Assembly (NCBI GenBank): GCA_017470985.1
Contig: JAFUXA010000006.1
Span: forward strand, 1-64,000
Length of the DNA: 64,000 nt
Direction of reading: 5' to 3'
Source: Lachnospiraceae bacterium
GTDB taxonomy: Bacteria > Bacillota > Clostridia > Lachnospirales > Lachnospiraceae
A program made the translations under genes and the position numbers. The notes beneath the pieces were generated by a model. It did no database searches, had not been told where the DNA came from, and worked only from the letters and a program-made list of their open reading frames with translations. How positions within the stretch are numbered: position 1 is the stretch's first letter; the number at the start of each line of letters is the position of its first letter. Shown piece by piece: positions 1-64,000 of this stretch.

Positions 1-313
1 AGGAGAGCTGAATTGCGTACAGATATATTACAAATACATCGAATGTAACTATAACCTGTTTTATTACCGCCTTCAATTCCATATATCTATCTCGTCGGAT
101 AATATTCTTGTAAGCAGATGTTGCAAGAGCACATACAAGATAAATAATTGCCAATGAAATCCATCCTACCTCAAGGATTTGATGCCACCAGAATTCATAT
201 TCAATTTGTTGTCTAATATATATAGCCAAAGCATATGACAAAGTAACTGCTATTAAGTCCCCAATTAAGAAGTCAAAATGCTTTGCCCATGATTTTAATT
301 TCTTCGCATACAT
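1..313 (-). CDS. Envelope polysaccharide enzyme, N-terminal membrane part (partial)
   Basis: An open frame begins with ATG at 313-311 and runs off the left edge, giving about 104 residues without a stop. The protein starts MYAKKLKSWAKHFDF. It has a hydrophobic segment ending in ALAIYIRQQ and a second hydrophobic stretch around VGWISLAIIYLVCALA. A short helix with an arginine just after it is typical of the N-terminal membrane region of two families: undecaprenyl-phosphate sugar phosphotransferases and CapD/FlaA1-like nucleotide-sugar epimerases or dehydratases. The catalytic domain lies outside the window, so I cannot choose between them. A GGTGA-like ribosome site lies about 15 bases upstream, rather far away. 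Assignment to envelope polysaccharide synthesis is inference. Confidence 0.55.
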   Translation of the reverse strand, partial: MYAKKLKSWAKHFDFLIGDLIAVTLSYALAIYIRQQIEYEFWWHQILEVGWISLAIIYLVCALATSAYKNIIRRDRYMELKAVIKQVIVTFDVFVIYLYAIQLS

Positions 314-384
314 GTTTACATTATATCTCATTCACCTTAAAGATTCTATGATAATTTTGTGATAGTCCTATTAAGAAAAAATAA

Positions 385-407
385 AAAGCCACGGGGAACA
401 TGGCTTT
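385..407 (-). terminator. Terminator of the lipase gene
   Basis: The arms AAAGCCA and TGGCTTT enclose a 9-base loop. On the minus strand the stem is followed by TTATTTTTTC. It lies 42 bases after the lipase stop codon. Confidence 0.8.
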
Positions 408-448
408 CTATTATCAGTGCTATACGCACTATTATTCAATTGCATCCA

Positions 449-1387
449 TTAATCAGTTACTACAACTGGTGAATGATAGAACTCAGTTGTTGCAAAATTA
501 AGAACAAGCTGTCTACCAGCATTCTTCTCTCCACAAGGATCATAAGCACCCCAAACTGATCCACGCTGATAGCTGAATCTATGGGCTGCAAAACTCAAAT
601 CCAATACTGAATATCCACCATTTTCTCTATTTAATCCAGCTGCCTGCCAGAAAATATTGAGAAATGTTGAAACTGATAAATAAGGTACCACATCTGATGT
701 ATCTCCAAGACGCTTAACCATACCCTCACGGCTTAATCCATCAATAAGTGGAGAACCAAATGTTACTGTATTCATAAAATTGTATTCTCTCTTCAAATCC
801 TTGTCAGCTGCAACCTGCTGAGCAACCATTCCACCAAGAGAATGACCTGTAATAATCAAATTAGAACCTGCAGGAACATTCGCTCTGATTGTTGCCTTGA
901 TATTTCTAACATATTGATTATCAAATTCAAATCCTGATAATAAATCAGTCCACCAATCAGTTGTCTGATTCTCTGCATCAGTATCTGTACCAGATAAGCA
1001 TACCAAGTATACATCCTCTGTCTTCCACCAGAACCAGTTCTTATATCTAAGCTGGCCTCGTGTAATAGAAATAGGACCATTGCTTCCAACCTTTGAATAT
1101 CCAAGCTGTACCAAAGCAGCTACCTGATTAGCCTCAGTATAGGTAACAGTCTTTCTTCCAATAACATCTGCTGCAGCCTGTGCAATCGCCAATGTACTTT
1201 CATCACTGGCATGGCATGCTACATTATAATATTCTCTAAGGTTACGACGCATCTCCCCCATGCTTTCTTCATCCACAGTACCATTGTCTGAGATATCAAG
1301 AGATGTCTCATTTGCTGCAAATGCTGTCATAGAAAACAACATGCAAAGTACCATAGAAAGCGCAATAAATCTGGTTACCTTCTTCAT
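449..1387 (-). CDS. Secreted class 3 lipase-like hydrolase
   Basis: 312 residues. The start MKKVTRFIALSMVLCMLF continues into a hydrophobic core ending AFAAN, a standard Sec signal peptide, so the enzyme is probably exported. The alpha/beta-hydrolase nucleophile elbow GHSLGG is near residue 181 and is followed by VTFGSPLID. The pattern GDTSDVVPYL and then AAHRFSYQRG near residue 268 matches the acid and histidine of the fungal-type (class 3) lipase triad. Family knowledge suggests a triacylglycerol or other carboxyl-ester substrate, but the true substrate cannot be read from the sequence. It appears to be monocistronic, with its own terminator downstream. A GGGGGT ribosome site precedes the ATG by 11 bases. 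Confidence 0.85.
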   Translation of the reverse strand: MKKVTRFIALSMVLCMLFSMTAFAANETSLDISDNGTVDEESMGEMRRNLREYYNVACHASDESTLAIAQAAADVIGRKTVTYTEANQVAALVQLGYSKVGSNGPISITRGQLRYKNWFWWKTEDVYLVCLSGTDTDAENQTTDWWTDLLSGFEFDNQYVRNIKATIRANVPAGSNLIITGHSLGGMVAQQVAADKDLKREYNFMNTVTFGSPLIDGLSREGMVKRLGDTSDVVPYLSVSTFLNIFWQAAGLNRENGGYSVLDLSFAAHRFSYQRGSVWGAYDPCGEKNAGRQLVLNFATTEFYHSPVVVTD

Positions 1388-1528
1388 TATTAAATTTTAC
1401 CCCCTTAAAATAAAAACACAATCACCTCTGTCTCTATCCCCTCTGAGACATAGTATCTAAATCCATTTTATTATCTCGTGAAATATGTCGCAAGTGTTTC
1501 GTAAGTTTCGCTTGTATTCTTTTTGTAT

Positions 1529-2581
1529 TTACTTAAGAAAGCCTCTAACCTTGTCATATATAATGGCACTCACAAGGGAAACAACCACCAATACAATAGG
1601 TGTAATCATAAACCATGTATTATCAGGAACATGAGCATTCATATCATTTCTATAGAAAATATGTACCAGCCACATTACTGTGGAATATTTGCCCAGATAA
1701 GCAAACACCTTCTTGCATCCAGGAATCTTGAATATCACAAATATACACAGGAAAATATTAATTAGTGGAACTACAATATAATGATATTCCCAGAATATCT
1801 TTCTTGATAGCAACAGGTTATTGTGGATAGAAAGCACAAAGAAAGCTATAAGCACCACTGCTGTTGCCACCTTGGCCAAGCTGCTCTTGTAGAATTTCCT
1901 GTAAAATTTACCAAACCAATCCGCATGGCAGGCAACCATTCCCACAACAAACACTTCCAGATACACATAGATACTAGTCTGTCCGAAGTATTCCAGTTTC
2001 AGAATTCTAGGAAGAACTATAAGCACACCTATTACAAATACTGAACCAAATTGATTCAGAAGCTTGTAAAATGCAGGTGCTACAATCATAAATATAATAG
2101 CAGCGCTAATATACCACCAGGCTCCATTTAAACTACGGGTATCAAGAAGCTTCGACAGGCCAAATATGTCCGCAGCAATAGAAATCACAATTTCAGATAC
2201 TGACTTACCATATTTTGAGAAAAATTCCTCACCTGTAATCAAAGCCTTGATTGCAAAGTATACATATGAAATAGCAGCCACAGTGCAAAAGGTTGTCATA
2301 ACCTTCTTCAGCCTGTTCCAAATCCATTTGGAATCACCTTCTATAACTGCAGAATTCATATAACTTATATACAATCCATAACCTGATACAAAGGCAAATA
2401 TAGCAACACAAACCTTGGCATAGATTCCAACATTTAACACACTCTCCATGTCAAAGGGATAGAAATTCAGATTCAGATAATCAAACAAACCGGTCTCATG
2501 ATAGCAATGATGAAATATCATCCACAAAATGGCTACTCCCTTTAATGCAGTTGATTCCTCTTTTGATAAATATCTATTCAT
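1529..2581 (-). CDS. Acyltransferase family 3 membrane protein
   Basis: 350 residues with about ten hydrophobic segments. The N-terminus reads KGVAILWMIFHHCYHETG. A conserved histidine in the first helix followed by a second charged region is the hallmark of the OafA/YrhL-type acyltransferase 3 family. These inner-membrane enzymes move acetyl or similar groups onto extracytoplasmic sugars such as exopolysaccharide, teichoic acid or peptidoglycan. The length fits the family, and no extracytoplasmic SGNH domain is attached. It is single, separated by about 140 bases from the lipase and 160 from nfnB. The sugar acceptor is unknown. Confidence 0.8.
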   Translation of the reverse strand: MNRYLSKEESTALKGVAILWMIFHHCYHETGLFDYLNLNFYPFDMESVLNVGIYAKVCVAIFAFVSGYGLYISYMNSAVIEGDSKWIWNRLKKVMTTFCTVAAISYVYFAIKALITGEEFFSKYGKSVSEIVISIAADIFGLSKLLDTRSLNGAWWYISAAIIFMIVAPAFYKLLNQFGSVFVIGVLIVLPRILKLEYFGQTSIYVYLEVFVVGMVACHADWFGKFYRKFYKSSLAKVATAVVLIAFFVLSIHNNLLLSRKIFWEYHYIVVPLINIFLCIFVIFKIPGCKKVFAYLGKYSTVMWLVHIFYRNDMNAHVPDNTWFMITPIVLVVVSLVSAIIYDKVRGFLK

Positions 2582-2741
2582 AAATTACTTCCTCTAAGCA
2601 AAAATATTCTAACTTTGCATATTATAACATAAGACATTTATAAATATCCTCCAAAAAGGGTATAAAAATAGGAAATGCAAAGCCATTTCCCATAAAAATG
2701 GCGCTGATATAGTATGTATACCAGCGCCATCCATAACTAAA

Positions 2742-4133
2742 TTATTTATTCATGAAATATTCGTGAATACCAGCTGCTGCAGCCTTACCTGCACCCATTG
2801 CAAGAATAACTGTAGCCGCACCTGTAACAGCATCTCCACCTGCATAAACTGCAGTCTTGGTAGTTGCACCATTTTCCTCAGCAACAATACAACCGCGTCT
2901 ATTGGTCTCAATACCCTTTGTAGTGCTTGAGATAAGTGGATTTGGAGATGTTCCAAGAGACATGATAACTGTGTCAGCCTCAATCTCATACTCTGAACCT
3001 GGAATCTCAACAGGACTTCTACGACCAGACTCATCTGGCTCACCAAGTTCCATCTTGATAACTTTGATACCTGATACCCATCCGTTCTCATCCACAAGGA
3101 TCTCAGTAGGATTCTGAAGTAAATCGAAGATTACTCCCTCTTCCTTTGCATGATGTACTTCTTCTGCTCTTGCAGGAAGTTCAGCCTCACCACGACGATA
3201 TACAACATGAACCTCAGCTCCAAGACGAAGTGCAGTTCTGGCAGCATCCATAGCAACATTTCCACCACCTACAACTACTACCTTCTTACCTCTTGAAATA
3301 GGTGTATCATAACCTTCCTGATATGCTTTCATAAGGTTATTTCTTGTAAGAAACTCATTGGCAGAGAAGACTCCGTTAGCCTGCTCTCCTGGGATTCCCA
3401 TAAATCTAGGAAGACCGGCACCTGATCCGATAAATACAGCCTCAAAGCCTTCCTCTTCCATTAATTTATCAATTGTAATTGTCTTTCCAATAATTACATT
3501 GGTCTCAATCTTAACACCGAGAGATTTTACATTTTCAACTTCAGCAGCTACAACCTTGGTCTTTGGCAATCTGAATTCAGGAATACCATATACTAATACA
3601 CCACCTGCTTCGTGAAGTGCTTCAAAGATTGTCACATCATAGCCAAGCTTTGCCAAATCTCCAGCACATGTAAGACCTGCAGGACCTGAACCAACTACAG
3701 CCACCTTATGACCGTTCTTCTCCTCAGCTCCCTGTGGCTTTATTCCATTCTCTCTAGCCCAGTCTGCTGTAAATCTCTCAAGCTTACCAATGGATACTGG
3801 CTCACCCTTGATACCACGGATACATTTACCCTCACACTGACTCTCCTGTGGACATACACGACCACATACAGCAGGAAGAGCTGATGACTCACTGATAATG
3901 CTATATGCCTTCTCAATATTTCCATCCTTTACCTGCTCAATAAATGCTGGAATATTTATTGAAACAGGACAGCCTTTTACACACTGTGCATTCTTACAAT
4001 TTAAACAACGAGTTGCCTCGTCCATAGCCTCTTCTTTTGAATATCCAAGGCATACTTCGTCAAAATTCTTTGCGCGAACCAATGGATCTTGTTCGCTAAC
4101 AGGTACTCTAACCAACACATCTACATTAGCCAT
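2742..4133 (-). CDS. nfnB: NADPH-binding large subunit of NfnAB (GltA-like)
   Basis: 463 residues, homologous to the small subunit of NADPH glutamate synthase (GltA/GltD type). The N-terminal cysteine clusters CLNCKNAQCVKGCP and CGRVCPQESQCEGKC bind 4Fe-4S centres. The nucleotide motifs GSGPAGLTCAGDLA (about residue 148) and GGGNVAMDAARTA (about 291) bind FAD and NADPH, and a GDAVTGAATVILAMG motif closes the FAD site. The length matches NfnB of clostridia, and its start codon overlaps the stop of the adjacent flavoprotein by one base. That pairing indicates the NADH-dependent reduced ferredoxin:NADP oxidoreductase, which balances ferredoxin, NADH and NADPH in fermentation, rather than glutamate synthase. 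No large glutamate synthase gene is nearby. It may be annotated simply as gltA. Confidence 0.88.
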   Translation of the reverse strand: MANVDVLVRVPVSEQDPLVRAKNFDEVCLGYSKEEAMDEATRCLNCKNAQCVKGCPVSINIPAFIEQVKDGNIEKAYSIISESSALPAVCGRVCPQESQCEGKCIRGIKGEPVSIGKLERFTADWARENGIKPQGAEEKNGHKVAVVGSGPAGLTCAGDLAKLGYDVTIFEALHEAGGVLVYGIPEFRLPKTKVVAAEVENVKSLGVKIETNVIIGKTITIDKLMEEEGFEAVFIGSGAGLPRFMGIPGEQANGVFSANEFLTRNNLMKAYQEGYDTPISRGKKVVVVGGGNVAMDAARTALRLGAEVHVVYRRGEAELPARAEEVHHAKEEGVIFDLLQNPTEILVDENGWVSGIKVIKMELGEPDESGRRSPVEIPGSEYEIEADTVIMSLGTSPNPLISSTTKGIETNRRGCIVAEENGATTKTAVYAGGDAVTGAATVILAMGAGKAAAAGIHEYFMNK

Positions 4134-5023
4134 TATTTGTCACCTCCACAATGTCCGCATCCGCCGTGATGAGTATCTCCCTCTTCAAGGGCCAACTTAG
4201 CACGACCTTCCTCAGTCTTGTACTGAGCCTGTCTAGCCATAGCCTGATCAAAATCAACCAGATGACCATCAAACTCAGGTCCATCTACACAAGCAAACTT
4301 CACTTCATCGCCAACTACAAGACGACAAGCACCACACATTCCAGTACCATCAACCATAATTGGGTTCATTGATACTACTGTAGGTATCTCAAGTTCCTTG
4401 GTAAGCTTACATACGAACTTCATCATAATCATAGGTCCAATAGCTACGCAATGATCAAAAGTCTGTCCTGCATCAACCAATGCCTGCAACTGGTTAGTTC
4501 CCATTCCATGGAATCCATAACTTCCATCATCTGTTGTTACACAAAGCTGTGTTGCAACCTTTTCCATCTTGTCTACAAAGAACAATAAGTCTTTAGTTCG
4601 AGAACCCATAATTACTGTTGTATCTACTCCATGCTCCTTCAACCACTTAACCTGTGGGTAAACTGGTGCAGTACCTACACCACCTGCAATAAATACAATC
4701 TTCTTCTTCTTGGTCTCTTCCAAATTCTCTTCTTCGCACAATTCAGAAGGGAGACCGAGAGGTCCCACGAAATCTTCAAAGCTATCTCCTGCTTTAAGCT
4801 CTGCCATTCTCATTGTAGAAGCACCTACTGTCTGGAATACAATAGTAATTGTGCCTGCTTCTCTATCATAATCACAAATTGTAAGTGGAATTCTCTCTCC
4901 CACTCCATCAATCTTGACAATGACAAACTGTCCTGGAAGACAAGATGCTGCAACTCTAGGAGCCTTGACATCCATGAGATAAATCTTGTCGGCCAACTGT
5001 TCTGCCTTTAGTATTGAATACAT
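4133..5023 (-). CDS. nfnA: NfnA-like flavoprotein subunit (sulfide dehydrogenase/PyrK-like)
   Basis: 296 residues. It is a ferredoxin-NADP reductase fold with an FAD motif around ERIPLTICDYD, an NAD-binding motif GGVGTAPVYPQVKWL near residue 114, and a C-terminal 2Fe-2S cysteine set (MCGACRLVVGDEVKFAC) near residue 231. The tail THHGGCGHCGGDK adds two further cysteines. The order nfnA then nfnB with a TAATG junction indicates translational coupling. Family members combine with NfnB to bifurcate electrons from NADPH to NAD and ferredoxin in the cytoplasm. The AAAGGAGGA ribosome site before ATG 5023 is strong, and a promoter is proposed at 5142-5170. The paralogue annotated as sulfide dehydrogenase subunit beta is the main alternative name. 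Confidence 0.87.
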   Translation of the reverse strand: MYSILKAEQLADKIYLMDVKAPRVAASCLPGQFVIVKIDGVGERIPLTICDYDREAGTITIVFQTVGASTMRMAELKAGDSFEDFVGPLGLPSELCEEENLEETKKKKIVFIAGGVGTAPVYPQVKWLKEHGVDTTVIMGSRTKDLLFFVDKMEKVATQLCVTTDDGSYGFHGMGTNQLQALVDAGQTFDHCVAIGPMIMMKFVCKLTKELEIPTVVSMNPIMVDGTGMCGACRLVVGDEVKFACVDGPEFDGHLVDFDQAMARQAQYKTEEGRAKLALEEGDTHHGGCGHCGGDK

Positions 5024-5141
5024 AAACCATCCTCCTTTGGTTTTTTGTCGATATTTAGGATTCCATTTATTCGTAAACTATTAGTAAACTTCTAAATAAT
5101 ATTTAAACTAACTATATGACGGAATCTAAACGCATAATTAA

Positions 5142-5170
5142 ATGATATTTGTTTTTACCTGCATAGTCAA
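5142..5170 (-). promoter_or_regulatory. Predicted nfnAB promoter
   Basis: On the minus strand TTGACT and TATCAT are separated by 17 bases. The leader to nfnA is about 115 bases. The rest of the 359-base gap 5024-5382 holds only A/T-rich sequence and the terminator at 5328-5366; I see no other gene or RNA in it. Confidence 0.5.
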
Positions 5171-5327
5171 ACTATTTTCCACTTAAAAATAGCCAAATAT
5201 TTTCAAAAAATCTCCATGATGTTTTATCAGAGTAAACAACTAAAGTTGTCAATTTTTTAACATCTATATCAAAACACGATTTTATGCCTCCAAATCAATC
5301 AATCTGCAGGTTTTGCAACATAAAAAA

Positions 5328-5366
5328 AGCAGAAATCTCCAACAAAAAATGTCAGAAATATCTGCT
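5328..5366 (-). terminator. Terminator of the argS-cobW gene string
   Basis: A 12-base imperfect stem (AGCAGA...TCTGCT, two mismatches) is followed on the minus strand by seven T. It lies 17 bases after the stop of the CobW-YcgQ fusion gene. Confidence 0.75.
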
Positions 5367-5382
5367 CTATTATGAAATCATT

Positions 5383-6339
5383 TTAACTAAAATAAACCAA
5401 CTCATCCTCTGGTTTTTCTGCCGGCTTCATCTCAATAGGATAAAGCACTGGTCCTTTGCCCTTATACTCTCTGGCAAATTCCACCTTCACCTTGGCAGTA
5501 ATATCAACCCAGCTACGATGAGCAGGAGCTTCATCCACTCCCACCTTACACATCATGCCGAGAAATTGAATATCTTCCACACAACATGTCATAGCAAATC
5601 TACCAGGAACAACAACGCCTCTCTTTAATTTACCCTTACTATCCTGTGGATTGTAAATCAAACCAAGAAAATGCACTGTCTTGCCATCATATTTCTTAGG
5701 ATGATCCATTACATCCATAAACCAAAGCGCATAATCTGCATCTGTTATTTCAATAACATCGGCATCCAAATCAAATGGCAATTCTTCTTCTCTATTGTCT
5801 ATAGTTCCATCCTTGCGCTCATATACTATCTGAGCAGGACGATTTACTGTCTTGATTGTAGCTCTATACTTTGCTCGAGGTGTGTCGTCATCACATCTGT
5901 TAAATATTACAACCTCAGCCTTAAAGAACTGCTCCTGCATCATTGCTCTCATATTGAGCATATACATGTCAAATGTTGTAGCATCAATTGTACACAAAGA
6001 CTGGACAACAACCCAATCCTTTGGTGCATCTATTTCATACAGATTTCCCACATCCCATGTTCCATTATATTCTATAAATACGGAATCTGGTTTATATGTA
6101 TCATTTAATTCTGCCAATTTGGCCGGTGTGAATTCCTCTTCATCTTCAAGATAAACCACTTCTACGTTAGCTTTCTTCAGCTTATCCATATCATATTCCA
6201 CATCGCCATCTTCACAACAGATAATCAATATCTTCTCATTGTCTTCTCCAAATCCATTTTCCAGAAGAGTCTCTTCTATAAGAGTCGTCTTGCCACTGTC
6301 CATGAATCCGGTAAAGACATAAACTGGAATCTCAGCCAT
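5383..6339 (-). CDS. CobW-type GTPase fused to a YcgQ/TIGR03943-like domain
   Basis: 318 residues from the ATG at 6339, chosen because GGAGGATAT lies directly before it. An earlier in-frame ATG at 6369 lacks such a site. The N-terminal half is a CobW/HypB/UreG-type GTPase with P-loop GFMDSGKTTL. The usual CxCC metal motif is changed: ILIICCEDGDVEYD stands near that place. The C-terminal third, from about residue 203, resembles the OB-like part of Bacillus YcgQ (TIGR03943/DUF1980): HPKKYDGKTVHFLGLIYN, then RFAMTCCVEDIQFLG, and a closing IEMKPAEKPEDELVYF. CobW GTPases are metallochaperones, often for zinc. YcgQ/YcgR form a membrane system of uncertain role that is often found near them. The fusion suggests a metal-delivery function linked to the neighbouring His-rich GTPase. 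The metal and client are unknown. Confidence 0.8.
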   Translation of the reverse strand: MAEIPVYVFTGFMDSGKTTLIEETLLENGFGEDNEKILIICCEDGDVEYDMDKLKKANVEVVYLEDEEEFTPAKLAELNDTYKPDSVFIEYNGTWDVGNLYEIDAPKDWVVVQSLCTIDATTFDMYMLNMRAMMQEQFFKAEVVIFNRCDDDTPRAKYRATIKTVNRPAQIVYERKDGTIDNREEELPFDLDADVIEITDADYALWFMDVMDHPKKYDGKTVHFLGLIYNPQDSKGKLKRGVVVPGRFAMTCCVEDIQFLGMMCKVGVDEAPAHRSWVDITAKVKVEFAREYKGKGPVLYPIEMKPAEKPEDELVYFS

Positions 6340-6394
6340 TATATATCCTCCAAAATCAACAAGGCCCATAAGGCCTTGTCATAAAACTCACTAA

Positions 6395-7513
6395 TTAGTT
6401 CAATCCAAATAATTCTTCAAGCTGATGCTCATCAATATCAGGACCAATTACTACAAGTCTACCAGTGTAATCAGGCTCACCCTGTCTGATTTCATACTCG
6501 CCGTCAACCAGATCAAAATAAATCCATGTTCCATCCGTAGATGGAACCATACCCTTGGCTCTTAAGATATCACCATATTCATCGGTCTCAACAAATGCCT
6601 TGAGAGCATTTTCAATAGTAGCCTTCTCAAATACATGTGGAGTCTCCTTGCCCCAGCTTGTAAATACATCATCTGCATGATGATGATCATGGTCATGGCA
6701 TCCACAGGTACAATTCTCATCATGTTCATGATGGTGATGATGCTCGTGCTCATCGTGGTCATGGTGATGTTCATGCTCGTCATGGTCATGGTGATGGTCA
6801 TGCTCATCATGGTCATGGTGATGGTCATGCTCATCATGGTCATGATGATGATGGTGTTCATGCTCGAGCTCTTCCTCATGATGCTTAGCCTCAGCCATCA
6901 ATTTATATTCCAGATTATCCTGACCTTCAATAACTTTGAGAATATTCTCTCCTGCCAACTTGTCCCAGGCTGTTGTAATAATAGCAGCCTTTGGATTAAG
7001 TTCCTGAATCTTCTTCACGCAGAATTCCAACTGATCTGATGTAGCCTTCTGTGTTCTAGACAATACAACAGTTGTAGCATATTCAATCTGATTGTTGAAG
7101 AATTCACCAAAAGCTTTCATCTGCTTAGATGCCTTCAATGCATTGACAACTGTAACAAGTGCATTGACTTTCACATCATGTGACTCTTCCAAATCAATAA
7201 CAGATGTCATAACATCACTAAGCTTACCTACTCCAGATGGCTCAATAATAATTCTATCAGGATGATATGTGTCCAATACTTCCTGTAAATTCTTGGCGAA
7301 ATCTCCTACCAAAGTACAGCAGATGCATCCAGAATTCAGCTCGGAAATTGTAATCCCGGCATCCTTTAAAAATCCGCCGTCAATGCCAACTTCACCAAAC
7401 TCATTTTCAATAAGAACAACATTTTCACCTTTATATACTTCATCAATCATCTTCTTGATAAATGTTGTTTTTCCAGCTCCTAAAAACCCTGATATAATAT
7501 CTACTTTTGTCAT
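6395..7513 (-). CDS. CobW-family GTPase with His-rich metal-binding repeat
   Basis: 372 residues. It has P-loop GFLGAGKTTFIKK (residues 9-21), the metal motif GCICCTL (CxCC at 63-66) and EPSGVGKL as switch region. A C-terminal CobW_C domain begins near residue 295 and ends VVIGPDIDEHQLEELF. Between the two domains, residues 211-280 are mostly His, Asp and Glu, with four perfectly spaced nine-residue repeats of the type HDHDEHDHH and a CTCGCHDHDHHH cluster. This is the architecture of zinc metallochaperones (ZNG1/ZagA/YciC-type), with the His-rich loop as metal store or sensor. It lies 24 bases after argS and 55 before the CobW-YcgQ fusion, so the three are probably co-transcribed. Zinc is the best guess; nickel or cobalt cannot be excluded. 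No Zur-type operator was recognised. Confidence 0.88.
   Translation of the reverse strand: MTKVDIISGFLGAGKTTFIKKMIDEVYKGENVVLIENEFGEVGIDGGFLKDAGITISELNSGCICCTLVGDFAKNLQEVLDTYHPDRIIIEPSGVGKLSDVMTSVIDLEESHDVKVNALVTVVNALKASKQMKAFGEFFNNQIEYATTVVLSRTQKATSDQLEFCVKKIQELNPKAAIITTAWDKLAGENILKVIEGQDNLEYKLMAEAKHHEEELEHEHHHHHDHDEHDHHHDHDEHDHHHDHDEHEHHHDHDEHEHHHHHEHDENCTCGCHDHDHHHADDVFTSWGKETPHVFEKATIENALKAFVETDEYGDILRAKGMVPSTDGTWIYFDLVDGEYEIRQGEPDYTGRLVVIGPDIDEHQLEELFGLN
6737..6844 (-). repeat. Four tandem 27-bp repeats encoding HDHDE(H)-type units
   Basis: Residues 224-259 of the His-rich GTPase consist of four nine-residue units (HDHDEHDHH twice, HDHDEHEHH twice). They are encoded by near-identical 27-bp units. 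Copy number may vary between strains by slippage. Confidence 0.85.
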
Positions 7514-7537
7514 GATATATTCCTTCTTTCTAAATAA

Positions 7538-9304
7538 TTACATTCTCTCAGGTGCCTCAAAACCTAACAAGTCAATACATACTTCAAGAGTCTGTTTTGT
7601 TAACTGTAACAATTTAATATAACCAGCCTGCTTCTTCTCATCCTCCTCACCGAGAATCTTGGTCTCGTGATAGAACTTGTTAAATGCATTGGCCAATTCA
7701 TAAATATATGCACATATCTTATGAGGCGCTGTCTCCTCATATGCATTTCTAATAGAAGTGTTGAAACGGGCAAGTTCCAACATGAGAGCCTTCTGACTCT
7801 CTGTCTCAGGTGCTCCAATTGCTCCTGCTTCAACAGACTTACCACTCTGAGCATATTTTGCCAGAATAGATTTCATTCTAACAATTGTATAGAGGATATA
7901 TGGTCCAGTATTTCCCTCAAATGATGTAAATCTGTCAATATCAAAGATATAATCCTTGGAAGCCTGATTAGACAAGTCACCATATTTAATAGCTGCAAGA
8001 GCAACTGTCTTGGAAGTCTTCTCAGCTTCCTCCTGGCTCATGGTATCATTTTCCAAAATCTTAGAATACATCTTCTCATTAATATCAGAAATGAGATTTT
8101 CCAATCTCATAACGCCGCCATCTCTTGTTTTGAAAGGCTTACCATCCTTGCCATTCATAGTTCCAAAACCTACAAATTTTAATTCTGTAGAGTCTGGGAC
8201 AATGCCTGTTTTCTTAGCGCATCTAAATACCTGTACAAAATGTAACTCCTGACGCTTATCAACTACATAGATAACCTCATCAGGATGATAATCAGCCTCA
8301 CGCCATATAAGAGTTGCCAAATCAGTTGTATTATACAAAGCAGCTCCATCTGATTTCAAAATCATACATGGAGGAATCTCCTTGGTGTCAGATTCTTCAG
8401 CAACATCAACAACCAAAGCACCTTCGCTGACATATGCATATCCATCAGCCTTCATCTTCTCAACCATATCAGGAATATATGGATCAGCATCAGACTCGCC
8501 CTTCCACAAATCGAATGAAACCTTGAGATTCTCATAATTTCTCTTCAAATCTGTTACAGATACATCTAATATATGCTGTAGCAATGCTGTATATCCAGGA
8601 TTCCCATGCTGAAGTTCATAAGTTGCAGCCATAGCCTGCTCCTTGTATGCTTCATCCTCCTTGGACTTACCACTGGCAGTTGGATAGATTTCTTCCAACT
8701 CACTTATGGTAAATGGGGCTTCCTTTGGATATTCACCCTTATAATCAGGATCAAAATATACTAAATCAGGCTGGCGTTCTCTAAGCTCAGTAATAATCAA
8801 GCCCATCTGCAGACCCCAGTCTCCCAAATGAACATCACCAATAACTTCATTTCCCATGAATCTATTGATTCTCTTGATACTCTCTCCAATTACAGCAGAG
8901 CGTAAATGTCCTACATGAAGTGGCTTGGCAACATTTGGTCCGCCATAATCAATCATGATAGTCTTCTTCTGTTCTACTTCATCAAGTCCAAGTCTGTCAT
9001 CATCAAGCATCTTATTGTTGTAATCAGCCAGATACTCCTCTGATATTTTCATATTTAAAAATCCAGGATTGCAGGCTTCAACACTTGCAAACAATTTATT
9101 TCCCTGAAGTTTTTCACACACCTCATTGGCAATCATTATCGGAGCTTTATGAGCTTCCTTTGCACAAGCCAACGCACCATTACACTGATATTCACACAAA
9201 TCAGGTCTGTTGGAAATAGTTACATAGCCATATTTCTCGCCATAACCACACTCAACAAAAGCCTTGGTCACTTCATCTTTAATAACATTTATTAATTCTT
9301 GCAT
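7538..9304 (-). CDS. argS: Arginyl-tRNA synthetase
   Basis: 588 residues, a normal length for bacterial ArgS. The N-terminal arginyl-specific additional domain is followed by the class I signature HVGHLRSAVIGES (HIGH-type motif, about residue 132). The catalytic core contains LKSDGAALYNTTDLA and FGTMNGKDGKPFKTRDGG, the latter replacing a KMSKS. The C-terminal DALR anticodon-binding domain ends CIDLLGFEAPERM. It charges tRNA-Arg in the cytoplasm. AGGAGA precedes the ATG by 7 bases. A promoter is proposed at 9357-9384, and both CobW genes follow closely, so argS probably heads that transcript. Confidence 0.96.
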   Translation of the reverse strand: MQELINVIKDEVTKAFVECGYGEKYGYVTISNRPDLCEYQCNGALACAKEAHKAPIMIANEVCEKLQGNKLFASVEACNPGFLNMKISEEYLADYNNKMLDDDRLGLDEVEQKKTIMIDYGGPNVAKPLHVGHLRSAVIGESIKRINRFMGNEVIGDVHLGDWGLQMGLIITELRERQPDLVYFDPDYKGEYPKEAPFTISELEEIYPTASGKSKEDEAYKEQAMAATYELQHGNPGYTALLQHILDVSVTDLKRNYENLKVSFDLWKGESDADPYIPDMVEKMKADGYAYVSEGALVVDVAEESDTKEIPPCMILKSDGAALYNTTDLATLIWREADYHPDEVIYVVDKRQELHFVQVFRCAKKTGIVPDSTELKFVGFGTMNGKDGKPFKTRDGGVMRLENLISDINEKMYSKILENDTMSQEEAEKTSKTVALAAIKYGDLSNQASKDYIFDIDRFTSFEGNTGPYILYTIVRMKSILAKYAQSGKSVEAGAIGAPETESQKALMLELARFNTSIRNAYEETAPHKICAYIYELANAFNKFYHETKILGEEDEKKQAGYIKLLQLTKQTLEVCIDLLGFEAPERM

Positions 9305-9356
9305 CGTTCTCTCCTATTTATATATAAGAAATAAAGCATAAAATATGCCAATTGCC

Positions 9357-9384
9357 ATTTTAACATATAGAATAAATTTAGCAA
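9357..9384 (-). promoter_or_regulatory. Predicted argS promoter
   Basis: TTGCTA and TAAAAT on the minus strand are separated by 16 bases, about 50 bases upstream of the argS start. No T-box or other leader fits in this short gap. Confidence 0.4.
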
Positions 9385-9400
9385 TATTTTATTTGAAAAA

Positions 9401-9429
9401 GCCTCCGACATGTATTACATATCAGAGGC
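9401..9429 (-). terminator. Terminator after ftsZ
   Basis: An imperfect stem GCCTC...GAGGC with inner ACATGT/ACATAT pairing is followed on the minus strand by five T. It closes the division cluster 32 bases after ftsZ. Confidence 0.85.
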
Positions 9430-9460
9430 CCCCTTTATTCATTTAATATTTCAAAGCTAA

Positions 9461-10702
9461 TTAGCTTCTAGAATTCTTTAAGAAATCAGGAATCTTGATA
9501 TCCTGTGGCTTTACTGTGCCTTCTGTAATAGATGGCTCAGAAAGCGATGGCATAACAGGCTTCTTCACTGCTTCACCAAATCCGCCAAATGATGTTGCTG
9601 CTGCTGGCTTAGCTGCAGTAGCTGTGGAAGCTGCCTGAGTTGAAGCACCAAATCCTAATCCCGCAGTAGCAGTTGTCTTGGAAACAGTAGAATTATACTT
9701 CATGTTATCAATAACACTGCTTCCTGGCTTTGGAATAGAATTATTCAAACCATTATCTCTAATTCCTGTAGCAATAACAGTAATTGTAGCTGTGTCTGTC
9801 ATTGACTCATCATATTTTGCACCGAAGATGATATTAATATCATTTCCTGTGAGATCCTTGATGTAATTTGTAGCAGATGCAGCATCCTGAAGTGTAATAT
9901 CACCAGAAATATTGATGATAACATCTGTAGCGCCACTGATTGTTGTCTCAAGAAGTGGACTCTCAACAGCAATTCTAACTGCCTCTGTTGCTTTCTCATC
10001 ACCCTTACCAGTACCAATACCAATATGAGCAATTCCCTTGTCATGCATAACAGTCTTGACATCTGAGAAATCCAGATTGATAAGAGCTGGCAGGTTAATC
10101 AAGTCTGTAATACCCTGAACACCCTGCTGTAAGATCTCATCAGCCTTCTTCAAAGCTTCTGGCATTGTAGTTCTCTTATCACAGATCTGTAACAATTTAT
10201 CATTAGGGATAACAATAAGTGTATCCACATTTTCTTTCAATCTCTCAATACCGCCTTCGGCATTTACCATACGAGTCTTTGCTTCAAAACTAAATGGCTT
10301 AGTAACAACACCAACAGTAAGGATACCTTGCTCTTTTGCAATCTTGGCAACAACTGGTGCAGCACCTGTACCAGTACCGCCTCCCATTCCGCAAGTTACA
10401 AATACCATATCCGCACCCTTTAAGTGTGCTGAGATCTCCTCTGCTGATTCCTCGGCAGCCTTCTGTCCGATTTCAGGCTGTGCTCCTGCACCAAGTCCCT
10501 TTGTGAGCTTCTCGCCGATCTGAATCAATGTAGGAGCCTTACATAACTGTAAGTCCATCTTATCAGTATTAACACCGATAAATTCTACTCCTCCTATATT
10601 TTCATCAATCATTCTATTAACAGCATTGTTTCCAGCACCGCCGACACCGACAACAATAATCTTTGCGCCGTTTTCTATTTCATTAGTCATAATTTCAAGC
10701 AA
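9461..10702 (-). CDS. ftsZ: Cell division protein FtsZ
   Basis: 413 residues. It is the tubulin-like GTPase that forms the cytokinetic ring. Nucleotide motifs are [13 protein letters not shown] (residues 19-31) and the tubulin signature [10 protein letters not shown] (about residue 108). A variable Ala/Thr-rich linker from about residue 340 leads to the conserved C-terminal peptide [13 protein letters not shown] that binds FtsA/SepF-type partners. The start is a TTG at 10702: AAGGAGGA lies eight bases before it, and MLEIMTNE matches the usual clostridial FtsZ N-terminus (MLEIKTN). The ATG four codons later is too far from that site. ftsA is absent beside it, so membrane anchoring must come from elsewhere. 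It is last in the division cluster, 137 bases after ftsQ, with a hairpin between. Confidence 0.98.
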
Positions 10703-10732
10703 GATCTCTTCCTCCTTATTCCCTATAAAAAT

Positions 10733-10753
10733 GTTTCACGAAATCCGTGAAAC
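10733..10753 (-). terminator. Hairpin between ftsQ and ftsZ (attenuator-like)
   Basis: A perfect 8-bp stem GTTTCACG/CGTGAAAC with a 5-base loop is followed on the minus strand by ATTTTTAT. It stands 12 bases before the ftsZ ribosome site. It could attenuate read-through from ftsQ or protect a processed ftsZ message. Confidence 0.5.
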
Positions 10754-10839
10754 CTAATATGCAAACATATATATCTTATAATATATTTTTTATGCCTATT
10801 TATCAACCCATTTTTTTGAAAAAGTGGATTTTATCCACA

Positions 10840-11589
10840 CTATTGTGTGGTTTTTTCAAACACAATATCTGTATCTTGTGTTGACCAGTCTTCCAAATGC
10901 AATATACCCGACATATCCACCAGTTTTGGCAAAATATAATTCAATCTCTTCACCTTTTCATCTATATCAGAGCCATTACCAAAATTTATATAGACAGTTC
11001 CGGAAAACACACCAAAATTGCCGGCCTCATCAAAATTTCCAGATGTAATTGCAACATTATTCTTACGAAGAGCCTTGATGGTTGAAAGCATATTATTTTG
11101 CAACTTCTCATCAATAGCAATCTGCTTTCCAACCTCTGCACTTTCTAGAACAACACCTGATACCGGAAGTATTCCTTCCAAAATCCTATCAGACACTTCC
11201 ACCACTTCACCATCATCATTGAAATAGGCAAAGGTTCCATCAGCCACAGCCATAAATCCCGTCATGGATTTTTCCTTCACCTTGATTTCAACTTTGTCAT
11301 AGGAAGTCATACGAACCTTTACGGATTCAACAAAAGGTATATTCTTCTTAGGATGTATCATATTGTCAAAAGTTACATAGACTGCATTATTCTTGTACTT
11401 TCCCGTAAGCACATACTCTTCTATCTCAATTGGATCATAATACTGACTTCCCACAACCTGTACATCATGAACATTGCAGAACATATACATGGCAATAAAG
11501 GCAGCCACAATTATTATAACGATACCAAGAATTATATTTCCAAGATAAAACCAGACAACAGACTTTTTCTTCTTCTTGCCCTTTCCCAT
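10840..11589 (-). CDS. ftsQ: Division protein FtsQ/DivIB
   Basis: 249 residues. A lysine-rich cytoplasmic start (MGKGKKKKKS) is followed by one membrane helix (about residues 12-36). A POTRA-type domain follows, beginning VHDVQVVGSQYYDPIEIEEYV, and then a beta domain. This is the bitopic topology of FtsQ/DivIB, which links the early Z-ring to the septal wall synthases through FtsL. Its place between ftsW and ftsZ supports the call. The length fits DivIB of clostridia. Sequence conservation in this family is low, so the assignment rests on topology plus context. Confidence 0.85.
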   Translation of the reverse strand: MGKGKKKKKSVVWFYLGNIILGIVIIIVAAFIAMYMFCNVHDVQVVGSQYYDPIEIEEYVLTGKYKNNAVYVTFDNMIHPKKNIPFVESVKVRMTSYDKVEIKVKEKSMTGFMAVADGTFAYFNDDGEVVEVSDRILEGILPVSGVVLESAEVGKQIAIDEKLQNNMLSTIKALRKNNVAITSGNFDEAGNFGVFSGTVYINFGNGSDIDEKVKRLNYILPKLVDMSGILHLEDWSTQDTDIVFEKTTQ

Positions 11590-11601
11590 AACTTAACCTT
11601 T

Positions 11602-12741
11602 CTATACTTCTTCAAGCTTTAAGCCCTTAGATACAGATAAAGCTACAAACATTTCAAACACAAGAAACATTATGGAAGTACCACCATAACTAATAAATGG
11701 CAATGTAATACCTGTATTTGGAATAGTATTTGTAACAACCGCAATATTTAATATAACCTGTAAAGCCATATGGGCCATAATTCCTATCACTACAAAAGAA
11801 CCAAATATATCCTTTGCCTTGGTAGCAATCAAAACCAGACGCCACAGCAGAAGGATATACATTAAAATCACACATACAGCCCCGAAAAGCCCCAGTTCCT
11901 CACATATAATAGAGAAAATCATATCATTTTGAGCCTCAGGAACAAATCCAAGCTTCTGCATACTCTCTCCAAGGCCTTTGCCAAACAAACCACCGGAACC
12001 GATAGCATACAACCCCTGTAAAGTCTGATAAGAGGAGTCACTAGTAAAATTCTCAGGATGCAACCATACCTGGATACGCTGCATACGATAACTACCGGAT
12101 GCTAATAGTACAAATATTCCCGCAAATGCGCCACCACCTAATATTATAAGGAAGAATCTCTTGAACTCCGGGCTGGCAACAAATACCATTATTCCCGCAA
12201 TGCCAATTACAATTATGGCAGTACTCAAGTTATTATATGCAATGATTGCCGTCAGAGGCAGGCACATAAACAGCACCTTGAGAGCATTCTTGAAACTTCT
12301 CAAAGCCTTGGTCTTTCTGGCAACAATGCTTGCCACCATAAAGATAGTAGCCATCTTTGCCAGCTCAGAAGGCTGGAAAGAAATCGGTCCAATATAAATC
12401 CATCTGGACTGACCGTGGGATGATGTACCAATAAAATTAACCGCAAGACAGGCCACATTTGCAAAACCAAATATCAGCATTGCAAATTTATCCAGAATAT
12501 GATAATCAAATACCTTCAGGAAAAAAACGCCAAGAACTGCACCTAAACCGGCAGCCATCATCTGCTTCTTCAGATAATAAATTGAATTGCCATATTTCAG
12601 CGTAGCCATATAAGCAGACGTACTATATAGCATTACAAAGCCAAAAGCCATGAGAATTATAATTATCACCAGAAGTGTATAATCGATATATTCAGTTCTA
12701 TTCTTTTTTCTACCACGCTTCACAGCTTGTTCAACACTCAT
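11602..12741 (-). CDS. ftsW: FtsW/SpoVE-type peptidoglycan glycosyltransferase
   Basis: 379 residues with about ten membrane helices (SEDS family). Conserved stretches include SHGQSRWIYIGPISFQPSEL, GSGGLFGKGLGES near residue 252, VPEAQNDMIFSIICEELG and GITLPFISYGGTS. SEDS proteins polymerise lipid II glycan strands. Here the enzyme would pair with the transpeptidase at 15207-17117. The start codon follows the murD stop directly (TAAATG), a coupled junction. FtsW and the sporulation form SpoVE cannot be separated on sequence. Its location in the division cluster favours the division role. Confidence 0.92.
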   Translation of the reverse strand: MSVEQAVKRGRKKNRTEYIDYTLLVIIIILMAFGFVMLYSTSAYMATLKYGNSIYYLKKQMMAAGLGAVLGVFFLKVFDYHILDKFAMLIFGFANVACLAVNFIGTSSHGQSRWIYIGPISFQPSELAKMATIFMVASIVARKTKALRSFKNALKVLFMCLPLTAIIAYNNLSTAIIVIGIAGIMVFVASPEFKRFFLIILGGGAFAGIFVLLASGSYRMQRIQVWLHPENFTSDSSYQTLQGLYAIGSGGLFGKGLGESMQKLGFVPEAQNDMIFSIICEELGLFGAVCVILMYILLLWRLVLIATKAKDIFGSFVVIGIMAHMALQVILNIAVVTNTIPNTGITLPFISYGGTSIMFLVFEMFVALSVSKGLKLEEV

Positions 12742-14103
12742 TTACTCCGACAATCCTCTAACATATTCCTTGAAAATGTCACCGCGTTGTTCATAATTAT
12801 CAAACATTCCCCAGCTTGCGCATGCAGGAGAAAGCAGTATAGCATATCCAGGCTCTGCTGTCTCATAGCTTATATCAATGGCCTCCTCAAGGGAATCCGC
12901 AAATACATAGTCCTTGAAATTATGAGCATCGCAGCATTTAGCAATCTTCTCTCTGGTCTGACCAATTAAAACCAGTTTCTTGACCTTACCCTGGAAACTC
13001 TCAATCCACTCATCATATTCAGATTCCTTATCATAGCCGCCACCAATTAATACTGTAGGTCTATTCATTGCCTGAATTCCTTTGATTGCAGCATCAGGGT
13101 TAGTTCCCTTGGAATCATTGTAGAAATCTATGTCCCTCTTCTTACATACAAATTCTATTCTATGCTCCACTGCATGGAAATTCTTGAGGCCTTCCACAAT
13201 AACATCCATTGGAACGCCAATTGCATCAGCCATTGCCACTGCAGCCATAACATTTTCAAAGTTATGTTTACCTAAAATATTTAAGTCATTGACATTTATA
13301 ACAAGACTATCAACGCCGGCTTTGGCAAATCTAATCTCATCTCCCTCTACATAGAGACCATTATCCAACTTTCTCTCGCTAGAGAAAAATACAACCTTTT
13401 GATCAAGAGACTCGCCAAATTTGCGAAGGACCTCATCTTCATAATTAAGCACACATGTGTCTGTACTCTTCTGATTTCTAGTGATGCTCTCCTTGGCCGC
13501 AATATAATTCTCCATTGTATGATGTCTGTTAAGATGATCAGGAGTAATATTCAAAATAGCTGATACCTGAGGTGCAAATTTCTCAATAGTCTCCAGCTGA
13601 AAACTGCTTATCTCTGCAACAACAACTGTATCATCAGTCATTTGATCAGCCACACCGGTATAAGGAATACCAATATTTCCAACAACCTGCACATCATCAA
13701 AATATCTGGCCATTATCTCTCCTGTAAGAGAAGTTGTTGTTGTCTTGCCATTGGTTCCTGTAATAGCAACAATTCTGCCGGCACCTAATCTGTAAGCAAG
13801 TTCGACTTCGCCCCAGATAGTAATTCCAAGGCTTGTCATCTTCTGCACCAACGGGCTGTCAACTGGCACTCCCGGACTTAACACAGCCACATCTACCTGA
13901 GACAAAACCTCCTCAACCTTGTCCCCAAGATAGATTTCCACCTTATCTAATTCAGGATTCTTCTCATGAAATGCAGTTACATCAAGTTCCATATTGCCAT
14001 CATATAGATACACCTTGCATCCTTTTCTCAGCAATAGTCCAGCAGCTGCAATTCCGCTCTTTCCTGTTCCAACTACAATATAAGTCTGTGTTAAAATGTC
14101 CAT
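12742..14103 (-). CDS. murD: UDP-N-acetylmuramoylalanine-D-glutamate ligase
   Basis: 453 residues, normal for MurD. It adds D-glutamate to UDP-MurNAc-L-Ala in the cytoplasm. The N-terminal Rossmann-like domain begins TYIVVGTGKSGIAAAG. The Mur-ligase ATP motif GTNGKTTTTSLTGE is near residue 115, followed by the central AEISSFQLETI and TPDHLNRHHTMENY. The C-terminal domain starts at about residue 296 with HRIEFV and has NDSKGTNPDAA and ILLSPACASWGMFDNYEQRG. The neighbours murE, murF and murG, often present in this cluster, are absent here. Its order mraY-murD-ftsW is conserved. Confidence 0.96.
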   Translation of the reverse strand: MDILTQTYIVVGTGKSGIAAAGLLLRKGCKVYLYDGNMELDVTAFHEKNPELDKVEIYLGDKVEEVLSQVDVAVLSPGVPVDSPLVQKMTSLGITIWGEVELAYRLGAGRIVAITGTNGKTTTTSLTGEIMARYFDDVQVVGNIGIPYTGVADQMTDDTVVVAEISSFQLETIEKFAPQVSAILNITPDHLNRHHTMENYIAAKESITRNQKSTDTCVLNYEDEVLRKFGESLDQKVVFFSSERKLDNGLYVEGDEIRFAKAGVDSLVINVNDLNILGKHNFENVMAAVAMADAIGVPMDVIVEGLKNFHAVEHRIEFVCKKRDIDFYNDSKGTNPDAAIKGIQAMNRPTVLIGGGYDKESEYDEWIESFQGKVKKLVLIGQTREKIAKCCDAHNFKDYVFADSLEEAIDISYETAEPGYAILLSPACASWGMFDNYEQRGDIFKEYVRGLSE

Positions 14104-14138
14104 CTTCTCACTCCTAAATCATATACTTCAAAATTTAT

Positions 14139-15089
14139 CTACATGGCAAAATATGCTACTGCACAAACCAAAATAGTAATTATAGAAAATACCGCTACCA
14201 CTCTGGTCTCTGACCAACCACCAAGTTCGAAATGATGATGAATTGGCGCCATTCTAAATATTCTCTTACCATGAGTAAGTTTAAAATAGCCTACCTGAAG
14301 GATTACAGATACAACTTCCACCAGATATATAATTCCTACAATTATAATAAACAGTGGCATCTGCATCATGTAAGCTATTCCAGCAACAAATCCACCAAGG
14401 GCAAGAGATCCTGTATCTCCCATAAATACGCTTGCAGGATATACGTTATATACAAGAAATCCCAATAATGCACCAAACATTGCCGCAGAGATTGGTTCAA
14501 CTCCACCGCCTACAGACAAGGATACAAATGTGAAAAATGCAGCTACAACAGCTGTAACTGTAGAAGCCAGTCCATCTAATCCGTCTGTAAAATTAGTTCC
14601 ATTTACTGTTCCAATAATTGCAAAGAACATAATAGGGAAAGTAAGAATTCCCGGATCAATCATTTTACCACCTGTAAATGGAATAATCATTTCCAATGAA
14701 ACATCTGTAAAATTCACAACATAGAAAGCAAATACTGCAGTAAGTACGATTTGTAAAATAAGCTTCTGCCAGGCAATAAGACCATCTTTGTTTCTTTTTA
14801 CAACCTTGAGATAATCATCAATAAAGCCTATAAGACCAAATCCCAATGTCAATATAAGCACTGGAATAATACGTGGATAGCTCTTGGCATAAAACAGACT
14901 TATAACAGTCACTGTTATAAGCATCATAATACCGCCCATTGTAGGTGTTCCAGTCTTAATCTGATGGGATTCAAGCTCTTCTCTCTCAGTATTTCCTACC
15001 TTCAACTTTCTCAAGAAAGGAATAATTACCGGTCCTAAAACAACCGTAATAAAAAAGCTTAACAATAATGGTAATAGTACATTTAACAT
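14139..15089 (-). CDS. mraY: Phospho-MurNAc-pentapeptide transferase
   Basis: 316 residues with ten hydrophobic helices. The enzyme transfers phospho-MurNAc-pentapeptide to undecaprenyl phosphate, making lipid I at the inner membrane. Recognisable motifs are KTGTPTMGG (about residue 47), GFIDDYLKVVKRNKDGL (the DDxxK/N active-site region, about 109), NGTNFTDGLDGLA (about 164) and the cytoplasmic HHHFELGGWSE near residue 286. The length is typical. It lies between the transpeptidase gene and murD, and is preceded by a hairpin at 15116-15143 that may tune its expression. Confidence 0.97.
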   Translation of the reverse strand: MLNVLLPLLLSFFITVVLGPVIIPFLRKLKVGNTEREELESHQIKTGTPTMGGIMMLITVTVISLFYAKSYPRIIPVLILTLGFGLIGFIDDYLKVVKRNKDGLIAWQKLILQIVLTAVFAFYVVNFTDVSLEMIIPFTGGKMIDPGILTFPIMFFAIIGTVNGTNFTDGLDGLASTVTAVVAAFFTFVSLSVGGGVEPISAAMFGALLGFLVYNVYPASVFMGDTGSLALGGFVAGIAYMMQMPLFIIIVGIIYLVEVVSVILQVGYFKLTHGKRIFRMAPIHHHFELGGWSETRVVAVFSIITILVCAVAYFAM

Positions 15090-15115
15090 TTCTCATTTCT
15101 CCTAATAATTACTTC

Positions 15116-15143
15116 AAAAGTCATATTATCATATATGACTTTT
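15116..15143. terminator. Hairpin between the transpeptidase gene and mraY
   Basis: A perfect 11-bp inverted repeat AAAAGTCATAT/ATATGACTTTT encloses six bases. The T run after it is only four long on either strand. It may therefore be a leaky terminator or mRNA-processing structure. Confidence 0.45.
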
Positions 15144-15206
15144 GATTATTGCACAAAAATGCCCTATAAATAGCACTCCAATGCATTCATTTATTCACCT
15201 ATTATC

Positions 15207-17117
15207 TTACTGAGGAACCTCCGCATTTTCCTCCTGAGGGAAATTAGTCTGCTCAATTCCAAGATACGGCAGAATCTGAGCAAAAATATCTCTGGCAATA
15301 AATGATGACTGAGAACATTTATCCTGTAACTCAACATGAGGGGTATCAACAGCCACATAAACCACCACCTGAGGATCCTCCACAGGAGCAAAACCGATAA
15401 ATGATACAACATAATTTCCAGAACCTCTAGGTAACTTCTCAGCTGTACCAGTCTTACCACCAATAGAATACCCTTCTACCGCAGCCTTCTTTCCGGTACC
15501 TTCATCTACAACAGATTTCATATATTGTCTCAAGACATCACTGGTCTCCTGAGACACAGTCTCCTTCATAATGACCGGGTCAATGGTTTTGATTACATTT
15601 CCCGAATCATCCTGAATCTGACTCACAACATGTGGCTGGTACATATCACCACCATTTATAAGAGAACAGAAAGATGTGGCAAGCTGAATCATAGTCACAT
15701 TGAAACCCTGTCCAAATGAACTTGTAGCCAGGTTAGCAGCCGTTTTATTCAACTGATCTTCATTGAAAATCAGAGATGCAGTGCTGGCTTCACCAGGCAA
15801 ATCGACTCCAGTCTTTTGGCCAAAGCCAAATACAGATTGATATTTGGCAAATGTACTACCACCTATAGCATAAGACATCTGCATAAGAGCATCATTGCAT
15901 GAATTCATCAATGCCTGCTCGATATTTTCTGTACCATGTCCCTCTCTCTTAACACAGTGGACTTCATGGCCACTTACAACCTCAACACCGTCGCAGACAT
16001 AAGTCTCATCTCCATTTAGCTTACCGGAATCCAATCCCATAGCTACTGTAAATGGCTTAAATGTTGAACCTGGTTCAAAGGTCTTGGTTGTAGCATAGTT
16101 TTGCCACAGATTATTTAAAGCATTCATCTCCTCCTCATCAGTCATAGCCTCCAACTGTTCAGGAGTATAATAAGCTGTCAAATCCTTTGGGTTATTTAAA
16201 TCGAAATTAGGATACGTAGACATAGCCATAATCTCACCTGTATTAGGATTCATAACAATTACAGATGTATTGTCACTTCCTGTGGTAACAGGAGCCTCCT
16301 GATATTTCTCAAGAGTCTGAGCTTCTGTCAACATCTCAGCATTGGCCTTTAACACAGCCTCCTCACAAATGCTCTGAATATTGGCATCTATGGAAGTCAC
16401 CAAACCATTGCCATTTATAGGCTCAACAAGTTTCTGCTCCACATCATTGTCTGAATTGAAATATCCATAAGCACGTCCATTTGTACCGGATAATACATCA
16501 TCATACTGTGTCTCCAAACCAATGACACCTGCTGAGGCAGAGGCAAAACCTATAAGCTGACTGGCCAGATTTCCATAAGGATAGGTTCTCTCATATTCCT
16601 TTTCGAACCATATGCCTGCCACCTGATCCTTGGTTTTCTCATCATTCATAATTGCTTCGAAGGCACTCACCTGATCATAAGACATTTTCTTGGCAAGAAC
16701 TTTGTACTGACTATTAGGATCCTTGGTCAAAGCATCTTCCACCGCTTCCTTGGTAATCTCAGGGAATATTTGACATAAATAAGCTATGGTGGAAGCCTTT
16801 TTGTCCTCGTTGAGATTCAAAACCTTGCAGTCCAAAATCACATTATACACATCTACACAGGTTGCCAGAACCGTACCGCGACTATCATAAATATTACCAC
16901 GCTGATAAGGTATGACACGACTGTCATAGCTCTGCTGGGAAAGTACAATCTTCTCGTATTTATCTCCGGAAGTGTACTCGATATACATAAGTCTACCCAC
17001 AAGAACCACAAAAAGAATACAAAGTAAGATAAATACTACATAAAGCTTACTTTGCATTCTCTTTAAAATCGTTTTTCTATTATTATTTCTATTTATATTT
17101 CTAGTCTTCCTAGCCAA
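15207..17117 (-). CDS. Division transpeptidase (class B penicillin-binding protein)
   Basis: 636 residues. A basic cytoplasmic start and one membrane helix (about residues 25-47, LYVVFILLCILFVVLVGRLM) are followed by a pedestal dimerisation domain and a transpeptidase domain. The catalytic motifs are STFKPFT (SxxK serine), SCNDA (SxN) and GKTGTAEK (KTG). The enzyme crosslinks septal peptidoglycan outside the membrane, partnering FtsW. It ends soon after the transpeptidase domain with no PASTA repeats, so it looks like FtsI rather than a canonical SpoVD; either name is possible. It lies 16 bases downstream of ftsL. Confidence 0.93.
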   Translation of the reverse strand: MARKTRNINRNNNRKTILKRMQSKLYVVFILLCILFVVLVGRLMYIEYTSGDKYEKIVLSQQSYDSRVIPYQRGNIYDSRGTVLATCVDVYNVILDCKVLNLNEDKKASTIAYLCQIFPEITKEAVEDALTKDPNSQYKVLAKKMSYDQVSAFEAIMNDEKTKDQVAGIWFEKEYERTYPYGNLASQLIGFASASAGVIGLETQYDDVLSGTNGRAYGYFNSDNDVEQKLVEPINGNGLVTSIDANIQSICEEAVLKANAEMLTEAQTLEKYQEAPVTTGSDNTSVIVMNPNTGEIMAMSTYPNFDLNNPKDLTAYYTPEQLEAMTDEEEMNALNNLWQNYATTKTFEPGSTFKPFTVAMGLDSGKLNGDETYVCDGVEVVSGHEVHCVKREGHGTENIEQALMNSCNDALMQMSYAIGGSTFAKYQSVFGFGQKTGVDLPGEASTASLIFNEDQLNKTAANLATSSFGQGFNVTMIQLATSFCSLINGGDMYQPHVVSQIQDDSGNVIKTIDPVIMKETVSQETSDVLRQYMKSVVDEGTGKKAAVEGYSIGGKTGTAEKLPRGSGNYVVSFIGFAPVEDPQVVVYVAVDTPHVELQDKCSQSSFIARDIFAQILPYLGIEQTNFPQEENAEVPQ

Positions 17118-17133
17118 AATATAAACCTCTAAT

Positions 17134-17601
17134 CTATGGTATTGCTTTGTACTGACTCATAGAGTCTGTATCATCTATACTATAATACACTATTTGATCT
17201 GTATTTGCATAGACCATGCCCAAATCATTAATAGCTGCCTGCTTAACAACTCCCAAGTTGGTAGAGGAAGCAATTCTGCCTTCTAAAGCGCTGTTGGAAG
17301 CCTTTAGTTCTGTAACCTGTGATTCCAACTCAGCAGCCTGGCTCATATGAGAAGTAATATTGTTGGTAAGAGTAATATATCCAACAAAGAACAAGCAAAG
17401 TACACCCACAAGACCTGCTGTTGCAACAGTAGCCATTCTCTTCTGTCTCATCATTCTCGCATGAGCTCTCTGCTGTCTTCTAGCCTGTCTTCTGTGCTCC
17501 TCTTCAATCTCTCTCTTTCTAGTCTCGCGGTTAGGCAATGGCTGTTCAATTTTTCTTACTGTATTTCCGTCTGTATAATAAAATGTATTTACTTCTCTCA
17601 T
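17134..17601 (-). CDS. ftsL: FtsL-like septum protein
   Basis: 155 residues. It has a long Arg/Glu-rich cytoplasmic region (about residues 20-52), a single membrane helix (MATVATAGLVGVLCLFFVGY) and an extracellular heptad-containing coiled coil (about 85-115, AAELESQVTELKASNSALEG). This bitopic small protein between rsmH and the transpeptidase gene matches FtsL, which joins DivIC and FtsQ in the divisome. FtsL sequences are poorly conserved, so the call depends on size, topology and position. The N-terminal extension is longer than in E. coli FtsL. Confidence 0.75.
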   Translation of the reverse strand: MREVNTFYYTDGNTVRKIEQPLPNRETRKREIEEEHRRQARRQQRAHARMMRQKRMATVATAGLVGVLCLFFVGYITLTNNITSHMSQAAELESQVTELKASNSALEGRIASSTNLGVVKQAAINDLGMVYANTDQIVYYSIDDTDSMSQYKAIP

Positions 17602-17619
17602 AATACATATCCCCTTTTT

Positions 17620-18573
17620 CTAAAAAGTTATTTCATTTCCATTTCTTTCAAATACTCGAAGCTTGGCACTTCTCGATCTTGAATTTTCTTCCAATTCCTT
17701 GTCGCTTGGCAAAATAGGCTTTCTTGTAATCACCTTGCCCTTAGACTTTCTGCCACAGGTACATACCGGAAAATCCTTCGGACATACACATGGTTCCTGA
17801 TTGTTTTTAAAGGCAACCTTTACTATTCTGTCCTCCAGTGAATGGAAGGTAATAATACATATACGACCATCTTCATTTAACAGATTAATAAAGTCATTCA
17901 AATTATCCTGCAGAACCTCAAGTTCCCTATTAAGTTCAATACGGATTGCCTGATAAGTTCTCTTGGCAGGATGTCCGCCAGTAGCCTGTAATTTCTTCGG
18001 AATAGAATCCCTGATGATTGCATTCAGCTGTCCTGCTGTAACAATCCGCTCTTCCTCTCTGGCTTTGCAAATATTTCTGGCAATATTCTTGGCAAATCTG
18101 TCTTCACCATAATCACGAATTATTCTATATAAATCAGCTTCGCTGTAATCATTTACAATATCTTCTGCTGTCTTAGGATTTCTCTGATCCATTCTCATAT
18201 CCAAGCGTTCATTCTCGTCCATGTAGGAGAAGCCTCTTGAAGGAGTATCTAACTGAAAAGAAGAAACACCCAAGTCAAGAACTATTCCATCTACTTTCTC
18301 AATACCCAAGTCTCTAAGAACAGTAGCCATGGATTCGTAATTACTTCTGACAAGTGTTACCTTATCACCGAACTCCTGAAGTCTCTCGCCGGCAGCCTTT
18401 AGTGCATCCTCATCCTGATCAATCCCAATCAACCTTCCAGTAGTAAGTCGCTTGGCGATTTCATAAGAATGACCACCACCGCCGAGAGTACCATCAACAT
18501 ACACACCATCTTCTTTTATATTCAATTGTTCAATTGTCTCTCCCAAGAGAACCGAATAATGATTAAATTCCAT
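17620..18573 (-). CDS. rsmH: 16S rRNA (cytosine1402-N4)-methyltransferase
   Basis: 317 residues. The S-adenosylmethionine site is [17 protein letters not shown] near residue 28 and [10 protein letters not shown] near 49. The family signature [19 protein letters not shown] is near residue 100. The C-terminus has [14 protein letters not shown] and [10 protein letters not shown]. It methylates C1402 of 16S rRNA at the ribosomal P site. It lies three bases after mraZ, the usual cluster order. A cysteine-containing insert ([15 protein letters not shown]) near residue 265 is common in the family. Confidence 0.97.
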
Positions 18574-18576
18574 ATC

Positions 18577-19008
18577 TTATATACTCAACCCTAACTCAGC
18601 CATGTGCTCTACTATCTCATCCATGTCATCATAACTGCTAGCCTCTTCGTATTTAGCCTTATCCCAGATTTCTATCTTGGTCATAACTCCGACCAATACA
18701 ACATCTTTCTCAAGTCCTGCAAAATTTCTAAGTACCGGTGGAATCAAAATACGTCCTTGCTTGTCAACATCACAAGTTGCAGCTCCTGCAAAGAAGAATC
18801 TCATAAACTTTCTTGCATCTTTGGTTGTGAGGTTTACCTCTCGAAACTTCTCTTCAATTCGCCCCCACTCCTCAGAGGAATATACATATAAGCAACCATC
18901 CACGCCCTTTGTAACAACGAACTGCTCTCCAAGCTGTTCACGGAATTTCGCTGGCATAATCATTCTGCCTTTGGCATCAACTGTGTGATTATATTCTCCC
19001 ATGAACAT
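18577..19008 (-). CDS. mraZ: Transcriptional regulator MraZ
   Basis: 143 residues. Two AbrB-like double-psi swapped hairpins form the protein: MGEYNHTVDAKGRMIMPAKF at residues 3-22, and FFAGAATCDVDKQGRILIPP near residue 72. MraZ forms a ring that binds spaced GTGG repeats in its own promoter and regulates the division cluster. Four such repeats with a 10-bp period lie just upstream (19058-19093). The first ATG is chosen because GGAGG precedes it by nine bases. It is the first gene of the cluster. Confidence 0.97.
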   Translation of the reverse strand: MFMGEYNHTVDAKGRMIMPAKFREQLGEQFVVTKGVDGCLYVYSSEEWGRIEEKFREVNLTTKDARKFMRFFFAGAATCDVDKQGRILIPPVLRNFAGLEKDVVLVGVMTKIEIWDKAKYEEASSYDDMDEIVEHMAELGLSI

Positions 19009-19057
19009 GGTCGCTTACCTCCTTCCTTTAAAATATCCACAAAGTTATCAACTTATC

Positions 19058-19093
19058 CACCACTTTGTGACACGAGCTACCACTTCGCTCCAC
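19058..19093 (-). promoter_or_regulatory. MraZ operator (10-bp-spaced GTGG repeats)
   Basis: Read on the minus strand, GTGGAG, GTGGTA, GTGTCA and GTGGTG occur at exact 10-bp intervals. They lie just after the predicted transcription start, between the promoter and mraZ. The third unit is degenerate. This is the known architecture of MraZ binding sites, so autoregulation is likely. Confidence 0.85.
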
Positions 19094-19103
19094 TTTTAAC
19101 TAC

Positions 19104-19132
19104 ATTTTACAGAAAAACGGCACCCTAGTCAA
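19104..19132 (-). promoter_or_regulatory. Promoter of the division cluster
   Basis: TTGACT and TAAAAT on the minus strand are separated by 17 bases. The predicted start, about seven bases after TAAAAT, falls just before the MraZ operator. Confidence 0.75.
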
Positions 19133-19168
19133 CCCTAAAAATCCAGTAAAATCAAGGGATTGCGCCAT

Positions 19169-19184
19169 GTGGAGGCAGGTGGAG
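19169..19184 (+). promoter_or_regulatory. Possible second, oppositely oriented MraZ box
   Basis: On the plus strand GTGGAG occurs twice with exact 10-bp spacing, about 40 bases upstream of the -35 box. It matches the MraZ unit but faces the other way and has only two copies. Confidence 0.35.
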
Positions 19185-19218
19185 GGACATTTGTTCGCAC
19201 AATTTGTGGTAAAAAAAA

Positions 19219-19244
19219 TAGAACCACAATATCTTGTGGTTCTA
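19219..19244 (-). terminator. Terminator after lgt
   Basis: A perfect 11-bp stem TAGAACCACAA/TTGTGGTTCTA with a 4-base loop is followed on the minus strand by eight T. Confidence 0.9.
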
Positions 19245-19289
19245 TAGTAATTCTTACTATTTTTATGTAATATTGTACAAAATTTTGTA

Positions 19290-20153
19290 CTATTTTTTAT
19301 TATTTTTTCCATGTATTTTCCATACAGTTAAGGCTACCGCCACCACCATCATGGCAACAGCTACCACCTGTGAAATTGCAACTCCAGTGGAGCCAATTGT
19401 CAATTGATCTGTCCTGAGGGACTCAATTGCAAATCTCCCCAAGCCATACATAAACATGTAAATGAAGAACAATTCTCCATCAAATTTAATTCTTTTGGTA
19501 AGAGCCAGTATCAATATGAGCACACCTAAATTCCATAGGGACTCATATAAAAATGTAGGATGAACAGAAATATATGTATCACCATTTATGGCAACAGCAT
19601 TAGCCCACATCTCCGCAGTAATATCACTTCTACTTCTCACTGCATCTACAGGCAACTGCATTGCCAGCAGATTATCTGTATACTGTCCAAAGGCCTCTCT
19701 GTTGAAGAAGTTGCCCCATCTTCCCATAATCTGCCCTATGAGCACACCAGGAATAACCACATCTGCAAAATGCCAGAAAGGAATCTTGCTATGCTTACAC
19801 AGAAGCACTGCCGCCAAAATGCCGGCTAATATGCCACCGTATATTCCCAAGCCACCATTTCTCAGATTAATAATATCAGCCAGATTATCCTTATAATAAT
19901 CCCATGAGAAAATAACATAATAAGCTCTTGCACCAATAACACCAATGGCAATAGTCCATAAAGTTATATCCCAAAACTTATCCTGGTCATCTCCGAATCG
20001 TCTAGCTCTGGCCATTATGCACATCATAGCCACAACCATTCCTAGGGCAATAACAATGCCATAATAAGCTATCTCAAATCCAAATACATCAATGCTTTGG
20101 CCTACATGCTCCAGGTGAATATTTAAATTTGGAAAATTTATATTATAATTCAT
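19290..20153 (-). CDS. lgt: Prolipoprotein diacylglyceryl transferase
   Basis: 287 residues with about seven membrane helices. The Lgt signature [13 protein letters not shown] is near residue 145, and the conserved [13 protein letters not shown] is near residue 198. The enzyme attaches diacylglycerol from phosphatidylglycerol to the lipobox cysteine of prelipoproteins in the membrane. The ATG overlaps the end of queA by 11 bases, so it is translated from the queA message. The C-terminus is Lys/Asn-rich (IHGKNNKK). Confidence 0.95.
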
Positions 20154-21195
20154 TATTTACCTCTGACAAATCCATTATCAACATAGCATCACCAAAACTG
20201 AAAAATCTATACTTCTCCTCAACAGCCTTGGCATATGCAGCCAACACATGCTCTCTTCCAGCCAAAGCTGACACAAGCATCACCAATGTAGATTCCGGCA
20301 AATGGAAGTTGGTAATCAAGGCATCTATAACCTTGAATTTATATCCAGGATAGATAAATATTTCAGTCCATCCACTCTTCTCTGTCAATCTGCCATTTTC
20401 ATCTGCAGCAGATTCCAAAGTACGAGTACTTGTAGTTCCAACAGATATTACTCTCCCACCATTTTCTTTGGTAGCATTTATCATATCTGCCGCTTCCTTT
20501 GATATCATATAGAACTCAGAATGCATATGATGATCCAGTACATTTTCCACTTTCACAGGGCGAAATGTTCCAAGGCCCACATGAAGAGTAACCTCAGCAA
20601 CATTTACACCCATATCCTTGATTTCCTGCAACAGTTCCTTGGTAAAATGTAACCCAGCTGTAGGCGCAGCTGCAGATCCATCATATTTGGCATATACAGT
20701 CTGATATCTGTTCTTGTCCTTCAATTCATGCGTAATATATGGTGGTAGAGGCATCTGGCCCAACTGATCCAGGATCTCCTCAAATATTCCTTCATATTCA
20801 AAGCGAACAAGTCTGTTACCCTCTTCTACCACATCGATGATCTCCGCTTTCAACAAGCCTTCACCGAACTCTATTCTATCGCCAACACGAGCCTTCTTAC
20901 CAGGTTTAACCAGAGTCTCCCACACATCATCACTGACTCTCTTAAGAAGCAAAATCTCCACCTTGCCTCCAGTATTTTCACGAGAACCATATAGTCTGGC
21001 AGGAATAACCTTGGTATTATTGACCACCAGGCAATCTCCCGGCTTCAAATACTCCTTGATATCATAAAAATGGCGATGATACACATCGCCACTTTTCTTA
21101 TCAAGAACCATGAGTCTGGAATTAGATCTCTTCTCCAGAGGATCCTGGGCAATAAGCTCCTCCGGAAGATCGTAATAAAAATCCTTTACATCCAT
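20143..21195 (-). CDS. queA: S-adenosylmethionine:tRNA ribosyltransferase-isomerase
   Basis: 350 residues, the usual length. It starts [17 protein letters not shown] and contains [12 protein letters not shown], the family block [14 protein letters not shown] near residue 178, [11 protein letters not shown] and [17 protein letters not shown]. QueA transfers the ribosyl part of S-adenosylmethionine to preQ1 in tRNA, giving epoxyqueuosine at the wobble position of GUN anticodons. It overlaps lgt and follows pheT by 33 bases on the same strand, so pheST-queA-lgt may be one transcript. Confidence 0.97.
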
Positions 21196-21228
21196 AATTC
21201 TATCTTTTCCTCATTTTCTAACAAATAA

Positions 21229-23646
21229 TTACATTCTAAGCTGTACGCCAATTCCGTCCAAGCCCTTGAGAATTCTATTCATTGCAGTCGTAATATCCTC
21301 CTCCTCAAGGTTTCTGTCCTTGGCTCTAAATGTAAGCGAATAAGCCATTGACTTGAAGCCAAGAGTAATCTGATTTCCCTCATAGATATCAAACAACTCA
21401 TAAGACTCTAAAATCTTGCCACCCTTGTCCTCGAATACAGCTTCAATATCACCAGCCAAAACATTCTTTGGAACAACCATAGAGATATCTCTTGTAGCTG
21501 CAGGGAATTTAGCAATTCCTACATACTTGGTGTCAAAGTTTGCACGCTCTACAATCTCTGGCATATCAAGCACAGCAATATATGCTCTTTCCTTCAGGTT
21601 ATAATTTGTAGCAACCTTTGGATGAACCTCACCTAAATATCCGATTACAACTCCATCATAGATGATATTAGCCTGACGACCTGGATGGAAATAATTTCTA
21701 CCAGCATTTGGATCATAAGCAAGCTTTGAATCCATGCCTACCTGAGATAATATCTCCTCAACAACACCCTTCATTGTGAAGAAGTCACCCTCTCCATAGA
21801 ATCCAAGTGTCAACTGCATGCGCTCATCTGGAAGCTCTGTAAGTGGAAGCTGCTTTGGCAAATATATATTTCCCATTTCAAACAGACGCACATCCTTGTT
21901 TCTTCTATTGGCATTAGTAGCCAGCGATGTAAGCATACCATTAAGAGGAAGTGTTCTCATAATTGAGAAATCTTCTCCAAGTGGATTAGAGATTACAATA
22001 GCTTCTCTAACCTTGTCATCAGCGTCAATACATAATTTATCATATACCTTTGGACTCTCAAATGAATAAGTCATTCCCTGGGAGAATCCGCAGAACTTGG
22101 CAACATTTCTCACAACCTTCTCAATCTTGAGCTTATAAGAAAGTCCACCTGTTGTAGCCTCTCCAGTTGGCAGACTTGTTGGAATATTGTCATAACCATA
22201 GAATCTGGCAACCTCCTCAGCAAGATCAGCATAGCCAACCAAATCCTGTCTGAATGTAGGAATTGTAAGCATATTGCTTGCCTTATCATATACCAATTCC
22301 AATCTGTCAAAATACTCAAGCATCTCCTCAGGAGAAATATCTGTGCCAAGCATAGAATTGTATTTATCAGGTTCAAATGGAAGCTGAATGCTTGACACCT
22401 TCTCAGGATATACATCAACAACACCGCCTACAACAGTACCACAGCCAAGTTCTTCCACAAGCTGACAAGCTCTGTTAATAGCCTCGATTGCGTTATTTGG
22501 ATCCAGACCCTTCTCAAACTTGCTTGAAGCATCTGTACGAAGTCCAACCTTCTTAGAAGAATGTCTGATATTTGTACCATTAAAGCATGCTGATTCAAAA
22601 AGCATTGTTGTTACATCATCAGTAATCATAGAGTTCTCACCACCCATGATACCTGCAATACCAACAGGCTTCTCACCATCGCAAATCATAAGTACACTGT
22701 CATCAATATTTCTTGTCTGACCATCAAGAGTTACAAACTCCTCGCCATTTTTGCCACGACGAACTACAATCTTGTTATCTGCAATAGTATCCAAATCATA
22801 GGCATGCATTGGCTGTCCGTACTCTTCCATTACATAATTGGTAATATCTACAATATTGTTGATTGGTCTGATACCCTGAGCACGAAGTCTGTCCTGCATC
22901 CACTTAGGTGAAGGTGCAATCTTGATATCCTTTACAACTCTTGCAGTATATCTCTTACATAAATCTGTAGCTTCAATATCCACCTTGATGAAATCATTTA
23001 CATCTTCATCATTTCCTGTCTCAGTAACAACAGGTGGTACAAACTTCTTGTTAAATGTTGCTGCAGCTTCTCTAGCCAATCCAAGGATAGCAAAGCAATC
23101 AACTCTGTTGGATGTAATTTCATATTCTACAACTACATCATCCAACCCGAGATATGATATAGCGCTCTCACCAACAGGTGCATCCTCACCAAAGATGTAC
23201 AATCCATTTTCAGGAGCTTCCGGGAACATATCTCTTGTAGAACCCAGTTCCTCAATAGAACACATCATACCATTTGATTCTACTCCGCGAAGCTTACCCT
23301 TCTTGATTTTAATTCCGCCTTCTGTAACAGTGCCATCATGGCCACCTGCCACTCTTCCGCCATCTAATACAACTGGGACCTTGGCTCCCTCAAATACATT
23401 TGGAGCACCTGTCACAATCTGTGTAACCTCTGTTCCTATATCCACCTGGCAGATAACCAGTTTGTCAGCATCAGGATGCTTCTCAATTGATTTAACCTGA
23501 CCGATTACAATCTTTTCCAAATCTGCATCCATGCAGTCATAGAATTCTACTTTGGAGCCAGACAGAGTCATAGCATCCATATACTCCTGTGGAGTGCACT
23601 CCAACCCAGGAACTAAATCTTTAATCCATTTCAATGATGTCTTCAT
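21229..23646 (-). CDS. pheT: Phenylalanyl-tRNA synthetase beta subunit
   Basis: 805 residues, the expected size. The N-terminal EMAP/tRNA-binding domain (about residues 40-150) includes HPDADKLVICQVDIG and VVGAPN-like IVTGAPNVFEG. The B3/B4 editing region follows, then B5 with a catalytic-like core near residue 480-680. A C-terminal ferredoxin-fold anticodon-binding domain begins KFPAATRDISMVVP. The subunit binds tRNA-Phe and edits misacylated tyrosine. The gene follows pheS by 16 bases and shares the T-box leader. Confidence 0.97.
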   Translation of the reverse strand: MKTSLKWIKDLVPGLECTPQEYMDAMTLSGSKVEFYDCMDADLEKIVIGQVKSIEKHPDADKLVICQVDIGTEVTQIVTGAPNVFEGAKVPVVLDGGRVAGGHDGTVTEGGIKIKKGKLRGVESNGMMCSIEELGSTRDMFPEAPENGLYIFGEDAPVGESAISYLGLDDVVVEYEITSNRVDCFAILGLAREAAATFNKKFVPPVVTETGNDEDVNDFIKVDIEATDLCKRYTARVVKDIKIAPSPKWMQDRLRAQGIRPINNIVDITNYVMEEYGQPMHAYDLDTIADNKIVVRRGKNGEEFVTLDGQTRNIDDSVLMICDGEKPVGIAGIMGGENSMITDDVTTMLFESACFNGTNIRHSSKKVGLRTDASSKFEKGLDPNNAIEAINRACQLVEELGCGTVVGGVVDVYPEKVSSIQLPFEPDKYNSMLGTDISPEEMLEYFDRLELVYDKASNMLTIPTFRQDLVGYADLAEEVARFYGYDNIPTSLPTGEATTGGLSYKLKIEKVVRNVAKFCGFSQGMTYSFESPKVYDKLCIDADDKVREAIVISNPLGEDFSIMRTLPLNGMLTSLATNANRRNKDVRLFEMGNIYLPKQLPLTELPDERMQLTLGFYGEGDFFTMKGVVEEILSQVGMDSKLAYDPNAGRNYFHPGRQANIIYDGVVIGYLGEVHPKVATNYNLKERAYIAVLDMPEIVERANFDTKYVGIAKFPAATRDISMVVPKNVLAGDIEAVFEDKGGKILESYELFDIYEGNQITLGFKSMAYSLTFRAKDRNLEEEDITTAMNRILKGLDGIGVQLRM

Positions 23647-23662
23647 GTCATACCTCCACTAA

Positions 23663-24682
23663 TTAAAACTGCTTCAAGAAACGATCATCGTTCTCATAGA
23701 GCAATCTCATATCATCAATTTCATATTTCAGCAAAGCAATACGCTCCAAACCAACACCAAAGGCAAATCCCTGGTACTCATTTGGATCGATTCCACTCAT
23801 CTCAAGTACATGTGGATGAACCATTCCACAACCTAATATCTCAATCCATCCTTCGCCCTTACAGAATCGGCAGCCTTTACCACCACACTTGAAGCATGTT
23901 ACATCAACCTCTGCACTTGGCTCAGTAAATGGGAAATGATGTGGTCTGAATTTAACCTTGGTATCCTCTCCAAAAAGTTTTCTGGCAAACTCCTGAAGTG
24001 TTCCCTTCAAATCAGCAAATGTAATATCCTTGTCGATTACCATTCCCTCAATCTGGTGGAATGAAGGTGAATGAGTTGCATCAACCTCATCTGCTCTAAA
24101 CACACGACCAGGTGCAATAATTCTAATAGGAAGCTTACCCTGCTCCATTACACGAGCCTGAACCGGGGATGTCTGAGTTCTAAGTAGAATCTTTTTATCA
24201 ATATAGAATGTATCCTGTTCATCCTTTGCAGGGTGATCCTCAGGAATATTCAACGCTTCAAAGTTGTAGTAATCATACTCAATCTCAGGTCCTTCAACGA
24301 CTTCATATCCCATTCCAATGAAGATATCTTCAACTTCTTCCAAAGCAGCAATATTTGGATGATTATGTCCAATCTTGGCCTTCTTGGCAGGAAGAGTTAC
24401 ATCAATAACCTCACTTTTTAATTTCAATTCCATTTCAGCTGATTCCAACTTCTCTTTTGCAAGAGCAAGTTTGCTTTCAATATCAGCTCTGGCATCATTT
24501 ACCATCTGACCAACCTTTGGTCTGTCCTCTGGTGCCACATCCTTCATAGATTTAAGAACTGCAGTAAGTTCTCCCTTCTTTCCAAGGATTGCCACACGCA
24601 CATCATTCAGTGCATCAAGTTCCTGGGCATTTTCAATTTGTTCAAATGCTTTTTTCTTAATCTCTTGTAACTTGTCGTTCAT
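23663..24682 (-). CDS. pheS: Phenylalanyl-tRNA synthetase alpha subunit
   Basis: 339 residues, typical. An N-terminal coiled coil (about residues 1-85) packs on tRNA. Class II motif 2 ([20 protein letters not shown], about 190) and motif 3 ([16 protein letters not shown], about 306) are present. It also has a [17 protein letters not shown] insert near residue 262. It activates phenylalanine with ATP. Transcription is controlled by the T-box leader at 24943-25197. A repeat element of 144 bp and a GC-rich hairpin lie between that leader and this start, which is unusual for pheS. The ribosome site is AAGGAGA before the ATG. Confidence 0.97.
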
Positions 24683-24718
24683 TTATGTTCTCCTTCTTTG
24701 GTTTTTATCTATAATTCC

Positions 24719-24740
24719 GCTCGGCGTTGGGCTGCCGAGC
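24719..24740. other. GC-rich hairpin between repeat element and pheS
   Basis: A 7-bp stem GCTCGGC/GCCGAGC with an 8-base loop is followed on the plus strand by TAGCTTTTTT, and so looks like a terminator for plus-strand (antisense) transcription. On the minus strand no T run follows, so pheST read-through should be allowed. Confidence 0.5.
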
Positions 24741-24776
24741 TAGCTTTTTTAATTATTAAATATATAGTTCGATCAG

Positions 24777-24920
24777 CACTCGCAGACACAACATGGCTTT
24801 TAAAGGAACATTGTGAGCCCCGGCACTTGACGAGCAAGCACAAGCGCGGCGAGTCTAGTACCGCTGGTGCGAGCAAGTAGCGGAAGCGATCCTGTAAAGC
24901 CATCGTTGTAGTCAAGAGTG
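24777..24920 (+). repeat. Dispersed ~142-bp structured element, copy C
   Basis: 144 bp bounded by CACTC at the left and GAGTG at the right. Its core is shared with copies A and B on the opposite strand: AAGGAACATTGTGAGCCCC, GGCACTTGACGAGCAAGC, then AGTACCGCTGGTGCGA and GTAGCGGAAGCG. The ends pair, with ATGGCTTT near the left end and AAAGCCAT near the right. It lies between the T-box terminator and pheS, antisense to pheS when oriented as the core. No reading frame or target-site duplication is evident. Confidence 0.85.
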
Positions 24921-24942
24921 CGGACTATTATTCTATTAGATT

Positions 24943-25197
24943 AAAAAAACTCCGCCCCACAAGGGACGAAGTTACTCCGCGTTACCACCCAAATTCCAGA
25001 TTTCTCTGGCACTCGTACGCTTAACGTGCGCTACCCGTTGCCGACTACTATCATTTCACCGACACAGCTCCTGCGTGAAATTCATCTTGTGATCTTACTT
25101 AAAAGGGCTTACAGCCAGTGACCCTCTCTCTCTTTTAGTGTCTTCACAACCTACTTATCGCATTCACAGCTTTTATCTTATTCAATTAATTCTATTT
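24943..25197 (-). ncRNA. T-box leader of pheST
   Basis: On the minus strand the T-box sequence TGGGTGGTAACGCGG is present (24976-24990). It is followed by a terminator stem formed by AACTTCGTCCC and GGGGCGGAGTT and then seven T. Upstream lie a Stem I region starting near AGAGAGAGGGTCACTGG, and a TTC triplet in GAATTTCACG that could be the phenylalanine specifier. Uncharged tRNA-Phe would stabilise the antiterminator and allow pheST expression. The 5' end is set from the predicted promoter and is approximate. Confidence 0.93.
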
Positions 25198-25203
25198 AAA
25201 CTA

Positions 25204-25231
25204 TACATATTTAAATAGATAACATTGTCAA
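25204..25231 (-). promoter_or_regulatory. Predicted pheST promoter
   Basis: TTGACA and TATGTA on the minus strand are separated by 16 bases, directly upstream of the T-box leader. A shifted -10 (TATAGT) with a 20-base gap is less likely. Confidence 0.6.
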
Positions 25232-25288
25232 CATCGCTCATTTTAGCACAGAATCACACCAACTTCAAGATTAATTTACGCAAACCAA

Positions 25289-25303
25289 AAGAGGCCCCCT
25301 CTT
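25289..25303 (-). terminator. Terminator after the SpoIID-like gene
   Basis: A short stem AAGAGG/CCTCTT with a 3-base loop is followed on the minus strand by TTGGTTTG. It overlaps the stop codon. The T run is weak. Confidence 0.4.
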
Positions 25304-26732
25304 AATAGTTCCAAACCTTGGAATTGCTATAGAAATACATCAGAATCGACTCATAATCCATCCCCTGAGTCGCCAACATCTTGGCTCCATTTTGACTCAT
25401 TCCACAACCGTGCCCATATCCACCGCCATAAATTATTATATTTCCTCCAGCCTCATCCATAGAGATGATAGCAGAAGGCAATATACTTGCAGATATTTCA
25501 CTTCCATCATTTAAATTAATATTTCTACTTGCAGCCCCAAGAACAGTTCTGATATTCAGCTGTCCCAGAACCACAATCTCTCCTGCGTCAAATGTAAATG
25601 TCATTTTGGTAACAGCACCTGTCACAGCTCGCTCGCTTATGGATATTTTCTGCAATGCTCCCACACTCTTATTATTTGATACCAAAGTATCTAAAAAGTC
25701 TGTTGTACATACCACGTTTTCCGGACTCTCAGACAGCTTTATCAACTCAGATACAATAACATTTCTAGCACCAGTCTTGTCTATAGATGTATTCCATCGA
25801 TAATATTTAGCATCTGTCTCATAGGCATTACTATCCCGGCCTCGTATATATTCATTGAAGTCAAAGCCACTGTATATATCAGAATCATCCACGCCCTCGT
25901 CCTTCAGACCTACAAAGACACCTCTAAGCACGCGGTTGTCCATATCATCTCCCATAATCTTACCGTCCTGTGTGATTCCACAGGATGTGGAGAAATACAA
26001 AGCATCAATTGGACGGTTATCAGACTTGTTCACAATAATCTTGCCGGATGTAGCTTCCACAGCAGAATTGGTCACCGTTGTACCATTGCTCTGGTTATAT
26101 ACCTGAAAAGCAACTGTATCGTCCATCTGCCCCTGAACTTCCGGATAAGCATATTTATTACTGTGTTTATAAGCATAAGTTCTGGCGCACACAGCCTGAG
26201 CCTTGAGAGCTTCGTCACCGTACTCTTCCGGCATCTCACTTGGCACCACCCGTTTGAGATAGTCCTCAATATCAAGTTCATTTACAACTACAATACCCTC
26301 AGGCATATTCCACAGCTCAATCTTATTAGGATACGGATTGGATTCCTGACCCGTCTCATCACCTAAAATAATTCCAGCTGAAGCAATACCATTTACCTCA
26401 CCACTATCTAAACTTATAACCTGTCCTTCGGTAAATGATTCTAAATTATAGGTATCATAATAATCCCCCGCCTGGTTATAGATATCTATCTCATTTCTGT
26501 ATATATCCCCATCGTAATCCATAATCACGATACGCATAGTTGTAGTATAATGTTCCTCAGTCTCCACGGATTTAACTTTCTTCTCCTGAGTCTGAGTTTC
26601 CAACTGACTTCCACCAATTAATACCAGAAATATAATCGTAAGAATCGCCAGACCCATAATAAGGCTGGCGGCAAATAATAATAATTGTTTTTTCTTTTTC
26701 TTCGTCACTTTTTTAAATCTAATCTTTTCCAT
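25302..26732 (-). CDS. SpoIID/LytB-domain protein
   Basis: 476 residues from the ATG at 26732. An upstream in-frame ATG at 26843 lies inside the 6S RNA region and is not credible. A basic start (KKVTKKKKKQ) and one membrane helix (LLLFAASLIMGLAILTIIFL) anchor the protein outside the cell. The SpoIID core contains EDYLKRVVPSEMPEEYG and EALKAQAVCARTYAYKHS, then a C-terminal GGGYGHGCGMSQNGA motif ending with ILMYFYSN. SpoIID is a lytic transglycosylase that trims glycan strands during engulfment; LytB-type relatives modify autolysins. No Shine-Dalgarno sequence precedes the start, which is only a few bases after the probable end of 6S RNA. Sporulation cannot be inferred from this gene alone. Confidence 0.85.
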   Translation of the reverse strand: MEKIRFKKVTKKKKKQLLLFAASLIMGLAILTIIFLVLIGGSQLETQTQEKKVKSVETEEHYTTTMRIVIMDYDGDIYRNEIDIYNQAGDYYDTYNLESFTEGQVISLDSGEVNGIASAGIILGDETGQESNPYPNKIELWNMPEGIVVVNELDIEDYLKRVVPSEMPEEYGDEALKAQAVCARTYAYKHSNKYAYPEVQGQMDDTVAFQVYNQSNGTTVTNSAVEATSGKIIVNKSDNRPIDALYFSTSCGITQDGKIMGDDMDNRVLRGVFVGLKDEGVDDSDIYSGFDFNEYIRGRDSNAYETDAKYYRWNTSIDKTGARNVIVSELIKLSESPENVVCTTDFLDTLVSNNKSVGALQKISISERAVTGAVTKMTFTFDAGEIVVLGQLNIRTVLGAASRNINLNDGSEISASILPSAIISMDEAGGNIIIYGGGYGHGCGMSQNGAKMLATQGMDYESILMYFYSNSKVWNY

Positions 26733-26739
26733 AATAAAA

Positions 26740-26921
26740 AATATGCCCAAAATGCCGGGCCCAGTATTTTGACTCCTAGCAAAGCTAGGTGGGTAACCGC
26801 AATCATAACTTCTGCCGTCCTCTGCGCAATGAAGGCTTGACATCCATTAGACAATAATAGGAATCCCGTTTAAAGTAAATGTAGGTTCAAAATTACTAGG
26901 TTGAATCGTGCATTTCAGGTT
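26740..26921 (-). ncRNA. ssrS: Probable 6S RNA
   Basis: About 180 nt on the minus strand, starting just after a strong promoter. The ends pair over ten bases (CCTGAAATGC with GCATTTTGGG). An inner stem joins AGTAATTTTGA with TCAAAATACT, followed by CCTA/TAGG pairing. The middle then opens into a large asymmetric region, giving the rod-with-bubble shape of 6S RNA. The 3' segment GGTTACCCACCTAGC and AGGAGTCAAAA resembles clostridial 6S as I remember it, and a U-rich tract follows. 6S RNA binds the housekeeping RNA polymerase. I cannot run a covariance model, so boundaries and identity are probable, not certain. Confidence 0.7.
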
Positions 26922-26927
26922 ACATAT

Positions 26928-26957
26928 ATTATAAATGTATAACGCCTTTCATTTCAA
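26928..26957 (-). promoter_or_regulatory. Promoter of the probable 6S RNA
   Basis: TTGAAA and TATAAT on the minus strand are separated by 18 bases. The predicted start is near 26921, matching the 5' end of the paired structure. Confidence 0.7.
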
Positions 26958-27064
26958 TATTTTTATATGAAAACAGGTTAAAAAAATATTAGAACATAAA
27001 ATGATATTTTTGTTAAATATGATAAAATAATTTCAACATTTTACAACTTTAGCATATTAAATTC

Positions 27065-27093
27065 TTGTTTTATCACCGCATAAATGCTACAAT
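27065..27093 (+). promoter_or_regulatory. Predicted citrate synthase promoter
   Basis: TTGTTT and TACAAT are separated by 17 bases, about 50 bases before the start codon. Between this and the 6S promoter (26958-27064) I see only A/T-rich sequence. Confidence 0.55.
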
Positions 27094-27141
27094 TAGAAGC
27101 AAATTTCGGCCTATATTGTTCGGAGAAAAGGGAGAAAATAA

Positions 27142-28503
27142 ATGTCAGAAGAAAGATTTGAAGTAACACCACAGTTGGTAAAACTATCTGAATTATCTCA
27201 GAAATCTTCATACATCAACCCAGAATTATATACTGAATATGATGTGAAAAGAGGTTTGCGTGACTTAAATGGTCGCGGTGTCCTTGTAGGTATTACAGAG
27301 ATTTCGGAAGTTAACTCAACTAAAATTATAAATGGAGAAAGAGTCCCTTGCGATGGTGAATTATTCTATCGCGGATATAATGTACAGGAAATTGTCAAGA
27401 AGCTTCCTTTGGATTATCACTTTGGTTTTGAAGAGTGTACCTATCTTCTGCTATTTGGCAAACTTCCAAACAAGGAGGAGATGCAGGAGTTCTGTGACCT
27501 GCTTAGCACTTACAGATCTCTGCCACCCAACTTTGTCCGTGATGTAATTATGAAGAAACCAAGTCAGGATATGATGAATGCTTTGGCAAGAGGAGTTCTC
27601 ACATTGTATTCATATGATGAAAATCCTGATGATACAACACCTGCAAATGTACTTCGTCAATGTATGCAGCTGATTAGTATGTTCCCTCTTCTATCAGTGT
27701 ACAGCTATCAGACATACAGACACTATTACAATTTGGAAAGTTTGATTATACATCCACCAAAGCCAGAGTATTCTACAGCAGAGAATATTTTACACTGTCT
27801 TCGTGATGATTCTAAGTTCTCACCATTGGAAGCTAAGCTTTTGGATGTTGCATTGATTCTGCATATGGAGCACGGCGGTGGTAACAACTCAACATTTACC
27901 ACTCATCTGGTTTCATCTTCCGGAACAGATACCTACTCTGCTATTGCAGCTGCCATTGGTTCATTAAAGGGACCAAAACATGGTGGAGCCAATATCAAAG
28001 TTGTGAAAATGTTTGCAGATATGAAGGAAAATATCAAGGATTGGACCAGCGAAGAAGAAGTGGGCGCATACTTGAAAGCTTTATTAAATAAAGAAGCCTT
28101 CGACCATGCAGGATTGATTTATGGTATGGGACATGCAGTCTACTCTCTTTCAGATCCTAGAGCTGTTACATTCAGAGCCTATGTGGAGGCACTGTCAGTT
28201 GAAAAAGGATACCAGAAAGAATTCGCTCTATACTCTCTTGTAGAGAAACTGGCACCACAAATCATTGCTGACAAGCGCAAGATCTACAAAGGTGTAAGCC
28301 CAAATGTGGATTTCTACAGTGGATTTGTATATCAGATGTTAGGACTCCCTATGGAACTTTACACTCCAATCTTTGCCATTGCTCGTATCGCTGGCTGGAG
28401 CGCACATCGTATGGAAGAAATATGTCATAACGGCAAGATTATGAGACCTGCATATATGACAGTATGTCCTCACAAGGATTACATTCCTATGGAAGATAGA
28501 TAA
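27142..28503 (+). CDS. Citrate (Si)-synthase family enzyme
   Basis: 453 residues. The citrate synthase fold is clear, with the active-site region LHMEHGGGNNSTFTTHLVSS near residue 232. KGPKHGGANIKVVKMF (near 276) and GMGHAVYSLSDPRA near 327 supply the second histidine and ligand residues. The C-terminal part has NVDFYSGFVYQMLG and ARIAGWSAHRMEE. It condenses oxaloacetate and acetyl-CoA, and in anaerobes feeds 2-oxoglutarate and glutamate synthesis. The chain is longer than the roughly 370-residue Bacillus enzymes owing to an N-terminal extension. 2-methylcitrate synthase activity cannot be ruled out. It is monocistronic, on the plus strand, with RBS AAAGGGAG. Confidence 0.92.
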   Translation: MSEERFEVTPQLVKLSELSQKSSYINPELYTEYDVKRGLRDLNGRGVLVGITEISEVNSTKIINGERVPCDGELFYRGYNVQEIVKKLPLDYHFGFEECTYLLLFGKLPNKEEMQEFCDLLSTYRSLPPNFVRDVIMKKPSQDMMNALARGVLTLYSYDENPDDTTPANVLRQCMQLISMFPLLSVYSYQTYRHYYNLESLIIHPPKPEYSTAENILHCLRDDSKFSPLEAKLLDVALILHMEHGGGNNSTFTTHLVSSSGTDTYSAIAAAIGSLKGPKHGGANIKVVKMFADMKENIKDWTSEEEVGAYLKALLNKEAFDHAGLIYGMGHAVYSLSDPRAVTFRAYVEALSVEKGYQKEFALYSLVEKLAPQIIADKRKIYKGVSPNVDFYSGFVYQMLGLPMELYTPIFAIARIAGWSAHRMEEICHNGKIMRPAYMTVCPHKDYIPMEDR

Positions 28504-28520
28504 TAATATAAATCAAAAAA

Positions 28521-28542
28521 GGTATCAGTTTAAACTGATACC
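28521..28542. terminator. Bidirectional terminator (citrate synthase / CDF-like gene)
   Basis: A near-perfect palindrome GGTATCAGTTT/AAACTGATACC is flanked by A and T runs on both sides. The TGA stop of the minus-strand CDF-like gene lies inside the stem. Confidence 0.88.
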
Positions 28543-29169
28543 TTTTCTATTATTAATCACAAGTCTCACTCCGGAATAAATCAGATATAATGACACAAGA
28601 ACCGAACCTATTTTGTCCAAATAAAAAGAAATCATAGACATAGGCATCAGTATTACAGAAAGCAGTGATGAAGTAACACATATATCCACCAGGGATTTCG
28701 CTCCGTATAATTTGCCCTGCGTCCCCAATATCTCATTATTATTTTTCTTATATAATCTACTATATCTAATCCAGAAGAATACATTTACCAACAGTCCCAG
28801 AAATGCTATAACAAATGCCATTATTACATTCCCCTTATTTTTCGAGGACATAAAGAGAGCTACAATTATCATAAAGCTTCCACTGAGGCACATTATAGCC
28901 CCAACCAGACTATTGGCCCGTCGTTCCATTTCATCAATCTTTGAGTCACTATACTCCGGATGTTTTGTAACACGAATAAATGTAATAAATGATACAACTA
29001 TTGCCATTAGTTCCGCAGTTCTTCTGACGAAATCAGCAATCTGCGTAGAACTATGACCAAATATCAATCCAATTCCAAGTGTAAGGGGACCCGGAGAACT
29101 AAGAAGTATAGATGCCAGTAGAGTCTTATAACCGTCCTTGGAATATCTCTTCTCTCTACTATCCGACAT
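28525..29169 (-). CDS. CDF-like membrane protein, metal site degenerate
   Basis: 214 residues with about five or six membrane helices. The pattern resembles the transmembrane domain of cation diffusion facilitators: SSTQIADFVRRTAELMAIVVS in place of TM2, ERRANSLVGAIMCLSGS, and YGAKSLVDICVTSSLLSVI with YLDKIGSVLVSLYLIYSGVRL at the end. The normal metal ligands look changed: HxxxD appears as KSLVD and the TM2 DxxxD as RTAE. The cytoplasmic C-terminal CDF domain is missing. It may be a non-transporting relative. It overlaps the polyprenol-kinase-like gene by 11 bases and is the last gene of the two-component operon. Family assignment is moderate. Confidence 0.55.
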   Translation of the reverse strand: MSDSREKRYSKDGYKTLLASILLSSPGPLTLGIGLIFGHSSTQIADFVRRTAELMAIVVSFITFIRVTKHPEYSDSKIDEMERRANSLVGAIMCLSGSFMIIVALFMSSKNKGNVIMAFVIAFLGLLVNVFFWIRYSRLYKKNNNEILGTQGKLYGAKSLVDICVTSSLLSVILMPMSMISFYLDKIGSVLVSLYLIYSGVRLVINNRKGISLN

Positions 29170-29848
29170 TAATTATTCCTCCATTTAAATAGAAGGCCGT
29201 AATAACCATAGCTGTGGTAAATGGACATGTAAGTGTATCACTCCCCTTAGGAGAATATAATTCAACCAAAGCACATAAAGCAGCTGCAGCAAAAATCATA
29301 ATAACTGTTGGTACATTCCAAACTGTATGGCGTATAAGCAAAGAGATAAATATGCCTAAAGCTGCAAATGCAAACATGGCAAGAGTGCCTTCTAAAGTCT
29401 TCTTCTTGTCCTTACCTATTTTGATTTTACCAAAACGCTTTCCAACTATTGCAGCTGCAGCATCCCCAAGTCCCCAGCTATAGAAACTTGCCAGAGCCAA
29501 AAATCTATCATTTAATCCACCCCACATCAAAGCAGTAACCATAACAAATGACATTCCTGCCAAAAGCAAACTAACAGGTAACTCTCCAGGTTCTCTACCA
29601 TTTATAAATTTGGTAAATTTAGGATTTCTATCAAGAAATAATAGAATCGGGAATATACACAGTACTGATACAATCATAGATATAACATCCGTCTTGTAAT
29701 CATCAAAAGAAAACAGCCAAATAGCATATAATCCAAGAACAATCAAATGTAATGTCTTTCTAAAAATCTCATTTGGCAATTTAACTTTCCAACGCAACAA
29801 TGCCGCTGTTGACACACATATTAACAGGTAAATCAAAATATTGATCAT
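29159..29848 (-). CDS. Dolichol/phytol-kinase-like (CTP-dependent) membrane protein
   Basis: 229 residues from the ATG at 29848, chosen because AAGGAGA sits just before it. An upstream ATG at 29866 overlaps the kinase gene and lacks a site. About six helices are present. FRKTLHLIVLG near residue 30 and WGLGDAAAAIVGKRFGK near 124, followed by KKTLEGTLAMF, match the family of phosphatidate cytidylyltransferase, SEC59 dolichol kinase and VTE5 phytol kinase proteins. In bacteria such proteins are thought to phosphorylate or recycle polyprenols or isoprenoid alcohols. The substrate here is unknown. It lies ten bases after the histidine kinase stop. Confidence 0.75.
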   Translation of the reverse strand: MINILIYLLICVSTAALLRWKVKLPNEIFRKTLHLIVLGLYAIWLFSFDDYKTDVISMIVSVLCIFPILLFLDRNPKFTKFINGREPGELPVSLLLAGMSFVMVTALMWGGLNDRFLALASFYSWGLGDAAAAIVGKRFGKIKIGKDKKKTLEGTLAMFAFAALGIFISLLIRHTVWNVPTVIMIFAAAALCALVELYSPKGSDTLTCPFTTAMVITAFYLNGGIINVG

Positions 29849-29858
29849 AATTATCTCC

Positions 29859-31334
29859 TTATACATTCAAAACAAACCAAAAGTTACTTCCCTGTCCGAG
29901 ATTGGAGTCCACACCATATGCAGCTCCATGCATTTCAAGTACCTTTTTCACAATAGATAGTCCCAATCCAGTTCCCATTACCGCCCTCTTGTGAGCTTTG
30001 TCTACCTTATAGTATCTGTCCCACACATATGGCAAATCTTTTGGAGAAATCCCCGCTCCAGAATCTATGATTTCAATCTTTACTCCGGAGTTTAGAACTG
30101 TTTGAACAACATTTACCCGCTTATTTTCCCCTGTATAATTTATGGCATTATTTATCAGATTATATATAACCTGATTCATCTTGCCTTCATCTGCATAAAC
30201 CTCAACTTCTCTGTCATATTTGAAGTCAATAATATAACCTTCCTGCTCCACCAGCTTATTGTATCTCTGAAGCAAGCCTATAATACTCTCCGTCAGATTA
30301 TATTTCTGGCAATCCAGTTCAATGGCTCCCGCTTCAAGTTTAGACACATCAAGCATATCATTCACCAGGTTAGTCAGTCTCTCCGTCTCATCAATAACCA
30401 CCTGCACATTTTCAGGATTATTCTCTCCCGGCAGATCTCTCATAATCTCTGAGTAGGCCTTGATCATTGTAAGTGGCGTCCTCAAATCATGAGACACATT
30501 GGCTATAAGTTCACGCCGCAGACTCTCTGTCTTGCCCAACTCCTCCGCTGCATAATTCAGAGTCTCTGATAACTGATTAATCTCCCTGTAATCATGCTCA
30601 TCAAAAGATATATCATAATTACCCTGAGCCAATTCCTGGGCAGAATCATTTAATCTCACAAGGGATTTTGAAATGGCTCTGGAAGAAATCCATGCAAGAA
30701 TAAAAGCCACAATCAAAACCACCACAGTCACTACTATCAACTCAATTTTTATAGTATCAACAGTAGCATCCACTGGTGTCAGAACCGAATTCACCATGAG
30801 AACATAATCCCCTGAATCTGTGGTTATGATTCTCACATATATCACACTTTGTGCCATATCATTTCCACGATTTTGTACAAAATCTGTTCTGTTATTCACG
30901 GGAGACATATCCATATTCAACTGAGGATTATCCTTTATTTGATGCCCTTCAAAAATAATCTTGGCATTTCCTCCGGCGGATTTAGCAGCATTATAATACT
31001 CCTGAAACACTTCCTTGGGCATAACATTAAGCTGACCTGACGGATTAAATTCTGCATTATATATTGAGTTTCCTGAAGTATCTGTCACATTAATAGCCAC
31101 ATTCTTGCCAGAGGCAAGCTCCGTCAACTTAGAAGATATATTGTCGCCGGACATCACCACTTCATTGGCCTCATCCATTATGCGCTCTGTCTCCACCTCT
31201 TTAATGTATACATATACATTTTTCAGATATACAACCTGAAACAACCACAAAATGGCAATGAGAATTATGGCAAATAATTCAAAGGTGGCGAAAATCTTCC
31301 ATTTCAGGCTTATGTTCTTACTGCGTAACTTCAA
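29859..31334 (-). CDS. Sensor histidine kinase
   Basis: 491 residues. A first membrane helix (about 15-33) and a second (about 202-222) enclose an extracytoplasmic sensing domain of about 165 residues. A HAMP domain follows (to about 265, VRLNDSAQELAQGNYDISF). The dimerisation helix has the phosphoacceptor H in VSHDLRTPLTMIKAYSEI. The ATPase has N-box NLINNAINYTGE, G1 DSGAGISPKDLPYVWDRYYK and G2 GTGLGLSIVKKVLEMHG. It is an intact orthodox kinase overlapping its regulator by 17 bases. The signal is unknown. Context (polyprenol kinase, CDF-like protein) hints at envelope stress. Confidence 0.95.
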   Translation of the reverse strand: MKLRSKNISLKWKIFATFELFAIILIAILWLFQVVYLKNVYVYIKEVETERIMDEANEVVMSGDNISSKLTELASGKNVAINVTDTSGNSIYNAEFNPSGQLNVMPKEVFQEYYNAAKSAGGNAKIIFEGHQIKDNPQLNMDMSPVNNRTDFVQNRGNDMAQSVIYVRIITTDSGDYVLMVNSVLTPVDATVDTIKIELIVVTVVVLIVAFILAWISSRAISKSLVRLNDSAQELAQGNYDISFDEHDYREINQLSETLNYAAEELGKTESLRRELIANVSHDLRTPLTMIKAYSEIMRDLPGENNPENVQVVIDETERLTNLVNDMLDVSKLEAGAIELDCQKYNLTESIIGLLQRYNKLVEQEGYIIDFKYDREVEVYADEGKMNQVIYNLINNAINYTGENKRVNVVQTVLNSGVKIEIIDSGAGISPKDLPYVWDRYYKVDKAHKRAVMGTGLGLSIVKKVLEMHGAAYGVDSNLGQGSNFWFVLNV

Positions 31335-32016
31335 ACCTATAACCCACTCCTCTCAATGTAACCAACAACTCTCTATATGGCCCCAAACTGTTTCTAAGGA
31401 GCTTCACATGAGTATCCAAGGTTCTATCCTCACCATAGTAGTCATATCCCCAGACTTCAGTGATAAGCTGCTCTCTGGTCAAAGCAATATTTCTATTTCT
31501 CACCATGTAAAATAACAGATCATATTCCTTGGGAGACATATCAATCCTTTTGCCATCAACAGATACTGTCCGGGCTGTAAAATTCACTTCTAGTCCTTCA
31601 TAGGTGAATACATCTGCTGTATCTAAATTATTGCCAGATGAATTTCTATTGCGATTAATAACCACATTAATTCGCATCATTAGTTCCTTTGGTGAAAATG
31701 GTTTCATAACATAATCATCAACACCTACTTCAAAACCGTGAATCCTGTCATATTCCTCGCCTCTGGCTGATAGCATAATAACAGGAATATCCTTGATTTT
31801 TTTGATAGCACCACAAGCTGAGAACCCATCAAGTTCCGGCATCATAACATCCATTATTATAAGGTTATAATCATTCTCGCGGCACAGCTCCACAGCATCC
31901 ATTCCATTGGAAGCCTCATAGATTTCATAACCTTCAAACTCACCATATTTACGGATGACAGCTCGAATCTTGTCCTCATCGTCTACCACCAATATCTTAT
32001 CTGCCACAATATTCAC
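31318..32016 (-). CDS. OmpR-family response regulator
   Basis: 232 residues. The receiver has acidic pair DDED near residues 12-15, the phosphoacceptor in LIIMDVMMPE, T/S in VIMLSARG and K in MKPFSPKE. The C-terminal winged helix spans about residues 130-230 (SPKEYDLLFYMVRNRN, then RTLDTHVKLLRNSLG and VTLRGVGYRFEV). It is the DNA-binding partner of the overlapping kinase gene. The start is uncertain: the GTG at 32007 has AGAGG eight bases before it, while the first GTG codon is at 32016. It overlaps the preceding small membrane-protein gene by 20 bases. Confidence 0.95.
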   Translation of the reverse strand: MNIVADKILVVDDEDKIRAVIRKYGEFEGYEIYEASNGMDAVELCRENDYNLIIMDVMMPELDGFSACGAIKKIKDIPVIMLSARGEEYDRIHGFEVGVDDYVMKPFSPKELMMRINVVINRNRNSSGNNLDTADVFTYEGLEVNFTARTVSVDGKRIDMSPKEYDLLFYMVRNRNIALTREQLITEVWGYDYYGEDRTLDTHVKLLRNSLGPYRELLVTLRGVGYRFEVTQ

Positions 32017-32347
32017 CTCTACCTTTTCTCAATCCCATGGAGAACCATAACCATCCCATCAGAAATACAATAATCATAGCCACATTTACATAAGGATTAA
32101 TTGACACGATAACATCATTTACCAGCCCTTCTATTCCAAATGCCAGAGAAGTAAGTGCAAAAACCATGGTTCTAGGAAACAAAAAGTTGGCAAATCCAGC
32201 TTCATCTCTACAAGTCACCATCTCTTCTTTTGCAACAAATGATGGTGGAATCTTGGCATCCTTTCTCATTCTAAATCCAATAAACAACAGATATATTCCC
32301 AACAGGGTTACAATAACATCAAATACAATCATAAAATTAAAATTCAT
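31997..32347 (-). CDS. Small membrane protein heading a two-component operon
   Basis: 116 residues with three hydrophobic helices (about 8-24, 58-76 and 84-104). A cytoplasmic or external loop between the first two has the charged segment RKDAKIPPSFVAKEEMVTCRDE. I do not recognise the family. It overlaps the response-regulator gene by 20 bases, so the two are translationally linked. It could be an accessory sensor or modulator of the kinase, but that is inference from position only. Confidence 0.6.
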   Translation of the reverse strand: MNFNFMIVFDVIVTLLGIYLLFIGFRMRKDAKIPPSFVAKEEMVTCRDEAGFANFLFPRTMVFALTSLAFGIEGLVNDVIVSINPYVNVAMIIVFLMGWLWFSMGLRKGRGEYCGR

Positions 32348-32569
32348 TATACTATCTCCAAACTATTTTATTTTGAATCAATTATATCGCTATGATTTTT
32401 TATAATCAAACAAATTTAGCCATTTTTTCGTAATATTTATCACTGTTATCGTATTTTGACACATTAATTTTTTTTCGTAAATTTTCAGTTATTTCATTTG
32501 AATAATGTATATAATTAGTGTAAAATTAGAACTGATAATATCATGCTTTTTAATAAGGAGACAACGTAT

Positions 32570-32947
32570 ATGGGATTTACTAAAAAAGTATTAGTTTGCG
32601 ATGATTCAATCATGGCAAGGAAGCAATTAAAAGATAATATATCTCAATGCGGTATTGAAATTGAATTTATTGAGGGGAATAATGGCCAGGAGGCTGTGGA
32701 TTTATATAATGAGCACAAGCCTGATATGGTTTTCCTTGATATTGTTATGCCTGAAAAAGATGGTGCTACTGCCGCCAAGGAGATTCTTGAATCTGATCCA
32801 AATGCCATTGTAATTATGGCATCTTCAATTGGTACTCAGCAGCAGTTAAAGAATGCTATCGAAGCAGGAGCAAAGGACTTCATTCAGAAGCCACTTGATT
32901 TAGAACAAGTCAAAAAAGTAGTTTTAGCGCACTTAGGAGGAGAATAA
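32570..32947 (+). CDS. Stand-alone CheY-like receiver
   Basis: 125 residues from the ATG at 32570, which has AAGGAGA nine bases upstream; the earlier ATG at 32543 has none. It is a single receiver domain: acidic pair DD at 11-12, phosphoacceptor D in MVFLDIVMPEKDG, S in MASSIGT, and K in IQKPLD. There is no output domain. It is followed after one base by a gene for a CheX-like protein, suggesting a receiver with a dedicated phosphatase or target. No che or fli genes are in the window, so a flagellar role is not shown. Confidence 0.92.
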   Translation: MGFTKKVLVCDDSIMARKQLKDNISQCGIEIEFIEGNNGQEAVDLYNEHKPDMVFLDIVMPEKDGATAAKEILESDPNAIVIMASSIGTQQQLKNAIEAGAKDFIQKPLDLEQVKKVVLAHLGGE

Positions 32948-32948
32948 T

Positions 32949-33839
32949 ATGTTTTCACAGTTCTTTGGGAGCTACCTCCTGCGTAAAGAGGTTATTACAT
33001 CTGAACAATTAGCTGAAGCTATTGCCAAAGTAAATGAATCTCATATCAAATTAGGTACTCTTGCTATTCACTCAGGATATATGATTGCTACTGAAGTTGA
33101 TGAAGTATGTTATCTTCAGACTCGTGAAGATAAACGCTTTGGAGAAATCGCTGTAGAGCGTGGATATCTTACAGAAGAGCAAGTATCAGAATTACTTCAA
33201 AAGCAGACACCTTATTATCTGTTATTAGGTCAATGCCTGGTTGATATCGGTGCCATTGATAATACAGAGCTTCAGAATTATATTATAGATTATGAATCAG
33301 AAAATGAACTGATTGATATGGATTTAAGCTATGAGAGCACAGACAAAATCAAGCAGATGATTGAGCGTTTCTTCATGGTTGCAGAGCTTGAAGTATCTGA
33401 TTATAGCGTAATGTATCTGGAATTATTATTTAACAATCTGGTGCGTTTTATCGGAGATGACTTCACTCCTCTCACACCATTTCCTTGCAGCGAATATCCT
33501 ACCAATTACTGTGTATCTCAGAAATTATCAGGTCAGGTCAATTGCGAATCCCGCATAGATATGCCAAAGGAAGTTGCAGTAGAATTTGCTTCAAGATTTA
33601 TAAATGAAGATTTCGATGAATTTGATGATTATGTTCAGGCTTCAATAGAAGATTTTATGAATTTGCACAATGGTTTGTTCATTGTAAACATGTCCAACAG
33701 CTATTCTATTGAATTATCACTTGAGCCACCGGCAGTTGATGCCCATGATGTATTAGAATTTAATGATTCTACATTTATCCTGCCAATCATTTATCCATTT
33801 GGAACTATTCATTTGTTAGTATCTCTTGGTGATAAATAA
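32949..33839 (+). CDS. MshEN-like plus CheX-like domain protein
   Basis: 296 residues. Residues 6-110 contain repeated short helical units of the MshEN/GspE-N type: LLRKEVITSEQLAEAIA, then RFGEIAVERGYLTEEQVSEL, then LGQCLVDIGAID. Such units can bind c-di-GMP in other proteins. Residues 125-296 resemble CheC/CheX phosphatases. The helix ASIEDFMNLHNG aligns with the ExxN active-site helix of CheX, but the glutamate appears as aspartate. It overlaps functionally with the receiver one base upstream. I propose that it dephosphorylates or reads that receiver. No enzymatic activity can be claimed from sequence. Confidence 0.6.
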   Translation: MFSQFFGSYLLRKEVITSEQLAEAIAKVNESHIKLGTLAIHSGYMIATEVDEVCYLQTREDKRFGEIAVERGYLTEEQVSELLQKQTPYYLLLGQCLVDIGAIDNTELQNYIIDYESENELIDMDLSYESTDKIKQMIERFFMVAELEVSDYSVMYLELLFNNLVRFIGDDFTPLTPFPCSEYPTNYCVSQKLSGQVNCESRIDMPKEVAVEFASRFINEDFDEFDDYVQASIEDFMNLHNGLFIVNMSNSYSIELSLEPPAVDAHDVLEFNDSTFILPIIYPFGTIHLLVSLGDK

Positions 33840-33859
33840 TATTATAATCAATATACAAA

Positions 33860-33888
33860 AAGGACCTTAACTCAATGTTAAGGTCCTT
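33860..33888. terminator. Bidirectional terminator (CheX-like / phosphoglycerol transferase)
   Basis: A perfect 12-bp stem AAGGACCTTAAC/GTTAAGGTCCTT with a 5-base loop has T-rich sequence on both sides. It is placed between convergent genes. Confidence 0.88.
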
Positions 33889-33893
33889 ATATT

Positions 33894-36086
33894 TTAATCA
33901 TATACTTTCGTTGGATATTTAGCTGTACCAAATCCTACGTCATATAAGACTTTACCAGTCTCAGTATCTGTGATTTTAAAATGAATCTCATCTCTCTGTC
34001 TCTTAAAGAGCTTCTGTAGGAAATTATATTTAATACCTGGAATCTTCTTGTTTTCTACATCATATCCATAGCTTTCTAACTGTTCCTGAACCCAAGGCTG
34101 TAATTTCTTGGTATAATTTCCATGAGCTGTCACTTCCAGTTTCTGGCTTGACTGATTAGCATTATAATTCATAAGCATCAGATCCATGTAGATAATCGGA
34201 GATATATCCATTGTCTCCCAATCTTTGCCGGAACCGCCAGTAGCATATACTACAAATTTCGATTTACCATATTCATATCCAGACAGGTCAATATCTATTG
34301 TATACCCGCCCAAATCAGTATCATGAGTCATCTCTCCTGATACAATCGGGTTCTCATCAGATTTATTCTCATAATAATTGAATTTAAATCCTGTAGTATT
34401 CTCTGTTCCACCTGACACATTCTTGAAGAGAATCTTGCCTTTGTTGGTAGACAAATCATAATCTACAAGCTCAATATCCATATATATAACATCTGCATCA
34501 GCATTGCCACCAGTGACAGTAGACATATCAATATCTGCAAGCTTGGCAATGAACTTCGACTTCTTAGATAATTCCTGATTCAAGAAATCCAATCCATACT
34601 CTTCTATTTCTGTCTTGGTCTTAGAATACAAGTTAGTACCTAATCCCAGTTTATCTCCAGGTATACCTACATTCATTGCAGCAAGAGTTGTAGGGAACAA
34701 ATCAAATGTAGAATAAGTTCTAGCCTCTCCAGTGCTTTTTGCAGCAGCCTTGGCACCACCAGTTTCTGAATCAGCCAAACCTCCATTTGGATCGCCATTT
34801 AATATGGTTACATATGTCTCTCGCTGGTAGTCCTTGGATACTTCTGCGCAGAAATCACTATCCATTGTCAAATGATCTCCTGAGAGAACCACTGTTGTAT
34901 TATCATACCATGGTTGCTGTTTAATCCACTCAACCAGCTCACTCACCTGTTTTGATGAGCAATACATTACATTGGCATATTGATCATCAAAATTATTTTC
35001 ACACAAATCACATACATATCCATCCTCGAAATGTGTATCAACTGTAAGGATTGTGAAATTAAATGGAACTCCAGTAGTTAAACTCTCATTACCAAGCGTT
35101 GTAAGTTCCTCCTTGGCATGCTCAAAGAGAATCTCATCCTCGAATCCCCAGAACACATAGTAATCCTTGTCAATCCAGCCCTGATCCACTGCATAGCGGT
35201 AATCCATAATATCGTATTCACCGTGCTCTGTAAAATATGTATCACGGCCACCAAAGGATGCTTTGGAACCCAGCATATATACCTGATGATACCCCTCATC
35301 CTTTAGAATATCTCCCAATGTAACCATATCACTGAAGAACTTCTTCTGGGATGACATGGCATTATGTCTGATATCCAACTGAAGTGGAAGACCTGAAGTC
35401 TGAGCCATTATACCGCCCATTGTCCATGTAGCGCCCGGCAATGGTATAGCTCCATTTAATACACCGGAATCACCTGAGAAATTCTCATTTGCCAAACTAA
35501 GCTCTGTTAATTGTGGAATAACATTTTCATTAAAAGCTCCACCGGATGCCTCATCAGCATAAGTATTCTCCATGGATTCAAGATATACATATACCAGATT
35601 TCTCTTCTCCTCAGGGAACTTCAAGTCTACATTTTTCGGATCCACATAATTCTCTTCTACAAATGTAGAGCCTACAATCTGACCCTTCATATAATCTATA
35701 AAGCCTACACCATTGTTAAAATGAACTGCAGCCCATACAACCATTATCCAAGGAATCCACCATGCAATTATACGAAAGATTCTCTCTTTTTTGGTTCTAT
35801 CAGCCCTGGCCTCATGTATGAATCCTCTTTTAGCCAGGAATGCAAAGAGAATATATACAAATATTCCCAGAAGTACCGCAGGTAACATACAGTAGATAAA
35901 GAACTTCTCTATCATGCCACCACCTGTACCGTCCAAATTGGAAGTCAGATGATATACCAACTCATCCATTGTAAGACCTACCCATGTATTGAGCGCCCAA
36001 ATAGATGAAAACATTATCAATCCGGCACCCCAGTACCATCGGGAATAACCGTGTCTACCATCTTTTTTAAAATGCAATTTCTTCAT
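33894..36086 (-). CDS. MdoB/LtaS-like phosphoglycerol transferase
   Basis: 730 residues. Three membrane helices lie within residues 15-130, fewer than the five of LtaS. The external sulfatase-fold domain (about 165-480) shows NLVYVYLESMENTY as the first metal site. The Thr nucleophile region is GATWTMGGIMAQTSGLPL. Further metal residues occur in TVDTHFEDGYVCD and LSGDHLTMDSDF. It should transfer glycerol phosphate from phosphatidylglycerol onto a glycolipid, polymer or glycan outside the cell. A C-terminal extension of about 220 residues looks like beta-rich accessory modules. It lies one base after a YfhO-like gene, consistent with lipoteichoic-acid-type polymer synthesis and glycosylation. 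Confidence 0.85.
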   Translation of the reverse strand: MKKLHFKKDGRHGYSRWYWGAGLIMFSSIWALNTWVGLTMDELVYHLTSNLDGTGGGMIEKFFIYCMLPAVLLGIFVYILFAFLAKRGFIHEARADRTKKERIFRIIAWWIPWIMVVWAAVHFNNGVGFIDYMKGQIVGSTFVEENYVDPKNVDLKFPEEKRNLVYVYLESMENTYADEASGGAFNENVIPQLTELSLANENFSGDSGVLNGAIPLPGATWTMGGIMAQTSGLPLQLDIRHNAMSSQKKFFSDMVTLGDILKDEGYHQVYMLGSKASFGGRDTYFTEHGEYDIMDYRYAVDQGWIDKDYYVFWGFEDEILFEHAKEELTTLGNESLTTGVPFNFTILTVDTHFEDGYVCDLCENNFDDQYANVMYCSSKQVSELVEWIKQQPWYDNTTVVLSGDHLTMDSDFCAEVSKDYQRETYVTILNGDPNGGLADSETGGAKAAAKSTGEARTYSTFDLFPTTLAAMNVGIPGDKLGLGTNLYSKTKTEIEEYGLDFLNQELSKKSKFIAKLADIDMSTVTGGNADADVIYMDIELVDYDLSTNKGKILFKNVSGGTENTTGFKFNYYENKSDENPIVSGEMTHDTDLGGYTIDIDLSGYEYGKSKFVVYATGGSGKDWETMDISPIIYMDLMLMNYNANQSSQKLEVTAHGNYTKKLQPWVQEQLESYGYDVENKKIPGIKYNFLQKLFKRQRDEIHFKITDTETGKVLYDVGFGTAKYPTKVYD

Positions 36087-36087
36087 C

Positions 36088-39021
36088 TTAATTATTGCCC
36101 CTCTTTCTCTTAGTCTCAGTCCAAACTAGCAATCCAAGAAATACAATAAATGCAAATACAGAAACAATCAATCCATATTTTACATAAGGATTGGTATATA
36201 CCAGTTCAATATCATGCTCCCCTGCTGATACTGCCACAGCCATATACATTACATCTGCATTATAAAGTTTTGTTTCCTCACCATCTACATAAGCTTTCCA
36301 GCCATCAGCATATGGAATTGTAAACATAACCATATCATCAGCTGACGCACTGTAATGAGCATTTACCTTGTCAGTACCAACCTGTAAATCTGTCACACCC
36401 TTGGTCTGTAAATTTCTGGCACACTCTGTATAATTATCCAGAGGCTGGCAGTAAATACCAATATCATCAAATGTATAGATACCCTTAGTCGGGAAGGTAA
36501 TATCAATCTGAGTCAGTCCCTGTCTCTGGTAATTGAAATTGACAGTATAATTATCCTGACCATTGTAGTATGTATAAGCCTTGGTATTGATAGTCATCAT
36601 ATCAGCCAATTCGGTCTCTCCAATAAATCCAGTGAAATTCACATCAATATTGCTTATTGGAATAGAATAATATTTCTCTGACTTATACTTCTGCTTCTTG
36701 GAATATGATAGATGCTTCCATGCCTCGGCATCATATGTACCGGTAGGATCAGCTTCAGGATTATTATACAAGTCATACATTGTAGACTCCTGAACCTTGA
36801 GATTATTGAAGCACAAATAAGTCTCCGCATTATCCAATCCCTCGAAATACAATGACACCTTTGCATCATTTGCAATGGTTACTATCTTGCCATCATCAAT
36901 GTAAGCATTACCATCCTCATTTTCTATTGTATAATCAATCCGTTCTGAAGTAAGCTTCACATCACTTTGAGGTATGTTCTGTAATTTTGAAACATCTTTA
37001 TCCTCAAGAACAATCCCCTGCATTAAAGCCTCCTGCTTCTCAACAGAATTCAACTTATTCCAATCACTTCTTGATATATATGAACCAAGTCCAAATCCAA
37101 GTGGAAGTACATCCTTATTTACATATACTTCGTACTTCTCATCATTAACTTCAAACTCCTCACGATCTATATAATCATAAGGTACTACCTTCTCCAGAGG
37201 CATCTCCTCAGGAGCATTTGGGTCAGTATCATCAACAGGTTTGGTTGCCCCTTCATCAGTAACTGTAGATGTTACATCTGCCACAATTGAATCATTATCT
37301 CCGCTTGATTCTCCCTCTGCCTCACCGCCTCTTTGAAGAGCATAATATTTCACGCCTGACAAAGTATTTAGAATCGTTCTGTCATCATATCCGTTATAGT
37401 CAAATGAATTAGTATCCGGCAGTTCAAGAAGCATTCTGAACTCATTTACCAGTGGATTAGACAGAGTCCAATAATAACTTGATGAAGAAAGCCCTACCGT
37501 TGTACCAGCATTCTGAGTTATTACATTGCTGGCATATCTGAAAAATGATTCATCACCCAACTCTTCCACTTTGGCAAGAATTGCTGCCGTCTCATTATCC
37601 CAGAATTCTCTAACCATCTTCTTGGAAGTACTCTCACCAATGTAATCATCCTTGGCATATCTGTTGAAGAAAGAACATACTACAGACAACATTACAATAA
37701 TAATGATTGCCCATGATTTTCTCTTCATCGGGAAATATTTGTCCTTGTCCTCGAAAGGCATAAGAATAATCAATGCTGCAAAAGCAAATACAATTATCTC
37801 AAATACTTCCACCTTTCTGGAATAACCGCAGATGAAGCAAACAAGCACATACACTCCAAGACCTGCAAATATTTTCATTGCATCCCTGGCATTGAGATTC
37901 ATAAGATCATCCCAGTTCTTCACCAATATGTAACTGCATAAAAGCACAAATCCGAAACACCATCTGTTTGTAACATATGAGAAACCATTTAACACATGAC
38001 CTAATTGAGGCACAAGCATTACCACAATAGCAATAAGCATGAAGCTCTTGAGCATGCCATAGCCTTTCCTGGTCACAAATAGAATTACCGCAAGAAGCAC
38101 AATAGCTCCCAATCCCATATACATCCAGTAATTACTTCCTGATGCTATAAATCCACCAGGCAATTTAGAATAATACATAAGTGGATAGAATGTAGGAACA
38201 TATGTCTCTCCACCCATTCTGCTATCTGTGAGAAATGTAATTACAACAGGAACAAATACCATTCCTGCAAGTCCCACACCCAAAGCTGCATAAATTCCAG
38301 TCTGTAATGTATAGATAAATCTGTCCTTCCAAGGCTCCTTGCCAAATATATATACTGCAAACAAGAAGTATATAACTGACAAAATAACCAGCATATAGAA
38401 GAAATAGAAATTGCTCAAAGCTGCAAGCATTACTGATAAAGTAAGAACCCAGAATTTCTTCTCCCGCTTCAACATCTCCATTCCCAAAATAATCAGTGGT
38501 AAATAAATCATTGGATTCAAAAAGAATGGATGGCGCATGATATTAGTCAATGCCCAGAAACAGAAAATGTATGAAATAGTACCGGCAAGCACTCCATATC
38601 TGTTTTTGTTTCCCATATAGAAGCACATAGCTGAGAATGCCAATCCTGCGCAATATATTCTGGCAAATATTGAAATACCATAATATATATACATATATTT
38701 GCTAGAAAATAAAAATGCAAATATACAGAATGGATCGCCTATAACATAATAGTTCAATGTAGCTAATATATCAGCGCCCTCTCCAATGGAAAAATCCCAT
38801 CTAGGAATCGTAAATGTATGCTCCACAAAAATATTATGCAAAATCTGACGAATATAGTCTCCATAATAGATATAAGCTCTAAAATGCTGTTCATATCCAT
38901 CATACTTCCATATAAAAGTTCTCTTTGCCACCAGAAAGAAAATACATATGACTGCTGCAATACATGCAAATGCAAGTGTATAAGTCAATATATATTTCTT
39001 CTTACTATCATTTGTTCCCAT
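36088..39021 (-). CDS. YfhO family membrane glycosyltransferase-like protein
   Basis: 977 residues. About 13 membrane helices span residues 10-450. A large external region (about 460-935) follows, and a last helix near 950 precedes a basic tail KRKRGNN. The YfhO signature near the C-terminus is FTIPYADGWKAYVDGEETKL followed by VSAGEHDIELVYTNPY. Bacillus YfhO is a polyprenol-linked GT-C type enzyme that glycosylates lipoteichoic acid with YfnI-type LtaS. The neighbouring MdoB/LtaS-like gene follows in the same direction with a one-base gap. The acidic linker around residues 560-610 (many Asp, Glu, Pro) is not typical and may be strain-specific. Confidence 0.82.
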   Translation of the reverse strand: MGTNDSKKKYILTYTLAFACIAAVICIFFLVAKRTFIWKYDGYEQHFRAYIYYGDYIRQILHNIFVEHTFTIPRWDFSIGEGADILATLNYYVIGDPFCIFAFLFSSKYMYIYYGISIFARIYCAGLAFSAMCFYMGNKNRYGVLAGTISYIFCFWALTNIMRHPFFLNPMIYLPLIILGMEMLKREKKFWVLTLSVMLAALSNFYFFYMLVILSVIYFLFAVYIFGKEPWKDRFIYTLQTGIYAALGVGLAGMVFVPVVITFLTDSRMGGETYVPTFYPLMYYSKLPGGFIASGSNYWMYMGLGAIVLLAVILFVTRKGYGMLKSFMLIAIVVMLVPQLGHVLNGFSYVTNRWCFGFVLLCSYILVKNWDDLMNLNARDAMKIFAGLGVYVLVCFICGYSRKVEVFEIIVFAFAALIILMPFEDKDKYFPMKRKSWAIIIIVMLSVVCSFFNRYAKDDYIGESTSKKMVREFWDNETAAILAKVEELGDESFFRYASNVITQNAGTTVGLSSSSYYWTLSNPLVNEFRMLLELPDTNSFDYNGYDDRTILNTLSGVKYYALQRGGEAEGESSGDNDSIVADVTSTVTDEGATKPVDDTDPNAPEEMPLEKVVPYDYIDREEFEVNDEKYEVYVNKDVLPLGFGLGSYISRSDWNKLNSVEKQEALMQGIVLEDKDVSKLQNIPQSDVKLTSERIDYTIENEDGNAYIDDGKIVTIANDAKVSLYFEGLDNAETYLCFNNLKVQESTMYDLYNNPEADPTGTYDAEAWKHLSYSKKQKYKSEKYYSIPISNIDVNFTGFIGETELADMMTINTKAYTYYNGQDNYTVNFNYQRQGLTQIDITFPTKGIYTFDDIGIYCQPLDNYTECARNLQTKGVTDLQVGTDKVNAHYSASADDMVMFTIPYADGWKAYVDGEETKLYNADVMYMAVAVSAGEHDIELVYTNPYVKYGLIVSVFAFIVFLGLLVWTETKRKRGNN

Positions 39022-39060
39022 ATAAGCTCCTTAATATATTTTCCCATAAAACCCAGTAAA

Positions 39061-39084
39061 GAGACGCTGTATCTCAAGCGTCTC
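39061..39084 (-). terminator. Hairpin after thrC
   Basis: A perfect 8-bp stem GAGACGCT/AGCGTCTC with an 8-base loop is followed on the minus strand by TTTACTGGG. The T run is short, so read-through into the YfhO-like gene is possible. Confidence 0.6.
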
Positions 39085-39117
39085 CCCTGACTATATCAAT
39101 ATAATTATTTCATCAAA

Positions 39118-40602
39118 TTATACTAGGAAATCTCTCACAACCTGAGGCATTTCATCAACGGCACAGATAGTCTTGTGACGAACCTCAGCATCTCTTATTT
39201 CCTCGACTGCCTTTGGTACTTCAACGCCAGCCACCTTGCTAAGTTCATCAACCAATGCGAAGTCTTCCATTGACTCGTACTTAGAATCAATCGCAGACAT
39301 TACACTTCTTGCAAATTTAAATGGGCTTGCAGTTGATGCAATAACAGTAGTTGTATCATCATTGGTATCAGCCTTGTACTTAGCATATACTCCAGCTGCC
39401 ACAGCTGTATGAGTATCAATAACATAACCAGTCTTTTCATACAAATCATGAATTGTCTTGGCAGTCTCAGCCTCGTCAGTGTAATTACCATAGAATTCAT
39501 CTAACTGAGCTTTCATCTCAGGTGTAATCTCGTACTTACCTGTCTCATTTAACTGTCTCATAAGCTCAGCATTCTTTACTGAATCTTCACCGGCAATTCT
39601 ATAAATCAATCTCTCAAGGTTACTTGAAATCAGAATATCCATTGAAGGAGAATTTGTTAATACGAAATCTCTATTCTTATCATATACTCCTGTGCTGAAG
39701 AAATCATACAATACCTTGTTCTCATTTGATGCACATATAAGTTTTGCAATTGGAAGCCCCATATTCTTAGCATAGAAAGCAGCCAAAATATTTCCAAAGT
39801 TACCTGTTGGAACAACTACATTTATCTTGTCCCCTGGCTTAATCTTCTCATTTTCCACAAGCTTAGCATATGAATATACGTAATATACAATCTGTGGTAC
39901 CAATCTACCGATGTTGATAGAATTGGCAGATGAAAACTGGAATCCCTTGGCATCAAGCTCAGCAGCCATTTCCTTATCAGCAAACATCTGCTTCACACCT
40001 GTCTGGGCCTGATCGAAGTTACCATCAATTCCAACAACCAATGTATTATCACCAAGCTGTGTAACCATCTGCTGTTTCTGGATTGGACTAACTCCATCCT
40101 TTGGATAGAATACAATAATACGAGTTCCTTCAACTCCTGCAAAACCTGCCAATGCAGCCTTGCCTGTATCGCCAGAAGTAGCTGTGAGAATTACAATATC
40201 ATTTTTCACATTATTCTTTCTGGCTGATGTAATCATAAGATGTGGCAAAATAGAAAGTGCCATATCTTTAAAAGCTATTGTAGAACCATGGAATAATTCC
40301 AGATAATATGCGCCATCAGCATACACAAGAGGAGCAATCTCATCTGTATCAAACTTGCTGTCATATGCTCTCTCAATACAAGTCTTCAACTCTGATTCTG
40401 TAAAATCAGTAAGGAAAAGCTTCATAACTTCATAAGCAGTCTGTTGATATGACATTTTGCTCAAATCTTCCAAGCTTACATCAAGCTTTGGTATTGTAGT
40501 TGGAACAAATAATCCACCACCATTTGCCAATCCTTTTAAAATAGCTTGAGACGCGCTAACAACTTCATTTGCATCTCTTGTACTAACATATTTCAATTCC
40601 AT
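39118..40602 (-). CDS. thrC: Threonine synthase
   Basis: 494 residues, the longer type of bacterial ThrC. The pyridoxal-phosphate lysine is in FHGSTIAFKDMAL (K112). TATSGDTGKAALAGFAG near residue 152 and VVPTGNFGNILAAFYAKNMG near 247 bind the cofactor phosphate. It converts O-phosphohomoserine to threonine. It is single, on the minus strand, with promoter TTGACA-18-TATAAT at 40661-40690. That promoter is interleaved with the promoter of the divergent AP2-domain gene. Confidence 0.96.
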   Translation of the reverse strand: MELKYVSTRDANEVVSASQAILKGLANGGGLFVPTTIPKLDVSLEDLSKMSYQQTAYEVMKLFLTDFTESELKTCIERAYDSKFDTDEIAPLVYADGAYYLELFHGSTIAFKDMALSILPHLMITSARKNNVKNDIVILTATSGDTGKAALAGFAGVEGTRIIVFYPKDGVSPIQKQQMVTQLGDNTLVVGIDGNFDQAQTGVKQMFADKEMAAELDAKGFQFSSANSINIGRLVPQIVYYVYSYAKLVENEKIKPGDKINVVVPTGNFGNILAAFYAKNMGLPIAKLICASNENKVLYDFFSTGVYDKNRDFVLTNSPSMDILISSNLERLIYRIAGEDSVKNAELMRQLNETGKYEITPEMKAQLDEFYGNYTDEAETAKTIHDLYEKTGYVIDTHTAVAAGVYAKYKADTNDDTTTVIASTASPFKFARSVMSAIDSKYESMEDFALVDELSKVAGVEVPKAVEEIRDAEVRHKTICAVDEMPQVVRDFLV

Positions 40603-40660
40603 GTTTATACCTCTTTTTACCTTGATTTTTTTAACAATTTACTTCACAAAACTATCGTTA

Positions 40661-40690
40661 ATTATACTTTATTTGTTTGAAAAGTGTCAA
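40661..40690 (-). promoter_or_regulatory. thrC promoter
   Basis: TTGACA and TATAAT on the minus strand are separated by 18 bases. The -35 box lies inside the spacer of the plus-strand promoter at 40673-40701. Confidence 0.65.
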
Positions 40691-40701
40691 TGTGATATAT
40701 T
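40673..40701 (+). promoter_or_regulatory. Promoter of the AP2-domain gene
   Basis: TTGTTT and TATATT are separated by 17 bases. This promoter overlaps the thrC promoter on the other strand by 18 bp, so RNA polymerase could occupy only one at a time. Confidence 0.55.
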
Positions 40702-40759
40702 AGGCATAACAAGGTTAAATAACCACCAAAACAAGTACTTTTGCACAAAAGGGAGAGGC

Positions 40760-41566
40760 ATGGCAACAGGAGTTTATAAGACCAGGAAAAAAGATGGTTC
40801 CATATACTATAGAACCAGCATAAATTACAAAGGCAAACATATCAGCTTAGGTTCTTCAAGCGACCCTAAGATAGCTCACGCCCTGTATACTGAAGCTAAG
40901 TCTATCATCACAGATTCTGATAGTATAACCATCGCCAACTTTCCTTCTGCTATATGTTATTTAAATCTAGAGAAAGCCGTCAGTCTACTGAATCTCAGAG
41001 ATAATAATATGTATATCAAAAATCCTATATATCTGCAGAAAGGTTTCTTCCTGTATTACCTGTCAGAGAATGAGATTTTAAAGTTTGACAATGATGATCT
41101 GTTCTACTATTCCAGTCACAAAATAATCAAAAGGCAGGGGCATCTCTTCGTAAATGATTATGGAATGCAATATAATATCGCTCAGCGCTACGGCATAAGA
41201 AATTTTGCTGTAGAAGGCAGAGACTACGAATTTGCCAATGGCGATAACCATGATTTCACATACTCCAATATAATTATTCTGAATAAATATTATGGAATAA
41301 CAACAGAAGAGAAAAATAATAAAACCTGGTATATTGCCAAACTTCATCTCAATGGTAAAGTTATCATAGGCAAATATACTAACGAACTCAAGGCTGCCAT
41401 AGCTTATAACAAAGCTGCAGATTATGCCAAAAAACATGGTATCCACAAGGATTTTCCAGAAAACTTTATCGAGGAATTATCTCCCCGAGAATATGCCAAC
41501 ATTTATACCAGAGTCGGACTTGCAGATTCCTTCTATGAACATATTGACCGCATCAGTTCTAAATAA
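40760..41566 (+). CDS. AP2-domain protein with HNH-like middle
   Basis: 268 residues from the ATG at 40760, picked because GGGAGAGGC precedes it; the frame is open further upstream without a site. The N-terminal region (residues 3-45, GVYKTRKKDGSIYYRTSINY) and the C-terminal region (about 202-245) look like AP2 DNA-binding beta-sheets; the latter has TWYIAKLHLNGKVIIGKYTN then AAIAYNKAADYAKKHG. The middle, residues 115-200, resembles HNH homing-nuclease sequence (HKIIKRQGHLFVND, then GRDYEFANGDNHDFTYSNII), but the catalytic His-Asn-His set is not complete. It is probably a former homing-endonuclease relative acting as a DNA-binding protein, perhaps on thrC. No mobility features flank it. Confidence 0.7.
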   Translation: MATGVYKTRKKDGSIYYRTSINYKGKHISLGSSSDPKIAHALYTEAKSIITDSDSITIANFPSAICYLNLEKAVSLLNLRDNNMYIKNPIYLQKGFFLYYLSENEILKFDNDDLFYYSSHKIIKRQGHLFVNDYGMQYNIAQRYGIRNFAVEGRDYEFANGDNHDFTYSNIIILNKYYGITTEEKNNKTWYIAKLHLNGKVIIGKYTNELKAAIAYNKAADYAKKHGIHKDFPENFIEELSPREYANIYTRVGLADSFYEHIDRISSK

Positions 41567-41580
41567 ATAACAGCACCAAA

Positions 41581-41623
41581 AAAGCTTCATGAAATCAGAT
41601 TAACACTGATAACATGAAGCTTT
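41581..41623. terminator. Bidirectional terminator (AP2-domain gene / leuD)
   Basis: An 11-bp stem AAAGCTTCATG/CATGAAGCTTT continues with an inner ATCAG/CTGAT stem. T runs follow on both strands. It serves convergent genes. Confidence 0.9.
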
Positions 41624-41686
41624 TAATTTCTTTGAAAATGTTAAATAATATTTTATGTTTTAAGATAATTTCATATTCTTCTGATA

Positions 41687-42175
41687 TTATTTCTTATTGA
41701 TATAGTTTACAAGTCCTTCGCAGGCAATGATCTGCTGCATAAATGGCGGGAAAGCCTGCCCCTGATAAGTCTCGCCCTTGGTCTTATTTGTAATAACACC
41801 TGAGTCAAAATCCACTTCAACTTCATCTCCCTCATCTATAGCTTTTGAAGCCTCCGGGCACTCAATAATAGGAAGACCTATATTAATAGCATTTCTGTAA
41901 AATATTCTAGCAAATGTCTCTGCTATTACACAACTTACACCTGCAGCCTTGATAGCTATCGGTGCATGTTCTCTTGAAGATCCGCAACCAAAATTCTTGG
42001 TGGCTACAATTATATCACCATCATTTACCTTCTTCACAAAATCCGCATCAATATCTTCCATACAATGCTCTGCCAGCTCCTTTGGATCAGAAGAATTGAG
42101 ATATCTGGCAGGAATAATTACATCTGTATCTACATTATCACCGAATTTAAATACTTTTCCACATGCTGCTTTCAT
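41687..42175 (-). CDS. leuD: 3-isopropylmalate dehydratase small subunit
   Basis: 162 residues, the short bacterial/archaeal LeuD type. It contains [13 protein letters not shown] and the swivel-domain block [18 protein letters not shown]. With LeuC it isomerises 2- to 3-isopropylmalate in leucine synthesis. It lies 12 bases downstream of leuC. Homoaconitase-type specificity cannot be excluded from sequence, but the ilvC and ilvN neighbours favour leucine synthesis. Confidence 0.95.
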
Positions 42176-42187
42176 CTACCTCACCTC

Positions 42188-43447
42188 CTACAAATCTTCC
42201 GGGCCACTGATACGCCCTGTAATTGCACTTGCTGCTGCAACTGCTGGACTGGCCAGATATATTTCAGAATCTATAGCGCCCATTCTACCTACGAAGTTTC
42301 TATTGGTTGTAGAAACACATTTCTCACCACTGGCAAGAATACCCATATATCCGCCCAAACATGGTCCACAAGTAGGTGTGGAAACAACAGCTCCTGCCTC
42401 AATAAATGTACGAATGAAGCCTGCTTCCATAGCCTGCAGATAGATATTCTGAGTTCCAGGAATAATAATACATCTGAGATTCTTGGCCACCTTGCGCCCC
42501 TTTAAAATTTCAGCTGCTGTTGCCAAATCCTCAAATCTACCATTGGTACACGAACCAATAACAACCTGATCAATGGCAATATCTTCCACTTCATCAATAG
42601 TCTTGGTATTCTCAGGAAGATGTGGAAATGCTACTGTAGATTTCAATGTTGATAAATCAATTGTGATTGTCTCATCATAAACAGCGTCATCATCAGCTGC
42701 ATATACCTTGTAATCACGTGTGCTATGTTCCTTGAGATATGCCTCCGTAATATCATCAACAGGGAAAATTCCATTTTTGGCGCCGGCCTCAATAGCCATA
42801 TTACAGATACAAAGTCTATCATCCATAGACAATTCTTTCACGCCCTCTCCTACAAATTCAAGAGAACGATATAATGCTCCATCAACACCAATTCGGCCAA
42901 TCAGATGCAATATCACATCTTTACCGCTTATATATTTGTTCGGCTTGCCAACCAACTCCACTTTGATAGCAGATGGTACTTTAAACCATGCCTTTCCTGT
43001 AGCCATTCCTGCAGCCATATCTGTAGAACCTACACCTGTGGAAAATGCCCCCACAGCTCCATATGTACAGGTATGTGAATCAGCACCGATTATACAATCT
43101 CCAGCTACGCAGAGACCTTTTTCCGGCAAAAGGGCATGTTCGATACCCATCTGACCAACATCAAAATAATTAGTTATATCATTCTTACAAGCAAACTCTC
43201 TCACACATTTACAATGCTCAGCTGACTTAATGTCTTTATTAGGCACGAAATGATCCATAACAAGAGCTATCTTATCCTTGTGAAAGACTCCGTCCACTTT
43301 CATCTTCTCAATCTCATGAATAGCAACCGGAGAAGTAATATCATTTCCCAGAACCAAATCCAAATCAGCCTCAATAAGCTGACCTGCAACCACCGAATCC
43401 AATCCAGCATGAGCTGCAAGGATTTTCTGTGTCATTGTCATTCCCAT
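42188..43447 (-). CDS. leuC: 3-isopropylmalate dehydratase large subunit
   Basis: 419 residues, the shorter LeuC type. The 4Fe-4S ligands are in [13 protein letters not shown] (near residue 298) and [14 protein letters not shown] (near 357). Active-site residues include [13 protein letters not shown] and [18 protein letters not shown]. It acts with LeuD. The gene starts a probable leuCD unit: a strong terminator at 43507-43532 separates it from ilvC, so leuCD likely has its own promoter in the 59 bases between, or depends on read-through. leuA and leuB are not in the window. Confidence 0.96.
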
Positions 43448-43506
43448 TGACTCTTCCTCCTTCTTTTAATTCATCTCAATTGGAATAAATAATCCCTATT
43501 GAGATA

Positions 43507-43532
43507 AAAGGCCGTGGAAATCCGCGGCCTTT
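43507..43532 (-). terminator. Terminator after ilvC
   Basis: An 11-bp stem AAAGGCCGTGG/CCGCGGCCTTT (one G-T pair) is followed on the minus strand by TATCTC. The T run is three to four bases. Confidence 0.7.
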
Positions 43533-43600
43533 CAATTCAATATACTTCTTCTTTGTGTGCAAAAAGCACCCCCCAAAACCTTCAACCTAAAATATAATTA

Positions 43601-44647
<1,047 letters not shown>

Positions 44648-44661
44648 TCACTTCTTTTGAT

Positions 44662-45162
44662 TTATAACTTAACAACACCTTCGGCTCCTCGTGATAGACC
44701 TGTTACGCCGGTTCTAGCCAGCTCTAAAATCTCATTATCACCGAGCATATCCAAAAATGATTGCAGTTTATCTGGATTACCTGTTATCTCAATAAGCATT
44801 GAGTCCTGTTGAATATCAACAATCTTGCCATGATATATATCTTTGACAAGAGCTGTAATATTATTTATCTCATTTGCTTTGTATGATATTTTCACCATCA
44901 TAAGTTCTCTTGTAATAGAACTTGTAGGTTCTAATACCTTGATATCTACTACATCCTCAAGTTTTGACACCTGCTTCTCTATCTGTTCCAAAGTCAAGTC
45001 ATCTCCACTGGCCACAATTGTCATTCTTGTAAATCTAGGATCTGCTGTAACACCAGCTGAGAAACTATCGATATTAAATGCTCTTCTACTGAATAAACCT
45101 GATACATGGCTAAGTACACCGGGAGTGTTCTCAACCAAAATAGATATTACCTGTCTTCTCAT
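44662..45162 (-). CDS. ilvN: Acetolactate synthase small (regulatory) subunit
   Basis: 166 residues from the ATG at 45162. A TTG at 45183 is in frame but lacks a ribosome site, whereas AAAGG lies 13 bases before the ATG. An ACT domain (about 3-70, ISILVENTPGVLSHVSGLFSRR) binds valine for feedback control, and the C-terminal ALS_ss domain follows. It regulates IlvB. An inverted repeat at 45184-45237 directly precedes the gene. ilvB is absent, so the catalytic subunit must be encoded elsewhere. Confidence 0.93.
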   Translation of the reverse strand: MRRQVISILVENTPGVLSHVSGLFSRRAFNIDSFSAGVTADPRFTRMTIVASGDDLTLEQIEKQVSKLEDVVDIKVLEPTSSITRELMMVKISYKANEINNITALVKDIYHGKIVDIQQDSMLIEITGNPDKLQSFLDMLGDNEILELARTGVTGLSRGAEGVVKL

Positions 45163-45183
45163 ATAAATGAATAAACCTTTCAA

Positions 45184-45237
45184 ATTACACTTTAACGCAC
45201 TAACGTTAGAAATTATTTTAGCACTTTAAAGCGTAAT
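45184..45237. promoter_or_regulatory. Inverted repeat upstream of ilvN
   Basis: The arms at 45184-45200 and 45221-45237 (about ATTACACTTTAACGCAC and its near-complement) match at 14 of 17 positions across a 20-base gap. It could be an operator or a leader stem. No T-box core is present. Confidence 0.4.
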
Positions 45238-45269
45238 GTCAATGGAAATCTCTAATCAAAACCTTACAA

Positions 45270-45286
45270 AAATAGTCTGACTATTT
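45270..45286 (-). terminator. Weak hairpin after the 49-residue gene
   Basis: A six-base stem AAATAG/CTATTT with a 5-base loop is followed on the minus strand by TTGT. The stem is A/T-rich. Confidence 0.4.
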
Positions 45287-45430
45287 CTTTTTATTTATGA
45301 AATATTTTACAACAATAAGTGCAATGGCCATAGTTGCACCAATAAGCATCCACCAAAGAGGTGAATGACCATCAAAGTCACCCTCCATTTTCAATGCAAG
45401 TGTTGTAATATCTGAAAGAAAATATGCCAT
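45281..45430 (-). CDS. 49-residue single-pass membrane protein
   Basis: A small gene with ATG at 45430 immediately after the phosphopantetheinyl transferase stop at 45431. GGAGGTACTATAA sits just before the ATG, inside the end of that gene. The protein starts MAYFLSDITTLALKMEG. It has one helix (WWMLIGATMAIALIVVKYF) and ends INKKK. I do not recognise a family. The close junction, ribosome site and basic tail favour a real gene. Its role, perhaps in membrane association of the transferase or unrelated, is open. Confidence 0.7.
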   Translation of the reverse strand: MAYFLSDITTLALKMEGDFDGHSPLWWMLIGATMAIALIVVKYFINKKK

Positions 45431-46087
45431 TTATAGTACCTCCGTTGCCACGCTAATTGCAAAATCATCATATATCTCTGATTGTATCACAATACGGTGT
45501 TTTTTATTATCCCAATCTATAACTTCCAACTCCTGTTTCATCACATCAGCTCCCAGAAACAGTTCATCAAACAAATGTGACATATCATATTTCTTGCACA
45601 CTTCAGCCACAGGAATATCGACACATTTGGCCACAGCTTCCTTGGCAGTCCAAAGTACAGTAAATATTATATCCATCCTAATCTCATCATCATCAATCAA
45701 CAATTCATATTCCTGCTCTGTGAAATATCGCTTTACAACAAGTTCGTTGTATCTGCCTCGACGCTCCACATCAATGCCCACCATTTGATTGGCCACAGCA
45801 CAAGCCACAACATTTCTCGTATGTGAAAGTGAAAAATATAAATCGCTTCCCACAAGAAATGGTTTCCCTCGATCCGAATAATCATATTCAAGATTTATAT
45901 GACCGCCGATTTCTTCATACAGCATCTCCTCCAAGAGACTTCCCGCCATTAACTCCTCAGCCTTGTGCTGGTTGGTTTTGGCCTCGTCAACCTTTCTCTT
46001 TCTCTCAGAACTGAGCCTGTGATATAGTCGGTTATAATCATCTATGAAATTGTCTTCATTATAATTATCAAATGTCCATTTTTGCAT
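45431..46087 (-). CDS. 4'-phosphopantetheinyl transferase (Sfp type)
   Basis: 218 residues. The Sfp-type signature VGIDVERRGRYNELVVKRYF is near residue 97 and FTVLWTAKEAVAKC near 147. It installs phosphopantetheine on acyl- or peptidyl-carrier proteins. The length is between AcpS (about 120) and surfactin-type Sfp (about 224), closer to the latter. The start codon directly follows the pflA stop, so it is translated from the pflA message, which is unusual for this enzyme. No polyketide or peptide synthetase genes are in the window. Confidence 0.85.
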   Translation of the reverse strand: MQKWTFDNYNEDNFIDDYNRLYHRLSSERKRKVDEAKTNQHKAEELMAGSLLEEMLYEEIGGHINLEYDYSDRGKPFLVGSDLYFSLSHTRNVVACAVANQMVGIDVERRGRYNELVVKRYFTEQEYELLIDDDEIRMDIIFTVLWTAKEAVAKCVDIPVAEVCKKYDMSHLFDELFLGADVMKQELEVIDWDNKKHRIVIQSEIYDDFAISVATEVL

Positions 46088-46828
46088 CTATATAGCCTTC
46101 AAGATTTCTCTTGCCTTATTAATTTGTTCTTCATCAGGCACATGCACCCCCTCAAGTGCATAAGGTATGCCCATGTTCTCCCACTTAATCATTCCAAGTG
46201 TATGATAAGGAAGCACCTGTACTCTGTCTATCATATCAGAATTTAAGCCATCCAGAAACTGTCTCAATTCGATCAAGCCTGCTTCATCATCAGTCAAATC
46301 AGGAACCAACACATGACGAATCCACATATGCTTTCCATTATCGGACAAGTACTTTGCAAGCTGTAAAATATTTGAGTTGCTATGCCCTGTCAGGCTCTTA
46401 TGTTTCTCTTCATCCATTTCCTTTATATCCAAAATGAATAAATCAGTATATTGCATAAGCTCATCAAACTTCTGTAAATACTCCGGTTCCATACTAAATG
46501 GATTACCACTTGTATCCAAAGCTGTATGAACTCCCTTTTCCTTGGCAAGTCTAAATAATTCTGTTACAAAATCAATCTGAAGCAAAGCCTCTCCACCACT
46601 GACTGTGATTCCACCTTCCTTGCCCCAATAATTCTTATACCGCAATGCCTTATTAAGCAAATCTGATGGTGTGTACTCATCTCCACCTTCCAATGCCCAT
46701 GTCTCAGGATTGTGGCAGTATTTACAGCGCATGCGGCATCCCTGAAGGAATATTACATATCTGATGCCAGGACCATCTGTCGAGCCAAATGACTCCAGCG
46801 AATTTACTTTTCCTATTACATTTTCCAT
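46088..46828 (-). CDS. pflA: Pyruvate formate-lyase activating enzyme
   Basis: 246 residues, typical of PflA. Radical-SAM cysteines in GCRMRCKYCHNPETW (near residue 31) bind 4Fe-4S. GGITVSGGEALLQ and DTSGNPFS are SAM-site elements. It makes the glycyl radical on PflB under anaerobiosis. pflB lies upstream on the same strand, but 632 bases of structured repeats and a terminator separate them, so pflA may have its own promoter in that region. Confidence 0.96.
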   Translation of the reverse strand: MENVIGKVNSLESFGSTDGPGIRYVIFLQGCRMRCKYCHNPETWALEGGDEYTPSDLLNKALRYKNYWGKEGGITVSGGEALLQIDFVTELFRLAKEKGVHTALDTSGNPFSMEPEYLQKFDELMQYTDLFILDIKEMDEEKHKSLTGHSNSNILQLAKYLSDNGKHMWIRHVLVPDLTDDEAGLIELRQFLDGLNSDMIDRVQVLPYHTLGMIKWENMGIPYALEGVHVPDEEQINKAREILKAI

Positions 46829-46857
46829 CTTATCACCTATCCAATTCTAGTATATGC

Positions 46858-46999
46858 CACTCTCGGACACATATAACTTTTCCGGAACGCTTCCGCTACG
46901 TATTCGCACCAGCGGTACTAAATTCGCTGCGCATAAGCTTGCTCATTAAGTGCCGGGGCTCATAATGTTCCTTGAAAAGATATATGTGTCCTACGAGTG
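46858..46999 (-). repeat. Dispersed ~142-bp structured element, copy A
   Basis: 142 bp bounded by CACTC and GAGTG. On the minus strand it reads GGAACATTATGAGCCCCGG, CACTTAATGAGCAAGC, AGTACCGCTGGTGCGA and GTAGCGGAAGCGTTCC. The core is identical to copy B over about 100 bp. The ends pair through GGACACATATA and its near-complement. An internal stem CCGCT/AGCGG is present. Confidence 0.9.
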
Positions 47000-47008
47000 A
47001 AATTACAT

Positions 47009-47037
47009 AATGATTCATATATAGTATGTGAATCATT
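47009..47037. other. Hairpin between element copies A and B
   Basis: A 12-bp stem AATGATTCATAT/ATGTGAATCATT (one G-T pair) encloses five bases. It separates the two 142-bp repeats. Confidence 0.6.
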
Positions 47038-47039
47038 GA

Positions 47040-47181
47040 CACTCTCGGGCACACATGACTTTTCCGGAACGCTTCCGCTACGTATTCGCACCAGCGGTAC
47101 TAAATTCGCTGCGCATAAGCTTGCTCATTAAGTGCCGGGGCTCATAATGTTCCTTGAAAAGTCATATGTGTCCTGCGAGTG
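47040..47181 (-). repeat. Dispersed ~142-bp structured element, copy B
   Basis: 142 bp. Its core is identical to copy A, and its start lies 182 bp from that of copy A. The terminal arms differ from copy A but pair within the copy: ATGACTTTTC on the left arm and GAAAAGTCAT on the right. Confidence 0.9.
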
Positions 47182-47211
47182 AATGCACATTTTGATAATT
47201 AACAGTTACGA

Positions 47212-47316
47212 GCATCGAGTTTAGTGCTTGTAGACGCAGGCGTGTATTCTCAAGGTTCACATATAGTGAACCGGAGAATGCCGCCGAGAGATTCTGCAAA
47301 GCACTTAACGAGATGC
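47212..47316. repeat. Second structured element (long imperfect hairpin)
   Basis: Outer arms GCATCGAGTTTAGTGCTT and AAAGCACTTAACGAGATGC pair over about 18 bases. Inside are GGCGTGTATTCTC with GAGAATGCCGCC. The apex is a perfect hairpin GGTTCAC/GTGAACC with loop ATATA. The motif GCACTTAACGAG recalls GGCACTTRACGAG of the 142-bp element. It is probably a related family. One copy is in the window. Confidence 0.65.
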
Positions 47317-47383
47317 GACATCATAAAATCAAACTAGAACACAAATATAAAAGAATTATACCGCATATCCGGCAATATAACAA

Positions 47384-47420
47384 AGTGGGCAGAAATCCGC
47401 AATAAGAACTTCTGCCCACT
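47384..47420 (-). terminator. Terminator after pflB
   Basis: A perfect 11-bp stem AGTGGGCAGAA/TTCTGCCCACT with a 15-base loop is followed on the minus strand by TTGTTAT. Confidence 0.8.
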
Positions 47421-47460
47421 CGCCTTTAATATTTAACAACTATAAATCAATTATAGCATC

Positions 47461-49713
47461 CTACATCATTGCATGGAATGTTCTAGAGATAACATCCTTC
47501 TGCTGTTCCTTTGTAAGGTCGATGAATCTTACAGCGTAACCAGATACACGGATTGTGAAGTTCTGGTACTCTTCCTTCTCTGGATGCTCCATAGCATCGA
47601 TAAGCTTCTCCTTACCGAATACATTTACATTTACATGATGTGCACCCTGATTGAAGTATCCATCCATAGCCATAACAAGGTTATTGATTCTCTCCTCATC
47701 AGTTGCTCCAAGAGCTTCTGGGTTGATTGTCTGAGTATTTGAAATACCATCAAGTGCCCACTCATAAGGAATCTTGGCAACAGAGTTAAGTGATGCAAGA
47801 AGACCATTCTTCTCAGCGCCATAAGCTGGGTTAGCACCAGGTGAAAGTGGCTCACCTGCTGGACGACCATCTGGAAGAGCTCCTGTAGCCTTACCGTATA
47901 CTACATTTGAAGTAATTGTAAGGATTGAAGTTGTAGGCTCTGAACGACGATATGTATGATGCTTCTTGAGCTTCTCCATGAATGTACGAAGTAACCATAC
48001 ACCAATCTCATCTGCTCTGTCATCATCGTTACCGTATCTAGGGAAGTCTCCGTCGATCTTGTAATCAACAGCAAGTCCATCTTCGTCACGGATTACTGAA
48101 ACCTTGGCATATTTAATAGCTGAAAGTGAATCGATAACATGTGAGAATCCTGCAATACCTGTTGCAAATGTTCTTCTAACATCTGTATCGATAAGAGCCA
48201 TCTGAGCAGCCTCATAGTAATATTTATCATGCATGTACTGGATAAGGTTCAATGTATTTACATATACATCTGCCAACCAATCCATCATCTTGTCATATTT
48301 CTCCATTACTTCATCGTAATCAAGTACATCTGAAGTAATTGGCTGATAAGCAGGTCCAACCTGAACCTTATTCTTCTCATCAACACCACCGTTGATAGCG
48401 TAAAGCAAGCACTTAGCAAGGTTTGCACGAGCTCCGAAGAACTGCATCTCCTTACCTGTCTGTGTTGCAGATACACAACAGCAGATTGCGTAATCATCAC
48501 CCCAGATTGGCTTCATAACATCGTCATTCTCATACTGGATTGAAGATGTCTCAATTGAGATATGTGCAGCATATCTTCTGAAGTTCTCTGGAAGAGCTGA
48601 TGAATAAAGTACTGTAATATTTGGCTCTGGTGAAGGTCCCATGTTTTCAAGTGTATGAAGTACACGGTAATCAGTCTTTGTAACCATTGAACGACCATCA
48701 ACGCCAATACCGGCAAGGTCGATTGTAGCCCAAACAGGATCACCTGAGAATAACTGATTGTATGACTCACATCTAGCGAACTTAACCATTCTGAACTTAA
48801 GTGTCATATGGTCGATAAGCTCCTGAGCCTCTTTCTCTGTAAGAATACCCTTTGCAAGATCTCTCTCAATATAGATATCAAGGAATGTACATACACGTCC
48901 GATTGACATAGCTGCACCATTCTGTGTCTTGATAGCTGCAAGATATCCAAAGTATGTCCACTGAACAGCTTCCTTAGCATTCTTTGCAGGCTGTGAAATG
49001 TCATAACCATAAGACTGTGCCATTTCCTTCATAGCCTTCAATGAATTAATCTGCTCCTGAAGTTCCTCTCTAAGACGAATAACTTCGCCTTTCATAGAAC
49101 CAGAACCGCAGTTCAACTTATCCTCTTCCTTGAAAGCAATAAGCTGATCAATACCGTAAAGAGCAACTCTACGATAATCACCTACGATACGTCCACGACC
49201 GTATGTATCTGGAAGACCAGTAATAATCTTGTTCTTTCTAACAGCTCTCATCTCAGGAGTATATGCATCAAATACTGCCTGGTTATGAGTCTTGTGATAT
49301 TCTGTAAAAATTCTATGTAACTGTGGATTTGGTGTATAACCATATTCTGTAAGAGCCTTCTCAGCCATCTGAATACCACCGTATGGCATAAATGCTCTCT
49401 TGAGTGGCTTGTCTGTTTGAAGACCAACAATCTGCTCCAAATCTTTCATCTCTGGATCGATATAACCTGGAGCATGTGATGTGATAGATGATACGATATC
49501 AGTATCCATATCAAGGACACCGCCCTTCGCTCTCTGCTCTTTCATCAATTCCTGAACCTTACCCCAAAGCTTATCTGTTGCTTCAGTTGGTCCTTCCAAG
49601 AAGCTCTCATCACCATCATATGGTGTATAATTCTTCTGGATGAAATCTCTTACGTTGATTTCTTCTTTCCAAAGTCTTCCTTCGAAGCCTTCCCACTGAT
49701 CAAAATTTAACAT
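47461..49713 (-). CDS. pflB: Pyruvate formate-lyase (formate acetyltransferase)
   Basis: 750 residues from the ATG at 49713 (RBS AAGGAGGGACAAA). The frame is open to 49761 but has no site there. The catalytic cysteine pair is in [11 protein letters not shown] near residue 409. The glycyl-radical loop [14 protein letters not shown] is near the C-terminus. It converts pyruvate and CoA to formate and acetyl-CoA, the main pyruvate route in many fermenting Lachnospiraceae. It is activated by PflA from the gene that follows after the repeat-rich gap. Confidence 0.97.
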
Positions 49714-49902
49714 TTTGTCCCTCCTTATAAAAATAAAGCCAATTGCTTTTATCCTAAACATGATGCGGTTAGTTAATTCTAACTTTCCAACACCACGATA
49801 AGAATACAGGTTCGTTAATTATTTGTCAATATTCTTTTTGTACTTATGTAAAAACAAGATTAGTTTCTCTCAAATTGTATTTTAAAAAGCACAACAATAC
49901 CT

Positions 49903-50631
49903 TTAATGACCTTTGGGTTTTCTATCTAACTGCCCGGCCTCATCTATTAAATCTGCGTATATCAGTCTGACAAATAATACCAATAATATAATGCAGCTCA
50001 TCCATATTGCCCTTAAACCAATATGAACACATCCCACAGTACAGATTACTGCCCCTGCAAAGAACATTAAAAGCAAACTTCCATGCTTCTTCATTCTAGA
50101 CAGAGATGCATCATCCTTATGTCGCGAATATTTAACTAAATTACTTCCAAACTGTCTGATGTGATTAGTACAGAAGGTTGTAGCCATAGGCATACCTTCA
50201 AATTGTCGAAATGTATTAAATTGCATTGAACAAATGAAATTAAAAGCAATCTGCGGCACTTGATCCGGCACAGATGCTGGTAGACATCCAATAACAAAAG
50301 CCACTATCATTTCAAATCCTACCAGAATGGTATCCCACCTGAGAAACTGAAATCTTTTGACATATTTTGCAAGAATCTCTGAGAAAATTGTTCCAAATAG
50401 ATAAGCACTAATAGGAATGAGAAAATATGCTGCTTCCTTCCAATCGGCCTTACCCAAGGCCATTCCAAACAGAACTATATTGGCAGTCTGCGCATTACAG
50501 AACACTCCTCCTCTGAGATTGTATGTATAAGCTCCATACATGCCCGCCGCCAGAGTCAACGCCCAAAAGGTCCATCTACTCTCGCAAAACAGGTATTTCT
50601 TCTCCTGAGTAATTGTAATATCATTTTCCAT
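49903..50631 (-). CDS. YoaK/DUF1275 family membrane protein
   Basis: 242 residues with about six helices. GVFCNAQTANIVLFGMALG near residue 41 is the family block, followed by AYLFGTIFSEILAKY and TFCTNHIRQFGSNLVKY. YoaK proteins are integral membrane proteins of uncertain transport function. It is a single gene on the minus strand between pflB and the GH2 gene. No partner gene suggests a substrate. Confidence 0.85.
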   Translation of the reverse strand: MENDITITQEKKYLFCESRWTFWALTLAAGMYGAYTYNLRGGVFCNAQTANIVLFGMALGKADWKEAAYFLIPISAYLFGTIFSEILAKYVKRFQFLRWDTILVGFEMIVAFVIGCLPASVPDQVPQIAFNFICSMQFNTFRQFEGMPMATTFCTNHIRQFGSNLVKYSRHKDDASLSRMKKHGSLLLMFFAGAVICTVGCVHIGLRAIWMSCIILLVLFVRLIYADLIDEAGQLDRKPKGH

Positions 50632-50677
50632 GATTACATAATCTTCTTTCGAATCATCTACTATTTTTACATAATAA

Positions 50678-50716
50678 AAAGCCTTGAGCTTTCATGATTA
50701 TTATGCCCAAAGCTTT
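50678..50716 (-). terminator. Terminator after the GH2 gene
   Basis: An 11-bp stem AAAGCCTTGAG/CCCAAAGCTTT (with G-T pairs) has an 17-base loop. It is followed on the minus strand by TTATTATG. Confidence 0.55.
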
Positions 50717-50750
50717 ATATTTTTCATATTGATATATTTCACAAAAAAAA

Positions 50751-52439
50751 TTAAAATTCTGTACTCTTCATGTATATACTTGTTATGCGTGCATTAATCT
50801 GTTGCATCCTGTTCTTGATAACTTTGCACTCCTGCCTGTCATATGTATACATTCCATTGATTTCCTCCTCCACATCAGATAATTGTGTATAGATGCATCC
50901 ACACAATCCATATGGAATCATAGGATATACCATATGTTCATACATATCTGATATTTTGGCCATAAGTTCTTCCTTGTTTTTATAGGAGCCATAACCGTAG
51001 GTTTTGTTATGCCACAGATGCCCCTCTATAGGCAGAGAATAACCTCCACATTCTTTCAAAAACATAGGTTTATGCTTATGTTTTAATTTCTTATACCAGA
51101 AATATACATGATATGAATCGAAATCACTCTTCTTTTGAGCGAACCATCCCGAAGTGGAATCAATCAATCTGCTTGAATCATATGCCTTCAAAATCTCATA
51201 TGCCTTGTCACTGTCAAACTGTCCCCAGCCCTCATTAAATATTGTATAAACCACAACGCTTGGATAGTTTCTTACCTGATCAATTGTATCCTTACAATGG
51301 TCTATGAAGAACTCTCTGCGGAAATCATCATCATATGCATCACGCCATTGGCTCTTCGGCTCAACTCTAACCCCTTTACCCCTGGCATATCTGGTATCTC
51401 TCTTTCTTTTAAATGTAAGAGTTGGCCAGATTGTATCTCTCCAATAATGATATCCACCACTATTTACCATATCCTGACATACAAGCATGCCCAGTCTATC
51501 GCAGGCGGTGTAGAAATAATCGTCCTCAATTTTGCAATGAACTCGAAGCATGTTAAAACCAAGCTCCTTCATTCGCAAAATGTCATCATCATATTGAGTC
51601 AAATCATCCGGTCTATATATTCCATTTGGCCAATATCCCTGAGATAATACACCATGCATGAAAATCGGTTTGCCATTGAGACAGGTCCTGAGATATCCAT
51701 TTATCATCTGCACATCAAAAACTCTCAAAGCAAAATAAGAATAAACCTCGTCCTCTCCCTCTGTTATTCTCACAGGATATAAATGAGGATTATGAAGAGT
51801 CCAGTTTATAGGTTCTTCTACCACAATATGTTTTGAGACGCTCACCCCATTACTCAAGACTGCTTCAATATCAACTGCTGATAAAGTATTGGTCATTTTC
51901 AGTGTATCAATATAGACATCAGGCACATTTTCCAGCCATACACTCTTCCATATACCACTGACTTTGGTATACCACATGCCACCTCGGTCAATCCTCTGCT
52001 TGCCATACGGATATGCATGGGACAAGGTATCTGTAACTTCCACTCTAAGCTCATGAGTAGAATTCTCTACAACTCCTGATACAGCCTCGGTTATATCAAA
52101 TTTGAATTTCAGATATCCTCCCTCGTGATGACCTACAAATATATCATCCACATATACATCAGCAATCTGGTCTACTGCTCCAAAATGTAAGAGAAGTCTT
52201 GGCAAATCAAAACCTTCTGGTATGGTAAATGTAGTCTTATATGTCAATTTGCCATCCCATCTCTCACTGAGACATAAATCTCTGTCCTCGTACTTTGCTA
52301 AATCACTTTCCGGTGGAAAAGGAACTACAATATCCTTGTCATTGCATTTCCATATACCATCAAGAATCTTTACTTTAATGCGCGCCAGCTGAGGCTGCAC
52401 GTGTGTATCTTTTAACTCTTTTATAAATTCAACATTCAT
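50751..52439 (-). CDS. Glycoside hydrolase family 2 enzyme (short form)
   Basis: 562 residues from the ATG at 52439, preceded by AAGGCGG. The N-terminal sugar-binding and immunoglobulin-like domains (about 1-260) have WKSVWLENVP. The TIM barrel contains the acid/base pair in YTIFNEGWGQFD (near residue 399) and nucleophile E in FLKECGGY (near 459). GH2 members are beta-galactosidases, glucuronidases and mannosidases. The protein lacks the C-terminal domains of large LacZ enzymes and has no signal peptide, so it is cytoplasmic. Substrate unknown, as no sugar operon adjoins. Confidence 0.88.
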   Translation of the reverse strand: MNVEFIKELKDTHVQPQLARIKVKILDGIWKCNDKDIVVPFPPESDLAKYEDRDLCLSERWDGKLTYKTTFTIPEGFDLPRLLLHFGAVDQIADVYVDDIFVGHHEGGYLKFKFDITEAVSGVVENSTHELRVEVTDTLSHAYPYGKQRIDRGGMWYTKVSGIWKSVWLENVPDVYIDTLKMTNTLSAVDIEAVLSNGVSVSKHIVVEEPINWTLHNPHLYPVRITEGEDEVYSYFALRVFDVQMINGYLRTCLNGKPIFMHGVLSQGYWPNGIYRPDDLTQYDDDILRMKELGFNMLRVHCKIEDDYFYTACDRLGMLVCQDMVNSGGYHYWRDTIWPTLTFKRKRDTRYARGKGVRVEPKSQWRDAYDDDFRREFFIDHCKDTIDQVRNYPSVVVYTIFNEGWGQFDSDKAYEILKAYDSSRLIDSTSGWFAQKKSDFDSYHVYFWYKKLKHKHKPMFLKECGGYSLPIEGHLWHNKTYGYGSYKNKEELMAKISDMYEHMVYPMIPYGLCGCIYTQLSDVEEEINGMYTYDRQECKVIKNRMQQINARITSIYMKSTEF

Positions 52440-52478
52440 ATTCCAGTCCGCCTTAATCAAGTATTTTCCGAAAATAAA

Positions 52479-52925
52479 TCAGATATAAAAACAGAAAATA
52501 ATAGCCACAACCAACCCCAACAATGCTCCGCATACAACCTGTGAAGGAGTATGTCCCAGGAATTCCTTCAATCTGGTTTCAACAGGAATATCTGCATTGA
52601 GATAATCCACTATCTCATTGAGCATCTTGGCATGCTTACTGGCCTCCAATCGAACTCCCATGGCATCATGCATGACAATTATAGCCATCATAAATGCTAC
52701 TGCAAAAACCGGTGAATCAAAACCGCATTCAATAGCTGCAGCCGTAGCTAATGCTGTAACCGTTGCAGAATGACCACTAGGCATTCCTCCATCTCCAAAT
52801 AATCTCTTAATATCTAATGTGTGATTTACAATTGCATAGATAATTGTCTTGAGCACCTGTGCAACAAGCCAGCTACAAGCAGATGCAAGAAGTAGATGAT
52901 TATTAAATAAGTCCGTCCAATTCAT
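52479..52925 (-). CDS. Divergent PAP2-type phosphatase-like membrane protein (YuiD family)
   Basis: 148 residues. The block GGMPSGHSATVTALATA near residue 46 and HDAMGVRLEASKHA near 86 match the DUF212/YuiD family related to type 2 phosphatidic acid phosphatases. Four helices are present. The function is not established in the family; a lipid or undecaprenyl phosphate substrate is inference. It lies 40 bases upstream of the GH2 gene on the same strand. Confidence 0.85.
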   Translation of the reverse strand: MNWTDLFNNHLLLASACSWLVAQVLKTIIYAIVNHTLDIKRLFGDGGMPSGHSATVTALATAAAIECGFDSPVFAVAFMMAIIVMHDAMGVRLEASKHAKMLNEIVDYLNADIPVETRLKEFLGHTPSQVVCGALLGLVVAIIFCFYI

Positions 52926-53001
52926 TATTACACCCCTTTTGTCATTTAATACATCTATTATAGCACAGTGGCATTTTATTGACGGTTATAATTACAAAAC
53001 A

Positions 53002-53319
53002 TCAGATTATATTCATAAATGACTCTACAATATAAACTGCTACGCAGGCAGCAATTGCTACAACAGTTAAGCTTCGCTTTCTAAGGGCAAATAATATTGC
53101 GGTAAATGTTCCTACCACAGCCCCCTGTATCCTGTCTGTAGAATAAAATACTGCCGGAATAGTCATAGCTGTCAAAACAGCATATGGAATATAATACAGA
53201 AAAGACTGCACATATTTATTATCAATTTTATTCTTGATAGCCACAAAAGGAATCACTCTCACCAAATATGTAGTTCCGGCCAATATAGCCAAATATATCC
53301 AAAATTCGCATCCATTCAT
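53002..53319 (-). CDS. azlD: AzlD-family small transporter subunit
   Basis: 105 residues with three to four helices and a typical TTYLVRVIPFVAIKNKI near residue 16. AzlD forms with AzlC an exporter of branched-chain amino acids and analogues. It lies 32 bases after azlC. The sequence is short and hydrophobic, so the call rests on family pattern plus the AzlC neighbour. Confidence 0.88.
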   Translation of the reverse strand: MNGCEFWIYLAILAGTTYLVRVIPFVAIKNKIDNKYVQSFLYYIPYAVLTAMTIPAVFYSTDRIQGAVVGTFTAILFALRKRSLTVVAIAACVAVYIVESFMNII

Positions 53320-53351
53320 AATAATAAGTTCCTATTTTCTATAAAAAAATT

Positions 53352-54047
53352 TTATGACTCAGCTTCCTCAATAGGGAAGAAAATCGCTCCCACCAGTGAT
53401 GCCAGCACTCCGCAAATTGTTATAGCAATTCCTGATGATACTCCCTGCAGAAGCGGAAAATATTTAAAACTGCAACTCAAAATTATTGCAACAATCACCA
53501 CTATAATAACAGGAGTAGACTTCTCCATCTCCGGAACCACAATAGCTATAAACATAGCATATAATGCTATACCCAAGGCGCTCAACAAAGAAGCTGGTAA
53601 AACCTCCCCCAGCAATGCTCCTATCAAGGTACCTAGAAACCAGCCAAGATAAGGAAATACACATAGGCCTGCAAAGAAACTTCTGCTGACAGATTTTCTG
53701 CTGCTGGCCACGCCAAAAATCTCATCTGTCATCATAAATCCCAATATCCATCTGTATATTCCTTTGAACTTACTGTCCGCCTTCTGCCCAATGGATATTG
53801 ACATAAAAGAATACCTGATATTTATGGTTATCTGAGAAATCAACATCTCCATATACAGCCCAGGATGAATCATAGTACCAATTCCCGCTAACTGTCCTGC
53901 AGATGTAACTGTAAGCATAGATATAATTGTAGCTTGCCACCAATATAAGCCGGTACCTACCGCCATAATTCCAAATGTAAATGATACTGACAGATATCCC
54001 AGTCCTATAGGAATACCAGCTAACAATCCTTCCTTAAAATCTTTCAT
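53352..54047 (-). CDS. azlC: AzlC-family branched-chain amino acid exporter subunit
   Basis: 231 residues with about seven helices. The start MKDFKEGLLAGIPIGLGYLS and SFTFGIMAVGTGLYWWQA are family features, followed by RYSFMSISIGQKADSKF and MTDEIFGV near residue 108. With AzlD it exports branched-chain amino acids. This would fit the ilv/leu genes nearby, but no shared regulator is seen. Confidence 0.92.
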   Translation of the reverse strand: MKDFKEGLLAGIPIGLGYLSVSFTFGIMAVGTGLYWWQATIISMLTVTSAGQLAGIGTMIHPGLYMEMLISQITINIRYSFMSISIGQKADSKFKGIYRWILGFMMTDEIFGVASSRKSVSRSFFAGLCVFPYLGWFLGTLIGALLGEVLPASLLSALGIALYAMFIAIVVPEMEKSTPVIIVVIVAIILSCSFKYFPLLQGVSSGIAITICGVLASLVGAIFFPIEEAES

Positions 54048-54152
54048 TCCACTCTTCTCTCATCATATTTATAGCTTGTCATTTAATAGACATTTTATCT
54101 ATATAACATAATACCACTTTAATACATTATTATGCATTGTCATGATTAAAAA

Positions 54153-54179
54153 GGGACATCTCATCTAATGAAATGTCCC
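54153..54179 (-). terminator. Terminator after the NSS transporter gene
   Basis: The stem GGGACAT/ATGTCCC extends through TCAT pairing. It is followed on the minus strand by five T. Confidence 0.85.
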
Positions 54180-54190
54180 AAATAAATGAA

Positions 54191-55717
54191 TTAATCTTCG
54201 TCAATCCATTCAACCTCATTTTCAACAAAGCCTCTCTTCTGCTTCACCTTGACAATAAGCTTCACAATAAAACCACTTGCAAATACTAAAGCTGATACGC
54301 ACCAGCCTCCAATAAACTCAGCCCAGAAAGCATAGCCATAGTGGCCGCCCTTAATTACAAACAGTGAATATAGATTCCACACAAACAAAGTTGTAAGTGC
54401 GATAGGTGAAATATATTTTACAGATGTAATAAACCACCATTTTGGCATTTTAAATTTATCTGCATTTTTGTTCACCTGCTTTAATACCTTGTTTGGATCA
54501 AACATCCAACCAACAGTAATACATTCCAACACACCAATCAGAATCAGATTAATCTGATTAGTCCAGTTATCTACAATATCAAGCCATGCAAGACCCGCTC
54601 TTGTACAGTAAATCAGAGAAATAATACCAGCAACTGTACAAATTCCGATTGTAGTCTTCTTCGGATTCAACTTAAACTTATCTGAAACAGATGCTGATAC
54701 GCCTTCCACAATTGAAAAGGCTGAATCAATAGCAAGTGTTACAAGCATAAGATAGAAAATTACACCAAAAATTACATTTACCACACCATTGCTTGTGAGA
54801 TTTACAATAGCCTGTGGATATATAAGAAATGCTGTGGCAATTCCTGAATCAGAAATTTCATCAAGCATACCTACTCCACCCATTGTAGAAAACATTACAA
54901 TGGCAGACAACACACTCACTGCCGCATCACTGAATGCTATGATGCAACAATCCTCTGCCAGATTAGTTGCCGAGTCAAGATATGATCCATATGCAAACAT
55001 AATAGCCATCATAATTGACAAGCTATAAAACACCTGGCCTGTTGCATCAATCCACAAGCTTGCATCTGCAAATGCAGACAGCTTTGGAATAAAAAGCATC
55101 TTCAAACCATCAATAGCACCCGGCATTGTACATCCCTTAACTGCCAGAATCAATAGCAATGCTATAGGAAGCAATACTGTATATTTAACAACAGCTCCAA
55201 CTGAGCTGGCGCCATCACGTATACAATAATACATAAGTCCCCATGCCACAATTGCAGCAATCAACACAGGAATTGGAATTGTATATCCTACTACATCCCA
55301 GGTAGTCTTGGTCATGCTTTCAAATACACCTTTGGCAGCCGCTGAATCTCCGGTCATATGTCCGAACTTAAATGCACCTACCACCATAAGCAAAATCCAT
55401 GCAAATACAATTGCATAATATGTCACAATAACAAATGCATTGGCTGTTGCAGCCCATCCAACAGGTTCCATCTTCTTATTGATACCACGAAGGGATTCAG
55501 CCGCTCCCTTGTGCAACTTTCTTGCAATTGACAACTCCATCATCAAAAGAGGTATTCCCATTGCAAACATTGCAATCAAAAATACAACAAGAAATGTTCC
55601 GCCACCATGCTTGGCCGCAAGTCCCGGAAACCTCCATGCATTTCCTAATCCTACTGCTGACCCCACAGAAGCCAAAATAAATGTACTTCTGGAAGCCCAA
55701 CTATCTCTTTTTTCCAT
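54191..55717 (-). CDS. Sodium-dependent (NSS/SNF) transporter
   Basis: 508 residues from the ATG at 55717 (MEKRDSWASRST). GATGGAG lies nine bases before it; two earlier ATG codons are nearer or lack a site. The LeuT-type N-terminus with ASVGSAVGLGNAWRFPGLAA near residue 14 binds sodium and substrate. There are about 11 to 12 helices. The family moves amino acids or related compounds with sodium. The ligand is unknown; LeuT- and MhsT-like relatives carry neutral amino acids. Confidence 0.93.
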   Translation of the reverse strand: MEKRDSWASRSTFILASVGSAVGLGNAWRFPGLAAKHGGGTFLVVFLIAMFAMGIPLLMMELSIARKLHKGAAESLRGINKKMEPVGWAATANAFVIVTYYAIVFAWILLMVVGAFKFGHMTGDSAAAKGVFESMTKTTWDVVGYTIPIPVLIAAIVAWGLMYYCIRDGASSVGAVVKYTVLLPIALLLILAVKGCTMPGAIDGLKMLFIPKLSAFADASLWIDATGQVFYSLSIMMAIMFAYGSYLDSATNLAEDCCIIAFSDAAVSVLSAIVMFSTMGGVGMLDEISDSGIATAFLIYPQAIVNLTSNGVVNVIFGVIFYLMLVTLAIDSAFSIVEGVSASVSDKFKLNPKKTTIGICTVAGIISLIYCTRAGLAWLDIVDNWTNQINLILIGVLECITVGWMFDPNKVLKQVNKNADKFKMPKWWFITSVKYISPIALTTLFVWNLYSLFVIKGGHYGYAFWAEFIGGWCVSALVFASGFIVKLIVKVKQKRGFVENEVEWIDED

Positions 55718-55808
55718 ATTCATTTTCTCCATCTTTTATAAAAATATACTTCTGTGTAAAAAAACACCTTTCCACTATACTACAAACCATATTTCTATTC
55801 AAGAAAAA

Positions 55809-55836
55809 AGCTGACAGTCATTAAGACTGGTCAGCT
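55809..55836 (-). terminator. Terminator after the HD-domain gene
   Basis: The stem AGCTGACAGTC/GACTGGTCAGCT is followed on the minus strand by TTTTTTC. The HD-gene stop codon lies inside the loop. Confidence 0.8.
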
Positions 55837-56402
55837 CTGTATTCTTCAATTACTTTATGTGTCATCTTGTCTATTTCTGATTTAAGCTCCGTCAAATACT
55901 GAGAAAATGCTACATTCTCATTGCCGTATGTCAGATTCAATTCAAATTCCAATGGCAACCATGTAGACAAATCAGACTCATCATGAGATATTACTGCCTC
56001 CAATCTGTCTATAGCTTTGTATATCTTGGCTTCTTCAGACTCTAAAGCATTCATTTCTTCATATAATGCAAACCATTGTTCTCTCTCAGGTTCAGGAAAT
56101 GTATCTACCCAGTTAAATAATACATCCTCCTCCACATCTTCATCCTGACTATTTTTATAAAAAGAAGGAATATCTCCGGTAAATGCTTCTCCAAGATCAT
56201 GAATCAGGCACATGCGTATAACCTTATTCATGTCTGCCTCAGGAAATTCACTTCCCATAAGCATTGCCATAAGTGCCATGCGAAATGTATGATCAGCCAC
56301 ACTTTCCTTTCTGTCCGCTTCTGTGTAACAATGTCTCGTAGTAGTTTTCAATCTACCTGCAACATTTAAAATATTCAGTAATTCTTGTGGTTTCACCTTC
56401 AT
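55821..56402 (-). CDS. HD-domain nucleotidase/hydrolase (YfbR-like)
   Basis: 193 residues from the ATG at 56402, with GAGAGGAG just before it; the frame opens earlier with a TTG at 56426. HD residues are H in ESVADHTFRMALM (near residue 40) and HD in CLIHDLGEAFTGDIPSF (near 70). The 5'-deoxynucleotidase YfbR and related HD phosphohydrolases share this spacing. Probable action on deoxynucleoside monophosphates is inferred from the family. It is 86 bases after pdxT on the same strand and may be co-transcribed. Confidence 0.8.
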   Translation of the reverse strand: MKVKPQELLNILNVAGRLKTTTRHCYTEADRKESVADHTFRMALMAMLMGSEFPEADMNKVIRMCLIHDLGEAFTGDIPSFYKNSQDEDVEEDVLFNWVDTFPEPEREQWFALYEEMNALESEEAKIYKAIDRLEAVISHDESDLSTWLPLEFELNLTYGNENVAFSQYLTELKSEIDKMTHKVIEEYRADQS

Positions 56403-56488
56403 TCTCCTCTCTATCTGCAACAGCAACTTACGGATTCATTATAGCAAATATCCCATTACTTGTGCACCATAGTATTTACAGAAAAGAT

Positions 56489-57061
56489 TTACTGACACGA
56501 ATATTTTTGTACCATTTGGAGAAACCCTTTATGTATTCTGTTATCCTCTCCCAACTCGGGATGAAAAGATAATGCTAATTGATTATTATATTTGACAGCA
56601 ACAATATGTCCATCCACTTCAGCCAAAACCTCTGCTCCATGAGCATCTACAATATAGGGAGCCCGTATAAATTTCATGTCGAATTCTCCTATACCCTTAA
56701 AATCCGATACAGTATCAAAACTTCCTAATTGTCTGCCATAAGCATTTCGCTTTATACTCACCGGAAGTGTCTTAAAATATACATTATCATCATTTACTAT
56801 TTCATCTGCCAGGAGTACCAGACCGGCGCATGTTGCCAAAGTAGGCAATCCCTGTTCTATTAACTTCTGTATTTTATCAAACATATTAAGCTCACGAAGT
56901 AATTTACCCTGTACAGTACTCTCTCCTCCCGGCAATACAATTCCATCTAAATCAATAACATCATTTGCCTGTCTCAATTCAACGCATTCTGCCCCAAGAT
57001 TTTCCAGCATTTTCTTATGTTCAGCAAAGGCTCCCTGCAATGCCAGTATTCCTATTCTCAT
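56489..57061 (-). CDS. pdxT: Pyridoxal phosphate synthase glutaminase subunit
   Basis: 190 residues. The glutaminase has GILALQGAFAEH at the start, oxyanion GGESTVQGKLL near residue 46, catalytic C in LATCAGLVLLADE (near 79) and LSFHPELGEDNRIH near 170. It supplies ammonia to PdxS for pyridoxal 5'-phosphate formation. It starts two bases after pdxS stops. The pair is divergent from pdxR. Confidence 0.97.
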   Translation of the reverse strand: MRIGILALQGAFAEHKKMLENLGAECVELRQANDVIDLDGIVLPGGESTVQGKLLRELNMFDKIQKLIEQGLPTLATCAGLVLLADEIVNDDNVYFKTLPVSIKRNAYGRQLGSFDTVSDFKGIGEFDMKFIRAPYIVDAHGAEVLAEVDGHIVAVKYNNQLALSFHPELGEDNRIHKGFLQMVQKYSCQ

Positions 57062-57063
57062 AA

Positions 57064-57939
57064 TTATCTGCCTCTTTCTTCCATAATAAGCTGTATTTCA
57101 TTCTCATTGATTCCAACCATAGCTTCACCTAAATCTTCCGACAGTTTTGCAATAAGTTTTGCATCCTTATAATTTGTTACGGCCTGTACAATAGAAGCAG
57201 CACGTTTCTCAGGATTTCCTGATTTAAATATTCCCGAACCCACAAATACTCCCTCTGCTCCAAGAAGCATCATAAGAGCCGCATCTGCCGGTGTTGCAAC
57301 GCCACCTGCAGCAAAATTTACAACAGGCAATCTATTATTCTCATGAACATATTGCACCAGTTCATATGGCACCTGTAATTCCTTTGCAGCCTCAAACAAT
57401 TCATCTTCACGCATAGATGAAATTCTGGCAATTTCACTATTCATCTTTCTCATGTGACGAACAGCCTGGACAATGTCTCCGGTTCCCGGTTCTCCCTTGG
57501 TTCTTATCATTGCCGCACCCTCGTTAATTCTACGCAATGCTTCCCCCAAATCTCTCGCACCACATACAAATGGAACCTTGAAGTCCCTCTTGTTGATATG
57601 ATACACATCATCTGCAGGTGACAGAACTTCTGATTCATCAATATAATCTATTTCAATAGCTTCTAAAACCTGTGCCTCGGCAATATGACCTATTCTACAT
57701 TTCGCCATAACAGGAATACTTACAGCATCCTGAATTCCTTTTATCATCTTTGGGTCACTCATTCTAGACACCCCACCTGCCGCTCTTATATCAGCAGGTA
57801 TTCTTTCTAATGCCATAACAGCACAGGCACCTGCAGCTTCTGCAATCCTAGCCTGTTCAGGAGTAGTGACATCCATTATGACTCCTCCCTTTAACATCTG
57901 CGCTAATCCTCTGTTTAATTCAACTTGTTCGCTCAACAT
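57064..57939 (-). CDS. pdxS: Pyridoxal phosphate synthase subunit
   Basis: 291 residues, the standard PdxS length. It starts [17 protein letters not shown] and shows the Schiff-base lysine region [21 protein letters not shown] near residue 73. [34 protein letters not shown] binds phosphate near 203. It joins ribose 5-phosphate, glyceraldehyde 3-phosphate and ammonia to PLP. GGAGGATT precedes the ATG. The first gene of the pdxST unit faces pdxR across 106 bases. Confidence 0.98.
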
Positions 57940-58045
57940 TTTATAAATCCTCCTTGAACATCTTTTAAAGGAATCATATAATAAATGTGGTTATATACAA
58001 ATATCCAATTCAAAGAACATTTAGATGTCAGAAAGGAACTATGAT
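57940..58045. promoter_or_regulatory. Divergent pdxST / pdxR control region
   Basis: This 106-base A/T-rich gap holds both promoters. TATATA-type -10 candidates occur on both strands but none is clear. PdxR-type regulators bind here in other Firmicutes. I could not identify specific operator repeats. Confidence 0.4.
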
Positions 58046-59437
58046 ATGCTCACTTATAATTACGAAAATGTAGAAGGTCCTATCTATGAATATATATATA
58101 AATGCATCAAAAATGACATTTTATCGGGAAATCTTAAAGCAAACGACAAGCTTCCTTCCAAAAGAACATTTGCCAGGAACAATGGCATTAGTACCATAAC
58201 GATTCAAAATGCATATGACCAGTTAATTGCTGAGGGATATATATATACGATTGAAAGAAAGGGATATTTCGTCTCAAATCTGAATATTGTAAAAGAGAAA
58301 AAAACCGTATCCTACAATATCCAAATACCAAAACAGCCTCATTATAAATATGACTTTGCTTATAACAAAATGAATACTGATAATTTTCCCTTTTCTATCT
58401 GGGCAAAACTCGGTCGAGAAGTTCTCTCTGATAAAAAAGAAGAGATTATGCAAATTGCACCTTGTGGTGGTTTGACTGAACTAAGAGAAGCTATTGCATC
58501 TCATCTACTATCATTTCGTGGAATGGCAGTTGATCCAAATCAGATTGTCATAGGTGCCGGAACCGAATATCTATACGGAGTGCTGGTTCAGCTTCTAGGT
58601 AGAGACAAGAAATATGCCATTGAAAATCCAGGCTATAAAAAACTTATGAATATATATCAGCAATATGAGGTCACCCCACAATTTATTAACATGGATAAGT
58701 CAGGAGTGGATCTTGATTCTCTACGAGAGTCGAAAGCTGAAATTGCCCATATCAGTCCTAATCATCATTTCCCAACAGGGATCATCACACCTGTCAGTCG
58801 AAGATATGAGTTACTGTCCTGGGCTAATGAAGTTGATGGCCGCTACATTCTGGAGGATGACTATGATAGTGAGTTCAGATATAATGGCAAACCACTGCCC
58901 ACTTTATTTAGCATTGATGGCTGTGAGAAGGTCATTTACATAAATACATTTTCCAAATCTTTAACTCCTACTATAAGAGTCAGCTATATGGTTTTACCGG
59001 TTCATCTGGCCAACATGATGTATTCTGATTATTCATTTAAATCCTGTACTGTCTCCAACTTTGAGCAATATATTTTGGCTGAGTTTATTAAGAGGGGTTA
59101 CTTCGAGAAACATATAAACAGAATGAGACTTCTGTATGCAAGAAAGAGAAAGCAAGTAATAGCATGCTTGCAGCAAAGCCCAATAAGAGATATATGCGAT
59201 ATTATAGAAAGTAATGCCGGTTTGCATTTTATTTTGGAAATCAATACAACTGTATCCGACAAGACAATGAAGGGCAGACTTGAAGAGCAGGGACTACATA
59301 TTAATACTCTATCTGATTATTATATGACTAATGAAAATATCAGAGAGCATCTGTTTATACTGGATTATTCCAATATCCAGATTGAGAAACTGTCCGAAGC
59401 ATGTGAGATAATATATCAATGCATCAAAACCACTTAA
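58046..59437 (+). CDS. pdxR: MocR/PdxR-type regulator
   Basis: 463 residues from the ATG at 58046, preceded by AAAGGA with eight bases spacing; an ATG at 58025 is possible but has a weaker site. The N-terminal GntR winged helix has SGNLKANDKLPSKRTFARNNG and TIQNAYDQLIAEGYIYT. The C-terminal part is an aminotransferase fold, with PLP lysine in YINTFSKSLTPTIRVSYMV near residue 308 and HHFPTGIITPVSRRYELL. Such proteins bind PLP and activate pdxST. Its divergent position over pdxST supports the name. Confidence 0.92.
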   Translation: MLTYNYENVEGPIYEYIYKCIKNDILSGNLKANDKLPSKRTFARNNGISTITIQNAYDQLIAEGYIYTIERKGYFVSNLNIVKEKKTVSYNIQIPKQPHYKYDFAYNKMNTDNFPFSIWAKLGREVLSDKKEEIMQIAPCGGLTELREAIASHLLSFRGMAVDPNQIVIGAGTEYLYGVLVQLLGRDKKYAIENPGYKKLMNIYQQYEVTPQFINMDKSGVDLDSLRESKAEIAHISPNHHFPTGIITPVSRRYELLSWANEVDGRYILEDDYDSEFRYNGKPLPTLFSIDGCEKVIYINTFSKSLTPTIRVSYMVLPVHLANMMYSDYSFKSCTVSNFEQYILAEFIKRGYFEKHINRMRLLYARKRKQVIACLQQSPIRDICDIIESNAGLHFILEINTTVSDKTMKGRLEEQGLHINTLSDYYMTNENIREHLFILDYSNIQIEKLSEACEIIYQCIKTT

Positions 59438-59454
59438 GCTTTTATTTTAATTCA

Positions 59455-60147
59455 TTAAGAATATACCTTCAGGCTTTGAAGGTATATTTTTTGCTCTTGG
59501 GACACTCGATAACTCTCCCTGGCTTTTTGGATAGTCTTGTTATGGGTCCATGGATCTAGTGTTCTTTCTTCAATAATCGATACGGTTGCATCCCACTGCT
59601 TTGCAAGAGCTGTGGCAAAATACCAGGCTCTCATCATATTAATATAATATTCATCGGATTCCACATTTGCAGGCAATGTGAGATACTCTGCCTTAAAATC
59701 TTCATCAAGAAAATGCTTCATTAGCATAAGCATTCCGAATCTACAGGTATATGTGTCATCAGTCTTTATCCATTCTCTACATTTATCAATTAATCTATCA
59801 TGATTTTTCTTAAAAGACACAGGTGAAATGGAATCGCACACTGCCCAGTTATCTATATATGGAAGAAATATTTCCAATTCCTTTATGCAGGTTTCATAAT
59901 CTTTTATCTCAGACAGCATCAATCCATGCAGCATATTTTCGTCGAAATAATAATGAGGCAACGAATCAAAAAACTCGCGACATTGATCCGGATAATTTTT
60001 CATTAAACTCTTCGCCAGCTTTCTGCAATCCGGCACCCTCACACCAAGAAACCTCTCCTTATCAACACCCGGAGTAAGTTTCTGCTGAAACAAAGCATTC
60101 TCAGAATCATGTAGTTTCTTTAATTCTTTTATAATAACCTCTGACAT
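59455..60147 (-). CDS. AlkD-like DNA alkylation repair protein
   Basis: 230 residues built of HEAT-like helical repeats. Family features are GVDKERFLGVRVPDCRKLAK near residue 27, NWAVCDSISPVSFKKN and YYINMMRAWYFATALAKQW. The AlkD family includes DNA glycosylases that remove bulky or cationic alkylated bases. Enzymatic activity in this member is not certain. The pdxR terminator overlaps the 3' end of the gene. Confidence 0.88.
   Translation of the reverse strand: MSEVIIKELKKLHDSENALFQQKLTPGVDKERFLGVRVPDCRKLAKSLMKNYPDQCREFFDSLPHYYFDENMLHGLMLSEIKDYETCIKELEIFLPYIDNWAVCDSISPVSFKKNHDRLIDKCREWIKTDDTYTCRFGMLMLMKHFLDEDFKAEYLTLPANVESDEYYINMMRAWYFATALAKQWDATVSIIEERTLDPWTHNKTIQKARESYRVSQEQKIYLQSLKVYS
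59460..59488 (+). terminator. Terminator after pdxR
   Basis: An 11-bp stem AATATACCTTC/GAAGGTATATT is followed by TTTT on the plus strand. It overlaps the end of the convergent AlkD-like gene. Confidence 0.85.
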
Positions 60148-60265
60148 ATTTTCCCTCTTATTATTATTTAACTTTTAACGCTTTCACTTTTGTGAATCCA
60201 TTTTACATTCAGCTCATGAAATAATTCTAGCATTATTGTAATCAATATAAAACTTCTATATAAAA

Positions 60266-60295
60266 AGCTCTTACACAGTCATGTGTGTAAGAGCT
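60266..60295 (-). terminator. Terminator after the GGGtGRT gene
   Basis: A perfect 12-bp stem AGCTCTTACACA/TGTGTAAGAGCT encloses six bases. It is followed on the minus strand by TTTTTAT. Confidence 0.9.
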
Positions 60296-60335
60296 CTTAT
60301 CATTTTTAATTATTTTTAAATTATATTTGCAAAGC

Positions 60336-61346
60336 TTAGAACTTTCCAGCCTTAGCAGCTTCTTCAACTGAAACGGCAACAGCAACAGTCATACCAACCA
60401 TTGGGTTGTTACCAGCTCCGATAAGTCCCATCATCTCAACGTGAGCAGGAACTGATGAAGAACCAGCGAACTGAGCATCTGAGTGCATACGTCCAAGTGT
60501 ATCTGTCATACCGTAAGAAGCTGGGCCTGCAGCCATGTTATCTGGGTGAAGTGTACGACCTGTACCACCACCTGATGCAACTGAGAAGTACTTCTTACCC
60601 TGCTCGATACATTCCTTCTTGTATGTACCAGCTACTGGATGCTGGAAACGAGTTGGGTTTGTAGAGTTACCTGTAATAGATACACCTACGTTCTCATGAT
60701 GCATAATTGCAACACCTTCCTGAACATCATCAGCACCGTAGCACTTAACTGATGCACGAAGACCATCAGAATATGGAGTCTCAGATACAATATTTAATGT
60801 AGCTGTCTTATAATCATACTTTGTCTCAACGAATGTAAATCCATTGATACGAGAGATGATCTGAGCAGCATCCTTTCCAAGACCATTAAGGATAACGCGA
60901 AGTGGCTTCTGGCGAACCTTGTTTGCCTTTTCAGCAATACCGATAGCACCTTCAGCAGCTGCGAATGACTCATGTCCTGCTAAGAAACAGAAGCACTCTG
61001 TCTCTTCCTCTAATAACATCTTTCCAAGGTTACCATGTCCCAAACCTACCTTACGGTGGTCAGCAACTGAACCTGGAATACAGAAAGACTGAAGTCCCTC
61101 TCCGATTGCTGCAGCAGCATCAGCAGCCTTGCGGCAATCCTTCTTGATAGCGATTGCTGCACCTACTGTGTAAGCCCAAGCAGCATTCTCAAAACAAATT
61201 GGCTGAATACCCTTAACCATATCATATACGTTAAGTCCAGCATCCTTTGTAATTTTCTCAGCTTCTTCAATTGAGCTGATTCCATATTGATTCAGAACAG
61301 CGTTGATCTGATCAATTCTTCTTTCATATGATTCAAATAAAGCCAT
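60336..61346 (-). CDS. GGGtGRT protein (conserved, function unknown)
   Basis: 336 residues. The naming motif VASGGGTGRTLHPDNMA is near residue 257, with GHGNLGKMLLEEETECFCFLAGHESFAAAEGAIG near 104. No membrane helix or signal is visible. This protein family is widespread in anaerobic Firmicutes and usually adjoins a NifU-like scaffold, as it does here: 18 bases separate the two genes. Glycine-rich and Cys-containing segments suggest a cofactor or metal role; that is inference. It has AAAGGAGAAA before the ATG. Confidence 0.85.
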   Translation of the reverse strand: MALFESYERRIDQINAVLNQYGISSIEEAEKITKDAGLNVYDMVKGIQPICFENAAWAYTVGAAIAIKKDCRKAADAAAAIGEGLQSFCIPGSVADHRKVGLGHGNLGKMLLEEETECFCFLAGHESFAAAEGAIGIAEKANKVRQKPLRVILNGLGKDAAQIISRINGFTFVETKYDYKTATLNIVSETPYSDGLRASVKCYGADDVQEGVAIMHHENVGVSITGNSTNPTRFQHPVAGTYKKECIEQGKKYFSVASGGGTGRTLHPDNMAAGPASYGMTDTLGRMHSDAQFAGSSSVPAHVEMMGLIGAGNNPMVGMTVAVAVSVEEAAKAGKF

Positions 61347-61364
61347 TGTATTTCTCCTTTCCTA

Positions 61365-62066
61365 TTATTCCTGACGTGGGTCGATGATCTTAACAACACC
61401 CTGCTCTGGAGTAACTCTTCCGTATGAACCAGAAGCCTTCTCCCAAGCTGTGTTAGCATCGTCACCCTTCTTAATAAAGTCAGTCATCTTTCCAAGAGAA
61501 ACGAACTGGTAACCAACTACACAGTTATCCTTGTCAAGAGCGATACCTGTTACATAACCTTCAGCCATCTCAAGGTAACGAACACCCTTCTCCTTTGTTG
61601 CGTACATTGTACCAACCTGAGAACGAAGTCCCTTTCCTAAATCTTCAAGACCAGCACCAATTGCAAGTCCGTCATCAGAGAATGCAGACTGTGTACGTCC
61701 GTATACAATCTGAAGGAATAACTCTCTCATAGCAGTATTGATAGCATCACAAACCAAGTCTGTGTTTAATGCTTCAAGAATTGTCTTACCCTGTAAGATT
61801 TCAGCTGCCATAGCTGCTGAATGTGTCATACCAGAACATCCGATTGTCTCAACCAATGCTTCCTCAATAACACCTTTCTTTACATTTAAAGACAACTTAC
61901 AAGCACCCTGCTGTGGTGCACACCAGCCCACACCATGTGTGAAACCAGAAATGTCTTCAATCTTCTTTGCATGTACCCATTGTCCTTCTTCAGGAATTGG
62001 AGCTGGATCATGCTTTGCGCCCTTTGCTACAGGACACATGTTCTCTACTTCTTTTGTGTAAATCAT
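61365..62066 (-). CDS. NifU-like iron-sulfur scaffold-related protein
   Basis: 233 residues from the ATG at 62066 (AAAGGAG precedes it); the frame opens earlier at 62105 without a site. The NifU/IscU-like region runs from about residue 57 with LVETIGCSGMTHSAAMAAEILQGKT. The Cys pattern is CPVAKG, WCAPQQGACK, IGCSG and VCDAI rather than the classic IscU set. It is the first gene of an operon with the GGGtGRT protein. A role in Fe-S assembly or in a specialised metallo-system is inferred from the family. Confidence 0.82.
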   Translation of the reverse strand: MIYTKEVENMCPVAKGAKHDPAPIPEEGQWVHAKKIEDISGFTHGVGWCAPQQGACKLSLNVKKGVIEEALVETIGCSGMTHSAAMAAEILQGKTILEALNTDLVCDAINTAMRELFLQIVYGRTQSAFSDDGLAIGAGLEDLGKGLRSQVGTMYATKEKGVRYLEMAEGYVTGIALDKDNCVVGYQFVSLGKMTDFIKKGDDANTAWEKASGSYGRVTPEQGVVKIIDPRQE

Positions 62067-62092
62067 TGTAGAACTCCTTTCATTATACATTT

Positions 62093-62098
62093 TAAAGC
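62093..62098 (-). other. Leader before the NifU-like gene
   Basis: The segment 62067-62273 has no gene. It holds a -10 element, an inverted repeat (62137-62179) and the ribosome site. Confidence 0.3.
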
Positions 62099-62136
62099 TC
62101 ATCACATTTATATGTGAGATTTTAGAACTTTATAAC

Positions 62137-62179
62137 GACCGTATAAATATGTTAAAAAAATGACATTAACATATCGGTC
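62137..62179. promoter_or_regulatory. Inverted repeat in the leader of the NifU-like/GGGtGRT operon
   Basis: GACCG and CGGTC form the outer arms, ATATGTTAA and TTAACATAT the inner arms, with a loop containing seven A on the plus strand. It would start about seven bases after the predicted transcript start. It may be an operator or a leader stem. Confidence 0.5.
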
Positions 62180-62192
62180 TTTATTTTCGCAT

Positions 62193-62198
62193 ATTATA
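62193..62198 (-). promoter_or_regulatory. -10 element of the NifU-like/GGGtGRT operon
   Basis: TATAAT on the minus strand lies about 127 bases before the start codon. The -35 region (around CTTAACC) is weak, which suggests dependence on an activator or another sigma factor. Confidence 0.45.
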
Positions 62199-62273
62199 AG
62201 TTTTTCGTCTAGTGGTTAAGTGGCTTATTTAAGCAATTTATTGTATAAACTATGTACTTATCCAACAGTTTTT

Positions 62274-62945
62274 CTAATTCTTGCTCACAATATTATTCAT
62301 ATCTTTATATATAGAATTAGCCGGAACCACACCACGAACAGATGAAGTAGGATAAATATTGGAATGGCTTCCGATGACAGTTCCAGGATTTAATACCGAA
62401 TTGCATCCCACTTCTACATAATCACCAAGCATAGCGCCAAACTTCTTGAGACCTGTCTCAATCTCTTCTCCGTTTGTTCTATCTTTTACAACAACCAATG
62501 TCTTGTCTGACTTTACATTTGAAGTAATACTGCCAGCTCCCATGTGTGACTTATATCCTAAAATAGAGTCTCCCACATAGTTATAATGAGGCACCTGCAC
62601 ACTATCAAATATAATATCATTTTTGATTTCTGTAGAGTTTCCAACCACAGAACCCTTTCCAATAATTGCGCTTCCTCTGATAAATGCACAATGTCTAATT
62701 TCTGCATCCTCATCAATAATAAGAGGTCCGTTTAAACAGGCTGTTGGTGCAACGGTAGCTGACTTTGCCACCCAGATATTATCTCCTATTCTTGTAAATT
62801 TATCCTCATCCAATGTAGGTCCTATCTCCATTATATAATCCTTGATATCAGCAAGGACTTCCCAAGGATATGTCTTTCCTTCAAATAATTTTGATGCAAT
62901 TGTATGACTCAAATCATACATATTACTAATTCTGGCTGTTTCCAT
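62274..62945 (-). CDS. Left-handed beta-helix (GlmU C-terminal-like) protein
   Basis: 223 residues from the ATG at 62945, which has GGAGG eight bases upstream; a TTG at 62951 is too close to it. From about residue 60 the hexapeptide repeats of the left-handed beta-helix fold are visible (VAPTACLNGPLIIDEDAEIR, then IIGKGSVVGNSTEIKN and VGCNSVLNPGTVIG). There is no pyrophosphorylase domain. It resembles the acyltransferase half of GlmU-type sugar nucleotide enzymes. Activity is unproven. The 5' end overlaps the preceding topoisomerase-like gene by 20 bases. Confidence 0.75.
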   Translation of the reverse strand: METARISNMYDLSHTIASKLFEGKTYPWEVLADIKDYIMEIGPTLDEDKFTRIGDNIWVAKSATVAPTACLNGPLIIDEDAEIRHCAFIRGSAIIGKGSVVGNSTEIKNDIIFDSVQVPHYNYVGDSILGYKSHMGAGSITSNVKSDKTLVVVKDRTNGEEIETGLKKFGAMLGDYVEVGCNSVLNPGTVIGSHSNIYPTSSVRGVVPANSIYKDMNNIVSKN

Positions 62946-64000
62946 TTTCAACGCCTCCCATATTATTGTTATTATTTTCCACTGATGAATCAGCAGGTTG
63001 ATTATTATTATTTACATCCGCTCTATCCTGAAATACAAATTTAATACCATCAAATCCACCGGTTCCATCTTTGCCTACGCAAAGCTTCGCATCAAAAGTT
63101 GTACCTTTCTTGGATTTGAAGCCTTTGATTTCTCCGGTAATCCCTTTTTCAGTAAGTTCTCGAATCTGTCCGTCGTTAAGCTTAACTCCACAGATTGTCC
63201 CCATTCCGAATTTACATGTAGAATCAGGATTTCTATAATCATAATTCTCACAATTGAAACCGGTATAAGTCTTTACAATCTGGCCGCCGCAGAAAGGACA
63301 TTTGGCATCTTTCACCACATTGGCTTCCACATTATCAAAATCAAATACCACCTGATATTTACCATTATCATCTGCTTCTAACTTCAGGCAGGCATCAAAT
63401 TTCTTGCCACTCTTGCCCTTGAAACCTCTTAGAGTCTTGGTCTTCTTCTCACTGAGAAGTTCCTTTACATTGGCTGTAGATATTGCTTTGGAAGCAATTT
63501 TCTTTCCTATATAGAAACGGCAGGATTCAGGATCTTCACCATTGTAATTGCTGCAACTATAACCATTGGCTTTCTCGATAATATCGCCACCACAATTAGG
63601 ACATTTCACTCCTTCAACAACTGATGGAGCTACATCTGTGAAATCAAATACCAGGCCATATTTACCTTCTTCATTTTGCTCAAGCTTAAGAACTGCATCA
63701 AAACTCTTCTTGGACTTATTCTTGAACCCTCTGATTGTATCAGACTTACCATCTGTCAGCAGCTTCTTCACCTGCTCTTCGTCAATTGTAACACCACAGA
63801 TATCTCCTATGGCAAACCTGCATTTTATATCTTCATTTCGATAATTTGCACAGCCATAGCCAAAGGATGTTGTCATAATATCTCCACCACACACAGGACA
63901 TTTCACCCCAAGTGGTTTTCTGGCAGCAATACCCTTGGCATCCTTTCCAGTGAACTGATTGATATTGGCAGCAATCTCATATGTGAGATTTGAATTTGCC
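62926..64000 (-). CDS. DNA topoisomerase III-like C-terminal region (partial)
   Basis: The frame continues to the right edge without a stop, so the start lies outside. Three zinc-ribbon-like units of the form CPVCGG...CxF are spaced about 105 residues apart (KCPVCGGDIM, KCPNCGGDII, KCPFCGGQIV). Each is followed by a KGF.SK/F block (for example IRGFKNKSKKSFDAVLKLE). This repeated arrangement is typical of the C-terminal tail of Firmicutes topoisomerase III (TopB). A Asn-rich tail (VNNNNQPADSSVENNNNN) closes it. The catalytic part is not in the window, so other proteins with such repeats remain possible. Confidence 0.6.
   Translation of the reverse strand, partial: ANSNLTYEIAANINQFTGKDAKGIAARKPLGVKCPVCGGDIMTTSFGYGCANYRNEDIKCRFAIGDICGVTIDEEQVKKLLTDGKSDTIRGFKNKSKKSFDAVLKLEQNEEGKYGLVFDFTDVAPSVVEGVKCPNCGGDIIEKANGYSCSNYNGEDPESCRFYIGKKIASKAISTANVKELLSEKKTKTLRGFKGKSGKKFDACLKLEADDNGKYQVVFDFDNVEANVVKDAKCPFCGGQIVKTYTGFNCENYDYRNPDSTCKFGMGTICGVKLNDGQIRELTEKGITGEIKGFKSKKGTTFDAKLCVGKDGTGGFDGIKFVFQDRADVNNNNQPADSSVENNNNNMGGVENGNSQN

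What the first reader, a model, noticed from the sequence alone, without database searches (positions are those of the whole stretch)
24777..24920. Three copies of a conserved ~142-bp structured element, one inside the pheST leader
Copies at 24777-24920, 46858-46999 and 47040-47181 share a core (GGAACATT.TGAGCCCC, GGCACTT.A.GAGCAAGC, AGTACCGCTGGTGCGA, GTAGCGGAAGCG), and all have CACTC/GAGTG ends. The terminal arms differ between copies but stay complementary within each: ATGGCTTT with AAAGCCAT in copy C, ATGACTTTTC with GAAAAGTCAT in copy B, and an imperfect equivalent in copy A. Such covariation points to selection on RNA or DNA folding, as in a non-coding RNA or a non-autonomous hairpin element. 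No transposase is in the window. I cannot match it to a known family.
Basis: seen in the sequence. Interest (0 to 1): 0.75.

Follow-up and report, generated by a model that had tools for sequence, protein, structure and literature searches.

The report
Widespread gut-bacterial palindromic repeat, unlisted
The three copies belong to a large, apparently undescribed family of hairpin-shaped DNA repeats scattered between genes in many Lachnospiraceae, with a conserved three-way-junction head on arms whose sequence keeps changing while still matching; what reads the head is unknown.

Summary
The window's genome holds 20 copies. A covariance model finds the element in 156 of 397 Lachnospiraceae genomes and at least 150 copies in one 3.3-Mb genome. 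Rfam has no match at the element even at E<=5. Each copy has long arms, a three-way junction, a P2 stem with U.U and usually tandem G.A mismatches, and a GNRA mini-hairpin; 26 of 34 pairs show double changes. Two layers separate. In outer arms G.T and A.C mismatches are about equally common (41:34), unlike terminator hairpins of the same genomes (20:3): pairing is kept without regard to strand, as by DNA template switching. In inner arm plus P2, G.T outnumbers A.C 30:2: the head folds as one particular strand, RNA or ssDNA. Orthologous copies keep the head while arms are rewritten. Close neighbours are mostly head-to-head (19 of 23, none convergent); in G073 the doublet is a ~600-bp dispersed unit. 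Best reading: a REPIN-like non-autonomous mobile doublet. Y1/RAYT transposases are not associated. The enzyme is unknown; an RNA role stays open.

The parts
24777..24920 (+). Copy A of the element (E1), antisense to the pheST transcript, between the T-box leader and pheS
   Evidence: CM match G000:C7:24779-24912 +, 118.5 bits
46858..47000 (-). Copy B of the element, sense to pflA, about 30 bp before its start codon
   Evidence: CM 136.5 bits
47039..47182 (-). Copy C of the element, tandem to B; outer arms, three-way junction, P2 and GNRA hairpin
   Evidence: CM 135.1 bits
47001..47038 (.). B-C spacer, itself a palindrome (47009-47021 / 47025-47037) with a compensated double change between G000 and G002
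47205..47330 (+). E2: a second repeat that looks like a circularly permuted version of the same fold (P2 helix at the open end, arm closed by a loop); four further, partial matches in G000, one of them beside an E1 copy at C9
24717..24744 (-). Small hairpin CTAG-CTCGGC-AGCCCAAC-GCCGAG-CGG: probable deletion remnant of another E1 copy, which is full-length at this place in G002 (L032)
   Evidence: compared by eye; the MAFFT alignment is poor here
24959..25176 (-). T-box leader (RF00230) upstream of pheST; neighbour, not part of the element

Best explanation
This is a dispersed, non-autonomous palindromic repeat of Lachnospiraceae chromosomes that works like a REPIN/BIME-type mobile doublet. SHOWN: copies (E1) that lie close together are mostly head-to-head, left ends facing across a spacer; in genome G073 this doublet is a ~600-bp unit with common ends at 11 sites; in other genomes many copies are single. 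SHOWN: the head (inner arm, P2 with U.U and usually tandem G.A, GNRA mini-hairpin) is strongly conserved, and its pairing tolerates G.T but hardly A.C on one strand, so it is constrained as a fold of that strand. SHOWN: the long outer arms change sequence but keep pairing with no clear strand preference. INFERRED: the folded head, as ssDNA hairpin (for example on the lagging strand) or as transcript, is the recognition site of an unidentified enzyme that moves or resolves the unit; arm complementarity is renewed by replication template switching between the arms (quasi-palindrome correction), which would explain many double and few single changes. INFERRED: single copies are remains of doublets, and copies decay by deletion, leaving small hairpins. 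Preservation of the head at orthologous places suggests that copies are also kept by the host, or that the enzyme keeps acting on them.
For: Family size and spread. Fold and covariation. By hand from the full two-genome list (55 hits): 5 -+, 1 ++, 1 --, 0 +-. By hand from further loci: 8 -+, 1 ++, 0 +-. Five more G018 loci that one search showed to hold two opposite copies are all -+. Unit: 10 further near-full-length copies at 77-86% identity with common ends. Arms: 41:34, 37:31 with a stricter core match, against 20:3 in 55 terminator-like hairpins, Fisher p 0.006 (without G018, 35:24, p 0.019). Head: 30:2 against 43:37 for outer arms in the same alignment, p 2.5e-5; one count per genome, pair and type 26:2 against 37:25, p 0.001; on the alignment not fitted to a model 7:0 against 19:17. 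Core mismatches are held: U.U in 103 of 103 distinct rows. Orthologues: core identity 84-100% in 17 comparisons; in the 8 comparisons with G001 (not independent of each other), 34 double and 10 single pair changes. Template switching as a source of compensated stems is in print (PMC8794818, abstract and opening text read).
Against: No transposase, recombinase or RT has been tied to the element; PF01797 is found in 13 of 20 element-bearing and 15 of 20 element-free genomes. No clean empty site was found; the presence/absence differences seen are deletions. The direct repeat at the unit ends (AAGTATACATTT) has much the same sequence at many sites, so it is not a plain target-site duplication. 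Head conservation at orthologous places for a long time is more than a selfish element needs. One head position goes against the strand rule: a C.A mismatch in P2 in 60 of 103 distinct rows, T-A in 37. The outer arms counted per genome lean slightly to G.T (37:25). A3 was fitted to the model. Between G000 and G002, double and single changes are equal (3 and 3 in 9 comparisons). In one search, 20 of 111 pattern hits overlap an ORF of 80 aa or more; that set includes loose pattern hits that are not elements.
Confidence: 0.5

Rival explanations
1. A structured RNA: the head acts as a transcript (binding a protein or processed by an RNase), and the head-to-head spacer is a divergent promoter region that drives both RNAs outward.
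For: G.T over A.C 30:2 in the head; GNRA loop and tandem G.A; no convergent close pairs; orthologous preservation; in the window a terminator-like site (47421-47383) and a promoter-like site (47383-47355) on the - strand precede E2, C, B and pflA.
Against: The outer arms behave nearly strand-neutrally. Copies sit in either orientation to flanking genes ('> E> >' 50, '< E> <' 33, convergent 18, divergent 10 of 111 pattern hits, some of them not elements). Two promoter-like sites were found in the window stretch where 1.9 are expected by chance, and no terminator-like site follows copy B there.
Confidence: 0.25
2. A host-maintained DNA site: a cruciform or lagging-strand hairpin serving chromosome upkeep (gyrase, nucleoid protein, replication or recombination), spread long ago and now kept by selection.
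For: Mostly intergenic (91 of 111 pattern hits overlap no ORF of 80 aa or more); core preserved at orthologous loci while flanks and arms diverge; a core subtype seen once per genome among the fetched copies (L012, L027, L193) is preserved at 90-92 of 92 positions in three genomes.
Against: Not detected in 241 of 397 family genomes (strict filters). Copy number runs from 3 to at least 150 in ten genomes. No clear replichore orientation in G203 (counted by hand, and the GC skew of that assembly switches four times). Discrete dispersed units in G073.
Confidence: 0.2
3. Ordinary decayed MITE of a known IS, whose arms covary only through template-switch mutation and whose core identity reflects recent spread.
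For: Dispersed unit with common ends.
Against: In G018 the cores are near-identical while arms between constant boxes differ from copy to copy. If copies simply decayed under template switching, core mismatches should turn into pairs: the U.U never does (0 of 103 distinct rows) and the tandem G.A becomes two standard pairs in 2 of 103. No viral-contig match to exact core patterns; plasmids and phages give nothing better than E 2 with a G018 copy, and plasmids E 5 with a G943 copy. No Y1 association. Against this: no IS database was searched.
Confidence: 0.05

Closest known systems
REPINs (REP doublets, RAYT-mobilised)
   Same: Palindromic modules, extragenic, inverted doublets around a spacer as the spreading unit (PMC3116915, abstract read); TAG-like foot at the 5' base of the hairpin in many copies (by eye)
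   Different: REPs are 20-40 bp simple hairpins (PMC3733652, abstract in listing); here ~140 nt with a three-way junction, non-canonical P2 and variable arms; no association with Y1 transposases
BIMEs
   Same: Palindromes in alternating orientation between genes (PMC2817692, abstract in listing)
   Different: Close pairs only head-to-head or tandem, none convergent; far larger module
MITEs
   Same: Non-coding, dispersed, inverted ends, defined unit of ~600 bp in G073
   Different: No plain target duplication, no parent IS found, arms rewritten while core is kept
Rfam structured RNAs
   Same: Covariation, GNRA loop, tandem G.A
   Different: No family matches the element at E<=5 or at the copies in 20 further loci at E<=1

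Membership tests
REPIN / REP-RAYT | Inverted doublets over-represented as a unit | tested here: met
   19 of 23 close neighbours -+, 0 +-; discrete doublet unit in G073
REPIN / REP-RAYT | 20-40 bp simple palindromic module | tested here: not met
   ~140-nt three-way junction element
REPIN / REP-RAYT | Accompanying RAYT (Y1 tyrosine transposase) | tested here: not met
   PF01797 in 13 of 20 element-bearing and 15 of 20 element-free genomes; 7 element-bearing genomes with at least 8 copies have none
MITE | Discrete non-coding unit at dispersed sites | tested here: met
   11 units incl. query in G073
MITE | Terminal inverted repeats flanked by target-site duplication | tested here: inconclusive
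   direct repeat AAGTATACATTT at both ends, similar at many sites; 13 of 13 identical in one unit, diverged in others
MITE | Parent IS with the same ends | tested here: inconclusive
   one stretched unit in G073 read: no transposase seen; no IS database or genome-wide parent search
Rfam RNA family | Match above gathering score | tested here: not met
   G943 module
Structured RNA (any) | G.U preferred over A.C in stems of one strand | tested here: inconclusive
   met in the head (30:2), not in the outer arms (43:37)
Structured RNA (any) | Expressed transcript | not testable with these tools
   no RNA-seq available

The most novel reading that the evidence does not exclude
A new class of bacterial mobile palindrome whose 22-nt P2 module is a portable single-strand recognition site. 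It is used in the E1 element, in a circularly permuted form in E2, and, with the exact module, in a repeat of different architecture in another Clostridia family (G943). It is read by an unidentified enzyme or RNA-binding protein, while arm identity is continually rewritten by template switching, so that one element carries both a structure-selected part and a mutation-maintained part.
Probability: 0.3. Interest if true: 0.85.

Novelty: new variant of a known kind. Interest (0 to 1): 0.62.

Why it matters
About 39% of the sampled Lachnospiraceae genomes carry a repeat that Rfam lacks, in one genome at 150 or more copies; it sits in leaders of central genes (pheST, pflA). It also gives a natural test of how compensatory change arises: within one element the head looks selected on one strand, and the arms look mutation-maintained on both. 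That makes the open question whether covariation proves a functional RNA directly testable.

Tried and rejected
T-box, L10 leader or freshwater-2 identity: their matches lie beside the element, the last two far below gathering score. Y1/RAYT partner: rejected as a general partner; my notebook entry 5 miscounted this as 12/20 and 16/20, the right figures are 13/20 and 15/20. Arms copied from the insertion target, suggested by L031 and L034: dropped, because in G018 constant boxes lie outside the variable arms. Replichore orientation: no clear bias. Right end pointing to the nearer gene: 35 to 24 of 59 single copies, p 0.19. ORFs between five wide head-to-head pairs: different from pair to pair, by eye. 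Stretched unit in G073:C3: a 244-aa ORF that I recall as MazF/PemK-like, not a transposase. Viral contigs (0 hits of exact core patterns); plasmids and phages (nothing better than E 2, queries from G018 and G943 only). Papers: ten searches listed no description of it; core letters occur in none (65). Looked into: PMC1803023, PMC3116915 and PMC8794818 (abstracts); PMC3733652, PMC13155455, PMC8632094, PMC6429828 and PMC8040213 (word searches and passages). The 3161 candidate RNAs of PMC8040213 could contain it; its tables were not readable here. 'Lost' pairs (0-37 per comparison) are inflated by alternative minimum-energy folds and were not used. Of the 19 matches, two cross-matches between tandem copies were dropped. 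The arm counts come from a loose core pattern over all loci then held, viral-contig stretches included, so a few arms may not be elements.

Full report
WHAT IS THERE. The three copies stand at the given coordinates, the first on the + strand, the other two on the - strand. Copy A lies antisense in the pheST leader between a T-box and pheS; B and C lie in tandem between pflB and pflA. All fold better than shuffles on either strand. Rfam 15 has no match at the element at E<=5, nor at the copies in 20 further loci at E<=1.

SIZE OF THE FAMILY. Blastn with copy C gives 12 places in the own genome G000, itself included, and hits in 5 of 61 genomes, G000 among them. A 25-copy alignment, with RNAalifold structure, gave covariance model R1. 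R1 finds 20 copies in G000; 156 of 397 Lachnospiraceae genomes, with at most 8 candidates scored per genome and strict filters; 28 of 295 genomes of the order, all 28 in the family; 8 of 291 genomes of the class, seven in the family; these counts include G000. In ten genomes scored more deeply the counts run from 3 to 150; in G018 all 150 scored candidates matched, of 1224 first-look candidates. By equal contig lengths, G002 is the water-deer rumen MAG RGIG9274 and G001 is RUI070.

ANATOMY. In the orientation of the head: outer arms P1 (about 25-30 bp, differing widely between copies), inner arm, P2 = GGCACUUAAUGAGC...GCGAAUUUAGUACC with a U.U and tandem G.A mismatches, a variable apical stem, and on the 3' side a GNRA mini-hairpin (GCGRRAGC), together a three-way junction. 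The U.U stands in 103 of 103 distinct rows of the larger alignment, the tandem G.A in 75 (two rows have two standard pairs instead; nine lack the columns). On the unfitted alignment 26 of 34 pairs have double changes; 90.2% of cells pair against 69.7% shuffled and 34-43% when slid.

TWO LAYERS OF CONSTRAINT. In outer arms, isolated mismatches are G.T 41, A.C 34, other 33 among 168 arms; with a stricter core match 37, 31 and 28 among 153. In 55 terminator-like hairpins of the same genomes, which must fold as RNA, they are 20, 3 and 2; Fisher p 0.006, or 0.019 without G018, where the arms give 35:24. So arm pairing is kept with little or no strand preference. In a 115-copy alignment (103 distinct rows) the outer arms give 43:37, but inner arm plus P2 give 30:2; p 2.5e-5, or 0.001 with one count per genome, pair and type (37:25 against 26:2); the unfitted alignment gives 19:17 and 7:0. 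P3 gives 66:2, but 54 of these are one column pair that may not be a true pair. Thus the head is constrained as a fold of one strand, RNA or ssDNA. Against this, one P2 position carries a C.A mismatch in 60 of 103 distinct rows. Template switching between hairpin arms in replication is a described source of compensated stems (PMC8794818, abstract read); it would treat both strands alike, as seen in the arms, and would be expected to turn the core mismatches into pairs if these were not held by selection (inference).

EVOLUTION IN PLACE. Orthologous copies in G000, G001 and G002 were found through flanks and compared (17 comparisons). Core identity runs from 76 of 91 to 93 of 93. In the 8 comparisons with G001, which are not independent, 34 pairs changed on both sides and 10 on one side; in the 9 between G000 and G002, 3 and 3. 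Loss is by deletion: G002 has lost most of copy A, and G000 keeps only a small hairpin where G002 has another full copy; at C10, G000 keeps only the end of a second copy (by eye). B and C share the same apical variant in each genome, so tandem copies seem to evolve in concert.

THE DOUBLET. Counted by hand: 5 -+, 1 ++, 1 --, 0 +- in the full list for G203 and G416; 8 -+, 1 ++, 0 +- in further loci; five more G018 loci with two opposite copies are all -+. Beyond 3 kb, convergent neighbours do occur (G203). In G073 the doublet is one unit: 10 further near-full-length copies of about 570-645 bp at 77-86% identity share both ends with the query, with conserved asymmetric left flanks. Both ends carry AAGTATACATTT; since the sequence is similar at many sites it may be part of the unit or of its preferred target. 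Several ends abut terminator-like hairpins (by eye). Of 111 pattern hits with context, 91 overlap no ORF of 80 aa or more; the set includes loose hits that are not elements.

PARTNERS. PF01797 (Y1, RAYT, IS200) occurs in 13 of 20 element-bearing and 15 of 20 element-free genomes, so it is not the general partner. No exact core pattern on viral contigs and nothing better than E 2 on plasmids and phages, with queries from G018 and G943. No IS database was searched.

A PORTABLE MODULE. E2 (47205-47330) has the same P2 helix, but open at the other end, with the arm closed by a loop: a circular permutation. E1 and E2 form a ~260-bp block that is inverted in G001 relative to G000, at a contig end, and 95.8% identical there, against 78.2% in the flank. 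In G943, of another family of the class, an intergenic repeat carries the exact P2 module within a different chain of hairpins. The exact module pattern occurs in 5 of 391 Clostridia genomes, and its reversed control in none of the genomes listed.

VERDICT. The element is real, widespread and, in the searches named under Tried and rejected, undescribed. It works most like a REPIN-type mobile doublet but fails two REPIN tests (module size, RAYT), so it is not filed there. An RNA role for the head, or a host DNA function, remains open.

Noticed in passing
window 47205-47330; G000:C9:112268-112364: E2, a second repeat with a circularly permuted version of the same P2 helix; five matches in G000 including itself, the other four partial.
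   Followed up: partly
L212 10108-10367 and L214 19941-19682 (G000:C9, G001:C1 contig end): A 260-bp E1+E2 block stands inverted in G001 relative to G000 and G002 and is more similar than its flanks.
   Followed up: partly
L298-L307 (G943): Intergenic repeat chain of hairpins in another Clostridia family containing the exact P2 module; its 5' hairpin also seems to have copy-specific arms (by eye).
   Followed up: partly
window 26740-26924 (-): 6S RNA (RF00013) match overlapping the start of a SpoIID/LytB-like ORF, 25302-26843: the start of that ORF is doubtful.
   Followed up: no
G073 and several other loci, e.g. L072, L083, L090: A further outer stem (P0) flanks many copies and makes the palindromes much longer (by eye).
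   Followed up: no
L031 and L034 (G001): Direct duplicates of the left flank plus left arm lie upstream of the element, perhaps traces of template-switch or slippage events.
   Followed up: no
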